DNA of 64,000 bases. Origin: Chitinophaga filiformis (GTDB taxonomy: Bacteria; Bacteroidota; Bacteroidia; Chitinophagales; Chitinophagaceae). Made by a program: the position numbers and the translations under genes. The DNA lies in NCBI RefSeq assembly GCF_021646545.1, contig NZ_JAKIRP010000001.1, forward strand, positions 558,001-622,000. Direction: 5' to 3'. Shown piece by piece: positions 1 through 64,000 of this stretch. Under the pieces are notes generated by a model, which was not told the origin of the DNA, ran no database searches, and saw nothing but the letters and a program-made list of their open reading frames with translations. The number at the start of each line of letters is the position of its first letter. The first letter of the stretch is position 1.

Positions 1-333
1 CTTCATATCGCTGACGTAAACCCTTTCCTCGTCAAAAGTAGGGAACACGCTTTTAAAATAAGACTTGATAGCATTATTGTCAGCCTTGGCATCCACCGGG
101 GCTGTTTTCGCTTCCTGATCCTGCATGGCCTTAAATACCTCGGCCAGGTTCACATTGTCTCCGGTAGTAAATACCTCAATACTTTCCAGCGGAGTAAAAT
201 TATGGACACGGGAGCTCACGAATTTAGTGCTCTTGTCTTCCAGAGATCTTACGATAGCGCCATCCTGTTTGCTGGCAATCAATTGAAACAAACCACCCAA
301 ACCGGTTACTGCAACTATTTCTCTATACTGCAT
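1..333 (-). CDS. DUF5606 domain protein, C-terminus cut by window edge
   Basis: The reading frame runs from an ATG at 333 down to base 1 without a stop, giving the first 111 residues. The N-terminus (MQYREIVAVTGLGGLFQLIA) and the following stretch on sequence-dependent regulation of 'SLEDKSTKFVSS' match the small Bacteroidota DUF5606 family, whose members begin with a similar ~50-residue beta-rich domain. Function is not known for the family. The start is supported by a well-formed promoter directly upstream (354-384). The gene is divergent from nothing in the window; the lamin-tail gene behind it is transcribed in the same direction. The C-terminal part lies outside the window. Confidence 0.75.
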   Translation of the reverse strand, partial: MQYREIVAVTGLGGLFQLIASKQDGAIVRSLEDKSTKFVSSRVHNFTPLESIEVFTTGDNVNLAEVFKAMQDQEAKTAPVDAKADNNAIKSYFKSVFPTFDEERVYVSDMK

Positions 334-353
334 GTTCAAATTTTTAAGAAGCG

Positions 354-384
354 CAAATATAAAAAATCGTTTCTATCCGACAAA
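354..384 (-). promoter_or_regulatory. Bacteroidetes-type promoter of the DUF5606 gene
   Basis: On the minus strand TTTG (384-381) is followed after exactly 19 nt by TATATTTG (361-354). This matches the Bacteroidetes primary sigma consensus TTTG, about 19 nt, TAnnTTTG. The -7 element ends 20 nt before the ATG at 333. Confidence 0.7.
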
Positions 385-460
385 TTGGAATAAGGCTGCC
401 GCCCCAATTATTATTAATAATTGCCCTGATCAACCATTTTTTTTGACATAATCAAGTAAT

Positions 461-3049
461 CTACCTTTTTCCCAGTACTATAGGCAATTTCCAATGTCTG
501 ACCTTTCCTTCGGCGTTAAAAGCCTCCGCAAAGATGATGTATATTCCTGATACCAGCTCGCGGTTCGATTCTCCCCGGCCGTCCCAGGTCATATATCCCG
601 AAGCTGGCAGTAAAGTATTCCTTTCCAGGTACCTTACCGGCCTGCCCTCTGCATCAAAAATCGTGACATTTATGATATAACCGGGTCCGGGAAAATTATA
701 TCTGACCATGACAAGATCTTCCAGGCCGTCATTATCGGGAGAAAAAACGGCTGGCTGTACGGTCAGGTCGCCCTGAACTTCAGCAACGGGAACCTGCTGT
801 GAATTGCGGTAACCTGGGGTCGCATATTTCACAGTAGCCGCGGCAGAATGCCAGTTATACTTATCCTGTGTTGGACTGTCCGGCAGCAAACGTTCCAGTG
901 AAACGCCCCGGGTGTTGTCAGCCAGTGCTACATGCATCTTGTCAGAATAATACAGCTCATCCAATATCTGCCCGCCCTCATTTAAGAGTACTACTGTGCC
1001 TTCTCCATTTATCAGCGCGGGCAGGTTTATTTTATGAATAGCTGTTGCCTCGAGACAATCATAATATGTACACAGGGACTGTGGCGCTGTAGTAAAGGCA
1101 GCATAGCCTCCTGACAACAATAATAAAGACTGTTCACCCAAAGCGACGGGGTCGTCCAGCTGTCCGTCCTCTTTTCTTCTGGCCAGATACAGGCGGGACA
1201 GGTCCACAGCTTTGCGGCTCCGGTTATAAATCTCTACAAATTCAGGCACACCGGAAGCAGGGTCATACAATATTTCATTGATCACGATGTCGAAAGTGTC
1301 TGCAGTACTGACCCGGGCAAAGGCAATATCGCCATCAGTAGTCACTTCCTGCCCGGTACAATCCTTTATGCCAGATACGGCTACTGTATAGACGGTGTCC
1401 TTCAATAAGGGTGTCGTCAGGTGGACCGATATATTATTATATAAGGGTGGATCAGCAGTGATGGCGGCAACCTGCAATGAAGGCGAGAACGCATAATACA
1501 AGTGCTCAGTTACCTCAAGACTATCCATAATACCGTTGAATGACAGACGCAAGATCATCGTATCCCGTGGAAAAGCCTTTACCAGTGATACAGGAGGAGG
1601 CTTAGTTCCTGTCCCGGCTACGGTATTGGGCCGACCGGGAGTTCCGCCTGCCGGTGCAGTAGATGGTTTCCAGTTGCTGCTACCGGCACAGGGCCAGTTG
1701 GTGTCAGTCATTTCCAGGCTCCAGCCACCTCTTTCCTTAATCGGGTTGCCATACCAGCTACGATCATATGCGACGGCATGTACCAGGATCCCACTGTCAT
1801 TGCGCAACGTGATGATATCACTGTCGCCGGGAGCGGGAAAACTGCTGATACCCATGATGGGAATGTCGGCAGGGAAGAGATCTGTGCTCCCTTTATCGCA
1901 GACCACCAATAAACCACCAGGTGGCAGCAGATATTGCGGCAATGGAACTTCCCGGTTGCTGTTTCCGATCCGCCAATCTTTCAGCTGTAGGGCATAAGAG
2001 CTATTGTTCTTCAACTCTACAAACCGTGCAGGCAACAAACCGGCGGAAGGCAAAGCCCGTGGCAGAAACTCGTGAATAAGTACGTCATATCCGCGGCTGG
2101 TATAATATAGAAAGGTTACTGTAGCCGGCTCCATGACATTCCCGGAAGGGTCTCTTACTCCATCTATCGACAAACGGCAACTATCTCCGTTGGGAAAAAC
2201 ATCCCGGAATTGGATGTGCAGACAAGCCGGCTGGCTGCTATCCTGCCAGATGCTGTCGGGCGTATTGCCGGGAACAGATAAGCGGAAATGTTCCGGCTGT
2301 GAGAGCGTGGCGCTATCCGGTGCTTCACTGAAACACAATGTGATTGTACGACTGTCTCGCAGATGGTACGAGTTTAAAACTGGCGGTGTTGTATCTGCTA
2401 CAATGGGGGTGACGACTACATTATCAAAGTAGTGGCGGCCAAAAAAGGACGCAGTGGATTGACGTACTATAAATCCCATGAACCAGGAAGTATTGTACAT
2501 ATGATCAGTGGCGGTACCCTCGCGGATAAAAGCAGTGCCGTCGGCCTTTTCATCTGTCCACAGTTCCCAGTCATCGTCTTTCCGGACCACCCTGATCTTC
2601 AGTTTCGTAGAGGTGTGATTCGTGATTCCATCACGCCCGTCAATCAACAGGACTGGGGCTGTATTGCCGTCTTTTCTATAGAGGCTCACTTCATCTTTAG
2701 TATTGCCTATGCGGACGAAGTAACCTTTAAGGCCCGTCCCCTGCAGGTTTGCGCTGTCTGCTGTAAGAAAGACGTCAACATAGTTGAGAGAGGAAGTGTT
2801 GAAATCCAGTTGCAGCCACCATTCCCATATTGCATTGCGGGCCAGGGAAGAGGATGTGGCGATATGGAAACTACTGCTTTGTCGCTGTAAATGGCTTTTC
2901 AGACGACCATTTTCAATCCGCCAGGCGGTATCGGAGCCTTTCCAGGAAATCGCCTCATTAATGCTTTGATAATCAAACTGTTCGCTCACTTGTGCGAATG
3001 AGAAAGAAGCCTGCAGGAGCAGGCATGCACAAACAATGGAAATACGCAT
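461..3049 (-). CDS. Secreted lamin-tail-domain (LTD) protein with C-terminal FlgD-like domain
   Basis: This 862-residue protein starts with a signal peptide (MRISIVCACLLLQASFSFAQ). Residues about 20-215 look like a beta-sandwich of the LamG/concanavalin type. Two copies of a Big_5-like Ig domain follow (around 220-315 and 485-585), each paired with a lamin-tail domain: the first begins VLIHEFLPRALP, the second DIVINEILYDPASGVPEF. The last ~90 residues begin AVFSPDNDGLEDLV and contain 'YMTWDGRGESNRELVSGIY', the pattern of FlgD-like or T9SS-associated C-terminal domains. It is probably exported and surface-attached, perhaps acting in adhesion or on a polymer; no catalytic residues are evident. 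Domain names are by pattern recognition, and the substrate is unknown. Confidence 0.8.
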   Translation of the reverse strand: MRISIVCACLLLQASFSFAQVSEQFDYQSINEAISWKGSDTAWRIENGRLKSHLQRQSSSFHIATSSSLARNAIWEWWLQLDFNTSSLNYVDVFLTADSANLQGTGLKGYFVRIGNTKDEVSLYRKDGNTAPVLLIDGRDGITNHTSTKLKIRVVRKDDDWELWTDEKADGTAFIREGTATDHMYNTSWFMGFIVRQSTASFFGRHYFDNVVVTPIVADTTPPVLNSYHLRDSRTITLCFSEAPDSATLSQPEHFRLSVPGNTPDSIWQDSSQPACLHIQFRDVFPNGDSCRLSIDGVRDPSGNVMEPATVTFLYYTSRGYDVLIHEFLPRALPSAGLLPARFVELKNNSSYALQLKDWRIGNSNREVPLPQYLLPPGGLLVVCDKGSTDLFPADIPIMGISSFPAPGDSDIITLRNDSGILVHAVAYDRSWYGNPIKERGGWSLEMTDTNWPCAGSSNWKPSTAPAGGTPGRPNTVAGTGTKPPPVSLVKAFPRDTMILRLSFNGIMDSLEVTEHLYYAFSPSLQVAAITADPPLYNNISVHLTTPLLKDTVYTVAVSGIKDCTGQEVTTDGDIAFARVSTADTFDIVINEILYDPASGVPEFVEIYNRSRKAVDLSRLYLARRKEDGQLDDPVALGEQSLLLLSGGYAAFTTAPQSLCTYYDCLEATAIHKINLPALINGEGTVVLLNEGGQILDELYYSDKMHVALADNTRGVSLERLLPDSPTQDKYNWHSAAATVKYATPGYRNSQQVPVAEVQGDLTVQPAVFSPDNDGLEDLVMVRYNFPGPGYIINVTIFDAEGRPVRYLERNTLLPASGYMTWDGRGESNRELVSGIYIIFAEAFNAEGKVRHWKLPIVLGKR

Positions 3050-3112
3050 GTCTAAAAAAGTAGGTTGGTTTAGGCAGAAATTTAGTGAATTTCTATGATT
3101 CTGGCGTAAACA

Positions 3113-3142
3113 TTGAAAACCGCACAGGTTGTGTTAAATTTG
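3113..3142 (+). promoter_or_regulatory. Probable asd promoter
   Basis: TTG at 3113-3115 is followed after 19 nt by TAAATTTG (3135-3142), a full match to the Bacteroidetes -7 consensus TAnnTTTG. It lies 30 nt before the asd start codon. Confidence 0.6.
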
Positions 3143-3171
3143 CATTTCCAAAAATTTAAAATGTAAAAACA

Positions 3172-4161
3172 ATGAAAGTTGCCGTAGTAGGAGCTACCGG
3201 GCTGGTAGGCTCAAAAATGTTACAAGTATTGACCGAAAGAAATTTTCCGGTTACAGAACTGATTCCCGTGGCGTCTGAGAAGTCTGTTGGTAAGGAAGTA
3301 ACATTTAAGGGCAAGCCTTATAAGGTGGTGAATGCAGATACGGCAATTGCCATGAAGCCGGATGTTGCACTGTTCTCCGCTGGTGGCAGTACTTCCCTGG
3401 AATGGGCTCCAAAATTTGCAGCAGCAGGTATTACTGTGATCGACAATTCTTCTGCATGGAGAATGGACCCTACCAAAAAACTGGTAGTACCTGAGATCAA
3501 TGGTAAGACACTGACGCCTGAAGATAAGATCATTGCCAATCCAAACTGCTCTACCATCCAGATGGTACTTGTGCTGAATCCTTTACATGAAAAGTACAAC
3601 ATCAACCGCGTGGTAGTATCTACTTACCAGTCAGTAACAGGTACCGGCGTAAAAGCGGTAGACCAGCTGATGAACGAGCGTAATGGTGTGGAAGGAGAAA
3701 AAGCTTATGCACATCGCATAGATCTGAACGTGATCCCACAGATCGATGTATTTCTCGATAACGGTTATACGAAAGAAGAAATGAAGATGGTGAAAGAAAC
3801 CGTTAAGATCATGGGAGATGACAAGATCCGTGTAACCGCTACAACTGTACGTATACCTGTAATAGGTGGTCACAGTGAATCAGTGAACGTTGCTTTCGAT
3901 AAGGAGTATGAACTGGCTGATGTACGTGCGATACTGGAGAAAACACCTGGTGTTGTTGTAGTAGACGATCCATCCAAAGCGCAGTATCCTATGCCGAAAG
4001 ATGCACATGAGAAGGATGAAGTGTTTGTAGGCCGTCTCCGTCGTGATGAAACACAGGAAAAGACACTGAATATGTGGATCGTGGCAGATAACCTGCGTAA
4101 AGGCGCTGCAACCAACGCTGTTCAGATAGCGGAGTACCTGCATGCGCAAAAATGGATCTGA
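3172..4161 (+). CDS. asd: Aspartate-semialdehyde dehydrogenase
   Basis: The 329-residue protein reduces aspartyl-4-phosphate to aspartate semialdehyde with NADPH, the branch point to lysine/diaminopimelate, threonine and methionine. The N-terminal Rossmann motif is VAVVGATGLVGSKML. The catalytic cysteine is C126 in NPNCSTIQMV, and the active-site histidine is H234 in GGHSESVNV. Length and motif order are normal for the family. The ATG at 3172 follows a clear promoter and the N-terminus begins directly with the dinucleotide fold. It is a single-gene unit, ended by the terminator at 4241-4268. Confidence 0.97.
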   Translation: MKVAVVGATGLVGSKMLQVLTERNFPVTELIPVASEKSVGKEVTFKGKPYKVVNADTAIAMKPDVALFSAGGSTSLEWAPKFAAAGITVIDNSSAWRMDPTKKLVVPEINGKTLTPEDKIIANPNCSTIQMVLVLNPLHEKYNINRVVVSTYQSVTGTGVKAVDQLMNERNGVEGEKAYAHRIDLNVIPQIDVFLDNGYTKEEMKMVKETVKIMGDDKIRVTATTVRIPVIGGHSESVNVAFDKEYELADVRAILEKTPGVVVVDDPSKAQYPMPKDAHEKDEVFVGRLRRDETQEKTLNMWIVADNLRKGAATNAVQIAEYLHAQKWI

Positions 4162-4240
4162 GTGACAACATCTAAGGACCGGAATGACCCTCAAAAGGAT
4201 CTTTTCGCGAACGTATAAACGATTTTTTTACAATAAAAGA

Positions 4241-4268
4241 GAGCAAGTGTCCTTACACTTGCTCTTTT
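4241..4268 (+). terminator. Rho-independent terminator of asd
   Basis: Ten-base stem GAGCAAGTGT / ACACTTGCTC with loop CCTT, followed by TTTT. It lies 80 nt after the asd stop. Confidence 0.8.
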
Positions 4269-4462
4269 AGTATCAATTTGATGAGAAATAAGTATCACTT
4301 TGACAAAAATTACACAGAAGTAGTATTGCTTTCTGCTAGATAAAATCCAATTTTGGTATCAATAATCCTATGCCAACTTACTGTTCCATAAAAGTCATTT
4401 TTTAAAGAAAGTAAGAAGCCGAAGAACTAAAATTCACAAATCCGTAAACACCCTTAAGTCCT

Positions 4463-4714
4463 ATGAAAACCAACGCCAATCGCGAGCTGCTACTGATGCA
4501 CAAATTTACTGAAGAGTGGAGTTCTAATTTTTCTTCACAGGTGTCCCGCATCATGAACATTGTGGATCAACATGATACACTGGACGGCATAATCCCGATT
4601 ATTGAGGTTGCCAACGTGTACAATCAACGTTTTGCGCACACTAAAACAGACAAAGAAAATCTGTTAAAGAACCGCAAGGCAAGACCATTCGAATTCCTGA
4701 TCCACAAGAACTAA
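4463..4714 (+). CDS. Small hypothetical protein (83 aa)
   Basis: I do not recognise this protein. It is 83 residues, soluble and charged, with no signal peptide or membrane segment. The middle part (SRIMNIVDQHDTLDGIIPI) looks helical, and the C-terminus is basic (LLKNRKARPFEFLIHKN). It stands alone, more than 300 bp after asd, and is followed by a long hairpin at 4740-4790. Reasons to accept it are normal codon use, an ATG with a purine-rich upstream stretch, and the lack of any competing frame. Confidence 0.55.
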   Translation: MKTNANRELLLMHKFTEEWSSNFSSQVSRIMNIVDQHDTLDGIIPIIEVANVYNQRFAHTKTDKENLLKNRKARPFEFLIHKN

Positions 4715-4739
4715 CCCGTTAAAACTTATTGAGCTGTAA

Positions 4740-4790
4740 TCATCTGCCGGCATAAATATGTATACCGGCGTATATGTATCCGGCAGATGA
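4740..4790. repeat. Long interrupted hairpin between convergent genes
   Basis: Perfect 11-bp arms TCATCTGCCGG (4740-4750) and CCGGCAGATGA (4780-4790) enclose an AT-rich interior that continues pairing with few mismatches, giving a stem of about 20 bp. There is no strong T-tract on either side. It may end transcription of the 83-aa gene or of the DUF2461 gene on the opposite strand. Confidence 0.6.
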
Positions 4791-4883
4791 CAGCGTAATT
4801 TCAGGGTGCATTGTTTGGCTTACCCATCTGTGATGACAGACAGTGACCTGTTGATATTATTTTCACCCCGAAGCATTACCTGA

Positions 4884-5549
4884 CTATTCCGAATAAAGCG
4901 CTCTGTCAAGGAACTTGACAAAGGGCTGCATTACAGCAAATATTTTCAGAATTTCTCTTACCAGTGCGGGCTGTGTGACAGCGTCGTCAGAAATGTGATG
5001 CCATACCGTGAAGCTTTTCAACTTCAGGTACGCGATGGCCGGATTATCTGGCAGGTAGCCCTGTGGTGCAGTCTTCAGCGATTCTCCTTCTATTTTACCG
5101 AAATAGCGGATGAAGTCTTTATTGGAGATGATCTGCTGGAATTCCTCAAAGTTGTAATCTATTTCCTGCCTTACCTTTTTCAGTGCATCGGCTTCGGGCA
5201 TCCACAATCCGCCACCGGCAAAGCTATTGCCTCCCGGTTCCAGGTGGAAGTAATAACCTGGACGGGGCGTTTTACGGCCACCAGGTGCAAAAGCCGCACC
5301 CATATTGGTCTTGTAAGGCGTTTTATCTTTTGAAAAACGGACGTCCTTGTATATGCGGAAAGTGCAATCCTTTACCTGTAAACCTACAATAGCAGGGTCC
5401 TGTTTGCATAAACCATCCAGGATCTGCTGTACCACACTTTCATAATCGGCTTTCGCCTTCTGGTAATCGGATTTATGCTCGTCAAACCAGACTTTATTAT
5501 TATTCTTACTTAATAACTTTAAGAACTTCAACGTGGAGGGTTGCAGCAT
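4884..5549 (-). CDS. DUF2461 domain protein
   Basis: The protein is 221 residues from the chosen ATG at 5549; an ATG six codons earlier (5567) is also possible. I prefer 5549 because the family usually begins 'ML..(T)L.FL..L..NN...WF', as here (MLQPSTLKFLKLLSKNNNKVWF). Other family landmarks are FRIYKDVRFSKDKTPYKTN and a glycine-rich GYYFHLEPGG stretch. The family (also TIGR02453) is widespread in bacteria and some fungi, and its biochemical function is unknown. It has no signal peptide or membrane segments. Confidence 0.88.
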   Translation of the reverse strand: MLQPSTLKFLKLLSKNNNKVWFDEHKSDYQKAKADYESVVQQILDGLCKQDPAIVGLQVKDCTFRIYKDVRFSKDKTPYKTNMGAAFAPGGRKTPRPGYYFHLEPGGNSFAGGGLWMPEADALKKVRQEIDYNFEEFQQIISNKDFIRYFGKIEGESLKTAPQGYLPDNPAIAYLKLKSFTVWHHISDDAVTQPALVREILKIFAVMQPFVKFLDRALYSE

Positions 5550-5611
5550 GTAATCAGTTTTGCGCACAAAATAAAAAAATTATTTTCCTTACCCAGTAAT
5601 AAGAATGGCCT

Positions 5612-5654
5612 ATGCCCTTCCCTCCAGACCTTCGGTCCGGAAAGAAGAGCATAA
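5612..5654. terminator. Imperfect long hairpin between porin and DUF2461 genes
   Basis: The segment pairs as a long stem interrupted by a few mismatches, topped by GACC-TTC-GGTC. It lies just after the porin stop at 5673 on the minus strand and probably ends the porin transcript. No long T-tract is visible. Confidence 0.5.
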
Positions 5655-5672
5655 GGCAGCAGGAGCTACTGC

Positions 5673-6752
5673 TTAAAAATGATATGTAGCGGCTAGTAAT
5701 ACACTGGGAGATGTGCCCACCGGCGTTCCGGATTTCTTCTGGAAGATATCCACTGAAGCCTTATCCACTCTGAACTCGGGAACAATAGTAAGATTACCTA
5801 CCTTATAATTCAGCGAAAGTGTGCCTGCCAGCACATTACCACCATCTGTACCACTAAAGGTTTTCAAGGCATCCTGGTCATCAAAGTATTCACCACGTAC
5901 AGTCAGACCCAGCTTTTCATTGAAATCCAGGTTAACATATACGGCAGATCCCCACCATTGTTTGGAACTTTCAAGTCCTTCTTTGTCGCGGGTATTATTG
6001 TATGTACTCATCGTACCGTTATACCCCAGCCCCAGTACACTGTTCACCTGGTAAGTAGCGACAAAATCGATCTGGTGGTTCTGAATACCGCTGGTGTCCT
6101 TGCCCTCCAGGTAGTTGAGATATAATTTAAGGGGCGCCTGGGTAGAAGAATACCCCAGTTGCGCACCGATATATTTGTTATTGGTCCAGGAAGCGGATTT
6201 AAAATCGGTCGGATTAAAGACCCCCACCATAGCCGTCCATGCGGAGCTGATAGTGATATCGGCCTTGACACCGGTGCTGAAGAAGGGACCGTTGCTGAAC
6301 ATATAACTCATGCTGTAGTTCCTGTTCAGGTATGCATCCAGTAGCTCATATCCTACATGAGTACCGAAGCTTCCCATACTGATCTTCAGTTTATCCAGGA
6401 CCTGGTAGCCTACATACAGTTGTTTGATGACCACTTCCGCGGTGTTGGTCTTATCTGGTGTTTCATTGTAAGAAAACTCAGCGGCCCTTTTGCCAAAGCC
6501 AACATCCGCCACTATACTTCCTTTTTTAAATTCATGCTCGGCTTTAAGTGAGATCATTCCCAATTCAAAACTGTTGTGAGAATTGGTGAAGCTTGTTTTG
6601 TTATCAATGTTGCCATTGAAATTGTAACGATAATAGACGTCTGCAGAGCCGGAAAGCTTAAGCGATGGGGCTTTAGTTGTATCAGCAGCAGTCTGGGAAT
6701 GCGCAATAAGCGCCTGACAGGCAGCAAATGCTACCAATATAACTTTTTTCAT
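5673..6752 (-). CDS. Outer-membrane beta-barrel porin (BBP2/OmpL-like)
   Basis: The 359-residue protein has a signal peptide (MKKVILVAFAACQALIAHSQ) followed by alternating amphipathic strands and a C-terminal aromatic ending (LLAATYHF), as in outer-membrane barrels. The start of the barrel (SGSADVYYRYNFNG) and the GSFGTHVGYELLD segment resemble the putative beta-barrel porin-2 family common in Bacteroidota. It is encoded just downstream of the ammonium transporter in the same direction, 267 bp away. Such pairs suggest that it supplies small nitrogenous solutes across the outer membrane, but the substrate is inferred from context only. Confidence 0.8.
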   Translation of the reverse strand: MKKVILVAFAACQALIAHSQTAADTTKAPSLKLSGSADVYYRYNFNGNIDNKTSFTNSHNSFELGMISLKAEHEFKKGSIVADVGFGKRAAEFSYNETPDKTNTAEVVIKQLYVGYQVLDKLKISMGSFGTHVGYELLDAYLNRNYSMSYMFSNGPFFSTGVKADITISSAWTAMVGVFNPTDFKSASWTNNKYIGAQLGYSSTQAPLKLYLNYLEGKDTSGIQNHQIDFVATYQVNSVLGLGYNGTMSTYNNTRDKEGLESSKQWWGSAVYVNLDFNEKLGLTVRGEYFDDQDALKTFSGTDGGNVLAGTLSLNYKVGNLTIVPEFRVDKASVDIFQKKSGTPVGTSPSVLLAATYHF

Positions 6753-7019
6753 GCAAGGAGGTTTGGTTGATAAAAATGGTGTGCGTGAATCGTTTCGTTA
6801 ATTCTATACTCGCTGGTCTATGGCCGGAAATAAGGGAAGAGAAAAGAATAGCTAATAATCAACCGGAAAAGGAATCTACATGGAATACTACAGAGATATT
6901 GGTTGATAAAGTAATTCTGGTTGATAAAATAAAATACTGTTTACTTTTTTATTTCCCAGTTCGATTATTAGCTATTCTAACATTTGGGTGTCAAACTATG
7001 TCAATGTCTTATTATGCGC

Positions 7020-8420
7020 TTAGTGAATCAGCTGCTCTTCTTTCAGTGTACCGTTGTCGGCTACACTCATCATTGCAGGATGATACTGTTCGTTGTGCTG
7101 TGTAGCATCCAGACCCAGTGCCTCTTCTTCATCGCTTACACGAAGCGGGTGGATCATGTTAATCAGCTTGAAGATTCCGTAAGAAACCACGAAGCTATAT
7201 ATTACTACGATCACTAATCCGATCACCTGATTTTTGAAGAGCTCAAAGCCACCGTAGAACAGGCCATCGCTGATAGCACCATTTACGTTCTTGCTGGCGA
7301 AGATACCGGTGAGCAGCATACCAACCATACCGCCTACACCGTGACAAGGGAATACATCCAGTGTATCGTCAATAGCGGTTTTGGATTTATAGTGAGCTAC
7401 CAGGTTGGAAACGATAGCCGAAGCAAAACCTATCATGATGCTCTGTGGGATACCTACGTAACCTGCAGCAGGAGTGATAGCTACCAGACCAACTACAGCA
7501 CCGATACAGAAGCCCAGTGCGGAAGGCTTACGGCCACGGATCACATCAAAGAAGATCCAGGATAAACCAGCAGCGGCAGCAGCAGTATTAGTAGTAGCGA
7601 AAGCGGAAGCAGCCAGACCATTAGCACCCAGTGCGGAACCGGCGTTGAAACCGAACCATCCAAACCAGAGCAGGCCAGTACCTAACAGTACGAAAGGAAT
7701 ATTGGCAGGTTGCAGTTCTTTCTTTTCTATATGGTCTTTACGGCGTTTCAGTACCAGTACACCTGCAAGTGCAGCACAGCCAGCAGAGATGTGTACTACT
7801 GTACCACCAGCAAAGTCAAGCACGCCCAATTTGAACAGGAAACCGTCAGGATGCCAGGTCCAGTGTGCGATAGGCGCATAAACCAGCAGGCTGAATAACA
7901 CCATAAATAGTACATAAGATGTAAAACGGATCCTTTCTGCTACAGCACCCACTACCAGAGCAGGAGTGATCACGGCAAATTTCATCTGGAACAGTGCGAA
8001 TACCAGTAAAGGAATGGTCGTAGCCAGAGACCAGGGCTCACCGGAAGGTACGCCTCTGAAAAACAGGAAGGTTGAAGGATCTCCAATCAGACCAAAACCA
8101 TTCACACCCATCGATTTACCGAAGGCAAGGCTGAATCCTACGGCTACCCACACGATACTAACCACACCGGCAGCGATAAAACTTTGTACCAGTGTTGAAA
8201 TCACGTTTTTACGGTTAACCATACCTCCGTAGAAAAATGACAACCCGGGGGTCATCAGAAACACGAGGCAGGATGCCACCAGTATCCAGGCAACGTCACC
8301 TGTATTGTATTGACCCTTGGGATCAGCAAAAGGGAGCTCCCCTGGTACAAACAATGCAAATATCGCGACAACTGCCAGCAAAAGGAAGGGCAAATAGTCT
8401 TGAAATGATGTTTTCTTCAT
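7020..8420 (-). CDS. amt: Ammonium transporter, Amt family
   Basis: The 466-residue inner-membrane protein has about 11-12 membrane helices and moves ammonium/ammonia into the cell. Amt landmarks are FLMTPGLSFFYGGMV near the N-terminus, the aspartate and first pore histidine in GVLDFAGGTVVHISAG, and the second pore histidine in LDVFPCHGVGGMVGML. The C-terminal tail is long (about 55 residues after the last helix). No glnB/glnK (PII) gene is next to it, which is unusual because amt and PII genes are paired in many bacteria. The following gene is a porin. Confidence 0.95.
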   Translation of the reverse strand: MKKTSFQDYLPFLLLAVVAIFALFVPGELPFADPKGQYNTGDVAWILVASCLVFLMTPGLSFFYGGMVNRKNVISTLVQSFIAAGVVSIVWVAVGFSLAFGKSMGVNGFGLIGDPSTFLFFRGVPSGEPWSLATTIPLLVFALFQMKFAVITPALVVGAVAERIRFTSYVLFMVLFSLLVYAPIAHWTWHPDGFLFKLGVLDFAGGTVVHISAGCAALAGVLVLKRRKDHIEKKELQPANIPFVLLGTGLLWFGWFGFNAGSALGANGLAASAFATTNTAAAAAGLSWIFFDVIRGRKPSALGFCIGAVVGLVAITPAAGYVGIPQSIMIGFASAIVSNLVAHYKSKTAIDDTLDVFPCHGVGGMVGMLLTGIFASKNVNGAISDGLFYGGFELFKNQVIGLVIVVIYSFVVSYGIFKLINMIHPLRVSDEEEALGLDATQHNEQYHPAMMSVADNGTLKEEQLIH

Positions 8421-8857
8421 AGCTGTACATTTTAAATTTCTTCAATAAAAATAGGGAGGATATCTAATTCATCAAATAGAAAAGGCAAAAAATAGAAATG
8501 ATTGAAGAAAAATATAGGATAGGGGGCTAAATATTAACTATATTATAAATAATAATAATATCAGTATTACTTTTTGATGTTAAGGGTGGTGTAAAAAGGC
8601 CACAAAACGAAACATAAAACATTAATTATGAAATATTTATGAATTTTCAAGGTGGGCATTTAACAATTTTCTAACATTGGAAGGGCACTTGCTACTGCAA
8701 TTAGGAGATACGCATCATAATAAACTAAAAATCAGTCTAATAAATATTAGACTGATTTTGTTGAATGAAATAGTGTCGTTGAAAATTATCAATACATTAA
8801 AAATAAATTAATATAATTTTTATGATCCAGGACATAAAAATGGATCTTACTGCGGTA
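8421..8857. other. AT-rich intergenic region between amt and uvrB
   Basis: The region is 437 bp and holds no convincing ORF. It contains the uvrB terminator at 8727-8758 and presumably the amt promoter, but I find no clean TTTG/TAnnTTTG pair or sigma-54 site. Confidence 0.6.
8727..8758 (-). terminator. Strong terminator after uvrB
   Basis: Near-perfect inverted repeat with 15-base arms (AAAATCAGTCTAATA and its complement) and a 2-base centre, about 100 nt beyond the uvrB stop. The arms end in A/T runs on both sides, so it could stop transcription in either direction. Confidence 0.75.
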
Positions 8858-10912
8858 TTATTGCTTCATACTTTCTAATTCGCGTTGCATTGCGAACATC
8901 TGGTCACGTAACCTGGCAGCTTCCATAAAGTCGAGGTCTTTTGCCGCCTTCTCCATGTCCTTCCTGATCTTCGTAATTGCTTTCTCCATCTGAGGAATTG
9001 TTTTGGCTACGGTAGCCTCCTGTTTTGCATACCCTACTGCTTCTTCCGCAACAAGTGTTACTTCATCGTGTACTGCGTATGGGGAGTTTTCATCGAATTG
9101 TTTGATTTCCAATACAGCCGTCTGTCCGAGGATCTGTTCCTTACTTTTCAACACCGTTCTTGGTGTGATGTTATGCTCGATATTATAGGCAATCTGTTTC
9201 TGCCTGCGGCGGTCAGTTTCATCGATAGTACGCTGCATACTGTCTGTTATCTTATCTGCGTAAAAGATAACAAGCCCTTCTACGTTACGTGCAGCACGAC
9301 CCGCTGTCTGTGTCAGCGAGCGCTCGTCCCTCAGAAAGCCTTCCTTATCGGCATCCAAAATCGCCACGAGTGTCACCTCCGGCAGGTCAAGGCCCTCACG
9401 CAACAGGTTTACCCCCACGAGCACGTTGATATTACCCAGACGCAGGTCTCTTAATATTTCTATACGCTCCAGGGTATCCACCTCAGAGTGAATGTAGCGG
9501 GACTTAATATTAATACGATGCAGGTACTTGTCCATTTCCTCCGCCATCCGTTTGGTAAGGGTGGTTACCAGTACACGGCCGCCTTTGGCAACACGTTTGT
9601 CTATTTCTTCCAACAGGTCGTCCACCTGGTTCACGCTTGGCCTTACTTCGATAGGCGGCTCCAGCAGTCCTGTAGGACGCACCACCTGTTCTACTACCAC
9701 ACCTTCCGTCTGTCTTAGCTCATATTCACCCGGAGTAGCGCTGACAAAGATGGCCTGGTTCACCAGGTTCTCAAATTCGTAGAAGTTCAGCGGCCGGTTG
9801 TCCATCGCCGAGGGCAAACGGAAACCGTAGTCAACCAGGGTCAGCTTACGGGACCTGTCTCCACCGTACATACCTCCGATCTGGGGAATCGTTACGTGGC
9901 TCTCATCTATCACCAACAGGTAATCTTTTGGGAAATAGTCCAGCAGACAGAAAGGACGGGTACCAGGTGCACGACGGTCCAGAAAGCGGGAGTAGTTTTC
10001 AATACCACTGCAATAGCCCAGTTCCCTGATCATCTCCAGGTCATAATTCACTCTCTCAGAAAGACGTTGTGCCTCCAGGTGTTTTCCGATAGACCGGAAA
10101 TATTCCACCTGGGCCAGCAGTTCATCCTGAATTTCAAAAATGATCTGGGCCATCATGTCCTTTGGCGCCAGGTAGAGGTTGGCGGGGAAGATAGCCGCAT
10201 TCTCCATGGTACCGATACGTTTGCCGTTCTGTACATCAAAACTTTCGATCTCCTCGATCTCGTCGCCAAAGAAAGTAATACGGTAACCGAAGTCTACATA
10301 AGGCAGGTTAATATCCACCGTATCGCCCTGAACGCGGAAATTACCCCTGTTGAAGTCGCCGGTAGTACGGGTATATAAGGAATTGACCAGTCCATGCAAT
10401 ACTGTATTGCGGGCAATGGTCTGTCCCCTGTGCAGACGGATGATACCATTTTCATAATCCGTCGGGTTACCCATACCATAGATACAGGACACGCTCGCTA
10501 CAACTATTATATCTCTTCGTCCGGACAAGAGGCTGGTCGTTGCCCGCAATCTGAGCTTATCCAGCTCCTCGTTGATGGACAGATCCTTTTCAATATAAGT
10601 ATCGCTCACCGGCATATAAGCCTCTGGCTGGTAGTAGTCGTAGTAAGACACAAAGTATTCCACGGCATTATCCGGGAAGAACTGACGGAACTCTCCGTAC
10701 AGCTGCGCCACGAGTGTTTTATTGTGGGTCAGCACCAGGGTGGGGCGCTGTACCTGCTGGATAACATTAGCGACAGTGAAGGTTTTTCCTGATCCTGTTA
10801 CCCCCAGTAATGTCTGGGCAGGCGCCCCATCCTGTAATCCTTCTACTAATTGTCGGATGGCTTCCGGTTGATCGCCTGCAGGGGCATATGGTGCATTTAT
10901 CTTAAAGGGCAT
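8858..10912 (-). CDS. uvrB: Excinuclease ABC subunit B
   Basis: The 684-residue protein is the damage-verifying helicase of nucleotide excision repair and works with UvrA and UvrC in the cytoplasm. Walker A is GVTGSGKTFT near the N-terminus, the damage-wedging beta-hairpin is in YYDYYQPEAYMPVSDTYI, Walker B is LLVIDESH, and helicase motif VI is QTAGRAARN. The C-terminal UVR coiled coil (IRKDMEKAAKDLDFMEAARL), which contacts UvrC, is intact. Length is normal. A TACATTTG -7-like element at 10940-10933 lies 20 nt before the ATG, but no good -33 element is seen. UvrA and UvrC are not in the window. Confidence 0.98.
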   Translation of the reverse strand: MPFKINAPYAPAGDQPEAIRQLVEGLQDGAPAQTLLGVTGSGKTFTVANVIQQVQRPTLVLTHNKTLVAQLYGEFRQFFPDNAVEYFVSYYDYYQPEAYMPVSDTYIEKDLSINEELDKLRLRATTSLLSGRRDIIVVASVSCIYGMGNPTDYENGIIRLHRGQTIARNTVLHGLVNSLYTRTTGDFNRGNFRVQGDTVDINLPYVDFGYRITFFGDEIEEIESFDVQNGKRIGTMENAAIFPANLYLAPKDMMAQIIFEIQDELLAQVEYFRSIGKHLEAQRLSERVNYDLEMIRELGYCSGIENYSRFLDRRAPGTRPFCLLDYFPKDYLLVIDESHVTIPQIGGMYGGDRSRKLTLVDYGFRLPSAMDNRPLNFYEFENLVNQAIFVSATPGEYELRQTEGVVVEQVVRPTGLLEPPIEVRPSVNQVDDLLEEIDKRVAKGGRVLVTTLTKRMAEEMDKYLHRINIKSRYIHSEVDTLERIEILRDLRLGNINVLVGVNLLREGLDLPEVTLVAILDADKEGFLRDERSLTQTAGRAARNVEGLVIFYADKITDSMQRTIDETDRRRQKQIAYNIEHNITPRTVLKSKEQILGQTAVLEIKQFDENSPYAVHDEVTLVAEEAVGYAKQEATVAKTIPQMEKAITKIRKDMEKAAKDLDFMEAARLRDQMFAMQRELESMKQ

Positions 10913-11025
10913 ATTCTAAATTATAGCGTTATCAAATGTACAAATTAATAGACAGTGCTTTTTCATTTGAAAAATCTGGCCCACCTTTACGCACTTAATA
11001 AGACTTATTAACCACCTCATGCATT

Positions 11026-11823
11026 ATGCTTAAAAAACTCTACCATGTTCTAATGGGTATGCTATTGCTGTTGCCCATGTCAGGCTTTGCCTGGGGCGTT
11101 ACCGGCCACCGTGTGGTAGCCGAGATCGCCAGCCGTCATTTAAGTCCGCAGGCGCGGAAAGCCATCTATGCCATCCTTGGCCCTCAAAGCATGGCGATGG
11201 TAGCCAACTGGCCTGATTTTATCAAGTCAGACACCACGCACCGGTATGATCATACTTCTCCCTGGCACTACCTGGATTTCCCTGCTAACTGTACACGCCA
11301 ACAATTTGACGAGGTAATAAAGGCACATGCTACAGGAAACAACCTGTATGCACAAACTAATGCGCTGATCCAAAAACTAAAAGATCCGGCCACTTCGAAA
11401 GAAGACAAAGTATTTGCACTGAGTTTCCTTATCCACATGATCGGAGACATGCATCAGCCATTGCATGCAGGCCGCGATGAGGACCAGGGGGGTAATAAGA
11501 TCCAGGTAATGTGGTTTGACAAGCCTACCAACCTGCACAGGGTATGGGATGAACACCTCATTGAATTCCAGCAGCTCAGTTATACAGAATATACACAGGC
11601 ACTGGATACCGCTACCGTTGCCACTGTAAGAAAAATACAGAGTGGTACTGTAGCCGACTGGATGTTTGAATCTAATCAACTGTCAGGCAAAGTATATTCA
11701 TTGACGCATGCCAATGATAAACTGAGCTACCGTTATAATTTCTGGTTTGTCAGCGACCTGAATAACCAGCTGTTGAAAGGAGGGTTGAGACTTGCGGCTA
11801 TTCTGAATCAGATTTACAAATAG
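11026..11823 (+). CDS. S1/P1-type zinc nuclease, exported
   Basis: The 265-residue protein belongs to the phospholipase C/P1 nuclease family, which degrades single-stranded DNA and RNA using three zinc ions. The signal peptide ends at GFA, leaving Trp23 as the mature N-terminus; in this family the N-terminal Trp coordinates zinc. Other metal ligands are in WGVTGHRVVAEIA, HYLDFP, HMIGDMHQPLHAG and NLHRVWDEHL. The protein is probably periplasmic or extracellular and used to scavenge nucleotides. It is a single gene ending at a terminator shared with the convergent kinase gene. Confidence 0.93.
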   Translation: MLKKLYHVLMGMLLLLPMSGFAWGVTGHRVVAEIASRHLSPQARKAIYAILGPQSMAMVANWPDFIKSDTTHRYDHTSPWHYLDFPANCTRQQFDEVIKAHATGNNLYAQTNALIQKLKDPATSKEDKVFALSFLIHMIGDMHQPLHAGRDEDQGGNKIQVMWFDKPTNLHRVWDEHLIEFQQLSYTEYTQALDTATVATVRKIQSGTVADWMFESNQLSGKVYSLTHANDKLSYRYNFWFVSDLNNQLLKGGLRLAAILNQIYK

Positions 11824-11846
11824 TAATGGGTTATAGTATAAAAAAG

Positions 11847-11877
11847 AAAAAGCATCAGCCTCCGGGACTGATGCTTT
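11847..11877. terminator. Bidirectional terminator between S1/P1 nuclease and PfkB kinase
   Basis: Stem AAAAGCATCAG / CTGATGCTTTT with a 9-nt loop between two convergent genes. The A- and T-rich ends allow use on both strands. Confidence 0.8.
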
Positions 11878-11896
11878 TCTTTTATAGCGTTTCCGA

Positions 11897-12823
11897 CTAG
11901 ATCAGGTCAATGTCAAAATTTACCAGTTGTACGAACTGCTCGAGGCGGTTACTGATATCCTCTGAAGTGATCTCACGCAGGCGGCCTACCCCAAAGCGCT
12001 CCACACAGAATGACGCCATAGCGGAACCTACGATGATGGCCGTCTTCATGTTCTCAAAGGAGATGTCCTTTGTTTTTGCCAGGTGGCCAATAAAACCACC
12101 AGCGAAGGTATCACCAGCGCCGGTTGGGTCAAATACCTCTTCCAGTGGCAGTGCTGGCGCAAAGAATACATGGTTCTCATGGAACAACAGTGCACCGTGC
12201 TCACCCTTCTTAATGATCAGGTATTTAGGGCCCATGGTTGTCAGTATCGTGCGGGCAGCTTTTACCAGCGATACTTCTCCGGTCAGCTGACGGGCTTCTG
12301 CATCATTTACCAGCAGTACATCTACTTCTTTCAGCACTATTTTAAGATCGTCCATAGCCACTTCCATCCAGAAGTTCATGGTATCCATTACGATCAGTTT
12401 GGGCCTTGTTTTCATCTGTTTGATAACAGACAGCTGCACCTGTGGTGTCAGGTTGCCCAGTATCAGGAATTCGCTTCCCTGGTAAGTGTCGGGTATTACG
12501 GGCTGGAATTCACCCAGTACGTTCAGCTCAGTAGCCAGCGTATCGCGGGTATTCATGTCCATATGATATTTACCGGCCCAGTAGAAGGATTTTTCATCTT
12601 TCTTCACCTGTACCCCATCGAAAGCGACACCTTTGGCACCCAGCGCGTCCAGTTCTTCCTGAGGAAAGTCACCGCCAATTACGGATACCTGGTTGATGGG
12701 CTTTACAAAATTAGAAGCGGCCCATGCAATGAATGTGGCTGAACCACCAATGATCCGGCCTGATTTACCAAAGGGCGTTTCTATATCATCGAACGCCATA
12801 GAACCTACAACAGTTAGCGACAT
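11897..12823 (-). CDS. PfkB-family carbohydrate/nucleoside kinase
   Basis: The 308-residue cytoplasmic kinase is of the ribokinase/PfkB fold. The N-terminus carries the glycine pair region (FGKSGRIIGGSATFIAWAAS) and the C-terminal half holds the anion-hole and catalytic signature DPTGAGDTFAGGF, where the Asp is the catalytic base. The region VDVLLVNDAEARQLTGE is the usual substrate-lid/ATP segment. Substrate is not predictable from sequence; members of this Bacteroidota group are often annotated as sugar kinase or adenosine-kinase-like. A TACATTTG element lies at 12874-12867, overlapping the end of the MATE gene upstream, so it may have its own promoter or be co-transcribed (52 bp gap). Confidence 0.88.
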   Translation of the reverse strand: MSLTVVGSMAFDDIETPFGKSGRIIGGSATFIAWAASNFVKPINQVSVIGGDFPQEELDALGAKGVAFDGVQVKKDEKSFYWAGKYHMDMNTRDTLATELNVLGEFQPVIPDTYQGSEFLILGNLTPQVQLSVIKQMKTRPKLIVMDTMNFWMEVAMDDLKIVLKEVDVLLVNDAEARQLTGEVSLVKAARTILTTMGPKYLIIKKGEHGALLFHENHVFFAPALPLEEVFDPTGAGDTFAGGFIGHLAKTKDISFENMKTAIIVGSAMASFCVERFGVGRLREITSEDISNRLEQFVQLVNFDIDLI

Positions 12824-12875
12824 GCGTATTCTTTTTATTGAGTTTTAGTTAGTTTGCAAAGCAGCGCAAATGTAA

Positions 12876-14288
12876 CTAAACTTTCACCCGCTTCCACCAT
12901 CCTTTTCTGAATATCACAATAGCCGCTACCGCGATACAGGATTCTGCTATGGCTATTGCCCAGAAAACACCAGCTGGCCCCATGTTATAGTTTACTGCCA
13001 GTATCCAGGCCATGGGTATCTGTAACAGCCAGAAGCCTACCAGGTTAATCAGAGTGGGAGTACGCGTATCTCCCGCGCCGTTAAAAGACTGGGACAGCAC
13101 CATACCATAGGCATAAAAGATATACCCTATACTTACCAGCTGCAGGCACTCTGCTGCCTGTAATACAATGGCCGTGTCGCTTGTGAAGATCATTACCACC
13201 GGCCGGGCCGCCAGGAAGAAAAAGATGGATATTGATCCCAGGAACAACATGTTGAAGAACGCGGCCCTCCATACCGATGTTTCCGCCCGGTCGGGCTGGC
13301 CGGCACCCAGGTTCTGTCCCACCAGGGAAGCAGCCGCATTGGCCATACCAAAAGCAGGCAGCAGCGTGAAAATGACAATACGTATTGCAATGGTGTAGCC
13401 AGCTACCGCATCTTCGCCGAAACGGGCAATCAGGCGTACCAGGAATATCCAGCTGACCGTATTAATGAGGAGCTGTGCGGTTCCTCCTGCAGCTATCTTC
13501 AGCAGCTTCCAGATCACGCCTATATCGGGGCGTATATGACGGGCGGTAATACGGATCAGCCCCTTACCTCCGAACAGATAATATAACTGATAACATACGC
13601 CTATGCCACGGCCTATTGTAGTTGCCAGTGCAGCGCCTTTCAGACCCAATGCGGGAATTGGCCCCAGACCATTGATCAGCAAAGGACAGAGCAGGATATT
13701 CAGGATATTCGCTATCCACAATGATCTCATAGCAATAGCAGCATCTCCCGCGCCCCGAAAAATACCGTTGATAAGGAACAGCAACATCACAATAAGATTA
13801 CTTCCCAGCATGATACGCGTATATATATGACCGTTATCGATCACTTCTGCAGAGGCGCCCATCAGTGCAAGCAGATCAGGAGCCAATATGATGCCCGTTA
13901 CAGCAATAGCCATCGCCAGCACCAGGGCTACATACAGTGACTGGACAGCAGTATGTGCGGCTGCATCACTGTCCTTCTCGCCTGTGCGTCGCGCCACCAC
14001 TGCCGTAGCAGCCATACTCAGTCCGAATGCGGCAGTATAGACCAGCGTCATCATAGACTCGGTTAGTCCAACAGTAGTAATGGCATGTTTACCCAGTTTA
14101 CTGACGAAGAAAATATCCACGACTGCAAAAAGTGACTCCATCACCATTTCCAGGATCATAGGTACTGATAATAAAAAAATAGCACGGTTAATATTACCAC
14201 TTGTAAACTCTTTTTCCGTGCCTGATACTGCCATAACAAACAACCGGAATACCTTTCCCAGGCGGGAATTGGCCTGTGTATCTCGCAT
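12876..14288 (-). CDS. MATE-family multidrug/sodium antiporter
   Basis: The 470-residue inner-membrane protein has 12 predicted helices in two related halves. The first half begins INRAIFLLSVPMILEMVME and includes FVSKLGKHAITTVGLTESM. The second half includes LINTVSWIFLVRLIARFG and the QSFNGAGDTRTPT motif typical of MATE proteins. It likely exports cationic drugs or metabolites using a sodium or proton gradient. A 16-bp perfect palindrome 36 bp upstream of the ATG (14325-14340) and a hairpin at 14368-14388 suggest regulation, but no regulator gene is adjacent. Confidence 0.93.
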   Translation of the reverse strand: MRDTQANSRLGKVFRLFVMAVSGTEKEFTSGNINRAIFLLSVPMILEMVMESLFAVVDIFFVSKLGKHAITTVGLTESMMTLVYTAAFGLSMAATAVVARRTGEKDSDAAAHTAVQSLYVALVLAMAIAVTGIILAPDLLALMGASAEVIDNGHIYTRIMLGSNLIVMLLFLINGIFRGAGDAAIAMRSLWIANILNILLCPLLINGLGPIPALGLKGAALATTIGRGIGVCYQLYYLFGGKGLIRITARHIRPDIGVIWKLLKIAAGGTAQLLINTVSWIFLVRLIARFGEDAVAGYTIAIRIVIFTLLPAFGMANAAASLVGQNLGAGQPDRAETSVWRAAFFNMLFLGSISIFFFLAARPVVMIFTSDTAIVLQAAECLQLVSIGYIFYAYGMVLSQSFNGAGDTRTPTLINLVGFWLLQIPMAWILAVNYNMGPAGVFWAIAIAESCIAVAAIVIFRKGWWKRVKV

Positions 14289-14688
14289 ATAGATAAAATT
14301 AAAATAATCAAAAATGAAATTGCCGGTACAGATCTGTACCTGTTAACATCTAAAAGGGGCTGTGGGCATATCCGGAAGTACCGGATATTAAATTACATTT
14401 TCATGGCGCTTCATTTGTAGGCAACAAAGGTAAAATGTTTTTTAATTCGGCTGCTTTTTTTTACTGGGTGTCACAACATATATTCCTTTCCTATAGTTTT
14501 TTACGGGCCTCAAACGCAGTACAGATAAGCAATTCATTGCTTGCCGGAAACACATTAAATAATTTTTCTACAATCACTGTAACTTTTCGAGACCATCTCC
14601 GTTTAACAATTGCATCAGCGCTGAGAAACCAATTTATTGTACTAAATACGGAAACCTATTTCTATTAATTCATAATTAAACGGAAACC
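14289..14688. other. Divergent intergenic region (MATE / lipoprotein)
   Basis: 400 bp between divergent genes. It holds the palindrome at 14325-14340, an 8-bp stem hairpin (ATATCCGG / CCGGATAT, loop AAGTA, 14368-14388) and a T-rich stretch near 14440. A 77-codon frame at 14435-14668 has unusual composition and no recognisable features, and I do not regard it as a gene. I cannot identify the lipoprotein promoter. Confidence 0.55.
14325..14340. promoter_or_regulatory. 16-bp perfect palindrome upstream of the MATE gene
   Basis: GGTACAGATCTGTACC is a perfect dyad 36 bp before the MATE start codon. A possible -7 element TACCTTTG is at 14432-14425, which would place the palindrome in the transcribed leader. 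It is a candidate operator. Confidence 0.45.
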
Positions 14689-15186
14689 ATGCTTACGATT
14701 AAAAAACATGCTCTGAAAGTGGGAGCATTAGCCCTTGCTATGGGTATTACTTTTGCAGCTTGCAGCGATGATGATGAACCTGTAAAACCGAACACACGTT
14801 CTAAAGAATACAAGCTGACCAAGAGCGCGACAGATGCTACTCAGGTAGGTACTGTTAAGCTGACTGAAAATGCTGATAGCAGCGTAAACCTGTCTATCAC
14901 GCTGAAGGCTTCTACCAAAGACACTAAACATCCGTTCTACCTGATCGGTGGTTCTGTTGCTACTCCAACCATCGATACCCTGTTGAAAGACACTATTCCG
15001 GGTAATGGTGCTGAAGCAACAAAAGTGATCTGGAACAAAGTTAAGACCGTTGTTGTAAATGGACAGACACGTAAGTTTAACTATGATAGCGCACTGAAAA
15101 TAAGCGCATTCTCTAAAGTTTACTTCAAAGCTGGCAAAGACAGCGTTATAGCTATCGGTAACATCCTGAAAAGCAGCGCACAGTAA
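14689..15186 (+). CDS. Small lipoprotein of unknown function
   Basis: The 165-residue protein has a lipoprotein signal peptide with lipobox FAAC followed by an acidic SDDDE run, the usual surface-export context in Bacteroidota. The mature part is beta-rich (for example VGTVKLTENADSSVNLSITL) with many Thr, Lys and Ser, and it ends VIAIGNILKSSAQ. I do not recognise the family with certainty. It resembles short beta-sandwich lipoproteins that are common in Chitinophagaceae. It is a single gene with its own terminator. Confidence 0.75.
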   Translation: MLTIKKHALKVGALALAMGITFAACSDDDEPVKPNTRSKEYKLTKSATDATQVGTVKLTENADSSVNLSITLKASTKDTKHPFYLIGGSVATPTIDTLLKDTIPGNGAEATKVIWNKVKTVVVNGQTRKFNYDSALKISAFSKVYFKAGKDSVIAIGNILKSSAQ

Positions 15187-15243
15187 TTTCTGATGGCAAT
15201 TATCTGATAGAGAATATCAGGAGACTGCAGGGTAAAAAAGAGT

Positions 15244-15273
15244 AATAATGGCCGGAAATTTCCGGCCATTATT
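15244..15273. terminator. 30-bp perfect palindrome, bidirectional terminator
   Basis: Arms AATAATGGCCGGAAA and TTTCCGGCCATTATT form a 15-bp dyad between the convergent lipoprotein and OmpA-family genes, 58 nt after the lipoprotein stop. Its position and GC-rich core with T-rich end fit a terminator better than an operator. Confidence 0.7.
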
Positions 15274-15355
15274 GTGATGGTCTTCGCTAGTCATTAGGAT
15301 ATGGCTCCAACCCGTAGGTCAGAGAACCTACTTTATAAAGAAATTGCCGTTCCTG

Positions 15356-17374
15356 TTAGTCTGCCAACTGGGTTACACGCAACACTTTAAATTCTGTTCT
15401 TCTGTTCAGCTGTCTGCCGTCCGGATTATCCTTTCCATTCGACATTTCGTTAGGTGCGATAGGCCTTGTCTCACCGTATCCTTTAGCGATCATACGATCG
15501 CTAGAGATACCTTTGCTTATCAGGTAATCTACGCAGGACTGCGCCCTTTTCTGAGACAGTTTAATGTTATACGCATCCTTACCCTTACTATCCGTATGTG
15601 CACTCATTTCAATGATGATGTTCGGGTTATCCTGCATGATAGCGACCACTGTGTCAAGTACTATCAGTGACTGCGAACGTAAGGTTGCCTTATCGAAGTC
15701 ATAATAAATATCCTTCAGGATAATGGGCTTTCCTATTTCATAACGCTTGAGACACGTATTTGGATTATACAAAGAGTCAATTTTTGTTAAATCGTCTGTA
15801 TTTGCATAAATGGCCTTTGAGAAATAGTTCTCTTTTTCCGCCATGATCTTATAATGTTTCAACGGCTCTACTTCAAACCTGTAACGTCCGGTCTCATCCA
15901 ATGTAACCTGCTGCAATACACGCTGTAATATAGTATCCAGCAATGTGATCTTGGCGCCTGTAAGTGGCATATTATTATCACAATCCAGTACTAATCCATT
16001 GATGGTTTTGGATATCTTTTTTATAGCGAACACTTCCAGACAGCAAACAGATTCCCTATCCGAACTGATGTACCCGGCAGCCAACGGATGCTCATTATCA
16101 ACCGCCGAATAGTAAACATCATCCTTGGGGGAGTTCAGCGGAATGCCCATGTTTTTTGGAACGCTCCAGCTGCTGAAGTCGCCCTCGGCCACAAAGAAAT
16201 CCAGTCCACCCAGTCCGATCCTTCCGTCAGTACTGAACAACAGGGCCTTTTTTTCAGTATCATAAAAAGGCGCTTGTTCCTCATCACGGGTATTGATATT
16301 GGTGCCCATGTTCTTAGCGGGGCCGGCAACACCCTTGTCAAGCGGACAATACCACAGATCATTTTTCCCCATTCCACCCGGCCTGTTGGATGCAAACAGC
16401 AGGAATTTCCCGTCTGCAGTCACGAACGGCTGCATTGCGCTATATCCCTGCACGTTCACATTTGGCCCCATGAGTTTGGGCTCATCCCATTTGCCGGCAT
16501 TCCGGGCACTTGTGTAAATAGCAGCCGCCTTTACCCCGTTTTTGGTCGTCCAGCGGGTCAGATAAAGCGTATTTCCGTCAGGACTGACAGTGGCAGCCCC
16601 CTGATCTACACCCTTCTCTTCGGGAATACTAACCGGCTGACTATTACGAAAGTCAACGCCCTTTCCGCGGGCAATGAACAGATTGTTGATGTAAGGATTA
16701 GCTTTCTTTGATTTCTTCTCTTTCTCCAGCTCGCTACTGTCGGGACGGGAAGATGTATATAGCAGCAGGTCCTTTCCCAACATAGCAGGAGCGTAGTTTG
16801 CGCCCCCTTCATTTACATCTCCTGACAATTTGCCAATCGTATATAGCGGCAGGCGATTTTCCTCGCCGATCGCAAATTCACAACAAGCTATCTCGAGGTT
16901 AGTACGGGTACTGAATTCGTCTATCTTATTATACTCCTGTTTAAATTTTGTGAACTGCTCCAATGCGATACTATACTTTCCATTTGCACGCAGGCTCACA
17001 CCATACCAGAAACGGGCAAGCGGAAAGAGCGTGTTATTGTTGAAGCCCACTACCTGCTCATAATATTTTTCTGCGTTACCATAGTCGTAGTAATTTCGGT
17101 AAGATTCTGCCAGGCGATATATCACCAGTTCGTAATCTTTGAGCTTACCGGACTCCTTACCGCTCCGCAGCTCAACAGTGTAAGGCAGGATCTTGCCGGG
17201 TTTTATTTTAAAAGTAGCAAGGGCTTTGTTGTAATACTGTGCGGCGGAGTAGTAATCCTTTGCCTCGAAGTAAATATCACCGGTTCTTTTATAGTCGTAT
17301 ACATACTGGGCCTTTGAGGAGCTAACAATCCATAATAATGCGATAGCCAGCCAATAGCGTACATGTTGTTTCAT
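15356..17374 (-). CDS. OmpA-family protein with TPR, WD40-like and carboxypeptidase-regulatory domains (PorE/SprF-partner type)
   Basis: From the ATG at 17374 (signal peptide MKQHVRYWLAIALLWIVSSS) the protein has 672 residues; an upstream in-frame ATG at 17407 would overlap porP and precedes a poor signal. N-terminal TPRs (about 20-160) are followed by WD40-like PD40 repeats (about 180-440; SPDGNTLYLT, DGKFLLFASNRPGG). A carboxypeptidase-regulatory-like domain follows (INGLVLDCDNNMPLTGAKI). The C-terminal OmpA peptidoglycan-binding domain contains IYYDFDKATLR and GYGETRPIAPN. This is the layout of PorE-like proteins that anchor T9SS machinery or SprF-type complexes to peptidoglycan. It follows porP by 17 nt and presumably forms one unit with the adhesin. 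Confidence 0.9.
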   Translation of the reverse strand: MKQHVRYWLAIALLWIVSSSKAQYVYDYKRTGDIYFEAKDYYSAAQYYNKALATFKIKPGKILPYTVELRSGKESGKLKDYELVIYRLAESYRNYYDYGNAEKYYEQVVGFNNNTLFPLARFWYGVSLRANGKYSIALEQFTKFKQEYNKIDEFSTRTNLEIACCEFAIGEENRLPLYTIGKLSGDVNEGGANYAPAMLGKDLLLYTSSRPDSSELEKEKKSKKANPYINNLFIARGKGVDFRNSQPVSIPEEKGVDQGAATVSPDGNTLYLTRWTTKNGVKAAAIYTSARNAGKWDEPKLMGPNVNVQGYSAMQPFVTADGKFLLFASNRPGGMGKNDLWYCPLDKGVAGPAKNMGTNINTRDEEQAPFYDTEKKALLFSTDGRIGLGGLDFFVAEGDFSSWSVPKNMGIPLNSPKDDVYYSAVDNEHPLAAGYISSDRESVCCLEVFAIKKISKTINGLVLDCDNNMPLTGAKITLLDTILQRVLQQVTLDETGRYRFEVEPLKHYKIMAEKENYFSKAIYANTDDLTKIDSLYNPNTCLKRYEIGKPIILKDIYYDFDKATLRSQSLIVLDTVVAIMQDNPNIIIEMSAHTDSKGKDAYNIKLSQKRAQSCVDYLISKGISSDRMIAKGYGETRPIAPNEMSNGKDNPDGRQLNRRTEFKVLRVTQLAD

Positions 17375-17391
17375 CCGTGTATGTTTTGTTT

Positions 17392-18402
17392 TTACAGGCG
17401 CGGGCAAAAGAAATTTTCTTCTGAGTAAACTCTCTTTTTCCGGCTTATGAAGGATAAGGATAGTTCAAAGCTATTACTACCGTTGACCAATCGTCTCAGA
17501 CTGGAGGTGTTTACATCATAGCTAAGCCCGAGCACGAAGCTCTTGAAGTGAAAACCCGCAAATGGGATGGCAGAATCGTTGATACGGTAATTAGCACCCA
17601 GCAGGAAATCAAATTCTTCATTCAGGTATGCCTGTCCGTATACACCCACCACGGTTTCATGTGCATTTCCCTGACGCATATGTAACCCATGCGGTGTAAT
17701 ACTGAAGATGTCATTCAATTTAACACGTGTACCGGCATGTACCATATACCTTACCGGCAGCCGCTTATCCTCACCTGTTAAAAACGGATCTGTCGGCCGT
17801 GTAAGATGGCCTGCAGAAAAACCGCCGAAAGGGTTGAACTGATGATTGGGATTGCTGTCAAAGAACATTGCACCCGCGGCGGCGTCAAATACATTGGAAG
17901 ACGTTGTACTGATATTTTCACCACTTGGTTTCGAAGGATCAAAGCCCATCACCGGGTCATACTGGCTACCCAGCTGCCACTTGGCCGGATCTATTTTACG
18001 GTTGATCATGCCCGCCTGGATACCAAATACCAGCTGACTGGTACCTGTTTCACCCAAGCGCACGCCCCGATAAGAAAAACTGGCCATAGCATTGAGATAG
18101 TTGTAACCGGCATCTCCCGCCGACATGTTGATGATGTTCGCACCAACGCCGATATTATTTGGTCCGGCGGCGTCAAAGGATACACCGGTAGTCGAAAACG
18201 GCTTACCAATGTTCACCCATTGGTTGCGATAGTTCGCGCTGACACGGTAGTCGCCATCAACGATACCTGTCAGTGCAGGGTTCAGCCACATAGGATAAGC
18301 GTAGTACTGTGAGAAGTGAGGGTCCACCTGTGCGTTTGCCCATGCAGGCAGCAAAGTGACCAATACCATCCAGACAATGATGCGTATGTTTCTATTCTTC
18401 AT
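17392..18402 (-). CDS. Type IX secretion membrane protein PorP/SprF family
   Basis: The chosen ATG at 18402 gives 336 residues with a signal peptide (MKNRNIRIIVWMVLVTLLPA). An in-frame ATG 15 codons earlier lies within the hairpin region and is less likely. Family marks are the mature start DPHFSQYYAYPMWLNPALTG, YRVSANYRNQW and a C-terminal barrel strand. PorP/SprF proteins are 14-strand-type outer-membrane barrels; SprF paralogues are encoded next to a dedicated giant adhesin and are needed for its delivery to the cell surface. The neighbouring giant adhesin upstream and OmpA-family gene downstream fit that role. Confidence 0.92.
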   Translation of the reverse strand: MKNRNIRIIVWMVLVTLLPAWANAQVDPHFSQYYAYPMWLNPALTGIVDGDYRVSANYRNQWVNIGKPFSTTGVSFDAAGPNNIGVGANIINMSAGDAGYNYLNAMASFSYRGVRLGETGTSQLVFGIQAGMINRKIDPAKWQLGSQYDPVMGFDPSKPSGENISTTSSNVFDAAAGAMFFDSNPNHQFNPFGGFSAGHLTRPTDPFLTGEDKRLPVRYMVHAGTRVKLNDIFSITPHGLHMRQGNAHETVVGVYGQAYLNEEFDFLLGANYRINDSAIPFAGFHFKSFVLGLSYDVNTSSLRRLVNGSNSFELSLSFISRKKRVYSEENFFCPRL

Positions 18403-18428
18403 AAGAAGATTTTTAACTTTTTTGTAAT

Positions 18429-18454
18429 GGCCGGGATGATATGCCATCCCGGCC
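18429..18454 (-). other. GC-rich hairpin between giant adhesin and porP genes
   Basis: Perfect 10-bp stem GGCCGGGATG / CATCCCGGCC with a 6-nt loop. On the minus strand it is followed by an A-rich stretch, not U-rich, so it is not a standard terminator. It could be an RNA processing or stability element that sets the ratio between adhesin and porP messages, or a leaky terminator. Confidence 0.55.
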
Positions 18455-18478
18455 CTGTTTATACATTTTCTAATCTCG

Positions 18479-21400
18479 TTAGCGAACGATAGTAACGGTT
18501 CCCTTCTTATTCACAATCGAACCATCCTGCAGCGTAGCGCGGAGTACATAGATGTAGACACCCACAGGTTGCTGACGGCCTCCCATGGTACCATCCCATC
18601 CGGTACGCTGATCTTTGGTTTCGAATATCTGCTGACCAAACTGGTTGTAGTATCTCACTACGATATTGGCAATGGTATTTCCATACACATAATGCACATC
18701 ATTAAATCCATCTCCGTTTGGTGTGAACACGTTCGGAACAAAGATGTTGTTGCCCTGCGGGTTTTCTGTTGTACCTGTCACCGCAGAGGAGAGTGCACTG
18801 GTTTCACAATCTGCAATACCTACTGCTCTTACACGTATAGTGATAATCTGCGCAGGCGCCAGGCCGGAAACAATATGTGCAAGCCCTTCAGCGCCGGAAC
18901 TTGGAACGACGTAAGTATGGCCGTTATCCACTGTTACCTGGTAGGCAGTTGCCCCCGGTACCGCGGTCCACTCAAAGACTACCTGTGTCGGTGTTGTCTG
19001 CATTACTGTTACGACCGGTGCCGCCAACGGCTCAAGGATATTTACCTGTACGGCTGTCCTGGAAGTGCTGCTGCAACCGCCTGCACTTATCGCTTCTACG
19101 TAGTAGGTGGCTGGCTGGTTGAGGGCCGGTGTAATGAATGTGGCTCCTTCTGCTATTGGCGCACCGCCTGTAGCTGCTGTATACCAGCGGAAGCTTGCAT
19201 TTGCAGTTGCCGATGTAGCGGAAAGTGTGACCATACCACCTGCACAGATGTCTGTATTACCAGCCACAGCTGCATTTTCAGCCGAAGCGCCCAGTGTTAC
19301 GCTCACAGGCGTGCGGACAATGCTCGTACAACCGGAAGTATTCAGTGCCTCTACATAATAAGTAACGTTAGCTGTAATAGCCGGAGTCATAATAGAACTA
19401 CCTGTTGCTACCGGTGTACCACCTGTCGGGCTGTTATACCAGCGGTAAGTCAGGGCAGCATTAGGGTTCTGTATACTTAACGTGGCAAATTCGCCAGGAC
19501 ATACTGTCGTTGCAGCATTGGCTGCCACCGGAGATGAAGGTGTAGTATTGACTGTTACCTGTACGATGGTACGGCTCTGACTTACACAGCCACCGGTAGC
19601 AGCTTCTACGTAGTAAGTTGTATTTGCGCTCAGCTGTTCTGTGGTAAAGGCTGCACCTGTGAAGACAGGAGTACCACCCGTTGCAGCTGTATACCATTTG
19701 TAACTAATACCCGCCAGCGGATCTTTCACGTTGAGCACTGCGGAGCGGCCCGCACAGATGGTGGTACCATCTGCCAGCGGCGCGTCAATGGTATTCACCA
19801 CTGTTGCAGTTACTCCTTTCCTGGCCTGGCTGCTGCAACCGGTACCGTTCAGCGCTTCTACATAGAAGGTGGTATTGTTGTTCAGTGCAGCCGTTGTATA
19901 TTCAGGACCGGCAGCCAGCATGGTTCCTTTAGCCGGAGCATCATACCAGCGATAGGTCAGTGCTGCGTCCGGGTTAAGCACATTGAATGTGGCAGTACCG
20001 CCCACACAGGTGATCACATTTGCCGCTGCAACATCCGGTGTTGGTGCTGCCGCATCTACCAGGATACCTGCCACTGCACGGCTGACACTTACGCAGGTAG
20101 TTCCTGAAGCCGCCTGTACATAATAATTCACATCTGCATTTATTGCTGTTACCGTAAAGTTGCTGCCTGTGTAGACAAGCGTACCGCCTGTAGCTGCATC
20201 AAACCACTGGTAAGACACGCCTGCCTGTGGATGCAGTACGGACAATGTTACATCCTGGCCAGCACATACCCTCACACTGCCAGCAGTCAACACAGGCACA
20301 TCCGGAGACACACCTACTGTTACCGTAACGGCGACTCTTGCACTGGTACCGGCACATTGACTGTTAGTGCTTACTGCTTCAACATAGTACACCATGCTGT
20401 TATTCAGTGCTGGAGTGACGAACTCTGGACCGCTAAAGACCTGCGTGCCACCGGTAGCAACTGTATACCAGTTATACTTCACACCATTTGTATTGGAGGT
20501 TACGCGCAGGGTAGCGGTACCACCAGTACAGGTGCTTACATTATTGGATTCAAGTACAGGAACCGGAGGAGCGGTCGAAACACTCACTGCTACCCGTGTT
20601 CTTGCGGGGCTGCTGCAACTACCATTACCAGCTTCCACGTAGTAATTGGCAGCGGCATTGATAGCAGGCGTTGTGAAGCTGCTGCCCGAGTCTAGCGCTG
20701 TGCCACCTGTTGCGGTAGTGTACCAGCGATAGGTGAACGCAGCATTTGGCTGTTGCACGGATAGGGTTGCAGTCGATCCCGGACATACAGTAACAGCAGG
20801 TGCAACTACCACTGGCGTTGCCGGAGCCGGCAATACCTTGATAGTAACAGGCACCCGGGCGCCTGCATGGGCGCAACCACTATTGTTCACCGCCTGTACA
20901 TAGAAGGTTACATCACCGGTAACGCCGATCACCACAAATACAGGTCCGGTAGATGCCAGTGTACCACCTGTTGCAGCAGTATAGAACTGGTAGCTTATAC
21001 CATTCTGCGGATTTTGTATAGACAGTACGGCGTTCTGACCAGCACATATCTCCACATTATTACTTACCAGTGCCGGAACAGCTGGTCTTGCAGCTACAGT
21101 GGCTGTAGCAGCTACTCTTGCACTCGCCTGGCTGCATGCAGCGCTATTGCTGCTTGCCTCTACATAGTAAACTGTGGTAGCAGAAAGCACCGGCGTAGTG
21201 AATGTGGTACCTGTATCTACCAGTGTACCTCCGGTCAAAGCTGTATACCATTTGTAGGTAATGCCTGTTGCTGCTGACGTGATCTTAAAGGTGGCCGCGC
21301 TACCCGCGCAAATGTTTACGTTCTGCGCTTCCAGCACAGGGGTGGAGGCACCGCCACCAACTGTTACAGTTGCCCTTATCCTGGAAGACAGCGTGCAGGC

Positions 21401-24400
21401 ACCATTGCCTGTCTCTACATAGAATGCGGTATCTGCATTCAGTGCATTCGTTACATAGGTAGTACCTGTGAACAACAGTGTACCACCTGTCCGTGCGCTA
21501 TACCAGCGGGTCTGTATATTCGAGCCTGTTACATTAGCCGTCAGGGTAGCCTGCTGACCTGCACAGATCGCAGCGCCAGTTACAGTTGGCGTTACCAGTC
21601 CTGGTATCACATTAACTGTTACGGACACCCTGTTCGGATTAGCGCAATCATTGCTGGTACGCACACTTTGTACATAATATGTTTTTGTTGCCGTCAGCGT
21701 CGGTGTAATGAAGGAAGCCCCTTCAAATACCTTTTGCCCGCCAACAGGAGCATCATACCATTCCAGTGTAGCCACCGGACTGGCTGTCGCCGTAAGCGTA
21801 GCCGTATTGCCACTACAGATAGTAACATTACGCGCAGCTACTACCGGCGCTGAAACCTGTCTTGTTGCATAATAGATATGGACTTTCACTAAAGCCGCTA
21901 CTACGCCACCTCTCAGGCGCACCTGCACACGGTCATAGGCAGCGCCCGGAGCAAAGGCCACGGTGAATTTTTCGCTACCGCTCAACAACCTGATGCTCAC
22001 GTTACTGCTATTGAGCAACAAGGCATCATTATTTGCCGTTGCTCCGTTGAAGCTGGATACCTCCAGTGAACTTAGTAAACTTGCATCTACCACCTGTGCC
22101 GGCAATTCCATCATAATGCGCACACTGTCGCCTGCAGCTGCAACGCCGGGGAAGATGAGGCTTTGCTGTACGCTGCCTCCACCAGCGGCCAGTGGTACTG
22201 AGAGTATTGAGTAGTTATTAATATCGGCGTCTGTTGTATGCTGTCCATCTACTACTGAACAAAGCGCACAGATAGCCGTGGTACTGCTTGATTGTGCATT
22301 TGCAAAATCACAGGCTGTATTCGGCACCACGGTTACTGTTAACTGTACTGCAGTACGTGGGCTCGGACAAGCACCTGCAACCGCTTCAACATAATAAGTG
22401 ATGCCACTGGTCAGCGCAGGCGTTGCAAAGGTGGCTCCGGTAAATACAGGGCTACCGCCGGTAGCAACTGTATACCAGTTATATACTACACCCGGTGTCG
22501 TGGAATTTGCGGTCAATTTTGCTGACTGGCCAGATACCACTTCACCGTTTGCAGGTATTGTTGTTACAGTCGGCGCAGCAGGCACCGGATTGACCGTAAC
22601 AGCCACCGATGTTCTTGATGCACTTGTGCAAGCACCTGCCGCCGCTTCAACATAATAAGTGGCAGACGCTGTCAGTATCGGCGTCTGGAAGGAAGCCCCT
22701 TCGAATACCGGCGAACCACCAGCGGCCGTTGTATACCAGCGGAATACGGCGCCCGGAGTCGTAGAAGTAGCCGCCAGTTGTGCACTGCTGTTTGCACAGA
22801 TAGTCACATTGCCGGAAGCCACTGTTGGTGCTGCTGGCCTGCCAACGATGTTAACTGTCACCATTTTACGAGCCGTATTAATACAACCAGTAGCATTGGA
22901 TGCTTCAATATAATAGGCTGTGGTAGCCGTCAGAGCAGGTGTTTTGTAAGAAGTACCTGTAAACAGTAAGGTGCCACCTGCAGGAGCAGTATACCAACGA
23001 TAGATAACGCCAGCTACCGGTTTCACATTAAAAGTTACAGTACTACCGCTACAGATAGACAACGCAGTAGTATCCAGTACAGGTGCACCTGGTACGGCTT
23101 CTACGATGGCCGTTACAGGTACACGTTGGAGATTAGGACAGTCCAGACTTGATTTAACTGCCTCTACATAATAAGTAGTATTCGTTGTCAGTGCAGGCGT
23201 CTGATAACTTGTACCTGTAGCAATGGAAGTACCACCTATTGCTGTTGTATACCAACGGAAGGAAACATTGGCCGGACCGCTTGCAGCGAGTGTAGCGCGG
23301 TTGCCCGTACACACCGTATCGCCTTTTACTACCGGCAATCCTACCACACGACTTGCGAAATGTACATTCACCGCGCTCAGGGCAGAAGCTGCACCGGACC
23401 GGAGACGTATTACAATTCTATCAAACAGCGCTTTGGGCTTAAAGCCTGCGAGTGCCTGCTTATTACCGCCCAGTAAGGTCAGTCTTATCAGCGGGTTATT
23501 CAGCGCAATGAAGTCATTATTGGAAACGGCGCCATTGTAAGATCCCACCTCAATGGCCGACAACAGGCCGATGTCTGCCAGCGTATTGTCGAAGGAGAGG
23601 GCTATAACCGTGCTGTCACCGGGCTCGCTGACCTGCGGGAAGATCAGTGACTGTTGTACATATCCGTTCAACAGTCCAAGCACCACATGGAGGGTGGATT
23701 TGGACAGTATACTGTTGTCAACAGCCAGCGCCGGATTTTCGACATAGCAACCGACACAGATGCCGTTAGCCGTGTTTTCCTGGCCGGAAGCTGCGTCACA
23801 GGAGATGTCGTTATCACCTGGCACAACAGTCGCTGTCACCGATACTCTCGGTCCGCTCTTACAACCACCTGCATTTACCGCCTCTACTGAGAAGGTACTG
23901 GTAGCAGTTAAGGGACCGGTATTGAACACAGCTCCGGTGAAAATAGAATCCCCGGACATGTTGTACCATTTATAGATGACATTGGCGCCCGTTGCATGCG
24001 CTGTAAAGATGGCCCCCTGGCCGCTACTTACAACTGTCGCAGATGGGGTTACAGTGAGATTAGCCGGAGCAGCGTTCACTGTTACAGGAACTCTTGTCCT
24101 GGTTGCACTCTTACAACCATTATTATCTGCCTCTACATAGAAAGCAGTATCTGCAGTCAGGGCATTAGTAGTATAGTTTGCGGTGGACGCCAGCAGCGTA
24201 CCACCTGTAGCTGCGGAATACCAGCGGAACGTAGCTCCTGTCGGTGCTGTTGCCAGCAGGGCAGCCGGATTACCGGCGCAGATACTTCTTCCGGCAGCAG
24301 TCGGTGCAGCAGGTGTCGTACCAACATTTACCCTTACCGGTATTCTCACAGGATTGGCACAACCAAAACGGCCGGCCTCCACATAATAGGTAGCGGATGC

Positions 24401-27400
24401 TGTCAGGGCCGGGCTTACATATGTGCCGTCTCCTGGCAGCGGTGTACCTCCAACAGCCGTAGTATACCAGGCCAGGTCTGCACCGTTAGGAGATGTTGCT
24501 ATTAATGTAGCCGTCCCGCCACTGCACACATTCACAGTTGGCGTAGCTACCTGGGGTCTGGGCGTTACCACCGCTGCAAAGTACACCTTCACACGTGTCA
24601 ATGCCGCTATTACACCGTTGATGCTTACCAATACGCCATTGAAGGCTTTGGCAACCGGCACTGTTACCCGGAACTTGTTGCCCGTGTTCAGCAGCCTTAC
24701 ATGTACTATTGAATTATTCAGGAATATGGCGTCGCCATTAGGCGTATCTCCATTGTAAGTTTCCAGTCGCACACCGCCCAGCAATGCTGCATCTATTACC
24801 TGGCCGGGCACTTCCAGGTCCAGCGTAACACTGTCGCCCGCAGGATAAGTGTTACCAAACCGTAACGACTGACCCACATACCCTACCGCACTCAGGGTAG
24901 CAGTAATCGTAGACGCTGAATTTGCATTCTGGTCTACTGCCAGTGCCGGATCAGATACAGAACATAACAGGCAGATACCCGCAATAACAGGGCTCACCTG
25001 TTGCGTAGCATAACTACATGGCGTTGGCTCTGCAGGCATATCAATATTCACCTGTACCGCAGTACGTGTCGGACTGGTACAGTTAGTTAGCGGATCTTTT
25101 ACCTCTACGTAGTAAACTGCGGCAGCAGACAATGCCGGAGTTGTGAAGCTGGTACTATTAGCTTGTAGCATCGTACCACCAACCGGCGCATTGTACCAGT
25201 TGTATTGAAATGCAGGATTAGGATTATTGACAGTGAAAGTGGCTGTCTGACCAGCATTGATCGTGCTCACAGACGGCGTTACCAATGGCTGTGGCAAACC
25301 GACGATTACATATACTGCCTTTCTTGTCGGATTCGCACAACCCGTAGAGGAAAGTGCTTCTACATAGTAAACAGCATTTGTCAGATCACTTACCTGAAAG
25401 GTAGCACCTGAAGCAAGTACGGTACCTCCAACAGGCTGATTATACCAGCGGAAAGATGTGCCAGGGCCAGTTGCTCTCAGTGTAGCTGTGCTACCCTGAC
25501 AGATGTACACGGTATCTTTTTCCACAGCCGGCTTGCCCGCAAATATCTGTGCTGAATAGACTTTCAATGCTGTAAGGGCTGTGGCAAGGCCGCTCAGTTT
25601 GACATTAACCCTGTCGAAAGCAGCGCCAGGTGCAAAAGAATATATCAGATCCCTGTTACCATTCAACAACCGGAGATTCAGTAGTCCCTGGCCAAGCGTT
25701 ATCTGATCATTATTGGCAGTACCATTGTTGGAAGAAGAGATCTGGATACCGTTTAACACGCCGAGATCTGCCAGCGTGGTAACGAAGCCGAGTTTAATAC
25801 GTACGCTATCTCCTTTTACACCGGCAGCAGGGAAGATGAGAGATTGCTGTATGCTGGCCCCGACACCAAGAACGGTATGCATAACGGATGCTGTCTGTGT
25901 GCTGTTGTCAACGGCTGAATCCTGTTTCTCCACAAAACAGCCGATGCATATACCACTTGCCGCCGTTTCCTGACGGGTAGCACCACCGCAATCAATATCG
26001 CCTGGGGTACCCGGTCCACTATCACCATTGAGTGTAACAGCCACCGGCGTACGCAGGCTTCTGCAGCCGGCATTACCTTGCAATATCGCTTCTGCATAAT
26101 AGGTCGCGTTTCCCGTTACCGGAGGTGTGGTGAACTGGGTACCAACAAAGACAGGGGTACCGCCTGTTGGCACATTATACCAATTATAGATGTAACCCGG
26201 ATTCGGGGTAACAACATTAAATGTAGGCGTAGCTCCTTCCACTACAGCTGCGGAAGACGGCGTCACCACCACTCCCGGCAAACCTGTTTTCACACGTACA
26301 GGCGTACGTTTTTCACTACCACAACTGTCGGCGCCCACGGCTTCCACGAAATATGTAGTATCCTTTGTAATGACTGGCGTAGTGAATGATGCACCATAAC
26401 CAACCGGAGTGCCACCGGTATAAGAACTATACCAGCGCAACGTATAACCGGCAGGGCCAACGGCGCTCAGCACCGCAGGACTTCCACTGCAGGTGAATAT
26501 GTTGCCGGCAGCTACCTCCGCAACAGGAGTAACTATCTGTGCGTAGTATACATTCAGTGTAGTAATCGCCCCTACCAAAGCGCTCAAACGGATCTCTACC
26601 CTGTCGAAAGTTTTATTCGCAACGAAAGTATAGGTGCTCTGCTGTACGCCATTCAACAAACGTACTGTCAGCAGGCCGCTCTGAAGACCGCCCATGTCAG
26701 CGTCTGTTGGTCTTATACCGTTTCCGAGACCGACACTAATACCTCCGAGCACCGCCAGATCGAGCAGCCCTGTGGTAGTTCCAAGCCCCAAACGAATAGT
26801 ATCTCCGGCTTTACCTGCAACGGGGAATACCAGATCCTGGTAAACATATCCCAGTGCTCCTATTCCCATACGCACATTAGATGCTGTCGCCGGATCATTA
26901 TCCACTGCCAGGCCCGGATTATCTACGGTACATCCCAGGCAGATTGCTCCTCCGGTACCGTTGTTCTGTGTCTGGGAACCGCTGCAACTTAATTGTCCGT
27001 TAGCACTCGCACTGTTTACATTCACATCTACAGCTGTTCTCTTAATGCTGATCAGACCATCAGTGGGAGAAATAGCTTCCACGTAATAGGTTTTATGCTG
27101 GAACAGCGGAGGCGTTACAAAACTATTACCGGTGTATATCGGCGAGCCTCCCTCAGCAGTTTCATACCAATTGAAGATAACGCCGGGTATGCCGGGCAAT
27201 GCAGCATTGAGTGTGGCGGTTTGTCCTGCGTTAATCGTAGCGGGACTTGGCGTAACCGCTACCGGTGTCATTGCGATTACCTCATAGATATGTAATGAAT
27301 TATTGGCGCCAAGGATACTGCTAAGATCTATCTGTACAGCATCGAAAGTATGTGATACTGGTATAGCTACCCGGAACCTTTTGATACCATTCAAGCCCTG

Positions 27401-28729
27401 CAGAACATCAATATCCAACAAGGAGCTATTTAATAGCTGCTTGTCATTGTTACTGACATTATTCAAAGAAGTGGTAACTCCGATACTTCCCAGCAAAGCC
27501 GCATTGGCCAGGAAATCAGCTTCTGAACCCAGGATCAGAATGATACTGTCACCACTATGGTATGTACCCGGGAAAGTGATCTTTTGTCCTAAGGCAGCGG
27601 CAATGCCCAAAGGCAGCGACAAATGGGAGGCGGTAGTAGTATCTCCGTCTGAAGCAAATGCCGGATTCAGTATGCTACACAAGGCACAGGCCACACCGCT
27701 CATAATAGGGGCCTGCTGACCGGTACCATATGCCCATAGCGGACCGTTACCACCGCCGATAGTCACGGGTACTGCAGTCCTTACCAGGCTTGTTGTACCG
27801 GCAGGATCTTCTGCCTCTACATAATAGGTAGTATTACGGACAAGAGGAGGGCTGGTAAAGGCCCCGGAACCGGTAAAAACAGGTACTCCACCCTGCGGTG
27901 AAGTATACCAGTTGAACACCGGATTGGAGATGCGGATGGAAGGCGTTAAAGTAACCGGCGTATTATAGGCAGTTCCGGCCGGCTGTGGTAATACGGTAAC
28001 CGGGATCATTGCAGCTACTTCATACAGTTTCAATGAACCGGATACACCTACCAGGCCGCCGAAATCTACCTGTACACCATCAAATGTTTTAGTGGCGGGA
28101 ATACTTACACGGAACTTCCGGGCATTATTCGAGCCTATGCCTAACAGCTGTAGTTTTACTATTGACGCGTCGAGCGTTACGCCATCATTGTTGGACACTG
28201 CCGGACCGGCAATGCTGTTATTGTAGGTTGTCACTCTCACTCGTGGTAAAACAACCGCTGCAAGATCTTCAGCAGGAGCATCCAGGAATAGTACTATACT
28301 GTCTCCCGCCTGATATACGCCGGGTAGTTTTACTAATTGCCCGATAGTACCGGCAACCCCTAATGGCACTGTAAATATCGAGGCAGTAGTCGTATCACCG
28401 TCTACGGCCAGGCCGGGAGACGTTACCGAGCATGCCAGGCAGGCAACACCACTGGTAACAGGGCTTTGCTGCTCCTGGCCGTAACTCCAGATATCACCCG
28501 GGCCACGGTAGTCATTAGTGCGCCAGGCTTTGCTCAGCAGGGGAGAATGAGGATGATGGAAGAGATAGTTATCCAACCAGGTTGTCGCATCGTGTCTCAA
28601 CACGGTATTGGTTCCGGGCACCTCCTTTGCGGAAGTTTTACCCAACGGTAACCCAAGCAACCAGACGAGAAAACAAAGAATAAGCATAAAAGCTCTCATG
28701 GGGCTTTTCAGGGTAGCTTTAAAATACAT
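18479..28729 (-). CDS. Giant multi-domain T9SS surface adhesin (SprB-like), 3416 aa
   Basis: I chose the ATG at 28729 (MYFKATLKSPMRAFMLILCF), which gives an extended signal peptide; ATGs at 28789 and 28699 are also in frame. By eye the mature protein contains seven copies of a ~150-residue module marked by CxxC (for example GVACLACSV, SGICIGCFV, AICALCSV) and a Gly-Asp-Ser strand. Between and after them are 24 Ig-like units of ~75-80 residues (YRWYxxxxGGT ... TYYVEA ... CxSxxR), the Ig_7/CHU_C-associated type. Next come a fibronectin III-like domain (QVVFEWTAVPGATAYQV) and a C-terminal gliding-motility/T9SS type B sorting domain (NVFTPNGDGFNDVHYVYGN). The protein is predicted to be secreted by T9SS and displayed for adhesion or gliding. 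The ligand is unknown. Confidence 0.93.
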   Translation of the reverse strand: MYFKATLKSPMRAFMLILCFLVWLLGLPLGKTSAKEVPGTNTVLRHDATTWLDNYLFHHPHSPLLSKAWRTNDYRGPGDIWSYGQEQQSPVTSGVACLACSVTSPGLAVDGDTTTASIFTVPLGVAGTIGQLVKLPGVYQAGDSIVLFLDAPAEDLAAVVLPRVRVTTYNNSIAGPAVSNNDGVTLDASIVKLQLLGIGSNNARKFRVSIPATKTFDGVQVDFGGLVGVSGSLKLYEVAAMIPVTVLPQPAGTAYNTPVTLTPSIRISNPVFNWYTSPQGGVPVFTGSGAFTSPPLVRNTTYYVEAEDPAGTTSLVRTAVPVTIGGGNGPLWAYGTGQQAPIMSGVACALCSILNPAFASDGDTTTASHLSLPLGIAAALGQKITFPGTYHSGDSIILILGSEADFLANAALLGSIGVTTSLNNVSNNDKQLLNSSLLDIDVLQGLNGIKRFRVAIPVSHTFDAVQIDLSSILGANNSLHIYEVIAMTPVAVTPSPATINAGQTATLNAALPGIPGVIFNWYETAEGGSPIYTGNSFVTPPLFQHKTYYVEAISPTDGLISIKRTAVDVNVNSASANGQLSCSGSQTQNNGTGGAICLGCTVDNPGLAVDNDPATASNVRMGIGALGYVYQDLVFPVAGKAGDTIRLGLGTTTGLLDLAVLGGISVGLGNGIRPTDADMGGLQSGLLTVRLLNGVQQSTYTFVANKTFDRVEIRLSALVGAITTLNVYYAQIVTPVAEVAAGNIFTCSGSPAVLSAVGPAGYTLRWYSSYTGGTPVGYGASFTTPVITKDTTYFVEAVGADSCGSEKRTPVRVKTGLPGVVVTPSSAAVVEGATPTFNVVTPNPGYIYNWYNVPTGGTPVFVGTQFTTPPVTGNATYYAEAILQGNAGCRSLRTPVAVTLNGDSGPGTPGDIDCGGATRQETAASGICIGCFVEKQDSAVDNSTQTASVMHTVLGVGASIQQSLIFPAAGVKGDSVRIKLGFVTTLADLGVLNGIQISSSNNGTANNDQITLGQGLLNLRLLNGNRDLIYSFAPGAAFDRVNVKLSGLATALTALKVYSAQIFAGKPAVEKDTVYICQGSTATLRATGPGTSFRWYNQPVGGTVLASGATFQVSDLTNAVYYVEALSSTGCANPTRKAVYVIVGLPQPLVTPSVSTINAGQTATFTVNNPNPAFQYNWYNAPVGGTMLQANSTSFTTPALSAAAVYYVEVKDPLTNCTSPTRTAVQVNIDMPAEPTPCSYATQQVSPVIAGICLLCSVSDPALAVDQNANSASTITATLSAVGYVGQSLRFGNTYPAGDSVTLDLEVPGQVIDAALLGGVRLETYNGDTPNGDAIFLNNSIVHVRLLNTGNKFRVTVPVAKAFNGVLVSINGVIAALTRVKVYFAAVVTPRPQVATPTVNVCSGGTATLIATSPNGADLAWYTTAVGGTPLPGDGTYVSPALTASATYYVEAGRFGCANPVRIPVRVNVGTTPAAPTAAGRSICAGNPAALLATAPTGATFRWYSAATGGTLLASTANYTTNALTADTAFYVEADNNGCKSATRTRVPVTVNAAPANLTVTPSATVVSSGQGAIFTAHATGANVIYKWYNMSGDSIFTGAVFNTGPLTATSTFSVEAVNAGGCKSGPRVSVTATVVPGDNDISCDAASGQENTANGICVGCYVENPALAVDNSILSKSTLHVVLGLLNGYVQQSLIFPQVSEPGDSTVIALSFDNTLADIGLLSAIEVGSYNGAVSNNDFIALNNPLIRLTLLGGNKQALAGFKPKALFDRIVIRLRSGAASALSAVNVHFASRVVGLPVVKGDTVCTGNRATLAASGPANVSFRWYTTAIGGTSIATGTSYQTPALTTNTTYYVEAVKSSLDCPNLQRVPVTAIVEAVPGAPVLDTTALSICSGSTVTFNVKPVAGVIYRWYTAPAGGTLLFTGTSYKTPALTATTAYYIEASNATGCINTARKMVTVNIVGRPAAPTVASGNVTICANSSAQLAATSTTPGAVFRWYTTAAGGSPVFEGASFQTPILTASATYYVEAAAGACTSASRTSVAVTVNPVPAAPTVTTIPANGEVVSGQSAKLTANSTTPGVVYNWYTVATGGSPVFTGATFATPALTSGITYYVEAVAGACPSPRTAVQLTVTVVPNTACDFANAQSSSTTAICALCSVVDGQHTTDADINNYSILSVPLAAGGGSVQQSLIFPGVAAAGDSVRIMMELPAQVVDASLLSSLEVSSFNGATANNDALLLNSSNVSIRLLSGSEKFTVAFAPGAAYDRVQVRLRGGVVAALVKVHIYYATRQVSAPVVAARNVTICSGNTATLTATASPVATLEWYDAPVGGQKVFEGASFITPTLTATKTYYVQSVRTSNDCANPNRVSVTVNVIPGLVTPTVTGAAICAGQQATLTANVTGSNIQTRWYSARTGGTLLFTGTTYVTNALNADTAFYVETGNGACTLSSRIRATVTVGGGASTPVLEAQNVNICAGSAATFKITSAATGITYKWYTALTGGTLVDTGTTFTTPVLSATTVYYVEASSNSAACSQASARVAATATVAARPAVPALVSNNVEICAGQNAVLSIQNPQNGISYQFYTAATGGTLASTGPVFVVIGVTGDVTFYVQAVNNSGCAHAGARVPVTIKVLPAPATPVVVAPAVTVCPGSTATLSVQQPNAAFTYRWYTTATGGTALDSGSSFTTPAINAAANYYVEAGNGSCSSPARTRVAVSVSTAPPVPVLESNNVSTCTGGTATLRVTSNTNGVKYNWYTVATGGTQVFSGPEFVTPALNNSMVYYVEAVSTNSQCAGTSARVAVTVTVGVSPDVPVLTAGSVRVCAGQDVTLSVLHPQAGVSYQWFDAATGGTLVYTGSNFTVTAINADVNYYVQAASGTTCVSVSRAVAGILVDAAAPTPDVAAANVITCVGGTATFNVLNPDAALTYRWYDAPAKGTMLAAGPEYTTAALNNNTTFYVEALNGTGCSSQARKGVTATVVNTIDAPLADGTTICAGRSAVLNVKDPLAGISYKWYTAATGGTPVFTGAAFTTEQLSANTTYYVEAATGGCVSQSRTIVQVTVNTTPSSPVAANAATTVCPGEFATLSIQNPNAALTYRWYNSPTGGTPVATGSSIMTPAITANVTYYVEALNTSGCTSIVRTPVSVTLGASAENAAVAGNTDICAGGMVTLSATSATANASFRWYTAATGGAPIAEGATFITPALNQPATYYVEAISAGGCSSTSRTAVQVNILEPLAAPVVTVMQTTPTQVVFEWTAVPGATAYQVTVDNGHTYVVPSSGAEGLAHIVSGLAPAQIITIRVRAVGIADCETSALSSAVTGTTENPQGNNIFVPNVFTPNGDGFNDVHYVYGNTIANIVVRYYNQFGQQIFETKDQRTGWDGTMGGRQQPVGVYIYVLRATLQDGSIVNKKGTVTIVR
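19000..22330 (-). repeat. Tandem array of 11 Ig-like repeats inside the adhesin
   Basis: The longest uninterrupted run of Ig-like units follows the seventh CxxC module and consists of 11 consecutive ~230-bp repeats. The best conserved part encodes GGT followed by TYYVEA or close variants. Each repeat has drifted, so the array is old rather than a recent expansion. Boundaries are approximate. Confidence 0.75.
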
Positions 28730-29447
28730 AATATTAGTATTCAATTGGTTCGGGCTGTAAAGCGTGCATTCTTCAGTGCGAAAAAGCATATTGTACCACG
28801 ATTCATTCTTACTCTTAGGGGGCAGGGGCTATGAAGCTCAGGGATAAGGATAGGGAGTCACCAGGTTGAAATGGCTGAATACACCCAAGGGGTCCTTATG
28901 TTGAGGAAATATTGAAAGTTGAAAAACAACGGGGGCGAAAATATGCTGATCAGCTGGTTTAAAACAAAGTCTTTTTATTCAATATGGACGAGCCTGTTCA
29001 TTTCGTTCATTACACGTAAATCTGGTGTTCATTTCGTTCACACCGTATGAAGTCTGAGAAATTTATTATAACAAGCTTATCGGGGGGAGGAGGGAGGTAT
29101 AGTGGTTTTGTACTGACGTCTTTTTTAGGATAAAATTATCCGGTACTCATTATTTTTTAGTTTGGACTGCTCATTATTTATTGTCTCTAAATCAGTTAGC
29201 CAGGCTAATCAAATAAGACAGTTTTGTTATTTGACAGTTTCTTCAAAGAAGCATCCCTTTGGACAAAAAGCATGACAATCATACTGTTGCATTAATAATC
29301 AACATCTATTACATATCATTCATTTTAATTTATTTCGTTCATTTCAGCCATTTTCTAAACGGTCAAATCTGAATTGAAAATGGATACGTAAGTTTATTGC
29401 AGAATAACCAAAATCCATTTACTCAAAATCCATTTCCTTGTCCCCGT
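28730..29447. other. Divergent regulatory region between adhesin and STAND NTPase
   Basis: About 700 bp without a convincing gene. It contains repeated TTCATTTCGTTCA-type elements (28996-29341) and a short direct repeat (AAAATCCATTT, twice, 29410-29435) just before the NTPase start. I cannot assign the promoters with confidence. Confidence 0.55.
28996..29341. promoter_or_regulatory. Three copies of TTCATTTCGTTCA-type direct repeats
   Basis: GTTCATTTCGTTCA occurs at 28996-29009 and again at 29027-29040, exactly 31 bp apart (about three helical turns). A shorter match, TTTATTTCGTTCA, is at 29329-29341. They could be operator sites for a regulator acting on the adhesin, the NTPase or both. Confidence 0.5.
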
Positions 29448-32027
29448 ATGATAGATCTCTCCTATGACTTTATCATAACATTACAGAATGAGGTATCCCG
29501 AAAGTTTGGCGCAGATACCATCACACCCAGTGATTGCAAGCGTCTTTCTGATCTCATAAGGGAAGAAACCACAAAAGCGGTCAGTGAAACGACCCTTAAA
29601 AGGGTATTTGGCTTTGCTACTACCAAGCATAGTTTTTCTCGTTACACGCTCAACACGCTGGCCCAATACTGTAACTACAAGGACTGGGATGATTTTCAGG
29701 CCCAGCATTATGTTCAGACAGACAATAATGAACTGAATGACAGCAAATGGCTGGAGTTAAAAAACAAGGCCGTTACCATCTCACATTATACCATACTTAC
29801 TTTAAAGAACAGGTCAGGCATACCCTTTGCCCTGACAGTTCCCCGCCCTTCCTGCTTTGCCCATATTGAACGTTTCCTGGAAAGCGACTATGCGGCAACT
29901 GCTCTCATAGCGCCTTCCGGCTGGGGTAAATCGGTTACCCTTGTACATATGGCTGAACATTTCTGGTTCAGTAAAGACGCCAAGTTTAAAAAGGATATCT
30001 GCTGGTTCATTCATGCGCATGCGGCAGGCAGCCTGCTGCTACGTGGCTTCTCATTGGCCACCTGGCTGGATAATCAGCTCAACCTGGGTGCAGGAGAAAA
30101 CTTCAGAGAATATTTTGCCTCCCATTTTGACAAAATAAGAGGAAGGCTAATCTTAATTATAGACGGGTTTGATGAGATCACTATCGCAGGGGATAAGTTA
30201 AAACTGTTGTATACCAAACTGGAAGAGTTCGTATACTCTAACGATCTGTTCCCCTGGGTTAAAGTAATCCTCTCAATACGCAGCAGCACCTGGTCAGATA
30301 TCTTCCAGCACTCCCTCCAGTACCCTGCATTCAGACGATACTGGTACCTGGGACCGGAAATGGATGAAGAGACCAGTATTAACCTCCCCTCCCTTACAGA
30401 ACAGGAAGTAAAATCGGTATTGTATAATCACCGTATTGATCCTGCTACTGTACGTACCTTCAGCGAGGGCTTCCTCCAGAAACTACGCTATCCTTATTAC
30501 CTGCAGCTATTCTGCCAACTGAATACAGGCCCCGGGCAGAATTTTGTCAGTGAACATCTCAGTCTCTTTGAGATGATCTCAAAGTTTGTGCAGACCAAAG
30601 TTTTCAACTCACCGACCAACACCTTTAAGGTCAGGATCATCGAGAAAATGTTATGGCTGCTCGATCTTGGCAAAGCGGGGCAACATACAGATAAAAACCT
30701 GCTACTGAATAAAAATGCAGACCTTTTCCCGGCATATAAGGAGCTACTGGCGGATAATATATTGGTAGAAGAGAATCTCAGCCAGGAAGTAATGTTCATC
30801 GTTAAAGTGCGCTTTGCACATCAGTTCCTGCTGGAATATTTTTCGGCCATGCATTATATCAAACAGGCCAACGATAAGATTGACGACCATATGCTGCAAA
30901 AGATCGCGAGGCAGCTGCCGCCTTCCTCCTACAGGGTTGGCATATTCAAATGGCTGCTGCGATATGCCATCAACAACGATCAGCCGGAAGGAATCCATAA
31001 GATCTTCTACCTGCCGCTGAGCACCATGGAAAAATCCTACCTGCTGGAATATCTTGCCATACATTACCAACCTGAAGGCGAAAAACAGGGCCTGCTGAGT
31101 ACAGTATTCCCTCAGGGGTATTTCCGTAAAAATCCCCTGAGCCGTTTCATTAACGATAACTTCCTGCATTTCGGTAAAAAGCGGGTGCTTAATGCCCTCC
31201 TCGATCTGTCGGAAATGCCTGACGATAAACTGAAGATCCGCAGCATCCTTTTTTCGATGTCATTACTACAACTGGATGCGGAACAGTGCGAAGTGGAGCT
31301 GAGCAATATTAAAAAACTTATTTCCAGGGAAACGATCGATGACGAAGTATGGGTGTCTCCCTACGATCTATACCTCTTCATATACGAATATCTGAAATTC
31401 GGGATCATCAATGAGAGCATAAAAGACAAGATCTATAACTATCCCCGCTACTTAACAGGCAGTACCCGGCATGCCCCCACCGTTGCTCAGGAGATGGTAT
31501 TCAGAATGACCGGCATGGCTTTCTCCCTGCTGAACGATAATACGCACATGCTCAATTATACGAAGCGGATATTTGAATGCTTCCCCGCACTCGTATATCA
31601 ACGAACCAATTCGCTGCGGCTGGCGCTGTTATGCTGGCAGGCACTGGCTTATCTCGGACTCGGCAACCTGGCACTGGCAAATAAAATATGCCAGCATACA
31701 GACAAGGTGATAAAGACCTATTCCTTTGATTTCACCAGCGGAAAACACATGGAAGTGTTACAAAAGATGATCCTGGCAGAAATCTATTTTAAAGAAAAAG
31801 AATTAAACAGGGCTATCCGCATAGCAGAAGCTGCTGTTGAAATTTCCCAGAAGATGGATTTTAAATTATTGCTGCTGGCAGGCTTTAAGCTGCTTAGCAA
31901 AATGTATTCGCAGGTCCGCTTCGACAAACAATATAATCAGGCCCAGCAACAAATGTCGCTTATCAATAAAAGTACCTCCTTTAAACATTTCGAGAAGGTA
32001 CTGATTGCCGCCACTCAAACCAATTAA
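29448..32027 (+). CDS. NACHT-like STAND NTPase with N-terminal helical domain and C-terminal helical repeats
   Basis: From the ATG at 29448 the protein has 859 residues; a TTG at 29397 would add 17 residues of repetitive NQNPFTQNPF type and is less likely. Residues 1-90 form a helical domain (LSDLIREETTKAVSETTLKR, then TLNTLAQYCNYKDWDDFQ) seen in Bacteroidota regulatory proteins. The NTPase has Walker A APSGWGKS at 155-162 (Ala in place of the first Gly) and Walker B LILIIDGFDEI around D239, in NACHT style. The C-terminal half is helical and TPR-like. STAND/NACHT proteins are signal-dependent switches, and some bacterial NACHT proteins defend against phage. Here a regulatory or defence role is open; it is divergent from the adhesin and followed by unrelated membrane genes. 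Confidence 0.78.
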   Translation: MIDLSYDFIITLQNEVSRKFGADTITPSDCKRLSDLIREETTKAVSETTLKRVFGFATTKHSFSRYTLNTLAQYCNYKDWDDFQAQHYVQTDNNELNDSKWLELKNKAVTISHYTILTLKNRSGIPFALTVPRPSCFAHIERFLESDYAATALIAPSGWGKSVTLVHMAEHFWFSKDAKFKKDICWFIHAHAAGSLLLRGFSLATWLDNQLNLGAGENFREYFASHFDKIRGRLILIIDGFDEITIAGDKLKLLYTKLEEFVYSNDLFPWVKVILSIRSSTWSDIFQHSLQYPAFRRYWYLGPEMDEETSINLPSLTEQEVKSVLYNHRIDPATVRTFSEGFLQKLRYPYYLQLFCQLNTGPGQNFVSEHLSLFEMISKFVQTKVFNSPTNTFKVRIIEKMLWLLDLGKAGQHTDKNLLLNKNADLFPAYKELLADNILVEENLSQEVMFIVKVRFAHQFLLEYFSAMHYIKQANDKIDDHMLQKIARQLPPSSYRVGIFKWLLRYAINNDQPEGIHKIFYLPLSTMEKSYLLEYLAIHYQPEGEKQGLLSTVFPQGYFRKNPLSRFINDNFLHFGKKRVLNALLDLSEMPDDKLKIRSILFSMSLLQLDAEQCEVELSNIKKLISRETIDDEVWVSPYDLYLFIYEYLKFGIINESIKDKIYNYPRYLTGSTRHAPTVAQEMVFRMTGMAFSLLNDNTHMLNYTKRIFECFPALVYQRTNSLRLALLCWQALAYLGLGNLALANKICQHTDKVIKTYSFDFTSGKHMEVLQKMILAEIYFKEKELNRAIRIAEAAVEISQKMDFKLLLLAGFKLLSKMYSQVRFDKQYNQAQQQMSLINKSTSFKHFEKVLIAATQTN

Positions 32028-32139
32028 CTACAAATCAGTATCTTACAAAGGCTTCCGGCCATAAAAAGATCGCTTTTTAAAGCTTAAAACCAATTTTTTG
32101 CAATTCATCTGGCATAATTTTGCGTTATTGCATACCATA

Positions 32140-33048
32140 ATGGCCATTGATGAAAGTAAATACACTACATTCCAACAATTTCTGCTCAACCTGCTGAGCC
32201 TGTTGACCATTATACCATTAGCACCTTACCTTAACCGGTATATTCCCCCATTAGTGCTGCAAGGCTGGCATATGGATATGTTTGTGGCTGTGCTGATTGC
32301 CTTCCTGTTCACCCGTTTATTGTTATGGATCTTCAGACCGCTGATCATCCCGGCCTTTGTACTTGTCTGCAGCGTATTGTTTATCAATTATTTCACGGAC
32401 AATTATTCCTTTACCAATGTGCTGAACGACTACAAGGGAATGGTACAGGGTAACTGGGGCGCCAAGAACAACAAACAGTTCGACATTCTCAGCCTTTACC
32501 CCAGACGCGTGGAAACCTATCGGGATAAAACTGTGAGAGGCATACGGGATAAGGTCAATTACAAAGATTCCCTCGTCCGCAACTTCTCCGTAGCTCACTC
32601 TGTCGAAGGGTTTGATGAGTATTTTTCCAAATACGGAAAAGTGTCCCGCTATCTTGCATTGTTCCATTATATAAACAGGCATTTCAAATATGTGCCTGAT
32701 ACGCACCGTGACGAATATTTTGCTACCCCCATGGAAACGATTCAGAATGGTCTGGGAGGTGATTGCGATGATCACTCTATCCTGATGTCCTCCTGTCTGC
32801 AATCTATCGGTGCACGTTGCCGCATTGTACTTATACAGGGCCACGCATATCCCGAACTTTACTGTGGCACTAAAGAGGACTTTGAAATTATGAAACAGGC
32901 AATTGTTACTTTGTTTCCCCGACCTCCCGTGAAGGAGATCCACTACCACGAGATGAAAGGCGAATATTGGATAAACCTTGACTATACGGCCCGTCATCCG
33001 GGTGGCAAGTATATGAATGACAAGGTTTATGCATTGATCGAATTATGA
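32140..33048 (+). CDS. Membrane-anchored transglutaminase-like protein
   Basis: The ATG at 32140 gives 302 residues and is preceded by a TAATTTTG -7-like element at 32115-32122; the longer frame from TTG at 32098 overlaps that element. Three hydrophobic segments lie near the N-terminus (LLSLLTIIPLAPYL, MFVAVLIAFLFTRLLLWIF, IIPAFVLVCSVLFIN). The soluble part has a transglutaminase/cysteine-protease-like triad region: C209 in GGDCDDHSILM, His in IQGHAYPEL, and an Asp near WINLDYTA. The soluble domain is probably periplasmic. The family's substrate is unknown. The CLC channel gene follows after 19 bp, so the two are probably co-transcribed. Confidence 0.8.
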   Translation: MAIDESKYTTFQQFLLNLLSLLTIIPLAPYLNRYIPPLVLQGWHMDMFVAVLIAFLFTRLLLWIFRPLIIPAFVLVCSVLFINYFTDNYSFTNVLNDYKGMVQGNWGAKNNKQFDILSLYPRRVETYRDKTVRGIRDKVNYKDSLVRNFSVAHSVEGFDEYFSKYGKVSRYLALFHYINRHFKYVPDTHRDEYFATPMETIQNGLGGDCDDHSILMSSCLQSIGARCRIVLIQGHAYPELYCGTKEDFEIMKQAIVTLFPRPPVKEIHYHEMKGEYWINLDYTARHPGGKYMNDKVYALIEL

Positions 33049-33067
33049 CACAAAGAAAGCATTAGTA

Positions 33068-34912
33068 ATGAGCCAGTTTAAAACGATAAAGAAGTATCAC
33101 TCTTTCTTCAGGTTTAAGCGTGATTTTGAGCGATACAGTTTAAGAAAGGTCAGGAGCTATGAGATTATTATTCACTGGCTGCACAAGGTATTAAGCAGGG
33201 GTCAGTTCCTTATACTATCTGGTATCCTTGTTGGTCTGGGTGCTGGAATAGCAGGAGTAGTACTGAAAGTACTCGTACACTATATACACTACTTTATCAC
33301 CCACAAAGTACATTTCAGTACACAGGTTATTTTTTATATCGTCTTTCCATTCCTGGGCATCGTGCTGACTACTCTCCTGGTGATCTGGTTTTTCAAAGGC
33401 CAGTCCAGAAAGGGGATTGGGCTCATACTCCATGAAATTGCGCAGAACTCCAGTTTTATTCCGCCGGTAAAAATGTATTCCCAGATCATGCAAAGTGCCA
33501 TCACGGTGGGTTTGGGTGGATCTGCCGGATTGGAGAGCCCAATTGCCGTGACAGGCGCCGCTATTGGCAGTAACTATGCTCGTAATTATAATCTGGGATA
33601 CAAGGAAAGAACACTATTATTGGCGGCCGGCGCTACTTCCGGTATTGCGGCAGCTTTCAATGCACCCATTGCCGGAGTGATGTTTGCCTTTGAAATACTG
33701 CTGACGGGCGTCGTTTTCTCCGACTTCATTCCACTTATATTAGCAGCTGTCTGCGGTAGCTTATTGTCAAAGATCATTCTGCAGGAAGAAGTATTGTTTC
33801 ATTTTGAAACCAGGCAGCCATTCAATTACTATAATGTTCCCTACTATATCGGATTGGGGTTATTATCTGCACTGTATGCGCGCTACTTCATTGTCATATC
33901 GCAGCGTATTGAACATTTCATTAAAGGCCTCAAATGGTCCACTCTGCAGAAAGCCATTCTGGGAGGTGTGATCGTATCCGTATTGTGCGTACTCATGCCT
34001 CCTTTATTCGGAGAAGGATATGCCAGCGTGAAATTACTTGCAGGCGGCTATTCCGATGAGATCATTCAGAATAGCTTTTTCAGGTATATTCCCACACAGA
34101 GCTGGATACTCTTGTTGTTCACCGGTTGCATCTGTCTGCTGAAAGTATTTGCAACGGCCTTCACTATCCACAGCGGTGGTAATGGTGGTAATTTCGCGCC
34201 TTCGCTTTTTGCAGGTGGCTTTCTGGGCTACTTCTTCGCGCTGCTGTGCACTCACCTCGGATTTGACAATGTTCCTTTCACTAACCTGGTGATTGTAGGA
34301 ATGGCCGGTGTCATGAGCGGGGTAATGTATGCGCCGCTGACCGCCATTTTCCTCATTGCTGAATCAAGCTCCGGATACGATCTTTTCATCCCGCTGATGA
34401 TCGTATCTACCACATCATTCCTGCTGGCGAAATGGTTTTCGCCCATTTCTCCGGAATTAAAACATCTGGCAGATACGGGAAAGATTTTCACAAAAGCGCA
34501 CGATAAAAATATCCTGTCCCTCCTGAAACTGGAGGAGCTGGTGGAAAAAGACTTCCAGCGGATATCTGCTGATGAAACACTGAGACAGCTGATCGAACTG
34601 GTAAAGAACGGACATCGTAATGTCATCGGTGTAGAAGGCCCCGACAACCGGCTGGACGGCGTCATCACACTGGATGATATACGGCAGATCATGTTCAACC
34701 CTTCGTTATACGATACTGTGACCATCAGACAATTAATGAAACCTCCACTTGCTGTAATTGATCTCCACGATAATGTAGCGGATGTGATCAACAAATTTGA
34801 CGAAGTACATACCTGGAATCTGCCGGTCACTGATGAGGGCAAACTGGTTGGGTTTGTCTCCAAATCGGGCATACTTAATCAATATAGATTATTATTGCAG
34901 GAGTATTCATGA
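33068..34912 (+). CDS. CLC-family chloride channel/antiporter with CBS pair
   Basis: The 614-residue inner-membrane protein has the CLC fold in residues about 45-450. The gating glutamate is E156 in GSAGLESPI, and another selectivity-filter stretch is GNGGNFAPSLFAGG. Proline-rich AFNAPIAGVMFAFE is typical of the family. Residues about 490-610 form two CBS domains (ETLRQLIELVKNGHRNVIGV and PLAVIDLHDNVADVI), which usually bind adenine nucleotides and regulate the channel. The N-terminal ~40 residues are basic and cytoplasmic. It lies between the transglutaminase-like gene (19 bp) and the kefG-like gene (40 bp), suggesting a role in ion or pH homeostasis. Confidence 0.95.
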   Translation: MSQFKTIKKYHSFFRFKRDFERYSLRKVRSYEIIIHWLHKVLSRGQFLILSGILVGLGAGIAGVVLKVLVHYIHYFITHKVHFSTQVIFYIVFPFLGIVLTTLLVIWFFKGQSRKGIGLILHEIAQNSSFIPPVKMYSQIMQSAITVGLGGSAGLESPIAVTGAAIGSNYARNYNLGYKERTLLLAAGATSGIAAAFNAPIAGVMFAFEILLTGVVFSDFIPLILAAVCGSLLSKIILQEEVLFHFETRQPFNYYNVPYYIGLGLLSALYARYFIVISQRIEHFIKGLKWSTLQKAILGGVIVSVLCVLMPPLFGEGYASVKLLAGGYSDEIIQNSFFRYIPTQSWILLLFTGCICLLKVFATAFTIHSGGNGGNFAPSLFAGGFLGYFFALLCTHLGFDNVPFTNLVIVGMAGVMSGVMYAPLTAIFLIAESSSGYDLFIPLMIVSTTSFLLAKWFSPISPELKHLADTGKIFTKAHDKNILSLLKLEELVEKDFQRISADETLRQLIELVKNGHRNVIGVEGPDNRLDGVITLDDIRQIMFNPSLYDTVTIRQLMKPPLAVIDLHDNVADVINKFDEVHTWNLPVTDEGKLVGFVSKSGILNQYRLLLQEYS

Positions 34913-34952
34913 TCTTCATCCGTCGGATCATGCTTGAAATTTAATCCGGTTT

Positions 34953-35501
34953 ATGGCGAAAATTCTGATCTTATTTGCGCATCCTGCATTTGAAAAATCC
35001 AGGGTGCATTCACAGTTACTGACTGCCATACGTGGCATGCAGGGGGTGACGCTGCATGACCTTTATGAGGTGTATCCCGATTTGAACATTGATGTAAGGC
35101 ATGAGCAATCCTTACTCCTGCAGCACGACATCATATTGTTTCAGCACCCGTTTTACTGGTATAGTGCTCCTGCTATGATCAAACAATGGCAGGACCTTGT
35201 GCTGGAACATGGCTGGGCGTACGGGCGTACGGGTACTGCGTTACGTGGCAAAATGGCGGGCAACGTTATCTCCGCCGGCGCTCAGGAATCGACATACAGC
35301 AAAGAGGGTTGGCATAAATATACCATACACGACTTCCTTTTGCCATTCAGGCAAACGGCGATGTTGTGCAATATGCAGTATCTGGAACCTTTTGTTATTT
35401 ACGGTACACACCGGCTTTCCTACACGGGCATCCTGGAGCAGGCAGTTGCTTATAAGAAGATGCTGGAAGGGCTACGGGACGGACAAGCAAAAATTCAATG
35501 A
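34953..35501 (+). CDS. KefF/KefG-like NAD(P)H oxidoreductase, ancillary to potassium efflux
   Basis: The 182-residue flavodoxin-fold protein begins AKILILFAHPAFEKSRVHSQ and contains HDIILFQHPFYWYSAPAMIKQW, the signature of the KefF/KefG and NQO-like quinone reductase group. Such proteins bind KefB/KefC and are needed for full efflux activity; some also reduce quinones or electrophiles. The next gene, encoding a KefC-like protein, starts 1 nt after this stop codon, so the two are translationally linked. Confidence 0.92.
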   Translation: MAKILILFAHPAFEKSRVHSQLLTAIRGMQGVTLHDLYEVYPDLNIDVRHEQSLLLQHDIILFQHPFYWYSAPAMIKQWQDLVLEHGWAYGRTGTALRGKMAGNVISAGAQESTYSKEGWHKYTIHDFLLPFRQTAMLCNMQYLEPFVIYGTHRLSYTGILEQAVAYKKMLEGLRDGQAKIQ

Positions 35502-35502
35502 C

Positions 35503-37380
35503 ATGGAACATTCATACTTCTTTATAGCAATGATATACCTGGCTGCGGCGGTAATCTTCATCCCGATAGCCAAAAAGCTCGGCTTAGGTTCAGTACTGGG
35601 GTATCTGCTGGCAGGCATCGTAATTGGTCCATCCCTCCTGGGCTTTATAGGACATGAGGGACAGGATATTATGCACTTTGCGGAATTTGGTGTCGTGATG
35701 ATGTTGTTCCTGATCGGTATTGAACTGGAACCTGCATTATTGTGGAATATGCGGGCGCCTATACTGGGGCTTGGCGGATTACAGGTGCTGATCACAGCCG
35801 CTGCAATTGCCGGACTGGCCCTCTTGCTCGGACAGCCTTTGAATGCTTCACTGGCACTGGGTATGACGCTGTCCCTGTCATCAACGGCCATTGTGCTGCA
35901 AAGTCTGAAAGAGAAAGGACAGCTGTCATCAGCGGCAGGCCAAAGTGCCTTTTCAGTACTGCTTTTCCAGGACATCGCCGTCATTCCAATGCTGGCGATC
36001 TTCCCTTTACTGGCTGGTCCTGATTCGAACAGTACAGCCGACCATGCCACCTCACTCAGGGATAACCTGCCCGCCTGGATGCAGACCCTGGTGGTACTCG
36101 GCGCAGTGATAGTGATCATTGTAGCAGGACAATATTTAGTCCGTCCATTACTACGGGTAGTGGCGAGAACACGTGTAAGGGAATTGTTTACCGCTTTCGC
36201 ATTACTACTTGTTGTAGCGATATCCGTACTTATGAGCCTAGTGGGATTAAGCCCGGCATTAGGCGCTTTCCTTGGAGGAGTGGTATTGGCCAACAGCGAA
36301 TACAAGCACGAACTGGAAAGCGATATAGAACCTTTTAAAGGCCTGTTATTGGGCTTGTTCTTTATGGCGGTGGGAGCGTCCATCGACTTCAAACTGGTAC
36401 TCTCTATGCCTTGGGTGATACTCGGCCTGGTGGTATCTTTAATGATGCTCAAGACGATCGTACTGCTGGTACTCGGCCGGGCATTCCGTATCAGCATCGA
36501 GCAAAACCTGCTCTTTGGTATGGCGCTTTCCCAGATAGGAGAATTTGCGTTTGTATTGTTAGCCTTTACCCAACAGAATAATATACTCTCTCCCCGGATG
36601 ACCAGTATCATGACCGCCGTGGTAGCGCTCAGCATGGCACTGACACCATTGCTGTTACTTATATACGAACGTATTATTCAACCTCGGTTCAATCAGACCA
36701 GTACCGAAGGCAACCCCCGTGAGGCAGACGAAATCCAGGAGAAACACCCTATCATCATTGCAGGCTTTGGGCGCTTCGGGAACATTGTAGGGCGTTTCCT
36801 GCGGGTAAACGGTGTAAAGGCAACCATCCTGGACCTGGATTCAGACAGGGTAGATGCATTACATAACCTGGGTGTCAAGGTATATTACGGAGATGCTTCC
36901 CGTCGTGATCTGCTGGCCGCTGCCGGCGCTGCAGATGCGAAGATCATTATTGTTGCCATGGACACCGTGGAACAGACGCTCGATGTGGTGAAGATGGTAC
37001 GTAAACATTTCCCTCACCTGCAAATGCTGGTAAAAGCAGAGCATATTCCTGATACCTATGAGCTGATGGACCTTGGCGTATTACATATCTATCGTGAGAC
37101 GTTGGATACCTCATTGCGCATGGGGGCAGACGCGCTACAGATGCTAGGCATAAGGGCCTATCATGCACATCGTAATATCAGTACATTCAGAAAGCAGGAT
37201 GAAAAAGCTCTAAAAGGCCTGTCTGCCATCAGGAATGACAAAAAGCTCTACATCAATACCGTTAAGCAACGTATTGAAGAACTTGAAAAACTGATGTCCA
37301 ATGAACGGGTAACCAAATGGAATCCTTCGGCGCAGGGATGGGATGAGCAATCACTAATCGACGAGGCCAACCAGGATTAA
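35503..37380 (+). CDS. KefB/KefC-type potassium:proton antiporter with RCK domain
   Basis: The true start is ATG 35503, giving 625 residues; the open frame upstream overlaps the kefG-like gene in another frame. Residues about 1-385 are the CPA2 antiporter domain with ~12 helices (AKKLGLGSVLGYLLAGIVIG, LSLSSTAIVLQSLKEKGQ, LLGLFFMAVGASIDFKL). Residues about 410-540 form a TrkA-N/RCK domain with nucleotide motif IIAGFGRFGNIVGRFL and acidic strand end LDLDSDRVDAL. Such systems export K+ in response to electrophile-glutathione adducts and acidify the cytoplasm. Its stop overlaps the end of a convergent small gene by 4 bp. Confidence 0.95.
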   Translation: MEHSYFFIAMIYLAAAVIFIPIAKKLGLGSVLGYLLAGIVIGPSLLGFIGHEGQDIMHFAEFGVVMMLFLIGIELEPALLWNMRAPILGLGGLQVLITAAAIAGLALLLGQPLNASLALGMTLSLSSTAIVLQSLKEKGQLSSAAGQSAFSVLLFQDIAVIPMLAIFPLLAGPDSNSTADHATSLRDNLPAWMQTLVVLGAVIVIIVAGQYLVRPLLRVVARTRVRELFTAFALLLVVAISVLMSLVGLSPALGAFLGGVVLANSEYKHELESDIEPFKGLLLGLFFMAVGASIDFKLVLSMPWVILGLVVSLMMLKTIVLLVLGRAFRISIEQNLLFGMALSQIGEFAFVLLAFTQQNNILSPRMTSIMTAVVALSMALTPLLLLIYERIIQPRFNQTSTEGNPREADEIQEKHPIIIAGFGRFGNIVGRFLRVNGVKATILDLDSDRVDALHNLGVKVYYGDASRRDLLAAAGAADAKIIIVAMDTVEQTLDVVKMVRKHFPHLQMLVKAEHIPDTYELMDLGVLHIYRETLDTSLRMGADALQMLGIRAYHAHRNISTFRKQDEKALKGLSAIRNDKKLYINTVKQRIEELEKLMSNERVTKWNPSAQGWDEQSLIDEANQD

Positions 37381-37643
37381 GGCTCCTGACCGCTTACAGC
37401 TTCCTGTATCCGGCGGGCAATGTCTTCCAGCAGCTGCGGGTCAACGCTATGCCCGGCATGTACATGTTTATCGCCAATAGCTCGCAGCTGTCCTTCCTCA
37501 TCTTCTTCGAAGGTGATCTCACATTCTTCAACAGTTACTTTGTAACTGATCTTATATTGCTGTATCCATGGGCGTACCTCCAGGATATGAGGCTTCTCCT
37601 TGTACTCAAACTTCAGTATAAATGGTTCGTCCAGACCTTCCAT
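37377..37643 (-). CDS. Small acidic hypothetical protein (88 aa)
   Basis: I do not recognise this family. The protein is soluble, acidic and beta-rich in the first half (FILKFEYKEKPHILEVRPWI, CEITFEEDEEGQLRAI) and helical at the end (PQLLEDIARRIQEAVSGQEP). It overlaps the kefC-like gene's last 4 bp convergently and is preceded by a second small gene, 28 bp upstream, in the same direction. Conserved-looking composition and tight spacing support it as real. Confidence 0.65.
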   Translation of the reverse strand: MEGLDEPFILKFEYKEKPHILEVRPWIQQYKISYKVTVEECEITFEEDEEGQLRAIGDKHVHAGHSVDPQLLEDIARRIQEAVSGQEP

Positions 37644-37671
37644 AGTTCACTAATTAGCATGCAAAGATATT

Positions 37672-37893
37672 CTATTCAAAGCTCTTATTCCGGATACGCA
37701 TTTTTTCCTCTCTCGATAATTCGTGAATGAATAACAAAGAGAGAGAAGCGGCGGCACTGATGATCAGTATATATCCGATAAAGCCGAGTGTGTGAAATAA
37801 CCGGAACAGCGTCCAGTCGTTGATAATAGCGTACTGTGCTAAAACAGCCAGCACTGTTCCTAAAAGCCCAAAGGCAAATGCAATTCTCTTCAT
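37672..37893 (-). CDS. Small membrane protein (73 aa)
   Basis: Two hydrophobic segments (AFAFGLLGTVLAVLAQYAII and TLGFIGYILIISAAASLSLL) are joined by a short NDWTLFRLFH loop and followed by a charged tail (HELSREEKMRIRNKSFE). No family is recognised. It probably sits in the inner membrane and is co-transcribed with the 88-aa gene downstream. Confidence 0.6.
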   Translation of the reverse strand: MKRIAFAFGLLGTVLAVLAQYAIINDWTLFRLFHTLGFIGYILIISAAASLSLLFIHELSREEKMRIRNKSFE

Positions 37894-38664
37894 AAAGGGT
37901 ACGTTTTGGGATCCGTTATTCTTCTCGAATTAATTGATCTTTTTGTCCGTTTTTTCGTTGGTTAAGTCCTAGTGTTTAGGGGGCAAACAAAATGCCATGG
38001 CATCCGTAGCGCAAAGTTAATATCAACTTGATTTCTCACGTAGATAGTTTTCCACATTTAATGGAAACTATGAAAATGTGAATAACTGCACACCTAAAGT
38101 ATCAACAATATTCTGTATTGAAATAGGATGTATCATATTGATAATTCTTACATAAACGCATCATTTATAAACTTTTTTACCATAATTTTATCATACTTTA
38201 TTAATACAACACTGCTGAATTCAGCCACAGGCATAGGAATTAACTGCTATATGTTGTGAATAACTACCAAAACGATCATCGAACAATTTTCCAGTTTTAA
38301 CGATTATTAAGTGCTTACCGGTCATCTATTCAATGGCTTGTACCGGTATGGATTAATTTGAGGGAATATAGTACCCATCGGCTTTTCCAGGCCGGGGGTT
38401 TTCTTTTGACTCTTCCACCGGGATCGCCAACCGGCAAACACAACGCTCCAACGAAGCGGGGAAAATACTTGTCCTTTTAACGCTCATACCCATTTATACT
38501 CGTTTGCTGTTCCAAACTCCACCCATGCGTCTGGTATACTTCCGGTGTGCGTCTTGTACACTTCTCGTATAAGCCCGGTATAACGCGTATATAAGGGGCT
38601 ATCTTAGTATTCGATTCTATTCGCTTCGCTTGAGATTCGTTCGCCTGAGATTCGGTTAAGATAT

Positions 38665-38762
38665 GGTAGAGATATAGTTGAGATCCGCTTATCCTATCTT
38701 AACCTTCCCTATAAAAGGGGAGGATTAAGGGAGACTAAGTGAATCTCAACTATATCTCTACC
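38665..38762. repeat. 98-bp inverted-repeat element
   Basis: Outer arms are a perfect 20-bp inverted repeat (38665-38684 and 38743-38762, starting GGTAGAGATATAGTTGAG). Inner sequence continues to pair with mismatches, so almost the whole element can fold back. It resembles a small terminal-inverted-repeat element or a structured RNA. No flanking target duplication is obvious. Confidence 0.65.
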
Positions 38763-38793
38763 GACTCTTTACTGTATCTCCACCAAAGTAATG

Positions 38794-38811
38794 TCTGCCA
38801 TTAATGGCAGA
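38794..38811. repeat. 18-bp perfect palindrome
   Basis: TCTGCCATTAATGGCAGA is a perfect dyad lying in the structured non-coding region. Confidence 0.6.
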
Positions 38812-38884
38812 TCAGCATCATCTATTGGAAGCCAGCCAACAGCGTCCCATAAAGCGGCACCTTATATTTATCATTGGACCCGCG

Positions 38885-39048
38885 GAAGTAGCAGCGGTTT
38901 CAGATGGGAATGGCGGGCCTTCGGCTCTCTGGGCTACGACTGACGCAGCTAAATCAATATTCCAAAGCCCATCCGATTGACAAAGCTAGACATCCTTCCG
39001 CCGCCAGAGAGGCGCCGACCGCCATCCCATACTGAAACCGGGCTACTT
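38885..39048. repeat. 164-bp imperfect inverted repeat
   Basis: The first ~48 bases (AAGTAGC, CGGTTTCAG, ATGGGA, TGGCGG in order) recur as the reverse complement in the last ~48 bases with a few differences. The central ~70 bp are unpaired. The GC content of the arms is higher than that of the surroundings. It may be a decayed mobile element, REP-like unit or structured RNA. Confidence 0.6.
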
Positions 39049-39482
39049 AGCGTGAATAATCCCCCCCACTCATCTTCGCTTAAGATTCGTTGGGGGCTAT
39101 AGCCTATAGGCTCTCTACTATAGCATTATAGGCACTGTTCTATAGCCATCGCTATAGAATAGCTGTGCTAATGCAGGACTAGAGCGCCTATAGCTATAGA
39201 ATCGCAGGCTACATCAAGCGAAGTCGGACCCTTTTTGTACCATGAGAGGTCCGGTACCCCACCAGGTTCAACCCAAAGGCAGTGCAAAGGCTTCTTACAC
39301 CGCAAGGGGCCAATAAGCCAACTGGGAATCAGGCCATCTGATACTATTTTAACATAAAACACCTGTTCGAACAGTGTTCGAACTAGCAACGAACTAGCGA
39401 CGAAGAAGCATCGAACAACATACAGCATCAATCCAGCATAATAGAAACAATAGTAGGGGGCCTGATGCTATTTCCAAAGCCT

Positions 39483-39519
39483 GAGAGAACAAGGAGAGAA
39501 GACGGAGAGAACAAGGAGA
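39483..39519. repeat. Two 15-bp direct repeats with 22-bp period
   Basis: GAGAGAACAAGGAGA occurs at 39483-39497 and 39505-39519. Confidence 0.55.
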
Positions 39520-39549
39520 AGCATCATCGGCCCGGCACCAAAAAATAAA

Positions 39550-39573
39550 AGCCGGAATAAGATTATTCCGGCT
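39550..39573 (-). terminator. Terminator of the efflux operon
   Basis: Stem AGCCGGAATAA / TTATTCCGGCT with a 2-nt centre, followed on the minus strand by TTTTATTTTT. It lies 53 nt after the MFS stop codon. Confidence 0.85.
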
Positions 39574-39626
39574 CATTACCTAAACCTACAACTGTTACAC
39601 TGTTAGTAACATATCTTTAATATCAT

Positions 39627-41213
39627 TTAGTGCATCGCACTTGGATCCAGTTTTGCTTTTCTGCTGCCTTTAACCATCAGCACAAATGGTACACAGATCA
39701 GGAACATCAAACCCAGGTAGAGGAATACATCCATATACGACATTACCACAGACTGCTTCATGACGCTGTATTCCAGTGCCTGATAGGCACTTCCCGCAGC
39801 CCTCTTGGCATCCATTCCTTTTGCAACAAAGTTGGCTGTCATTCCTGATACTCTGTTCATCACATCAGGGTCATTAGTGTCCAGCTTACTCACCAGATCT
39901 ACACGGTGTAGTTCATTACGGCGGGAAACAAATGTTGTGATCAGTGCCACACCAAAGGAACCTCCCAGCTGACGCATCATACCGGTGAATGCCGCGCCTT
40001 GTCCTATCTGTTGACCTTTCAGTGTTGACAATGAAAGAGTTGTGATAGGAATAAACAACATACCCATTCCGACACCTCTTACAATCAGCATCCAGAAGAA
40101 GGCTTCTGATCCTGTGTCTGGCGTAATGATCTTATATCCCCAGAAACAGAAGACAAAGAACAGGAACATTCCCAATGCTACCAGATACTGTTGCGGTATT
40201 CCCTTTTCCAGCATTTTTCCTATAAAAGGCATCATAAATGCTGTGGTCAGGGCGGCGGGTATCATCAACATACCCGACTGTGTAGCCGTCCAGCCTAGTG
40301 TACTCTGAGTATATAGCGGAATAATGAAGGTAGATCCGTATAACCCGAAACCCATCAGGAAAGATAACAGCGTACCTGCCCGAAGATTTCCATTTCCAAG
40401 CACCCTCAGTTCCACTATGGGGTTCTTGTATGACAGTTCTCTCCAGATAAAGAAGAAGAAGCCCAATACTGCCGCAATTCCCAATATCAATATTGTCGAG
40501 TCATTAAACCAGTCATCTTCCTGTCCACGTTCTAAGACGTACTGGAGTGCTCCCACCCCTATAGCCAGGAGTCCAATTCCTAACCAGTCGATCTCACTCG
40601 CTGATTTCTTCTCACCATATTTTGGGCTTCTTACGAATTGTAGTGTAAGCAGGGTCGCTATTACTCCGATTGGAATGTTTATATAAAAAATGTAAGGCCA
40701 GGAGTAATTATCCACTATATAACCACCTAAAGGAGGACCCAGTGTCGGGCCAATGATCACACCCAGACCATAGATCGCCTGTGCCATCCCTCTTTTCTCC
40801 GGCGGATAGCTTTCAGTAATAATAGTTTGTGAAGTCACAAGCAACGCTCCACCACCTAAACCCTGTATAAAGCGGAATAATACGAGCTCCCACATGGCAG
40901 TGGCATTTCCGCAAAGGAAGGAGGATATCGTAAATATGACGATGGAAACTGCGAAGTAGTTACGACGTCCGAACTGTTGTGATAACCAGCTTGTCATCGG
41001 TACAATAATTACGTTACCGATAGCGTAAGCAGTGATCACCCAACCTATTTCGCTCAGCGTGGCCCCCATGTTTCCGCGCATATCATTCAATGCCACGTTC
41101 ACGATGGTCGTATCCACGATCTCCAGCAAGGCGCAAAAGATGGCAGTAATTGTAATGATCACCCGACGGGCTCCATATTCTACCAATGATTCTTGTTGCA
41201 TCGCGTTTATCAA
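39627..41213 (-). CDS. DHA2-family MFS drug efflux permease (EmrB/QacA type)
   Basis: The 528-residue inner-membrane protein has about 14 helices. Landmarks are the N-terminal LEIVDTTIVNVALNDMRGNM (motif D of DHA2 carriers), motif A WLSQQFGRRNYF, and motif C-like GLGVIIGPTLGPPLGG. It exports toxic compounds by proton antiport, and with the HlyD-type adaptor and TolC-type channel upstream it forms a tripartite pump across both membranes. An ATG at 41201 (MQQESL) could also be the start. The gene is last in the TetR-TolC-HlyD-MFS operon and ends at a strong terminator. Confidence 0.94.
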   Translation of the reverse strand: MINAMQQESLVEYGARRVIITITAIFCALLEIVDTTIVNVALNDMRGNMGATLSEIGWVITAYAIGNVIIVPMTSWLSQQFGRRNYFAVSIVIFTISSFLCGNATAMWELVLFRFIQGLGGGALLVTSQTIITESYPPEKRGMAQAIYGLGVIIGPTLGPPLGGYIVDNYSWPYIFYINIPIGVIATLLTLQFVRSPKYGEKKSASEIDWLGIGLLAIGVGALQYVLERGQEDDWFNDSTILILGIAAVLGFFFFIWRELSYKNPIVELRVLGNGNLRAGTLLSFLMGFGLYGSTFIIPLYTQSTLGWTATQSGMLMIPAALTTAFMMPFIGKMLEKGIPQQYLVALGMFLFFVFCFWGYKIITPDTGSEAFFWMLIVRGVGMGMLFIPITTLSLSTLKGQQIGQGAAFTGMMRQLGGSFGVALITTFVSRRNELHRVDLVSKLDTNDPDVMNRVSGMTANFVAKGMDAKRAAGSAYQALEYSVMKQSVVMSYMDVFLYLGLMFLICVPFVLMVKGSRKAKLDPSAMH

Positions 41214-41350
41214 TTAGTTGTATAAAGATCAGTTACCGAATGTCCCCGCCTGGTGACACGAAATACGCTATTGTATAAAAGACCAGACTAAAAGTAATTC
41301 CTGTTTATTCATCACCCGCACCACACAAGCGGGGCCATTCGTGACTGACA

Positions 41351-42478
41351 TTAATCAAGATGTACGTCCACAACTACGTTCATACCCGGACGGAGTTGTT
41401 TAACCTCAGGTTGTTTCAGATCGTTGAACTCGATCTTCACCGGCAGACGTTGTACAACCTTTACGAAGTTACCTGAAGCGTTATCGGGAGGCAGTAAGGC
41501 AAAACGTGCACCTGTAGCAGGAGAGAAGGAGGTTACTTTACCCTCGATAGACTTACCTGGGAATGCGTCCACATGCACACTTACTTTCTGACCCAGTTTC
41601 ATTTTATCGAGCTGTGTTTCCTTAAAGTTGGCCACTACCCATACGTCGTTAGATAAAACTACGCTGAAGAGTGACTGACCTGCCTGCACCAGTTGTCCTG
41701 GTTGTACATATATTTTTGACACTTCCCCATCTTCAGGAGCGGTGATGATAGCGTAGCTTGCCACCAGTTTTGCATTATCAACTTCTGCCTGACGTTCTTT
41801 GATCACAGCTTTGGCAGCATTGATCTGTTCAGCGGTAGCATCACTTTGTGTAGACACAGCACTTGTCTGACGGGCAGCCACTTTTTTCTGTTCTTCCAGT
41901 ACATTCAGCTGGCGTTCTGCAGTTTGTTTTGCAGCCAGGGCCTGCTCATATTGTTGCTGGGTAATAGAGTGATCCTTAATCAGGTTGCTGTAACGTTCGT
42001 AGTCCTGGTTAGCGCGCCATACATTTACCTTGGCGGCTTCTATCTGTGCATCTACTGCTGAGATATTTGCCTGGGAAGAAGAAACGTTTGAGCGGGCTGC
42101 AGTAGTAGTAGCCACTGCTACCTGTACATTTGCTTCTGCAGCGGCCAGTGCTGCTTCTGCCTGTGACACTTTGATCTGCAGATCCCTGTCATCAAGTATT
42201 ACCAGGGTATCGCCTTTCTTTACACGTTGGTTATCTTTAACACGTACCTCTTTCACATAACCTGTTACTCTCGGGATCACAGGACTCACATTTGCTTCTA
42301 TCTGCGCATTGTCGGTCTCTTCGTGATGTTGAGCATGTATATATTTAGAGATACCGAATGCACCACCACCGATAACAAGGATTGCCAAAACGATGATGAA
42401 ACGATAGTTCCTCTTTTTAGGAGCTTCATGAGCATTCTGGGAACTTTTATTGTTAGTTGTAGCTGTTTGCGTTTCCAT
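41351..42478 (-). CDS. HlyD/EmrA-family membrane fusion protein
   Basis: The 375-residue periplasmic adaptor has a single N-terminal membrane anchor (FIIVLAILVIGGGAFGI). A biotinyl-lipoyl half follows (ITGYVKEVRVKDNQRVKKGD), then a long coiled coil of ~110 residues rich in Ala and Gln. The second lipoyl half (IITAPEDGEVSKIYVQPGQL) and a beta-barrel domain (VHVDAFPGKSIEGKVTSFSP) complete the fold. It bridges the MFS pump and the TolC channel encoded next to it. It starts 43 nt after the TolC gene stop. Confidence 0.95.
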   Translation of the reverse strand: METQTATTNNKSSQNAHEAPKKRNYRFIIVLAILVIGGGAFGISKYIHAQHHEETDNAQIEANVSPVIPRVTGYVKEVRVKDNQRVKKGDTLVILDDRDLQIKVSQAEAALAAAEANVQVAVATTTAARSNVSSSQANISAVDAQIEAAKVNVWRANQDYERYSNLIKDHSITQQQYEQALAAKQTAERQLNVLEEQKKVAARQTSAVSTQSDATAEQINAAKAVIKERQAEVDNAKLVASYAIITAPEDGEVSKIYVQPGQLVQAGQSLFSVVLSNDVWVVANFKETQLDKMKLGQKVSVHVDAFPGKSIEGKVTSFSPATGARFALLPPDNASGNFVKVVQRLPVKIEFNDLKQPEVKQLRPGMNVVVDVHLD

Positions 42479-42521
42479 ATAATATATATATGATTGTTAC
42501 TTTTTTTAAAATCCTGATTGA

Positions 42522-43889
42522 TTATTTCCCGGCCTCTGCACCTGTTTCATTCAAGACACCTGCGGTTTCAAGTAGTTTGGTATAAGCAACTACCGCATCA
42601 GCTTTAGCAAAAGCATAGTTCAGTCTTGCCTGTACGTTTGCCACATCAGCTTCCAGCAGGTCTGTAGTGGTAGCCAGATTATTCTCCTGCTTGTTCTTTA
42701 CTATCTTATAATTCTCACTTGCCTGGTCAATTGCCTTCATGTAGGCTTCTATCTTCTTCTGATTCACTAAATAATCCTGATATGCCTTGTTGATAGAAAG
42801 ATGAATATTATCTGCCAGCAACTCCTCATTTACCTGTACTTCCTGCATTCTTATTTTCGCTTCTGTCACTTTTGATCCGGCTTTCCAGAGGGAGGAAGGA
42901 GAATATTTTACGCCGATGCCGGCATTCAGTGCATTGGTCACTGTCAGGGCGTTAGGTACACTCAGGGCAACATAACCGCCAGTCAGTGCTACTGAGGGAT
43001 AATATTCGCCTTTAGCAGCTTTGATACCTGCGTTCGCAGCTCTTTCACGGGCGGAGAGTGCAGCGGCATCCTTGCGGTTCTGCAGGGCTATCTGTTCCCA
43101 TTCGGCAGCAGCTTTGGTACCCGCGGGTATCTGTTCGAAAGTGGTAGTATCGGCGGTCAGTGTTGTCGTTTCTGGTAAGCCCAGCAATAAATTCATCGCG
43201 ATATTAGCCAGTTTGAGATTACTTTCTGCTTCCAGCAGAGATACCTCTACATTCGATTGCTGCAGTTGCACTTTTAATAAATCGTTACGAGCTACGATAC
43301 CATTTTTCTCAAGATTGGTAAAATCTGCCACCCGCTGTTGCTGTTGTTTCAGATTCTCCTGTACAAGCGTCACCGCCTGTTGCGCCTTATACAGATTGCT
43401 GTAAGCGTTGATCGTATTCTGGATCACTGCTTCGCGGTCTTTGTCGGCATCCAGTTTTGCTGCTTCAGCCAGATATCTTGCTGATTCTTTCTGGCTCTGG
43501 ATAATGAACCCGGAAAAGATCGGCAGGGAAACAGAAGCCATGGCGTAGGCTACTGAATTCACTTTAGGAGATGATCCGCCACCGGAACTATCACTACCTC
43601 CTACCTTCAGTTTGAGATCTACATTCGGCTCGTTGATACGGAGGTATGAAGCAGAAACGCTTACGTCTGGTAATTGAGAATTGTTGGCGGTTTTAACTGA
43701 TGCCAGTGCTGCGTCAATCTTGGTTTTGCTGAGTTTGAGTTCTTTACTGTTTTGTATACTAAGCGTTATGGCTTCTTTCAAAGACAGGCTCTTCTTGTCT
43801 TGCGCCTGGCTACTGAGATAAGGTAAAGTCAGCAGAAGGGCGCACACTGTAAGAGACCATAGTCGCCTGTATGTGCTATTAAGCTTCAT
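42522..43889 (-). CDS. TolC-family outer-membrane efflux channel
   Basis: The 455-residue protein has a signal peptide ending SSQAQ and two repeats of the OEP domain: the first begins LSLKEAITLSIQNSKELKLS and the second lies around LSARERAANAGIKAAKGEYY. Long amphipathic helices form the periplasmic tunnel. It is the exit duct for the MFS/HlyD pump. The start codon overlaps the end of the tetR-like gene by 11 bp, indicating co-transcription and translational coupling. Confidence 0.94.
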   Translation of the reverse strand: MKLNSTYRRLWSLTVCALLLTLPYLSSQAQDKKSLSLKEAITLSIQNSKELKLSKTKIDAALASVKTANNSQLPDVSVSASYLRINEPNVDLKLKVGGSDSSGGGSSPKVNSVAYAMASVSLPIFSGFIIQSQKESARYLAEAAKLDADKDREAVIQNTINAYSNLYKAQQAVTLVQENLKQQQQRVADFTNLEKNGIVARNDLLKVQLQQSNVEVSLLEAESNLKLANIAMNLLLGLPETTTLTADTTTFEQIPAGTKAAAEWEQIALQNRKDAAALSARERAANAGIKAAKGEYYPSVALTGGYVALSVPNALTVTNALNAGIGVKYSPSSLWKAGSKVTEAKIRMQEVQVNEELLADNIHLSINKAYQDYLVNQKKIEAYMKAIDQASENYKIVKNKQENNLATTTDLLEADVANVQARLNYAFAKADAVVAYTKLLETAGVLNETGAEAGK

Positions 43890-44505
43890 GGATTAGAATG
43901 GCTTTAAACAAATTTTTCAAATGATTGCTTGTATGACTGATTAGATATTCCTGAAGTTGGCTATCTGTAAGATGTTCTAAATTGCTCATGCGCTGGAAAT
44001 GATGCCTGGTAGACATAATATGGTTAGTTGTACCTACAAGGGTAACCACCATCATCATGATATCCACATCCCTGTTAAATACCCCATTTTCCTGTCCTTC
44101 ATTAATGAAGGATTTGATCACTTCGTATACCTCTTTTTTATTTTCGTGAATAAGTTCGTTCACTGCTATATCTTCCTGGATCTGCGCCCTTATCATCATC
44201 AGATTGAAGCAAGGATTGCTCATAACCCGGGCAACGTACGTTTCCACCAAAGCATCAAATCTTTCAACATATGAACGCTCTGTATTAGTAAGCGTTGCCG
44301 TCAACGTCATTTTCCAGGCGATGATTCTTTTCAGGAAGATGGCCTCAATTAATTTTTCTTTTGAGCCAAAGTAGTAAGATATCATTGCGATGTTCACATC
44401 AGCCTCATGAGCAATATCCCTCACTGAAGTGGCATGAAAACCATGAGAAGCGAACAGCTTCTCGGCAGCCTCCAGGATTGATAATTGCTTTTGATTGTAT
44501 TCCAT
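43879..44505 (-). CDS. TetR-family repressor of the efflux operon
   Basis: The ATG at 44505 gives 208 residues. An in-frame ATG at 44529 overlaps the -7 promoter element (44534-44527), so it cannot be the start of this transcript. The N-terminal helix-turn-helix is KLFASHGFHATSVRDIAHEADVNIAMISYYFGSKE in function; its core 'TSVRDIAHEADVNIAMISY' matches TetR. The C-terminal part is helical and binds ligands. As the first gene of the pump operon it is very likely an autoregulating repressor released by a pump substrate. The binding site is probably the palindrome in the promoter spacer (44542-44553). Confidence 0.94.
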   Translation of the reverse strand: MEYNQKQLSILEAAEKLFASHGFHATSVRDIAHEADVNIAMISYYFGSKEKLIEAIFLKRIIAWKMTLTATLTNTERSYVERFDALVETYVARVMSNPCFNLMMIRAQIQEDIAVNELIHENKKEVYEVIKSFINEGQENGVFNRDVDIMMMVVTLVGTTNHIMSTRHHFQRMSNLEHLTDSQLQEYLISHTSNHLKNLFKAILIHEA

Positions 44506-44526
44506 GTGTAAATCGAATTGTGAGTA

Positions 44527-44557
44527 CAAAGTTAAACAAACATTTAATTAAATCAAA
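44527..44557 (-). promoter_or_regulatory. Promoter of the tetR-tolC-hlyD-mfs operon
   Basis: On the minus strand TTTG (44557-44554) is followed after exactly 19 nt by TAACTTTG (44534-44527). Both elements match the Bacteroidetes consensus. Confidence 0.75.
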
Positions 44558-44568
44558 CGACTGTTTAA
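44532..44568. promoter_or_regulatory. Candidate TetR operator in the promoter
   Basis: The perfect palindrome ATTTAATTAAAT (44542-44553) fills most of the 19-nt spacer between the -33 and -7 elements. A wider dyad TTAAACA (44532-44538) / TGTTTAA (44562-44568) surrounds it. Binding there would block RNA polymerase. Confidence 0.6.
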
Positions 44569-45470
44569 ATCTAGGTAACTTTAATACATTTTTAAGCTGA
44601 TTTTAAGGTTATTGCCTTGATTGAGTTAATTTTAGCTAGGTCAGCTATGGAACACATTAATATTTTTTAATACCCAATAAAAAAGAAGGGCTGCCTGCGA
44701 GGCGAGTGAACAGAAAGAACTAACAGTCTCAAAATGAACATAATGGACTCATTGATTCCAGGTTTTTCATTTTACTTTTGAGCCGTTAAAAAAATTGTTG
44801 TCCCGATTCATTCAATCAGTCATGCTATATCTATTTGTAAGTGAGTTCACTTTTGCCGATAAAACCATTCATTCTTTATCCAGAACCAATACATTATTAT
44901 GTACTATTTTTTAAGGAACCATTGTTTATCAGGCAGTTTGCCTGTATACATTGAGAGGATCCATTTAAACCTGTTTTTGTACCTATCGTTATATTTATGC
45001 CTATTCCTATATCTATATCTATTTTCTGGTCTAAATCTATCTCTATATCTATCCATATCCATTATCTGAAAACGATACCGGATTCAATCGTTCCGTCCAA
45101 TCCGGGCTGAATTCCATTTTTGCTTTACTGTTCGTCGCGCATCTTTGGTCCGTCTTACAGCTTTGACGTTACCACAGCAGCGAAGAACATCCATTGCTTG
45201 TGTCTAAGGCGTTGTAATTCTTTATAATGCCCTGGACGGGGGTCTGTACTTTCTTTAATACACACCAAGGTTGATAAAATAGATGATTACCCCGGAGCGC
45301 TGTCCAGCGCTCTGGCTTTTCAACTTATCCTCCTTCAGGAGATAATTGCTGTACTATACAGCTATTGGCCCAGCAAGGCCTGAGCCACCGTGTCTATAAA
45401 AGATTGTGCAGGAAAAGAGTATTATTATGTAATCAAAATATAATTACTGAGCGCAAATACATTAATAATT
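44569..45470. other. Non-coding region upstream of fructokinase
   Basis: About 900 bp with no convincing gene. It contains a small hairpin CAGGCA-GTT-TGCCTG (44930-44944) and a degenerate repeat built on TATCTA / TATTCC hexamers (about 44981-45062). The fructokinase promoter could not be assigned. Confidence 0.55.
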
Positions 45471-46373
45471 ATGACGCAATACCAAGTAGCTTGTTTTGGA
45501 GAAGTGCTCTGGGATATTTTGCCAGATAAGGCCCTGCCGGGAGGAGCACCGATGAACGTGGCCTATCATCTTCAGAAATTATCCGTGCCTGCGGCTATGA
45601 TATCCAGTATTGGAAACGATGAACCTGGCCATACCTTACTGGAAATAATGAAGCAATATCAGCTGACAACCGACTATATTCAAACTGATCCTATCAATGA
45701 AACAGGAAAGGTTTATGCCCGTCCATCAGCAGAAAATCCGCTGGAGATGAAGTACGAGATCGTGCGACCTGTTGCCTGGGATTATATTTCTTTTACACCT
45801 GCCCTACGGGAACTGGCTCAGCAACCAGGAGATACTTTCCTCGTTTTCGGTAGCCTGGCCAGCCGGAATATGGACAGCAGACAGACCTTACTGTCCTTAT
45901 TAAAAGGAAACCGCACCTTTGTACTGGACATTAATCTGCGTCCTCCTCATTTTGACCAGGAGCTGCTGGTAGAGCTGTTACATCATTGCCACATATTAAA
46001 ACTAAATGAGACCGAACTTGCTACCATCGGCAGCTGGCACCAGTGGCCAGACAATATGGAGGCACAGGCAAAAGCACTGAGCACACAATATTCCATTCCA
46101 ACTATCATTATTACGCTAGGGGAGAAGGGAGCCGCCCTGTTAAAAGGGGGAAAATTCTATCAGCATCCCGGATACCGCGTAAAGGTGGCTGATACAATCG
46201 GTAGCGGAGACGCTTTTCTAGCGGGCTTCCTGTATAGCACCATTAAAAAATACGATCCTTTCGATACGCTTTCTTTTTCATGCGCGCTGGGCGCTGTAGT
46301 AGCATCCTATCACGGTGGATGTCCTGACTATCAGCGAGCAGAGATCATTACACTGATGGCAGCTCACGGGTAG
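45471..46373 (+). CDS. PfkB-family fructokinase-like sugar kinase
   Basis: The 300-residue cytoplasmic kinase starts VACFGEVLWDILPDKALPGG, the typical fructokinase N-terminus with substrate-binding Asp and GG. The C-terminal signature DTIGSGDAFLAGF contains the catalytic Asp. The segment CHILKLNETELATIG is the expected conserved region. The likely reaction is ATP-dependent phosphorylation of fructose or a related sugar. The gene stands alone with a strong terminator behind it. Confidence 0.9.
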   Translation: MTQYQVACFGEVLWDILPDKALPGGAPMNVAYHLQKLSVPAAMISSIGNDEPGHTLLEIMKQYQLTTDYIQTDPINETGKVYARPSAENPLEMKYEIVRPVAWDYISFTPALRELAQQPGDTFLVFGSLASRNMDSRQTLLSLLKGNRTFVLDINLRPPHFDQELLVELLHHCHILKLNETELATIGSWHQWPDNMEAQAKALSTQYSIPTIIITLGEKGAALLKGGKFYQHPGYRVKVADTIGSGDAFLAGFLYSTIKKYDPFDTLSFSCALGAVVASYHGGCPDYQRAEIITLMAAHG

Positions 46374-46487
46374 AAGTTGTCAGAACGAGTAGAGGGGAGA
46401 GTGCCTGAACTCGTTGCCGGGTTACGATTGTAGAGATGGCATTCTGCCAGGTAAAGTAAGCGAACATTTTAAAGAATTCATCCAACG

Positions 46488-46517
46488 GGGCATAATTTAG
46501 AATTATGCCCTTTTTTT
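46488..46517 (+). terminator. Rho-independent terminator of the fructokinase gene
   Basis: Perfect 10-bp stem GGGCATAATT / AATTATGCCC with loop TAG followed by seven T. Confidence 0.9.
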
Positions 46518-46591
46518 GCATTTTAACCATTCAATTAAGCCATTCATTGAAAAAATCTAAATAACGCCTCCATCTTTCTTATATTTAGCTC

Positions 46592-47701
46592 ATGTCTCAA
46601 CTTATTCGTCATGTGATTACAGGATTGGGAATGGTATGCCTGTACCTCCCATCTTACGCACAACAAAAGCCGGCCTATGTGCCTCCCAGGCAATATCACT
46701 CTTATCAGACTGATGTCCCTATCAAAATAGATGGGATAGCAGACGAAAATGCATGGTCAAAAGCTGTATGGAGTGATGATTTTACAGATATTGAAGGCGA
46801 TAAACAGCCGGCGCCAGCCATGCGGACACGCCTGAAAATGCTGTGGGATCACCAACATCTCTACATCCTTGCGGAACTGGAAGAACCTCATATCTGGGCG
46901 ACCTTACATCAGCACGACACTATTATCTTCCAGGATAACGATTTTGAAGTATTCGCAGATCCCGACGGAGATGGTGAAAAGTATTTTGAAATAGAGATCA
47001 ATGCTCATAATACGGTGATGGATCTCTTCATGTCCAAAGCGTACCGGGTGGGCGGAGACGCGCTGATGACCTGGGATACCAGGGGACTCCGGACGGCAGT
47101 TCAGATAGACGGTACATTAAACAATCCGCAGGATAAGGATAAAAAATGGACTGTAGAAATGGCTATCCCTTTCAGCGCATTTGGTTTCTTTAACCAGGGC
47201 CTGACGCCTAAAGACGGAGCCCGCTGGAGAATTAATTTTTCCCGTGTTGAATGGGATACCGATATTGTGAATGGTCAGTATATCAAGCGCAAGGATCCCA
47301 AAACCGGTAGGCCATTGCCTGAGCATAACTGGGTATGGTCTCCTCAGGGTATCATTAATATGCATGCACCTGAAAAGTGGGGCTACCTGTCTTTCGTCGC
47401 TAAACCTGCCGGCAGTGCTCCGGTTACCTTACCGCTGCCTGCTATTGAAGCGGCAAAGGAATATCTCTGGGATGTATACGCCAAGCAATTGCAGTACCGC
47501 AAAAAGAATGGGCGCTATGCGTCTAACCTGAGTGCACTTGGTATATCAGCCACCACGATCACGGTGCAGGGAGTAACTTACACATTACAAATGGAGGGTA
47601 TCACGGATCAGTTCACGGCCACCCTGCTGAATAAAAGCTCAAAAGAACGCTGTTCTATTAATCAAGAAGGGAAAATCTCTCAAAACTCATCACATGAATA
47701 A
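46592..47701 (+). CDS. Secreted CBM9-like carbohydrate-binding protein
   Basis: The 369-residue protein has a signal peptide ending PSYAQ. Residues about 40-270 match the family-9-like (DOMON-type) carbohydrate-binding fold: IDGIADENAWSKAVWSDDF at the start, LKMLWDHQHLYILAELEEP, and VEMAIPFSAFGF later. The C-terminal ~90 residues are beta-rich and of unknown type. It is probably periplasmic or surface-exposed and binds glycan fragments. The downstream hydrolase gene begins inside it (8-bp overlap), so the two form one translation unit. Confidence 0.85.
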   Translation: MSQLIRHVITGLGMVCLYLPSYAQQKPAYVPPRQYHSYQTDVPIKIDGIADENAWSKAVWSDDFTDIEGDKQPAPAMRTRLKMLWDHQHLYILAELEEPHIWATLHQHDTIIFQDNDFEVFADPDGDGEKYFEIEINAHNTVMDLFMSKAYRVGGDALMTWDTRGLRTAVQIDGTLNNPQDKDKKWTVEMAIPFSAFGFFNQGLTPKDGARWRINFSRVEWDTDIVNGQYIKRKDPKTGRPLPEHNWVWSPQGIINMHAPEKWGYLSFVAKPAGSAPVTLPLPAIEAAKEYLWDVYAKQLQYRKKNGRYASNLSALGISATTITVQGVTYTLQMEGITDQFTATLLNKSSKERCSINQEGKISQNSSHE

Positions 47702-48779
47702 ACGCAACTTCCTGAAATCAGTTGGTCTGGGTAGCCTGGCTATCATGCAACCAGCTATCCCGACTTTATCTGCTTCCGCGAAAACACCGTCCCAGCCGGC
47801 CAGAACAGCCAGGCATCGTGTATGGATAAATCCTGATGCAAAGGATACCGTTGCCGAACTGAAGCAACGTTATGCTGCTTACAAAAAAGCCGGCATAGGT
47901 GATATCTTCTTTGAAGAAGATAGCGAGAAGCATTTCAGAGCAGCGAAAGAGAATGGTATTATGGCACACAGATGGATCTGGACAATGAACCGTGGTGAGA
48001 AGGAACTGCTGGCCAGCCATCCTGAATGGTATGCGAAAAACAGAAAAGGAGAATCCTGTGCAACAAAGCCTCCCTATGTTGCCTATTACCGTTGGCTGTG
48101 CCCAAGCAAACCAGAGGTTGTCAACTATCTGAAAGAACAAGCCGAAGCAGTACTTTCAAAAGACTATGTAGACGGGCTTCACCTGGATTATGTGCGCTAT
48201 TGTGATGTTGTTCTTCCTGTCAACCTGTGGACTAACTATAACATCGATCAATCTAAAGAGTTGCCTGAGTATGACTTCTGTTATTGTGAAACCTGCAGGG
48301 AAAAGTACAAAGAGAAAAAGGGAATAGATCCTCTGGATATGGAACATCCTGACCAGAGTCCTTCCTGGAGAAAGTACCGGTATGATCGTATCACGAATGT
48401 AGTCACCAACCTGGCACAGGTAGCCAAACAACATAAAAAGCCTATTACAGCAGCTGTATTTCCAACACCTGATATTGCAAAACGTATTGTAAGACAGGAC
48501 TGGACAAACTGGCCGCTTGATTCTGTTAATCCGATGATCTATCATGGTTTCTATAAAGAAGATGTAAGCTGGATAGGCGAAGCGGTAGCTGAAGGGGTGA
48601 ATGGTCTTCACGGAAAATTCCCCTTGTATGCCGGATTATATCTGCCGGATTTCAAAGGCAACATGGACGACCTGGAAAAAGGCATCCGCCTCGCGTTACA
48701 AAACGGTGCAGCAGGCGTATCATTATTCGGAAGTGTAAATACAAACGTATTGGATACGTTAAAAAAAGCAAGTGTATAG
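47694..48779 (+). CDS. GH10-like (GHL10/DUF4015-type) putative glycoside hydrolase
   Basis: The 361-residue protein has a Tat-like leader (MNKRNFLKSVGLGSLAIMQP), with KR where twin Arg is usual, so Tat export is likely but not certain. The TIM-barrel core includes the characteristic VDGLHLDYVRYCDVVLP, preceded by AHRWIWTMNRGEKELL and followed by a Cys-containing CYCETCREKY and NPMIYHGFYKEDVSWI. Such proteins are related to family-10 glycoside hydrolases and GHL10 proteins; the substrate is not known. The gene overlaps the CBM9-like gene by 8 bp, so binding and hydrolysis of the same polysaccharide are likely linked. Confidence 0.83.
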   Translation: MNKRNFLKSVGLGSLAIMQPAIPTLSASAKTPSQPARTARHRVWINPDAKDTVAELKQRYAAYKKAGIGDIFFEEDSEKHFRAAKENGIMAHRWIWTMNRGEKELLASHPEWYAKNRKGESCATKPPYVAYYRWLCPSKPEVVNYLKEQAEAVLSKDYVDGLHLDYVRYCDVVLPVNLWTNYNIDQSKELPEYDFCYCETCREKYKEKKGIDPLDMEHPDQSPSWRKYRYDRITNVVTNLAQVAKQHKKPITAAVFPTPDIAKRIVRQDWTNWPLDSVNPMIYHGFYKEDVSWIGEAVAEGVNGLHGKFPLYAGLYLPDFKGNMDDLEKGIRLALQNGAAGVSLFGSVNTNVLDTLKKASV

Positions 48780-50540
48780 ATTAGCATAAGTTCATGGTTT
48801 GCGATATAGTGCTAATGCCGGCTGATCAAAAAAGCACTCGGCAGCATTGCTCACCACTATCAAAAAAATGTCCGGGGATCAGGAATGATCCCCGGTTCTT
48901 TGAAATTAACCCCATGTCACTAATGAATCGAATCTTTGTAATAAGTTTCAGGTATCAGAAGTGATACCCGATGTCATTGAGAATTTGTTAAAATGAAACT
49001 TATGAAAACTATCCCCAGGTACCAGGAATGGTACCTGATTCAGGTTAAAACATCTATTATGCGATTGCGTCAATATTCCCAGTTTAAAATATCTTCGGAT
49101 GTAGTAAAAGCTTCCGGGAGCCAGGAGTAGCTCCCGGTTACAAATTGAAAACCCCTAGATAAAAATGATTTAAAAGATGTGGCGCCTTTCAGCAGCTTGC
49201 AACCAATGCGATCAGCGCCACATTTGCATCCCAACATCAGCTTTTACTATCTATTATTAACCAGTTCTTATCTTCACACATTATCACAACTGCCTAATAC
49301 ACTTTCTCTCTGCAAATATGTTCCCTTTGCGTCCCTGAGGTTATTGATATACAGCCGCCTGCCAGGTGAATTACTTTCACTACCGCCAGGATCACTACTT
49401 CGATAACCAGTATACTACCTACCACAGCGCAGACAACAACAACTATTACCGCTAGTACATTTGCCATCTCTTTCACGCTGGTTCTTTACATCACTTAATC
49501 ATTCATCAACACTTCCTACATCTATTCTTCCACACGTCATTCCGCCACTATGCGAGCATAATTAAACCGGGTACCAGGAATGGTTCCCGGGAGAGACTCT
49601 GTGGTTCGTTATACGTTGACCACTAACATAACCCCTATTATTTAAGCCAGCGCAATAAACTGCCTAAACAGTATATGCTTTACTGAATAACATTTATAGC
49701 CAAAGAAGCCCCAGGTAACAAGACTGAAACCCGGTTTATATTTAATTGTTTGTTAAACCCTAATTACTAAATAGCCGGAAAACAAAGGCAATATGAATTA
49801 ACGTCCGTCCTGCAGGACGCTAATCATAGCTTTCATGGTGCTGTGTTTTATCCCCCTTAATAACATATCAACTGAATAATATTTTGCATTCTTCGTTAAG
49901 TAATTGCTTTGTATCATTTTCGTATAGGTATATGGATTAACTAAAGCTGTTTTATTAAAATGCTATTGGCGTTAGCGGCAACAGGACAAAAGTAAACACG
50001 CTTATCCGATTAACCTTGTATCATTACATTCATTAAACTAATAGCATTCATTTTATTCAGTTTGCGTAGAAATAAGGCTATAAAGAAAAAAATTTGTAGA
50101 GGAGAAGTGATGATAATAAAGGAGTAACAGTGATAGTAAAGGCATGACAAAATACAAACGGGGACAACATTTACAGGAAGGATTATCGGGGATAACATCA
50201 TGGCTTATATATGCCTATTCCCGGTGGAGGTAACCAATCTATACCCCCAACCGGGCAATAAGCTGCATCAAAATTCCACCACAATTCCACTCTGCACTAT
50301 CTTTATGCCTACCACCATGTCTATGGCTACAGCATATCCCCCTTGTGTAACTGCATGATCGCAATAGTAGCTCCCGCTACTTTGCATCAGTGTAAGATGT
50401 AAATTTCAATGCATAGGTATCTTGTGTTTAAATGGCCATTTTATGCTCATACACTACATCTCAGGACAAATCACTCCCGTATGATCACCCACGTAAGATC
50501 TGCAGATAATCACCTTTGTAATGAGTATGTGGAAATGATC
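48780..50540. other. 1.76-kb non-coding region with hairpin family
   Basis: No convincing gene. Frames at 49179-49406 (+) and 49294-49476 (-) are low-complexity and overlapping, and I reject them. The first ~950 bp carry six related small hairpins (listed separately). The remainder, up to the SusD terminator at 50541, shows nothing definite. Confidence 0.6.
48872..49734 (+). repeat. Family of six related hairpins with GGAA-type loops
   Basis: Each copy has the layout 7-10 bp stem, 4-nt loop, stem. Copies: CCGGGGATCA-GGAA (48872-48895); GGTATCA-GAAG (48951-48968); CAGGTACCA-GGAA (49016-49037); CCGGGAGCCA-GGAG (49114-49137, one mismatch); CCGGGTACCA-GGAA (49567-49590, one mismatch); and a degenerate CCAGGTAACA-AGAC (49711-49734). 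Loop-flanking A/T is constant while stem bases differ in pairs. Several are followed by similar A-rich tails. Confidence 0.75.
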
Positions 50541-50569
50541 AAAAGAGACTGCATAATGCAGTCTCTTTT
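50541..50569 (-). terminator. Terminator of the susCD operon
   Basis: Perfect 13-bp stem AAAAGAGACTGCA / TGCAGTCTCTTTT with 3-nt loop TAA, 10 nt after the susD stop. Confidence 0.85.
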
Positions 50570-50578
50570 GAAAGAATA

Positions 50579-52120
50579 TTAATAACCGTCGTTTTGTTTG
50601 AGGTTCTTGTTAACAGCAAGGTCGCTGGTGGGTATTGGGAATAACAAATTCTTTGGATTATCGGAGGGTTTCAGCTGCCATACATCCAGGAACTTACCAA
50701 AGCGGATCAGATCCTGTCTGCGCCATCCTTCCCAATAGAGCTCGCGGCCTCTTTCATCGATCAGTTTGTCAAGATCTATAGAAGCCCATACGCTGGCCTG
50801 ACGGTTAGTCCTGATCTGATTAACAATCGTCAGTGCAGCTGGTGCATTGTTGGTACGCAGCAATGCTTCTGCTTTCATCAGCAGCACATCTGCATAACGC
50901 AGAAATACGTAGTCGTTGTTAGCATTATTACTGCTCTTGGTTTCATTGGATGTCATATCAGGCGGATATTTTACTACCCTGATACCTGTTACTTCCAGTG
51001 TATTCGGATCTGTTTCCTGCAATTTCAGTTCCCTTGTGAAACTCAACAGATTTCCCTTCCTGTCTTTCAGCGCAGTACCAGCTGCATTATATTGCTGTCC
51101 AACAAGGAAACCTACCTTCAGCCCGCTCTTCTCTGTCACTCCCGGATAAGATCCGCCACGGCGTACATCAGTTGCTTCAAATTTGTCATAGAAATCAGAG
51201 ATGGTAGCATAACCATTCCAGCCGCTTGGATCCTGGTTGTAGTGCAGAGTTGGCGCCCAGTGGCAGAACACTGCGTTTCCGCTTCTTACTGTACTGAAAC
51301 CGGGACCATTACGCTGGGTGAAAATGTTTTCTTTTGAGATAGCATCATTGTTATAGGCGAAGTTGTCAAAGTAGTTTGTCAGACTATATTTACCACTCGC
51401 GGTAATAGCATCTGCCAACTCGATCACCTTTTGCATGTCAGCTGCATCGAATGTAGGAGCCGCCCTGTTAGCCCAGGCGCCTTTGTTAAGATAGACTTTC
51501 ATCAACAGTGCTCTGGCGGCATTCTTATTGGCGGTATAAGCCGGTACACTCTCATCCAGTGTGTTAATCACCTCGGTCAATTCACTAATGAGATACGCTG
51601 TGGCTTCTGCCGGTTGCATTACCCTTGGTGCATTCAACAGGGTATCGCCGGGATTGCGGAAAGGTACCTGTCCCCAGCCGTCCAGGATGGAGAACATCGC
51701 AAAAGCGCGCAGGAAACGGGCTTCTCCCGCCTGTTGTGCAGTGGGATTAAAACTCAGCACATTGGACGCCAGGAACTGCAACTGCAGGATGTTGGAGAAC
51801 GTGTTGCTGATATACGTATGATCTGGTGTCCAGTTGTGCAGTTTAAGCGCACGCCATACGCCGTTGTCATCCCAGTCGCCCCCACGGGTAGGAGCCACTG
51901 CTTCATCTGCAGTCATTTCCTGCAGTGCCCAAAAGTTGGATTGGTCCTGAAAAGGCAATTGCAGACCATTGTATGCTGAGATCAACAGTGCGGGAACCTT
52001 GATCAATGAATCTGCCTGTTCACGTGTCAGCGTGGAGCCCAACTGCTCATCGAGCGAGCAGGATGTCATTCCACATCCGAAGACAAGTGATAATATGATG
52101 AATGCTTTATTCAATCGCAT
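50579..52120 (-). CDS. SusD/RagB-family nutrient-binding lipoprotein
   Basis: The 513-residue protein has a lipoprotein signal with lipobox GMTSC. It then shows the SusD pattern: an N-terminal LDEQLGSTLTREQADSL segment, TPR-like helices (LQLPFQDQSNFWALQEMTAD, EARFLRAFAMFSILDGWGQV) and the C-terminal WEGWRRQDLIRFGKFLDVW signature. It caps the SusC barrel on the cell surface and captures a glycan or peptide. It follows susC by 26 bp, and the pair ends at the 50541-50569 terminator. Substrate not predictable. Confidence 0.95.
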   Translation of the reverse strand: MRLNKAFIILSLVFGCGMTSCSLDEQLGSTLTREQADSLIKVPALLISAYNGLQLPFQDQSNFWALQEMTADEAVAPTRGGDWDDNGVWRALKLHNWTPDHTYISNTFSNILQLQFLASNVLSFNPTAQQAGEARFLRAFAMFSILDGWGQVPFRNPGDTLLNAPRVMQPAEATAYLISELTEVINTLDESVPAYTANKNAARALLMKVYLNKGAWANRAAPTFDAADMQKVIELADAITASGKYSLTNYFDNFAYNNDAISKENIFTQRNGPGFSTVRSGNAVFCHWAPTLHYNQDPSGWNGYATISDFYDKFEATDVRRGGSYPGVTEKSGLKVGFLVGQQYNAAGTALKDRKGNLLSFTRELKLQETDPNTLEVTGIRVVKYPPDMTSNETKSSNNANNDYVFLRYADVLLMKAEALLRTNNAPAALTIVNQIRTNRQASVWASIDLDKLIDERGRELYWEGWRRQDLIRFGKFLDVWQLKPSDNPKNLLFPIPTSDLAVNKNLKQNDGY

Positions 52121-52146
52121 AGTAGTAATTTTTTTAGATCAGTGAA

Positions 52147-55101
52147 TTATAACGAGAAGTTGATACCGGCCAGAAAGTTCCTGGCTGTTGGATAAGGTGA
52201 ATACTCGATACCCAGAGAGGTCACACCATTGATACTCTTATCTGTATTTACTTCAGGATCAAAACCAGAATACTTCGTGATGATGAAGAGGTTTTGTCCG
52301 GTGATGTATACAGATGCGTTCTTGATCACCTTTCCGATATTCCCGATACTATAACTGATAGTGGCGTTATCCATTTTCATGAAATTGCCTTTTTCCAGAT
52401 AACGGCTGGATACTGTGATAGGGTTAGAAAGACTTTCCTGTGTTCCCACCAGGTCGGCAGCAATATTCCTGGAGCCCAGGTTATTGATAGGCAATACAGT
52501 ATTGGCCGTATTATTATACAGGTCGAAACCATAAGCGCCGTGCATACTGATATTTAATGACCAATGCTTGTAGTTTACACTGGTGATAATACCCAGCATT
52601 GTTTTAGGGTTAGGATCTCCCAGGTAGAACAGGGTGTTACCTCCGTCTGTATATTTACCCTGGCCATTGTCATCAAACCCTTCAAACTTCCTCAGGTAGA
52701 AGGAGTTCAGCGGCTGGTTGTTGGTAAGGCGCTGTGCATATGCGTCAGACACACCCTGTCCGCTGATGGAGCCTGTCAGCACAGGAGGACCGTCGTAGTT
52801 TTCCAATCTGTTCTTCAGGAAAGTAGCGTTCACTCCGAGGTTCCACGTAAAGTTCTTGGTAGCCACCACATCTCCCCTTAATACTAATTCCACCCCTTTG
52901 TTAATCACGTTCGCCGGCAGGTTAATCCAGTAATTGGAAGCCGGTGCAGGTTGAATAGCCGGGAAGTTGAAAAGCAGGTCGGACGTATTCTTATGGAAGT
53001 AGTCTACGCTACCATATAATCTGCCGCCAAAGAAAGTATAGTCAATACCGGCATTCAGCTGTTTGGAACTTTCCCATTTCAGGTTCGGGTTTGCCACATT
53101 GCTAAGACTGGCGCCTCCATTTGAATTGAGCGTGTATTGCTCCTGAGCGGCACCTGCAGGGAATTCCTGATTACCTGTAATACCCCAGCCTACACGTAAT
53201 GCCAACTGGTTGATGGTTTTATTATCCTTCAGGAAAGCCTCGTTGCTCAGGTTCCATTTAGCAGCAAATGATGGGAAATAACCATACTTGTTGTTAGAAC
53301 CGAACTTGCTTGAACCATCTGCCCTCAGGGTAGCAGTCAGCAGGTATTTATCGAGGAAGTTCAGGTTTACTCTACCGAAATAAGACTGTAGTTCCGATTT
53401 CGGATTGCGGAAGGAGCTCAGGAATGTGTTAGTCTGTGTAGGGTTCTGGAGGATGTCGGTGTATTTCAACTCATCCGTAGTAAATCCAAGACCACCTACA
53501 GATCTGCCTTTATAATCAAATTTCTGACGCTCATAACCGATCACGGCGCCGAGGAAGAGGGCAGGAGTGATCTGTTTGTTATAGTTCAGGGTATGGGTCA
53601 TCAGCTGAGAGGTGAGGGTATTCACGCCATAGTAGGCCTGGCCATTACCAAACACCTGGTCTATATTAATAAAGGAAGCGATCTGCGTTTCCCTTTCACC
53701 CACCTGATGGTTGATGCTATAGTTAAAGCGGTACTCCAGCTCATCGGTAAATTTGTAGGAAGGAGACACACTAGCGAGGATACTGTTAATGTTCACGTTG
53801 TCATCGTAGGCAGCTGACATAGCTTCCGGATTAATAGCGGAACCAACACCCAGTACGTTAAATGAACCATCTGGCTTACGCAACGCAAGAGTCGGATTCC
53901 ATTGCAACGCCTGACCGATCAGACTACCAGTGAAACCGGCATTGCTGGTGATAGGAGCAATCTGTTCAGTAGTATGCGCTGCCTGGATATAATAATCTAC
54001 GCCCAGTCGCTTGTTGTCAAGCAGTTTATATTGACCGTTCAGGTTAGCAGTATATTTTTTCAGACCGGTTTTCTTCACGATACCCTGTTGGTCCAGCATA
54101 CCGAAAGACGCTCTGTAAACGCCGGACTCGCCGCCTCCGCTGATACCGACATTCACATTGTGTGTAACGCCTGTACGTAGAATGCTCTCCATGGCGTCTA
54201 CACTGGAACCTTCGTCGCCACCAGCCAGGTTGTACTGTTTGAGGGCGCTTCTATAACCGGCAGCGTCCAGTACATCCAGTTTTTTCAGGATTTTACTCAT
54301 ACCGGCGGAATAGTTTACATCCAGACGGGGAGTTCCTACTGCACCCTTCTTGGTGGTAATAATCACTACACCGTTCGCACCCCTCGCACCATAAATAGCG
54401 GTCGCAGATGCGTCTTTCAGTACATCCATAGACAGGATGTCGAAGGAATTGATAAAGTTCAGCGGGTTAGCATCCGGCGTCTGTCCCAGACCATTCGCAC
54501 TTACAGAAGGTTTAGCGGTACGGCCATCCAAAGGCATCCCATCCACTACATACAGTGGCTGGTTACCTGTTCTTACGGAAGAGTTACCCCTGATCCTTAC
54601 CGTGGTAGCGCCACCTGGGGCACCGCTGTTGGCAACCACCATCAGACCGGCCACTTTACCCTGGATCAGCTGATCGGGGGCGGTTACGATACCTTTGTTA
54701 AAGTCGGCCGATTTAATGGATACCACGGAGCCGGTGAGGTCCTTTTTCCGGGTAGTACCATAACCAACTACTACCACATCCGTCAGGGTAGTACTGGTTG
54801 GTACCAGTGAAATGGAAAATTCTGACTTGCCGGCAATAGCGATTTCCTGCTGCACATACCCAACAAAAGACACCACCAGTGAGGTAGCGTTTGCCGGTAC
54901 GTTCAACTTGAATGTGCCATCTGCTGTCGTAGCGGTGCCCGTGTTAGTACCTTTTACTTGTACAGTAGCACCGGGAACAGGGTTACCATTTTCGTCCGTG
55001 ATCTTACCGTTCACGGGTTTGGTCTGCGCGCTGGCTAAACCTGCTACTAGTAGTAGTAACGAGCATAACAGACGCACCTTGCGAAATAGAAGATTGGTCA
55101 T
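52147..55101 (-). CDS. SusC/RagA-family TonB-linked outer-membrane transporter
   Basis: The 984-residue protein has a signal peptide ending ASAQ and an N-terminal carboxypeptidase-regulatory-like domain (VNGKITDENGNPVPGATVQV). The plug domain carries the TonB-box region and 'DVVVVGYGTTRKKDLTGSVV' and GNSSVRTGNQPLYVVDGMPL. The rest is a 22-strand barrel. With SusD it imports an oligomeric substrate using TonB energy. The C-terminus ends in an aromatic strand (NFLAGINFSL). The promoter is probably in the 436-bp gap to the DUF6377 gene. Confidence 0.96.
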   Translation of the reverse strand: MTNLLFRKVRLLCSLLLLVAGLASAQTKPVNGKITDENGNPVPGATVQVKGTNTGTATTADGTFKLNVPANATSLVVSFVGYVQQEIAIAGKSEFSISLVPTSTTLTDVVVVGYGTTRKKDLTGSVVSIKSADFNKGIVTAPDQLIQGKVAGLMVVANSGAPGGATTVRIRGNSSVRTGNQPLYVVDGMPLDGRTAKPSVSANGLGQTPDANPLNFINSFDILSMDVLKDASATAIYGARGANGVVIITTKKGAVGTPRLDVNYSAGMSKILKKLDVLDAAGYRSALKQYNLAGGDEGSSVDAMESILRTGVTHNVNVGISGGGESGVYRASFGMLDQQGIVKKTGLKKYTANLNGQYKLLDNKRLGVDYYIQAAHTTEQIAPITSNAGFTGSLIGQALQWNPTLALRKPDGSFNVLGVGSAINPEAMSAAYDDNVNINSILASVSPSYKFTDELEYRFNYSINHQVGERETQIASFINIDQVFGNGQAYYGVNTLTSQLMTHTLNYNKQITPALFLGAVIGYERQKFDYKGRSVGGLGFTTDELKYTDILQNPTQTNTFLSSFRNPKSELQSYFGRVNLNFLDKYLLTATLRADGSSKFGSNNKYGYFPSFAAKWNLSNEAFLKDNKTINQLALRVGWGITGNQEFPAGAAQEQYTLNSNGGASLSNVANPNLKWESSKQLNAGIDYTFFGGRLYGSVDYFHKNTSDLLFNFPAIQPAPASNYWINLPANVINKGVELVLRGDVVATKNFTWNLGVNATFLKNRLENYDGPPVLTGSISGQGVSDAYAQRLTNNQPLNSFYLRKFEGFDDNGQGKYTDGGNTLFYLGDPNPKTMLGIITSVNYKHWSLNISMHGAYGFDLYNNTANTVLPINNLGSRNIAADLVGTQESLSNPITVSSRYLEKGNFMKMDNATISYSIGNIGKVIKNASVYITGQNLFIITKYSGFDPEVNTDKSINGVTSLGIEYSPYPTARNFLAGINFSL

Positions 55102-55537
55102 AGATCAGTTTTTATTGGTTTGTGGAATATTGATGCCTGAATGAATGGGTCTGACAAGCCTGGCAGCTCGCCAAACGTGGAATACTTTAACCCTGCACCA
55201 TTGTCTTCACAACGTGATTAATGTCTCTATAATAAGTCCTGACTAAAGCTGGTTAGAGCCGTGAATTTTTGCTTCATAACTGGTTTTTTGACATTATCGT
55301 TAACGTGGTCTCACTGGTTTCTCTCTGCGACGGATAGTTTTATAGATGCGGTCGATAAGTCAAAGTAAACCTGCCTTACACAGGTTAACAATTTATATGA
55401 TCGTTATATAGAAAATATTGGGTCAAAAGGCGTTTTCATAAGCGACAATTTATTGATTAACAATGCATTAACATTATATTATCATTATTATTATATAAAG
55501 ATAATAACCGGGTTTTCTTATCATTTTAAGACGTGCT
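55102..55537. other. Intergenic region upstream of susC
   Basis: 436 bp without a gene. It is AT-rich toward the DUF6377 gene (a run of ATTATTATTAT type near 55470-55495). It presumably carries the susC promoter, but I see only a weak -7-like site (TTACTTTG, minus strand, near 55360). Confidence 0.5.
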
Positions 55538-57142
55538 TCAAAGCGCTTTAATGTCCATAAGCCGCTCTTCAAACTCTTCTTTTGGAATAATGGCTTTGTT
55601 TTTTATCTTGGTTTTATAAGTGTAAATAGTATTCACTGAATACTCAAGGATCTGGGCAATTTTTACATTGTCGCTGATACCTATCCTTATCAATGCGAAG
55701 ATCCGGAGGTCTGTGTTCAATAGTTCATTGTCTTTTAACCTGATCCGGTCTTCTTCTTTGAAAAATGAGTTAAAGACAGTTACAAAGTTGGGAAATATTT
55801 TCAGGAAGATGCGATCAAAATTTCTGAACAATTCATCCCGTTCTTCCTTGAGATCTATATTATTAACAAGGTACCTGACCTCGGCATATTTGTTATCGGT
55901 TAGTTTCTGATCGGCCAACTTTTTGAATTTCTTGATCTTATCCAGGTAAGATGAGTTGATCTGAAAACAATACCCTATATATTCCTCTTTGATTTTATTG
56001 GCTTCCATCAATTTATAATTGATCTCCTGCTGCAATGCATGGGCAGAAGTAATCACCTGCTGGGCAGCCTGAAGCTTTTTATACTGCCGGTAGATGATCA
56101 CAGATAACCAGATCAGCGCCAGTAACAGGAGGGTGGCGATAGCAGAATAAACAAACAGTAGCTTTTTCTGTGCCTCTACTGTATTGATCTTTTCTACTTC
56201 GATGATGGGAAGAATGGCGCTAACCTGTACTTTCCTTAAGCGGGCTCCATAGAAGGAGGCGTCGGCGACAGCATATTCTATGTACCGGGAGGCATGTTTG
56301 ACATCCCGCTCTTTAAAAAGCAGTTCCGCCAGAATGAACATGGCCGTAGTTTCTTTCGTACATGACATGATGTCGGCCATGGCGGCTTTTGTCATCATAA
56401 TAATAGCACTGTCCTGCTTACCTAACTTTATGTAGATATTTCCCAGTGAGGAAGTAGCTATCGCCTGCTGGTGCATGGTAATATCCTGATGGCTGACAGT
56501 TAGGGTATAATAGTATTTTGCACTATCCATCATCTGCTTCTTCTGATACATTAAACCGTAACTATAGTCATAATTGAAAGAATGCGGTTTATATAGCATC
56601 AGAGCAGAATCAATATAGATATTACCCTGGCGGGTATAGGCAGGCGCAAAGTAGTTATCACTGCTATAATCAGACATATCATAGTAATAACGTCCCTTTA
56701 ATGAGTAGTATTCCGCTCTGGCGCTATCAGGAAGGGAATTGACGTTTACAGTAAGCAGATAGTCGCCTGCCTCCCGGAACATGCCGGAAGAAAGCAAGAC
56801 GAACCCCAGCTTAACGCCGGCATAGTTGATCCGCTGCGAGTCATTCATTTCACGGGCCAGTTCCTGCAATTTACGGGCATAAGCAAAAGCTGAATCATAT
56901 TTGAAAACCTTGAACTGTTCATATAACTGCTGGCAGAGGTCGAACTGCTGCTGCAGGGACGAATGCCTTGCAGCAGTAAACGCCTGTCTCAAGGTGTTGA
57001 TCTGTTTCAGTTTCTCTGCATCATACGTATGTGCATTTTCAATTGTCAGATTCAGCCTGTCTAATAAACTATCCCGGGCAGAACCGGCGGATGACATTTT
57101 ACATGCAACTAGCAATAACAAACAAATAAGCTTAGATTTCAT
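55538..57142 (-). CDS. DUF6377-type TPR transmembrane regulator with C-terminal HTH
   Basis: The 534-residue protein has a signal/anchor at the N-terminus (LICLLLLVACKMSSAGSA), TPR-like helices (about 50-310), a membrane segment (LLFVYSAIATLLLLALIWLS) and a coiled coil. The C-terminal LuxR-like HTH is in SDNVKIAQILEYSVNTIYTY. This is the layout of Bacteroidota SusR-like/DUF6377 regulators, where a periplasmic TPR part senses a signal and a cytoplasmic HTH controls genes. It probably controls the downstream susCD pair. Its start codon overlaps the WYL gene's stop by 4 bp (ATGA), so it is translated from the same message. Confidence 0.85.
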   Translation of the reverse strand: MKSKLICLLLLVACKMSSAGSARDSLLDRLNLTIENAHTYDAEKLKQINTLRQAFTAARHSSLQQQFDLCQQLYEQFKVFKYDSAFAYARKLQELAREMNDSQRINYAGVKLGFVLLSSGMFREAGDYLLTVNVNSLPDSARAEYYSLKGRYYYDMSDYSSDNYFAPAYTRQGNIYIDSALMLYKPHSFNYDYSYGLMYQKKQMMDSAKYYYTLTVSHQDITMHQQAIATSSLGNIYIKLGKQDSAIIMMTKAAMADIMSCTKETTAMFILAELLFKERDVKHASRYIEYAVADASFYGARLRKVQVSAILPIIEVEKINTVEAQKKLLFVYSAIATLLLLALIWLSVIIYRQYKKLQAAQQVITSAHALQQEINYKLMEANKIKEEYIGYCFQINSSYLDKIKKFKKLADQKLTDNKYAEVRYLVNNIDLKEERDELFRNFDRIFLKIFPNFVTVFNSFFKEEDRIRLKDNELLNTDLRIFALIRIGISDNVKIAQILEYSVNTIYTYKTKIKNKAIIPKEEFEERLMDIKAL

Positions 57143-58179
57143 CTTTCAGTTTTGTGGAATAGTAGCGGATCGCTGTAATTAACAACCCCCTGCTGCATTT
57201 TTTTATGCATTCTGGCTGCCAGGCTTGCGGGAGACAAAACGATCATCCCATCTCCATACCCGAGGATCTCCCTTTCCAGCTCGAAATTCAGTTGGACCTT
57301 CAGGTTGATAATAATACCATCTTCCCGGGTTTCTAAAAGTTCCTGGGAGTGATGCATCGGTTTTGTAAGAATGTATGGCGCGTGTTCAAGACTGACAAGT
57401 ATTTTGACGTTCTGCGCCCGCAGATTCGTGGAAACTGTTACTCCCACCACATCTTTATAATAGCTGGCCGGCTCCACATCATCATTCTCAATATATAAAG
57501 TGTTATCCAATAGTTCCAGTTCCTGTATCCTGTCCAGGGCAAGGTGGGTGATTACCATGCCCTTCCCCTTTACGCCAACGGCAAACCACCTGTTCTTAAA
57601 CTCTTTCAGCCACCAGACATGGTATTCAAAAGTGTTGCCATTCTTCGCGCGGAAAGACTGATAACTGATCTTAACGGCTTTTCTCTGAATAATAGACTGA
57701 TATAACAGCTCCAGGTGTTCCAGCCCTTTCAGCCGCTCGTTCTTTTCAAATTCAATCACTGACCGTGTATTGTTGGAGGCTGCATACACATGATCCTCCA
57801 GTTTCTGCACTACTTCGTTCAGACTACTGAAATGAGAGAACCCTTTGAATTGCTTAAGCACCTCTACCGCCTCGTTCATCCGGCTAAGGTCAAGGTCATT
57901 CAAAGGAATTTTAGTAATACTATACTCAGGATCTTCGTACGTGTAATATTTCTTGTCCACAACAATGATCGGCGCACTATATCCCAGTTTGTCGCTCCGC
58001 ATGGCCTGCAGGTCCATCTGAATAGCACGCCGGCTGATCCCTTTTTCCACTCCTTCGTATTCGTACAATGCATCTCCCACTGCTTTAATAAGGTCCTGTA
58101 ATGTCCACTTCCGCAGACGGTTCCGGAGACAGGAGTCTATGGTTCTGTAACGGATAAGGGCATTCTTATTAACGGGCAT
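57139..58179 (-). CDS. WYL-domain transcriptional regulator
   Basis: The start at 58179 gives 346 residues (MPVNKNALIRYRTIDSCLRN). The open frame continues upstream to 58485 but there overlaps the RNA locus and has no family similarity. The N-terminal winged helix (TLQDLIKAVGDALYEYEG, ISRRAIQMDLQAMRS) is followed by a WYL domain (AVKISYQSFRAKNGNTFEYH, WWLKEFKNRWFAVGVKGKG) and a WCX-like C-terminus. WYL regulators bind nucleic-acid or nucleotide ligands and often control DNA-damage, RNA-damage and defence genes. It is divergent from the Y RNA-like and slipin genes, which are its likely targets, and is also coupled to the DUF6377 gene. Confidence 0.88.
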   Translation of the reverse strand: MPVNKNALIRYRTIDSCLRNRLRKWTLQDLIKAVGDALYEYEGVEKGISRRAIQMDLQAMRSDKLGYSAPIIVVDKKYYTYEDPEYSITKIPLNDLDLSRMNEAVEVLKQFKGFSHFSSLNEVVQKLEDHVYAASNNTRSVIEFEKNERLKGLEHLELLYQSIIQRKAVKISYQSFRAKNGNTFEYHVWWLKEFKNRWFAVGVKGKGMVITHLALDRIQELELLDNTLYIENDDVEPASYYKDVVGVTVSTNLRAQNVKILVSLEHAPYILTKPMHHSQELLETREDGIIINLKVQLNFELEREILGYGDGMIVLSPASLAARMHKKMQQGVVNYSDPLLFHKTER

Positions 58180-58326
58180 CAGGATAAATTTTTCAAAAAG
58201 TAAAAAAAATATTCTAATGCGCAAAAAAAGTGCGCACATGACTTCCACCTTTGTTTTGTCATCGTTGATGACACAGTTACAAAAGGCTGCGGCGGACCGG
58301 ATGAGGGTTTCTGAATGGCCCCGTAG

Positions 58327-58350
58327 TATTACCACGAATCGCTGGTAATA
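58327..58350 (+). other. Hairpin just upstream of the Y RNA-like element
   Basis: Stem TATTACC (58327-58333) / GGTAATA (58344-58350) with a 10-nt loop, directly abutting the outer stem of the tRNA-like RNA. It may be part of the same RNA. Confidence 0.55.
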
Positions 58351-58351
58351 T

Positions 58352-58480
58352 GCTGCTGTCGCAAGTGTTTGTTCCTGTGGGTTCGACTCCCATCCTCTGA
58401 AAAAGGATCGCTCAGGTAGAGCAATAGACACGGAACCCTTTAAAGGTTCCACCTTGGACTTTAAATCCAATTCCAGCAGC
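58352..58480 (+). ncRNA. Y RNA-like, circularly permuted tRNA mimic
   Basis: Hand folding gives an outer stem GCTGCTG (58352-58358) / CAGCAGC (58474-58480). A 9-bp helix (58365-58373 with 58423-58431, two G-U pairs) encloses, in order, a T arm (stem 58377-58381 / 58389-58393, loop TTCGACT, the canonical TTCRANY form), a short acceptor-like hairpin CCT-CTGAAAA-AGG (58394-58406) and a D arm GCTC-AGGTA-GAGC (58410-58422). In a tRNA the helix joining the T and D arms is the anticodon stem, so this is a tRNA with its acceptor ends closed and its chain opened at the anticodon. That matches the tRNA-like module of bacterial YrlA Y RNAs. Two more hairpins with CTTTAAA loops follow (58432-58450, 58454-58470). 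It cannot be a normal tRNA, because there is no acceptor 3' end. Confidence 0.75.
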
Positions 58481-58821
58481 GGCAAACTGCTTTAACAATT
58501 GTCGCCTCTAACTAAGACAGGGTAGCAGCCCGGTAGAAAAGCAAAAGGCCTTTCTCCATCTGCGACCGCCTTGAAAAAGGCAGATACCGCTGTTGAACGT
58601 GGAACTGATCTTTGGCCGGTGCCTGGTTTATCCCTATACCCGGTATCCTTGTACCATGTTAGCCCACCGGGCACCATGGCCGGGAACATGTTTCACCGAC
58701 AACAACTCAAGCCCGCTTCCGCAGGTAACAGACATGGTAGCTACCCTACAGACACACAACTCCTCTGGGAGTCTATATATAATTACAATTACTAATCCCT
58801 AAACCCGAAAACAACAAATTT

Positions 58822-59928
58822 ATGATATCACGTACAAAAGTAGCAGCATACACCAAGGCGTTAGTGTTCAAAAACAATCGCTACATAAAGACGCTGCAGG
58901 AAGGAACTCACTGGGTGAAGTCCGACGAACTGGTAATGCTGTTTGATATGACGAAGCCATTTCAGCCTTCCGTTGACCTGAATATACTATTACAGTACAC
59001 AGATCTGGCAGAAGCGCTGGATGTGATCACTGTAAAGCAGCAGGAAATTGGCCTGCTGTATGAGAATGGCTTGTTCAGGTCTGTATTGGCACCAGGGAAG
59101 CATGCCTACTGGAAGGGGATCGCTGCGTACAGCGTTACGCTGATAGACCTTTCAAAGTATGAGATCACCGAACAGGTGGAACGCGCCATTCTGGTAAGGC
59201 CGGAATTACAGCCTTATGTGAGGTTCTACACCATAGAATCCTACGAGAAGGGACTGCTGTATGTAGACGGAAAGTTCAATAAGGCACTGGAGCCAGGCAT
59301 ACACTATTTCTGGAAGAATCCAGTTGCACTGACAGTATACAAGACAGATATCCGCCAGTTACAGATGGAGATCAACGGACAGGAAATCCTGACAAAGGAC
59401 AAGGCCAATATCCGTATCAACTTCACTGTACGTTACAATGTAGTGGATATTTACAAGCTGGTTGAAAATAAGGAATATGATAAGCAACTGTATGTATTGC
59501 TGCAGCTGGCCCTGCGGGAACAGGTAGCAGTGTATACACTGGATGAACTACTGGACAAAAGAGACGAGATCTCTCCAATGGTCATGAATACAGTGACAGA
59601 AAAGGCGCTTCAATTGGGTGTACAGCTACTGGACTGCGGTATTCGCGATATCATATTGCCAGGTGATGTGAAGGAGATCATGAACCAGGTATTGATAGCT
59701 GAAAAGAAGGCGCAGGCCAACAGCATCATGCGAAGAGAAGAAACAGCAAGCACCCGTAGCCTGTTGAACACAGCGAAGCTCATGGAAGAAAATGAAATGC
59801 TGTTTAAGTTGAAGGAGATGGAATATGTTGAGAAGATAGCAGACAAGATCAGCAACATTACGCTAAGCGGTGGTGGAGATATCGTGGGGCAGCTAAAGCA
59901 AATATTCGTACCAGCAAAGAAGGGGTGA
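58822..59928 (+). CDS. Slipin (SPFH/band 7) family protein without membrane anchor
   Basis: The 368-residue protein has an SPFH domain over about residues 144-300 (PGIHYFWKNPVALTVYKTDI, KANIRINFTVRYNVVDIYKL, LLDCGIRDIILPGDVKEIMN). A helical tail follows (IAEKKAQANSIMRREETAST). No hydrophobic hairpin is present at the N-terminus; instead two extra copies of the SPFH-entry motif occur before the domain (near residues 13-32 and 77-96). Soluble slipins of this kind are known next to RtcB-type RNA repair genes, and the tRNA-like RNA immediately upstream fits that context. Its molecular role there is unknown. It is followed by a hairpin terminator. Confidence 0.88.
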   Translation: MISRTKVAAYTKALVFKNNRYIKTLQEGTHWVKSDELVMLFDMTKPFQPSVDLNILLQYTDLAEALDVITVKQQEIGLLYENGLFRSVLAPGKHAYWKGIAAYSVTLIDLSKYEITEQVERAILVRPELQPYVRFYTIESYEKGLLYVDGKFNKALEPGIHYFWKNPVALTVYKTDIRQLQMEINGQEILTKDKANIRINFTVRYNVVDIYKLVENKEYDKQLYVLLQLALREQVAVYTLDELLDKRDEISPMVMNTVTEKALQLGVQLLDCGIRDIILPGDVKEIMNQVLIAEKKAQANSIMRREETASTRSLLNTAKLMEENEMLFKLKEMEYVEKIADKISNITLSGGGDIVGQLKQIFVPAKKG

Positions 59929-59947
59929 TAAAAGGTCATCCCTTCTT
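59917..59947 (+). terminator. Hairpin at the end of the slipin gene
   Basis: Twelve-bp stem (one G-U pair), AAGAAGGGGTGA with TCATCCCTTCTT and a 7-nt loop, starting inside the last codons of the slipin gene. A second small hairpin (CCCTG-TTTT-CAGGG) follows near 59957. Confidence 0.6.
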
Positions 59948-60009
59948 CGTTTATAAAACCCCTGTTTTCAGGGATTCTCTTTTCTGCCGATCAGCCCTAT
60001 TTTTAAGGC

Positions 60010-60528
60010 ATGCTTAAATACAGCATTACCATCTTTATTGTAACCGCCGCCGCTATCTGCGGCTATTTCCTGTTTGCATACAAATTGGATACAGTCGTGC
60101 TGTACGATCGTACTGCAGCTTACACCTCCATTAGCCCCTACCTTTCAGCAGTACCCGAATTCCTTATCAATGGCGATAACGAACTCAACGTGGTACTCAA
60201 CTTTGAAGATATCAGGGACACTGTATACCTCCATAATCTCGAAATAAATCTTTCGCCTGCAAATGCCTCTCCGCTCTTGCCTGTTGCTGTAAGGAGTGAT
60301 GTGCGTAAGTGTGAGGCCACCTCATACGAGCAGCTACCCTGCAAGGCGAAAATGCTGCAACCATTGACCGAAGATCAACATTTTACCTTTACATTCAACA
60401 CCAGTCACACCAACACCAAACGTTACCTGGTAACGATCAGGGGCGATATCGTGGCAGGCACTTACAAGTCTTCTTTTCGTAAGCAAATAAAAATCCAGGA
60501 AAAAGCATTGTTCCTCGAGCGCAATTAA
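60010..60528 (+). CDS. Membrane-anchored hypothetical protein (172 aa)
   Basis: The protein begins with one hydrophobic segment (MLKYSITIFIVTAAAICGYF) and a beta-rich domain that probably lies in the periplasm. The domain includes DNELNVVLNFEDIRDTVYLH and TFTFNTSHTNTKRYLVTI, and two cysteines (CEATSYEQLPC) that could form a disulphide. I do not recognise a family. It is 35 bp upstream of the DUF5690 gene in the same direction. Confidence 0.7.
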   Translation: MLKYSITIFIVTAAAICGYFLFAYKLDTVVLYDRTAAYTSISPYLSAVPEFLINGDNELNVVLNFEDIRDTVYLHNLEINLSPANASPLLPVAVRSDVRKCEATSYEQLPCKAKMLQPLTEDQHFTFTFNTSHTNTKRYLVTIRGDIVAGTYKSSFRKQIKIQEKALFLERN

Positions 60529-60563
60529 TTACTATTTTTAGCAGGTACCATCAACCTGTTCAT

Positions 60564-61841
60564 TTGCATCAGCCAATATCTAATCGATTCTCTTCCCGTC
60601 AGCTCAGCGTGGCCGTTTTCTCTGCACTGATCGCCTTTGCAGCATATACCTGCATCTTCGCTTTCCGGAAAGCCTTCAACGTAGCCGCCTATGCAGGCCA
60701 TACCATTCTGGGACTGGATTACAAGATCGTACTGGTCATCACCCAGGTATTGGGGTATATGAGCAGTAAATTCTATGGTATACGGTTTATCTCAGAAATG
60801 AAAAGGGTAGGAAGGGGCCGGCTGATACTGTTATTAGTAGGACTATCCTGGTTGGCCTGGCTATTATTTGCAGTAATACCTGCGCCTTATAATTTCTGGT
60901 GTCTTTTCTTAAATGGTTTTCCCCTTGGCATGATATGGGGTATTGTATTTTCTTATGTGGAAGGCCGGCGTACAACTGACCTGATCAGTGCAGCGCTGGC
61001 GGTGAGCTTCATCTTCGCTTCGGGACTGGCCAAATTTACCGCCCAATGGGTTATGGAGTCGCTCGGAGCAGATGAGTTCCGGATGCCATTTATAGTCGGC
61101 GCCTTATTTATCTTGCCACTATTACTGTTTGTATACCTGCTGGAAAAGATCCCGCCTCCTGATGAAGAAGATAAAGCATTGCGTATGCACCGGCTGCCGA
61201 TGCCGGCAGAAGAAAGGAAAAAATTATTAGCAAGGTTCCTCCCGGGCCTGATAATGCTCATCATCATCTACATTCTCGTAACCATACTAAGAGAAGTAAG
61301 AGACAGCTTTATGGCTGATATGTGGCGTGCCTCCGGCGAGCCATTTGATGCCAGTATATTCACCCGGACAGAAACCATCATTTCCCTGATCATACTCGTA
61401 ATGATCGCGGCCATGATATTCCTCCAGAATAACTACAGGACTTTCATCCTGACACAGATCATCATGTTGCTGGGCTTTATTATTTCCCTGGTAGCAACTG
61501 TGCTCTACCTGCAATCTGGATTATCATTATACCTGTGGATGATATTGGTGGGGCTGGGTTTATTTATGGTTTATATACCATTCAACAGTATCCTATTTGA
61601 CCGTTTTATTGCCACTTTCCGCTTTTCCGGCAATGTCGGCTTCCTCATTTACCTGGCAGATTCCTTCGGCTACCTGGGAAGTGTGGGGGTGCTACTCACG
61701 AAATCGCTGTTCCGCATCCAGACAAACTGGTTACAGTTCTATACTCAACTCGTGCTGATAACAGGATGCGTAGGCATTATCGGCACTGCTATCAGTATTG
61801 TCTATTTTATAAGGAAGTATAGATCTGAAATAAAGGCCTAA
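60564..61841 (+). CDS. DUF5690 family membrane protein (MFS-like)
   Basis: The 425-residue protein has about 12 membrane helices and matches DUF5690, a Bacteroidota family related to MFS carriers (AAYTCIFAFRKAFNVAAY, LDYKIVLVITQVLGYMSSKF). There is no ATG before the first helix, so the start is probably the TTG at 60564. The cargo is unknown. Its stop overlaps the convergent dioxygenase gene by 4 bp. Confidence 0.83.
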   Translation: MHQPISNRFSSRQLSVAVFSALIAFAAYTCIFAFRKAFNVAAYAGHTILGLDYKIVLVITQVLGYMSSKFYGIRFISEMKRVGRGRLILLLVGLSWLAWLLFAVIPAPYNFWCLFLNGFPLGMIWGIVFSYVEGRRTTDLISAALAVSFIFASGLAKFTAQWVMESLGADEFRMPFIVGALFILPLLLFVYLLEKIPPPDEEDKALRMHRLPMPAEERKKLLARFLPGLIMLIIIYILVTILREVRDSFMADMWRASGEPFDASIFTRTETIISLIILVMIAAMIFLQNNYRTFILTQIIMLLGFIISLVATVLYLQSGLSLYLWMILVGLGLFMVYIPFNSILFDRFIATFRFSGNVGFLIYLADSFGYLGSVGVLLTKSLFRIQTNWLQFYTQLVLITGCVGIIGTAISIVYFIRKYRSEIKA

Positions 61842-62554
61842 TTATGCAGCAGTTCCGACCACTGAAGTGGTGCAGGCAATTCCCGGTTGCTGAATTCTAT
61901 ATGGATCACCCGACGCTTATGGTTATTGGTAGTTCTGCTGGAGGCATGCAGCAGTAAAGGACGCATGATCATCATTCCGCCTTTACGTACATTACATGAC
62001 ACTTCCGTTTCCTTAGACCAGTCGATCGTCTCAGGACGATAGATACCTTTGTTATGAGAACCGGGAATCACTCTTAATGCACCGTTATGTTCATCCGTAT
62101 CATCCAGGTGAATGCGGATGGTGAAATTATTTTCCAATACTGTTAACGGTGGCTGTACAGCATATTGCTGTTGCTTTACCGTCCAGGGGCCAAATCCGGG
62201 AACATCCGCTTTATCTTTTACTGAAATAGTAAGATCCTGGTGATAGGACACGAACCAGTTAGAATCCCCTGGTTTATCAAAATAGATCGATTTTACTGCC
62301 CGGTAACCTTCTCCGAAAAGCGCATTGATCACCGCATTCAATACTGGTGTAAAGATAGCAGGCGCTGCATCCGGCACCTCTTTGAGAAACTGCCTGATAG
62401 CAAACAAGTCTTTCGTTTTGCGGAAGGTTTCATTGGAACTGTCGGCCTGTTGAATCAACGCGATCAATGCGTCGACTTCATTATCAGTGAATATATTCTC
62501 TATTACTGTAAATCCATGCGCAGCTATTTCCTGCTGATGTGCACTTGCGTTCAT
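61838..62554 (-). CDS. PhyH-family Fe(II)/2-oxoglutarate dioxygenase
   Basis: The 238-residue protein belongs to the phytanoyl-CoA dioxygenase family. The iron ligands are the His and Asp of SYHQDLT and a distal His, probably the one in RPLLLHASSRT. Double-stranded beta-helix landmarks include IRIHLDDTDEHNGALRVIPG. The family hydroxylates small molecules, and its substrate here cannot be predicted. It overlaps the upstream nucleotidyltransferase gene by 4 bp (ATGA), so it is part of that operon. Confidence 0.88.
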   Translation of the reverse strand: MNASAHQQEIAAHGFTVIENIFTDNEVDALIALIQQADSSNETFRKTKDLFAIRQFLKEVPDAAPAIFTPVLNAVINALFGEGYRAVKSIYFDKPGDSNWFVSYHQDLTISVKDKADVPGFGPWTVKQQQYAVQPPLTVLENNFTIRIHLDDTDEHNGALRVIPGSHNKGIYRPETIDWSKETEVSCNVRKGGMMIMRPLLLHASSRTTNNHKRRVIHIEFSNRELPAPLQWSELLHN

Positions 62555-63627
62555 ATATCCTGTTTGTAAAACTGTTCCCTGATGCTTACGAGAATGGCTT
62601 CGGCTTTAGCCAGATCTGGTGTGTCCGGCAGACCGGAGCGCTCGTAAAGGTCGTCCATCTTCTCTAGTTTTTCATCCACCATTTTCAACAGGTCATCGTA
62701 TTCGAACGCCCCGCTTTTGATACTAAGCAAAAACTCCCTGTCTTTTCTTTGCACAATCACTTTTCGTTCGACAGCTATCTCTTCTGCCATACTTAACAGA
62801 CGGAAGGTATGCATCATGTTTTTCGCATCATAGTTCTTACCATGGGTCAGGGTATTCTGGTATCGGGTATCATTCCGTTTTTCCACCCATTCCCAGTATT
62901 CGAGATATTCCCGGCAATAAACAGAATAACCGTCTTTGTTGAAGTTCATAACTGCCAGGTGAGAGATCCCTGGGGGAATTGAGCTTAATTGTACATCATT
63001 GGCGGCTTCGCCGGATATGATGCCCTTGAGAAAAGTCTTATCAGTTATCTGGTGCTGATGAAACAACAGGTAAACGTCGCGGAAATGAGGCACCTGGGTC
63101 AGACCACAATCCTCCTGCGAAAACCCCTGGCTATCCAGCCATTGTTGCAGGGGAATGCTACCGTTGCCGGCAATAACGTAGCAGAAATCCAGTACCGATT
63201 TACGCTTTTCATCTAAGGGACGATGAATCTTTTTATTGAGTCCTCTGGCTTTCTTTATTTGTGAAGCGGCATAACCGGCAAAAGTGTCTTTACACAATTT
63301 CGACAGGAAGTCCTCCGGTTTTATCTGGTCCATCAGGCCATGACGAAACAATACACAATCGGGAGGCGTGCTTAAAAGTTCAATAATATTCGGATTATTC
63401 TTACTCAGCAGGTCTATAAATCTGCCTATTTCAAAATAGACTTCATCATTCGTGCTGTTTGAAATTTGCGGGGTATAGGTCAATCCATACAGCTCCCTGG
63501 GCGGCAACACAAAGATTCCCTTAATATCTGTATCAGACGTGGGGGAGTGCAATTGCTGCGCCCTGCTGCCGCTGATGCATTTTAACAGCAGGTGTCGGTT
63601 ACCGGATTGCAATTCTTCTAAAGTCAT
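62551..63627 (-). CDS. Predicted nucleotidyltransferase, DNA polymerase beta superfamily (COG3541-like)
   Basis: The 358-residue protein has the nucleotidyltransferase signature CISGSRAQQLHSPTSDTDIK, with the GS pair and the catalytic DxD near the N-terminus. The remainder is helical (SQIKKARGLNKKIH, NTLTHGKNYDAKNMMHTFRL). Such minimal nucleotidyltransferases have unknown RNA or protein targets. I recall members encoded near RtcB RNA ligases. It lies downstream of a second nucleotidyltransferase with a 4-bp ATGA overlap and is followed by the dioxygenase with the same type of overlap. Confidence 0.82.
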   Translation of the reverse strand: MTLEELQSGNRHLLLKCISGSRAQQLHSPTSDTDIKGIFVLPPRELYGLTYTPQISNSTNDEVYFEIGRFIDLLSKNNPNIIELLSTPPDCVLFRHGLMDQIKPEDFLSKLCKDTFAGYAASQIKKARGLNKKIHRPLDEKRKSVLDFCYVIAGNGSIPLQQWLDSQGFSQEDCGLTQVPHFRDVYLLFHQHQITDKTFLKGIISGEAANDVQLSSIPPGISHLAVMNFNKDGYSVYCREYLEYWEWVEKRNDTRYQNTLTHGKNYDAKNMMHTFRLLSMAEEIAVERKVIVQRKDREFLLSIKSGAFEYDDLLKMVDEKLEKMDDLYERSGLPDTPDLAKAEAILVSIREQFYKQDI

Positions 63628-64000
63628 TGGGTATTAATATATTTTCTGAACAGTGTATTCATTTCAGTCGTGTTATGTTGTACAGCTGGCAGCAATGATG
63701 CCTGTTCTTTACAATAAGCGATCGTCTCTTCAATCCAATGCTGCAGGACAGGTACGGGCGTGATCATTGTTTTCTCGTCCGATACTTTCTTGCGTTCCAG
63801 CAATTCATCAGTGGCCTCATTCCAGTCCTTATCGGCGATGAGCACTCTCAATTCATTAAATGTAATTGGAGGTACTGCCTTTTTCTCAATGATCCACAGA
63901 GCGGCCAATACCGGACGTAATGCGTAGAAGTATTTCTTGATCCTTACCTGCTCGCCCTGCAAATCATACTCGAAGGTATTCCTTGCCATGGAAATATAGT
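63624..64000 (-). CDS. Nucleotidyltransferase (YcgL/COG3541 type), C-terminal part; N-terminus beyond window
   Basis: The frame is open to the window edge on the minus strand. An ATG at 63989 exists, but the reading frame continues upstream of it and the protein begins inside a family motif (ARNTFEYDLQGEQVRIKKYF), so the ATG is probably internal. The sequence (KKYFYALRPVLAALWIIEKK, PPITFNELRVLI) matches the C-terminal half of YcgL-type predicted nucleotidyltransferases. The catalytic GS and DxD motifs should lie beyond base 64000. The 4-bp overlap with the next gene shows co-translation. Confidence 0.78.
   Translation of the reverse strand, partial: YISMARNTFEYDLQGEQVRIKKYFYALRPVLAALWIIEKKAVPPITFNELRVLIADKDWNEATDELLERKKVSDEKTMITPVPVLQHWIEETIAYCKEQASLLPAVQHNTTEMNTLFRKYINTQ

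Follow-up and report, generated by a model that had tools for sequence, protein, structure and literature searches.

Y RNAs of the YrlA class are small bacterial RNAs, about 100-150 nt long, whose two ends pair in a single terminal stem and which bind Ro60 and a nuclease; bacterial tRNA mimics of this type are tied to Ro60. Circularly permuted tRNA genes of algae and archaea carry the tRNA halves in exchanged order, and tmRNA (RF00023) combines a tRNA-like part and a pseudoknot in one large RNA. According to the passages of the paper available to us, the tRNA-like domain of Salmonella YrlA might, in the authors' proposal, inhibit an anticodon nuclease by competition, and the operon is activated by tRNA fragments (PMC7790460). 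The same passages state that YrlA is not a substrate of the nuclease studied (PMC7790460), which argues that bait action is not general. In Anabaena, loss of the repressor TrcR raises the expression of rtcB and a slipin gene, and the accessible part of that report links TrcR to the control of a tRNA (trn) operon and to translation stress (PMC10272220).

We analyzed a stretch of 64,000 nt from Chitinophaga filiformis (the window; contig NZ_JAKIRP010000001.1 of assembly GCF_021646545.1, listed contamination 6.22%). A gap of about 640 bases between a WYL regulator gene and a slipin gene contains a structured RNA of about 445 nt (about 58303-58747), and RlaP is encoded 2.6 kb past the slipin gene (Table 1). 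A sequence-only reading had taken positions 58352-58480 for a YrlA-like Y RNA, of a class that binds Ro60 or RNA-processing enzymes, and expected a transcript of about 130-160 nt. The T arm, the acceptor-like hairpin and the D arm that it named are all found in the sequence; the RNA itself extends beyond that element on both sides. Transcription of the slipin-leader RNA would start near 58260, downstream of the box CACCTTTG, which we take to resemble the -7 box of Bacteroidota promoters.

Table 1. Features of the RNA locus in the window (positions within the window)
Feature	Position	Strand	Basis or remark
WYL/WCX-domain transcription regulator, divergent	57139..58179	-	Pfam WYL 2.1e-8, WCX 1.5e-10
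Operator-like palindrome TGCGCA-N7-TGCGCA	58218..58236	.	also before Ro60 and RtcB in this genome
CACCTTTG, -7-box-like	58246..58253	+	similar boxes at similar spacing 3' of the palindrome elsewhere
P0 hairpin	58303..58322	+	covariation over 75 loci
P1 hairpin with AU bulge	58323..58356	+	helix 1 of alignment A2; folds alone
9-bp helix 58365-58373/58423-58431, in the anticodon-stem position	58365..58431	+	sequence; this copy only
T arm, permuted tRNA-like unit 1	58377..58393	+	helix 2 of alignment A5
Acceptor-like hairpin (border with T arm ambiguous by 2 nt)	58392..58408	+	helix 3 of A5
D arm, with 4 nt fewer in its loop than L033	58410..58422	+	helix 4 of A5
Hairpin GGAACC-CTTTAAA-GGTTCC, where unit 2 would lie	58432..58450	+	predicted fold
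Anticodon-arm-like hairpin TTGGA-CTTTAAA-TCCAA	58454..58470	+	predicted; 7-nt loop, U at position 33
H-type pseudoknot AGCAG/CTGCT with CGGCAA/TTGTCG	58475..58504	+	loop pairing score 13.5 in the window copy
3' domain, closing helix AGGGTAGC (58519-58526) / GCTACCCT (58740-58747)	58519..58747	+	helix score 21 in the window copy
GATACCG motif	58583..58589	+	GATA(A/C)CG enriched in the RNA set
Slipin (Band_7/SPFH) gene	58822..59928	+	Pfam 6.2e-33
RlaP, RNA-repair nucleotidyltransferase, two ORFs in swapped order	62551..63989	-	Pfam RlaP in both ORFs

The two RlaP ORFs (62551-63627 and 63624-63989, minus strand) overlap, and the upstream ORF corresponds to the second half of the Pfam profile and the downstream ORF to the first. 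The halves are swapped in the same order in L033, L034, L096, L097 and L099 (L numbers designate loci), and in L098 the N-half alone scores above the cut-off. Just past the window, a tRNA-Ile(TAT)/tRNA-Gln(TTG) pair is located near RlaP (G000:C11:622889-623041; L032 12890-13042); the same pair is present downstream in the C. filiformis locus L096.

Comparison with known RNA families placed the RNA near YrlA. In a permissive search, the Rfam model for YrlA (RF02553) matches 58342-58455 with 19.4 bits (E 2.4; gathering score 69), in agreement with the suspicion of the sequence-only reading that the RNA is divergent or unlisted. All 20 relatives scored, out of the 30 best genus matches, also match YrlA, with 32.1-48.5 bits and thus below 69; ten further loci searched at the gathering level gave tRNA matches only and no YrlA. 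An ordinary tRNA was rejected, as ARAGORN finds none in the window. A tmRNA was rejected as well: ARAGORN reports none in the window or in 24 + 49 further loci, and RF00023 matches only short T-arm pieces in two of 20 relatives, far below threshold. The slipin-leader RNA is described neither in Rfam 15 nor among the full-text literature matches listed, and the passages of PMC4012209 retrieved in a search for RtcB and slipin neighbours concern RtcR only. Because its YrlA likeness stays below threshold and the literature matches hold no description, we regard the RNA as a new one, undescribed as judged by Rfam 15 and these literature searches, in which the known YrlA-type mimicry is part of a larger, Ro60-independent molecule.

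To define its distribution, slipin homologues were searched in 59 genomes including that of the window. Close homologues (E <= 1e-90) are present in 23, and a stretch with the same permuted tRNA order is conserved 5' of them. Thirteen such stretches were aligned (alignment A2), and this alignment is the basis of the covariance model R1. A species-level search with a slipin profile (one genome per species) yielded at least 480 confirmed loci, the best 80 of which were used; their titles name Bacteroidota groups, with the exception of one titled Rickettsiales (L145). In 77 of these best 80 loci R1 detects the RNA immediately 5' of the slipin gene and on the same strand, the position that had been read from the window alone. 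The matches reach E <= 2e-12 in 75 loci and are weak in two (L136, L153). Loci L107 and L122 contain the slipin gene and, even without filters, no more of the RNA than a short T-loop piece, if that; the L108 sequence ends 259 nt 5' of its slipin gene. Over the 75 loci the R1 match starts 426-835 nt upstream of the slipin gene and ends 265-672 nt (median 410) upstream of the slipin match. In a phylum sample of 198 genomes a slipin (E <= 1e-60) was found in seven, including the one analyzed here, with an R1 match beside it in 7/7, which in one genome (G184) was seen only with filters switched off. R1 matches of about 1e-8 to 1e-5 are not specific (116 of the 198 genomes, many of them tRNA-like pieces), and only adjacency to the slipin gene or scores above 60 bits were used; in a scan of the genus, the 71 matching genomes among 79 include Ro60-side RNAs. 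A search of viral contigs found no slipin relatives. Two slipin genes contain tandemly repeated N-terminal segments in one long frame (L036 8221-9723; L051 8816-10231).

The permuted fold is established by comparison. In A2, 96.3% of 377 cells are paired and 15 of 29 pairs have changed on both sides; 0/500 shuffles reach either value, and pairing falls to 34-56% when the partners are slid. The P1 hairpin shows 96.9% paired cells and double changes in 4 of 10 pairs. RNAalifold, run unguided on 15 sequences including the window copy, returned the anticodon-position stem, a 5-nt variable part, the T stem, the acceptor, two linker bases and the D stem in tRNA spacing. Unit 1 was then aligned in 73 of the 75 loci (alignment A5; L131 and L174, whose first T loop is off pattern, were omitted), with 96.2% of cells paired (0/500 shuffles as good), double changes in 17 of 19 pairs (1/500) and at most 50% pairing when slid. 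The T arm, whose loops were chosen by pattern, is 100% paired, with double changes in three of its five pairs and the other two invariant; the acceptor is 95.3% paired with double changes in 5/5 pairs, and the D arm is 99.0% paired. Thus, the T-acceptor-D order proposed from the window is real, since the same helices covary in its relatives, where the compensatory changes suggested as a check were found. As with YrlA, the break in unit 1 lies at the anticodon loop.

Folding of single sequences gave a mixed picture. The stretch 58340-58500 folds better than its shuffles (z -2.3, 3/200 as good), as does the leader 58258-58760 (z -3.6, 0/100), whose best fold replaces the T arm by long-range pairs, and P1 folds alone (1/200 shuffles as good). 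The T-acceptor-D part by itself folds no better than shuffles (78/200 as good); the evidence for the module is therefore comparative. The stem of 7 bp that had been drawn to close the element (58352-58358/58474-58480) is not conserved: over 48 loci its best pairing is 11.0, compared to 11.1 for swapped partners. The closest relatives (L033, L096) are able to form this stem, the strands of which overlap P1 and the pseudoknot.

Besides its permuted tRNA-like units, of which there are one to three, the complete RNA contains two hairpins, an arm resembling an anticodon arm, a pseudoknot and a 3' domain. Its parts were counted in a set of 95 RNAs, made up of the 75 loci of the species-level search and 20 of the 23 loci of the 59-genome search (L049, L051 and L054 left out). 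Two T arms are present in 60 RNAs, one in 34 and three in 1; two genomes, both with one T arm, are counted twice in the set (L040/L164, L041/L170), which affects the T-arm, 7-nt-loop and motif counts. The P0 hairpin covaries over 75 loci (pairing 11.1 versus 8.3 with partners swapped, at most 9.0 in 100 swaps), and the motif GATA(A/C)CG occurs in 40/95 RNAs, compared to 4 when every RNA is shuffled once.

The window copy is a shortened and perhaps decaying member of this family. Compared to L033 it has two deletions, one of 15 nt that removes the variable part together with a strand of the anticodon-position stem and one of 4 nt in the D loop, and it scores 75 bits with R1, versus 127 and 125 in genomes G026 and G010. 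These deletions and the low score argue that its 9-bp helix is private to this copy, where it is perhaps compensatory. The helix that had been noted at the anticodon-stem place exists in the window, but it is not the conserved anticodon-position stem, which in relatives is TCTAT/ATAGA-like. The window copy has no second T arm, a hairpin being predicted at that place, and no U tract follows its 3' helix or those of its kin L096 and L097. A single T unit is found in 18 of the 20 RNAs from the 59-genome search, the window copy among them; together with the further tRNA features lost from this copy, this suggests that this lineage can do without the full mimic.

The genes around the RNA point to RNA repair. 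Among the best 80 loci, neighbour groups were RtcB (43, mostly after the slipin gene), WYL (37), RNase-H-like (17), RlaP (16), RNase T-like (13), TPR (13), AAA ATPase (11), RLIG1-like RNA ligase (6) and two groups without a name (7 and 6); these counts refer to ORFs of at least 110 aa in loci of about 15 kb or less, grouped by BLAST and each named from one representative. ARAGORN found tRNA genes in 34 of the 49 loci scanned out of the best 80. The slipin locus can hold many of them, with 20 in L106 (2405-9635) and 15 in L111 (1457-3023), and tRNA-Ile(TAT) recurs in such clusters.

In the 4.5 kb 5' of the RNA, 20 of 75 loci contain a palindrome, TGCGCA-N7-TGCGCA, which in 17 of these loci is at most about 650 nt away; in the other 55 its exact form is absent from this range. 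It also precedes nearby tRNA genes in L173, L169 and L139, so that tRNAs, RNA and slipin look like a single unit there. The 9.07-Mb genome contains five sites of the form TGCGCA-N6-8-TGCGCA, three of which precede the slipin-leader RNA, the Ro60 gene (contig C5) and one RtcB gene (C8); of the two RtcB genes only the C8 copy has the palindrome. Sites at the same three kinds of locus were found in genomes G007, G010 and G026, altogether 12/22 sites over the four genomes, and the reversed control pattern gave 0 sites in all four. Another palindrome of this type, with a similar box downstream, is located at G000:C9:78136-78154 (L188). No ORF of at least 30 aa starts just after it in that direction, and the site possibly marks an extra regulon member or a small RNA.

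These data delineate a candidate regulon of slipin and RtcB ligase, often RlaP, Ro60 with Y RNAs where present, and often extra tRNA genes. We consider it reasonably probable that the RNA represents an unlisted Bacteroidota family of large, structured RNAs, which forms the 5' leader of slipin, belongs to an RNA-repair regulon and serves as a tRNA decoy or scaffold under tRNA damage. The location before an RNA-repair gene and the common control site suggest that it helps to sense or survive such damage. Damage to tRNAs would lead a regulator reading the palindrome, probably the predicted WYL protein, to turn on a unit in which RNA and slipin would be transcribed together. As a decoy the RNA may occupy anticodon nucleases, and as a scaffold it may hold tRNA-handling and repair enzymes; RtcB and its partners would mend tRNAs, and the extra tRNA genes would replace those lost.

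The 3' part of the RNA allows another interpretation of its position. The pairing of the loop in an H-type pseudoknot has a mean score of 12.3 in 49 loci, versus 4.0 for swapped partners (maximum 5.8 of 200), in a test for which sites were picked by the first stem only, from a motif list made after viewing these loci. The score is at least 9 in 45/49 loci, with 44 different loops; the 46 of 95 loci without the motif were left out of this test and that of the 3' helix. An earlier blind search for the pseudoknot gave little excess over shuffles (24.6 versus 21.7), and a second one was set aside, as its sites had been chosen by the very pairing under test. The closing helix of the 3' domain scores 23.1, compared to 18.2 (sd 3.6) for swapped partners, in the same 49 loci. 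At the end of strong 3' helices a U tract is found in 24 of 31 loci, versus 5.2 expected, with the slipin match a median of 65 nt downstream. The RNA could thus be a cis-acting sensor or attenuator leader of slipin-rtcB, in which binding or cleavage of the tRNA-like parts would change the terminator-like 3' domain and so determine read-through into slipin. The nearly constant position 5' of slipin on the same strand and the existence of anticodon-like loops with U33 fit such a leader. However, the window copy and its two kin have the helix without the U tract, slipin could have its own promoter, and the alternative fold that would be needed is hypothetical, so that we hold attenuation to be possible and the less likely function of the RNA. 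A more specific form of it is more doubtful still: the RNA might be a gauge of tRNA damage, in which anticodon nucleases would cut the lineage-specific arms, the pseudoknot and terminator-like 3' domain would be unlatched, and slipin and RtcB would be expressed. If true, this would be a nuclease sensor made of tRNA mimics.

The original proposal, a Y RNA of the YrlA class associated with Ro60, has to be judged by the Ro60 locus of the same genome. The palindrome stands 5' of the Ro60 gene (G000:C5:27535-29984; L061, L180), and 3' of this gene lie three YrlA-like RNAs, none of which reaches the Rfam threshold. Such RNAs adjoin Ro60 in five of the six Ro60 loci scanned, this one included; L060 has none. 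Ro60 is encoded on contig C5 and the window lies on C11, so that the slipin-leader RNA is not a neighbour of Ro60, and a TROVE match (E <= 0.001) is absent from 13 of the 23 slipin genomes. The permuted module, the YrlA matches of all relatives scored and the palindrome common to both loci speak for a Y RNA, and the YrlA type of mimicry can be retained from the first proposal. The sub-threshold scores, the frequent absence of Ro60, the presence of separate YrlA-like RNAs beside it, the lack of a conserved closing stem and the embedding of the module in a larger conserved RNA speak against one, and we therefore regard a small Ro60-binding Y RNA as improbable.

In RNAs with a second T arm, unit 2 is opened before this arm and runs in the order T arm, acceptor hairpin, D arm and complete anticodon arm. 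It was aligned in 25 of 31 chosen loci (alignment A4; L162, L163, L165, L167, L171 and L172 left out). The acceptor is 82.4% and the D arm 89.6% paired, with many double changes; only these two figures are unbiased, since the T and anticodon arms were selected for pairing. The acceptor has 5-6 bp; the sixth pair is formed in 14/25 loci, and L161 alone seemed by eye capable of 7 bp. The anticodon arms vary. In the best stem with a 7-nt loop 3' of the last T arm, U is found at tRNA position 33 in 69 of 92 RNAs, although U33 was not asked for; because the choice of these stems was blind, the pseudoknot stem accounts for several of the 23 that lack U33, and a few of the U33 stems may be something other than the arm. 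For the window copy the automatic choice was the hairpin 58432-58450 and not 58454-58470. Among the 69 U33 stems, position 32 is C in 53 and position 37 is A or G in 59, and 26 different triplets occur (GAA 13, GUU 7, GUA 5 and 23 others).

A circularly permuted tRNA gene, matured by end joining with RtcB and trimming, would explain the permuted but otherwise complete set of arms in unit 2, and a ligase gene is near in 43 of the best 80 loci. It is nevertheless very unlikely: the acceptor of unit 2 has only 5-6 bp, the anticodon loop of unit 1 is opened, anticodons vary freely among relatives, and unit 2 is missing from most Chitinophaga-type RNAs examined. A working permuted tRNA was rejected for its short acceptor and variable anticodons. 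Functionless remnants of tRNA genes that close a tRNA array, a reading to which the tRNA genes near many loci, the weak matches of tandem-tRNA junctions to the models and the deletions in the window copy might lead, can practically be dismissed for the family, as plain decay would not preserve compensatory changes in a permuted pairing over 73 loci, and the covarying pseudoknot and 3' helix are no tRNA parts.

The RNA keeps the elbow signals of tRNA (the T loop and the GG of the D loop) and a tRNA-type anticodon loop that varies, together with a closed and shortened acceptor. Elbow signals and anticodon loops without a usable acceptor are better explained by a decoy or scaffold than by a tRNA, which is the function we favour.

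Taken together, many Bacteroidota have mimicry of the YrlA type that does not require Ro60, often with two mimics in one large RNA and with anticodon-type loops displayed. A possible origin of such permuted mimics is the boundary between two adjacent tRNA genes. The use of one palindrome type for the slipin-leader RNA, Ro60, Y RNAs and RtcB defines a concrete candidate regulon, and the RNA offers a tractable system for asking what RtcB, slipins and Y RNAs do jointly when tRNAs are cut.

Compared to the described systems, the RNA is closest to YrlA (RF02553), with which it shares the T arm, the closed acceptor hairpin, two linker bases, the D arm and a helix at the anticodon position, that is, a tRNA permuted at the anticodon loop. 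The family as a whole shows this T-acceptor-D module inside the anticodon-position helix, and in the window copy a different helix encloses it. In contrast to YrlA, the slipin-leader RNA often has two units, adds P0, P1, the pseudoknot and the 3' domain, lies beside slipin instead of Ro60 and places the module inside a larger conserved structure. From permuted tRNA genes it differs in its short acceptor, in its inconstant anticodon and in showing no sign of maturation. The trn operon and the rtcB/slipin regulon of Anabaena show independently that a comparable set of genes can be controlled jointly, by another regulator type and in another phylum; the terms 'permuted' and 'tRNA-like' occur 0 times in the text of that report as available to us (PMC10272220). 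The Salmonella rsr-yrlBA-rtcBA operon likewise joins a tRNA-mimic RNA to RtcB under regulated expression (PMC7790460). According to the accessible passages, its activator is the sigma-54 protein RtcR (PMC7790460), whereas here a WYL-type regulator gene and a palindrome occur with slipin, RlaP and tRNA genes, and the parts are distributed over several loci that carry one palindrome type in the four genomes looked at.
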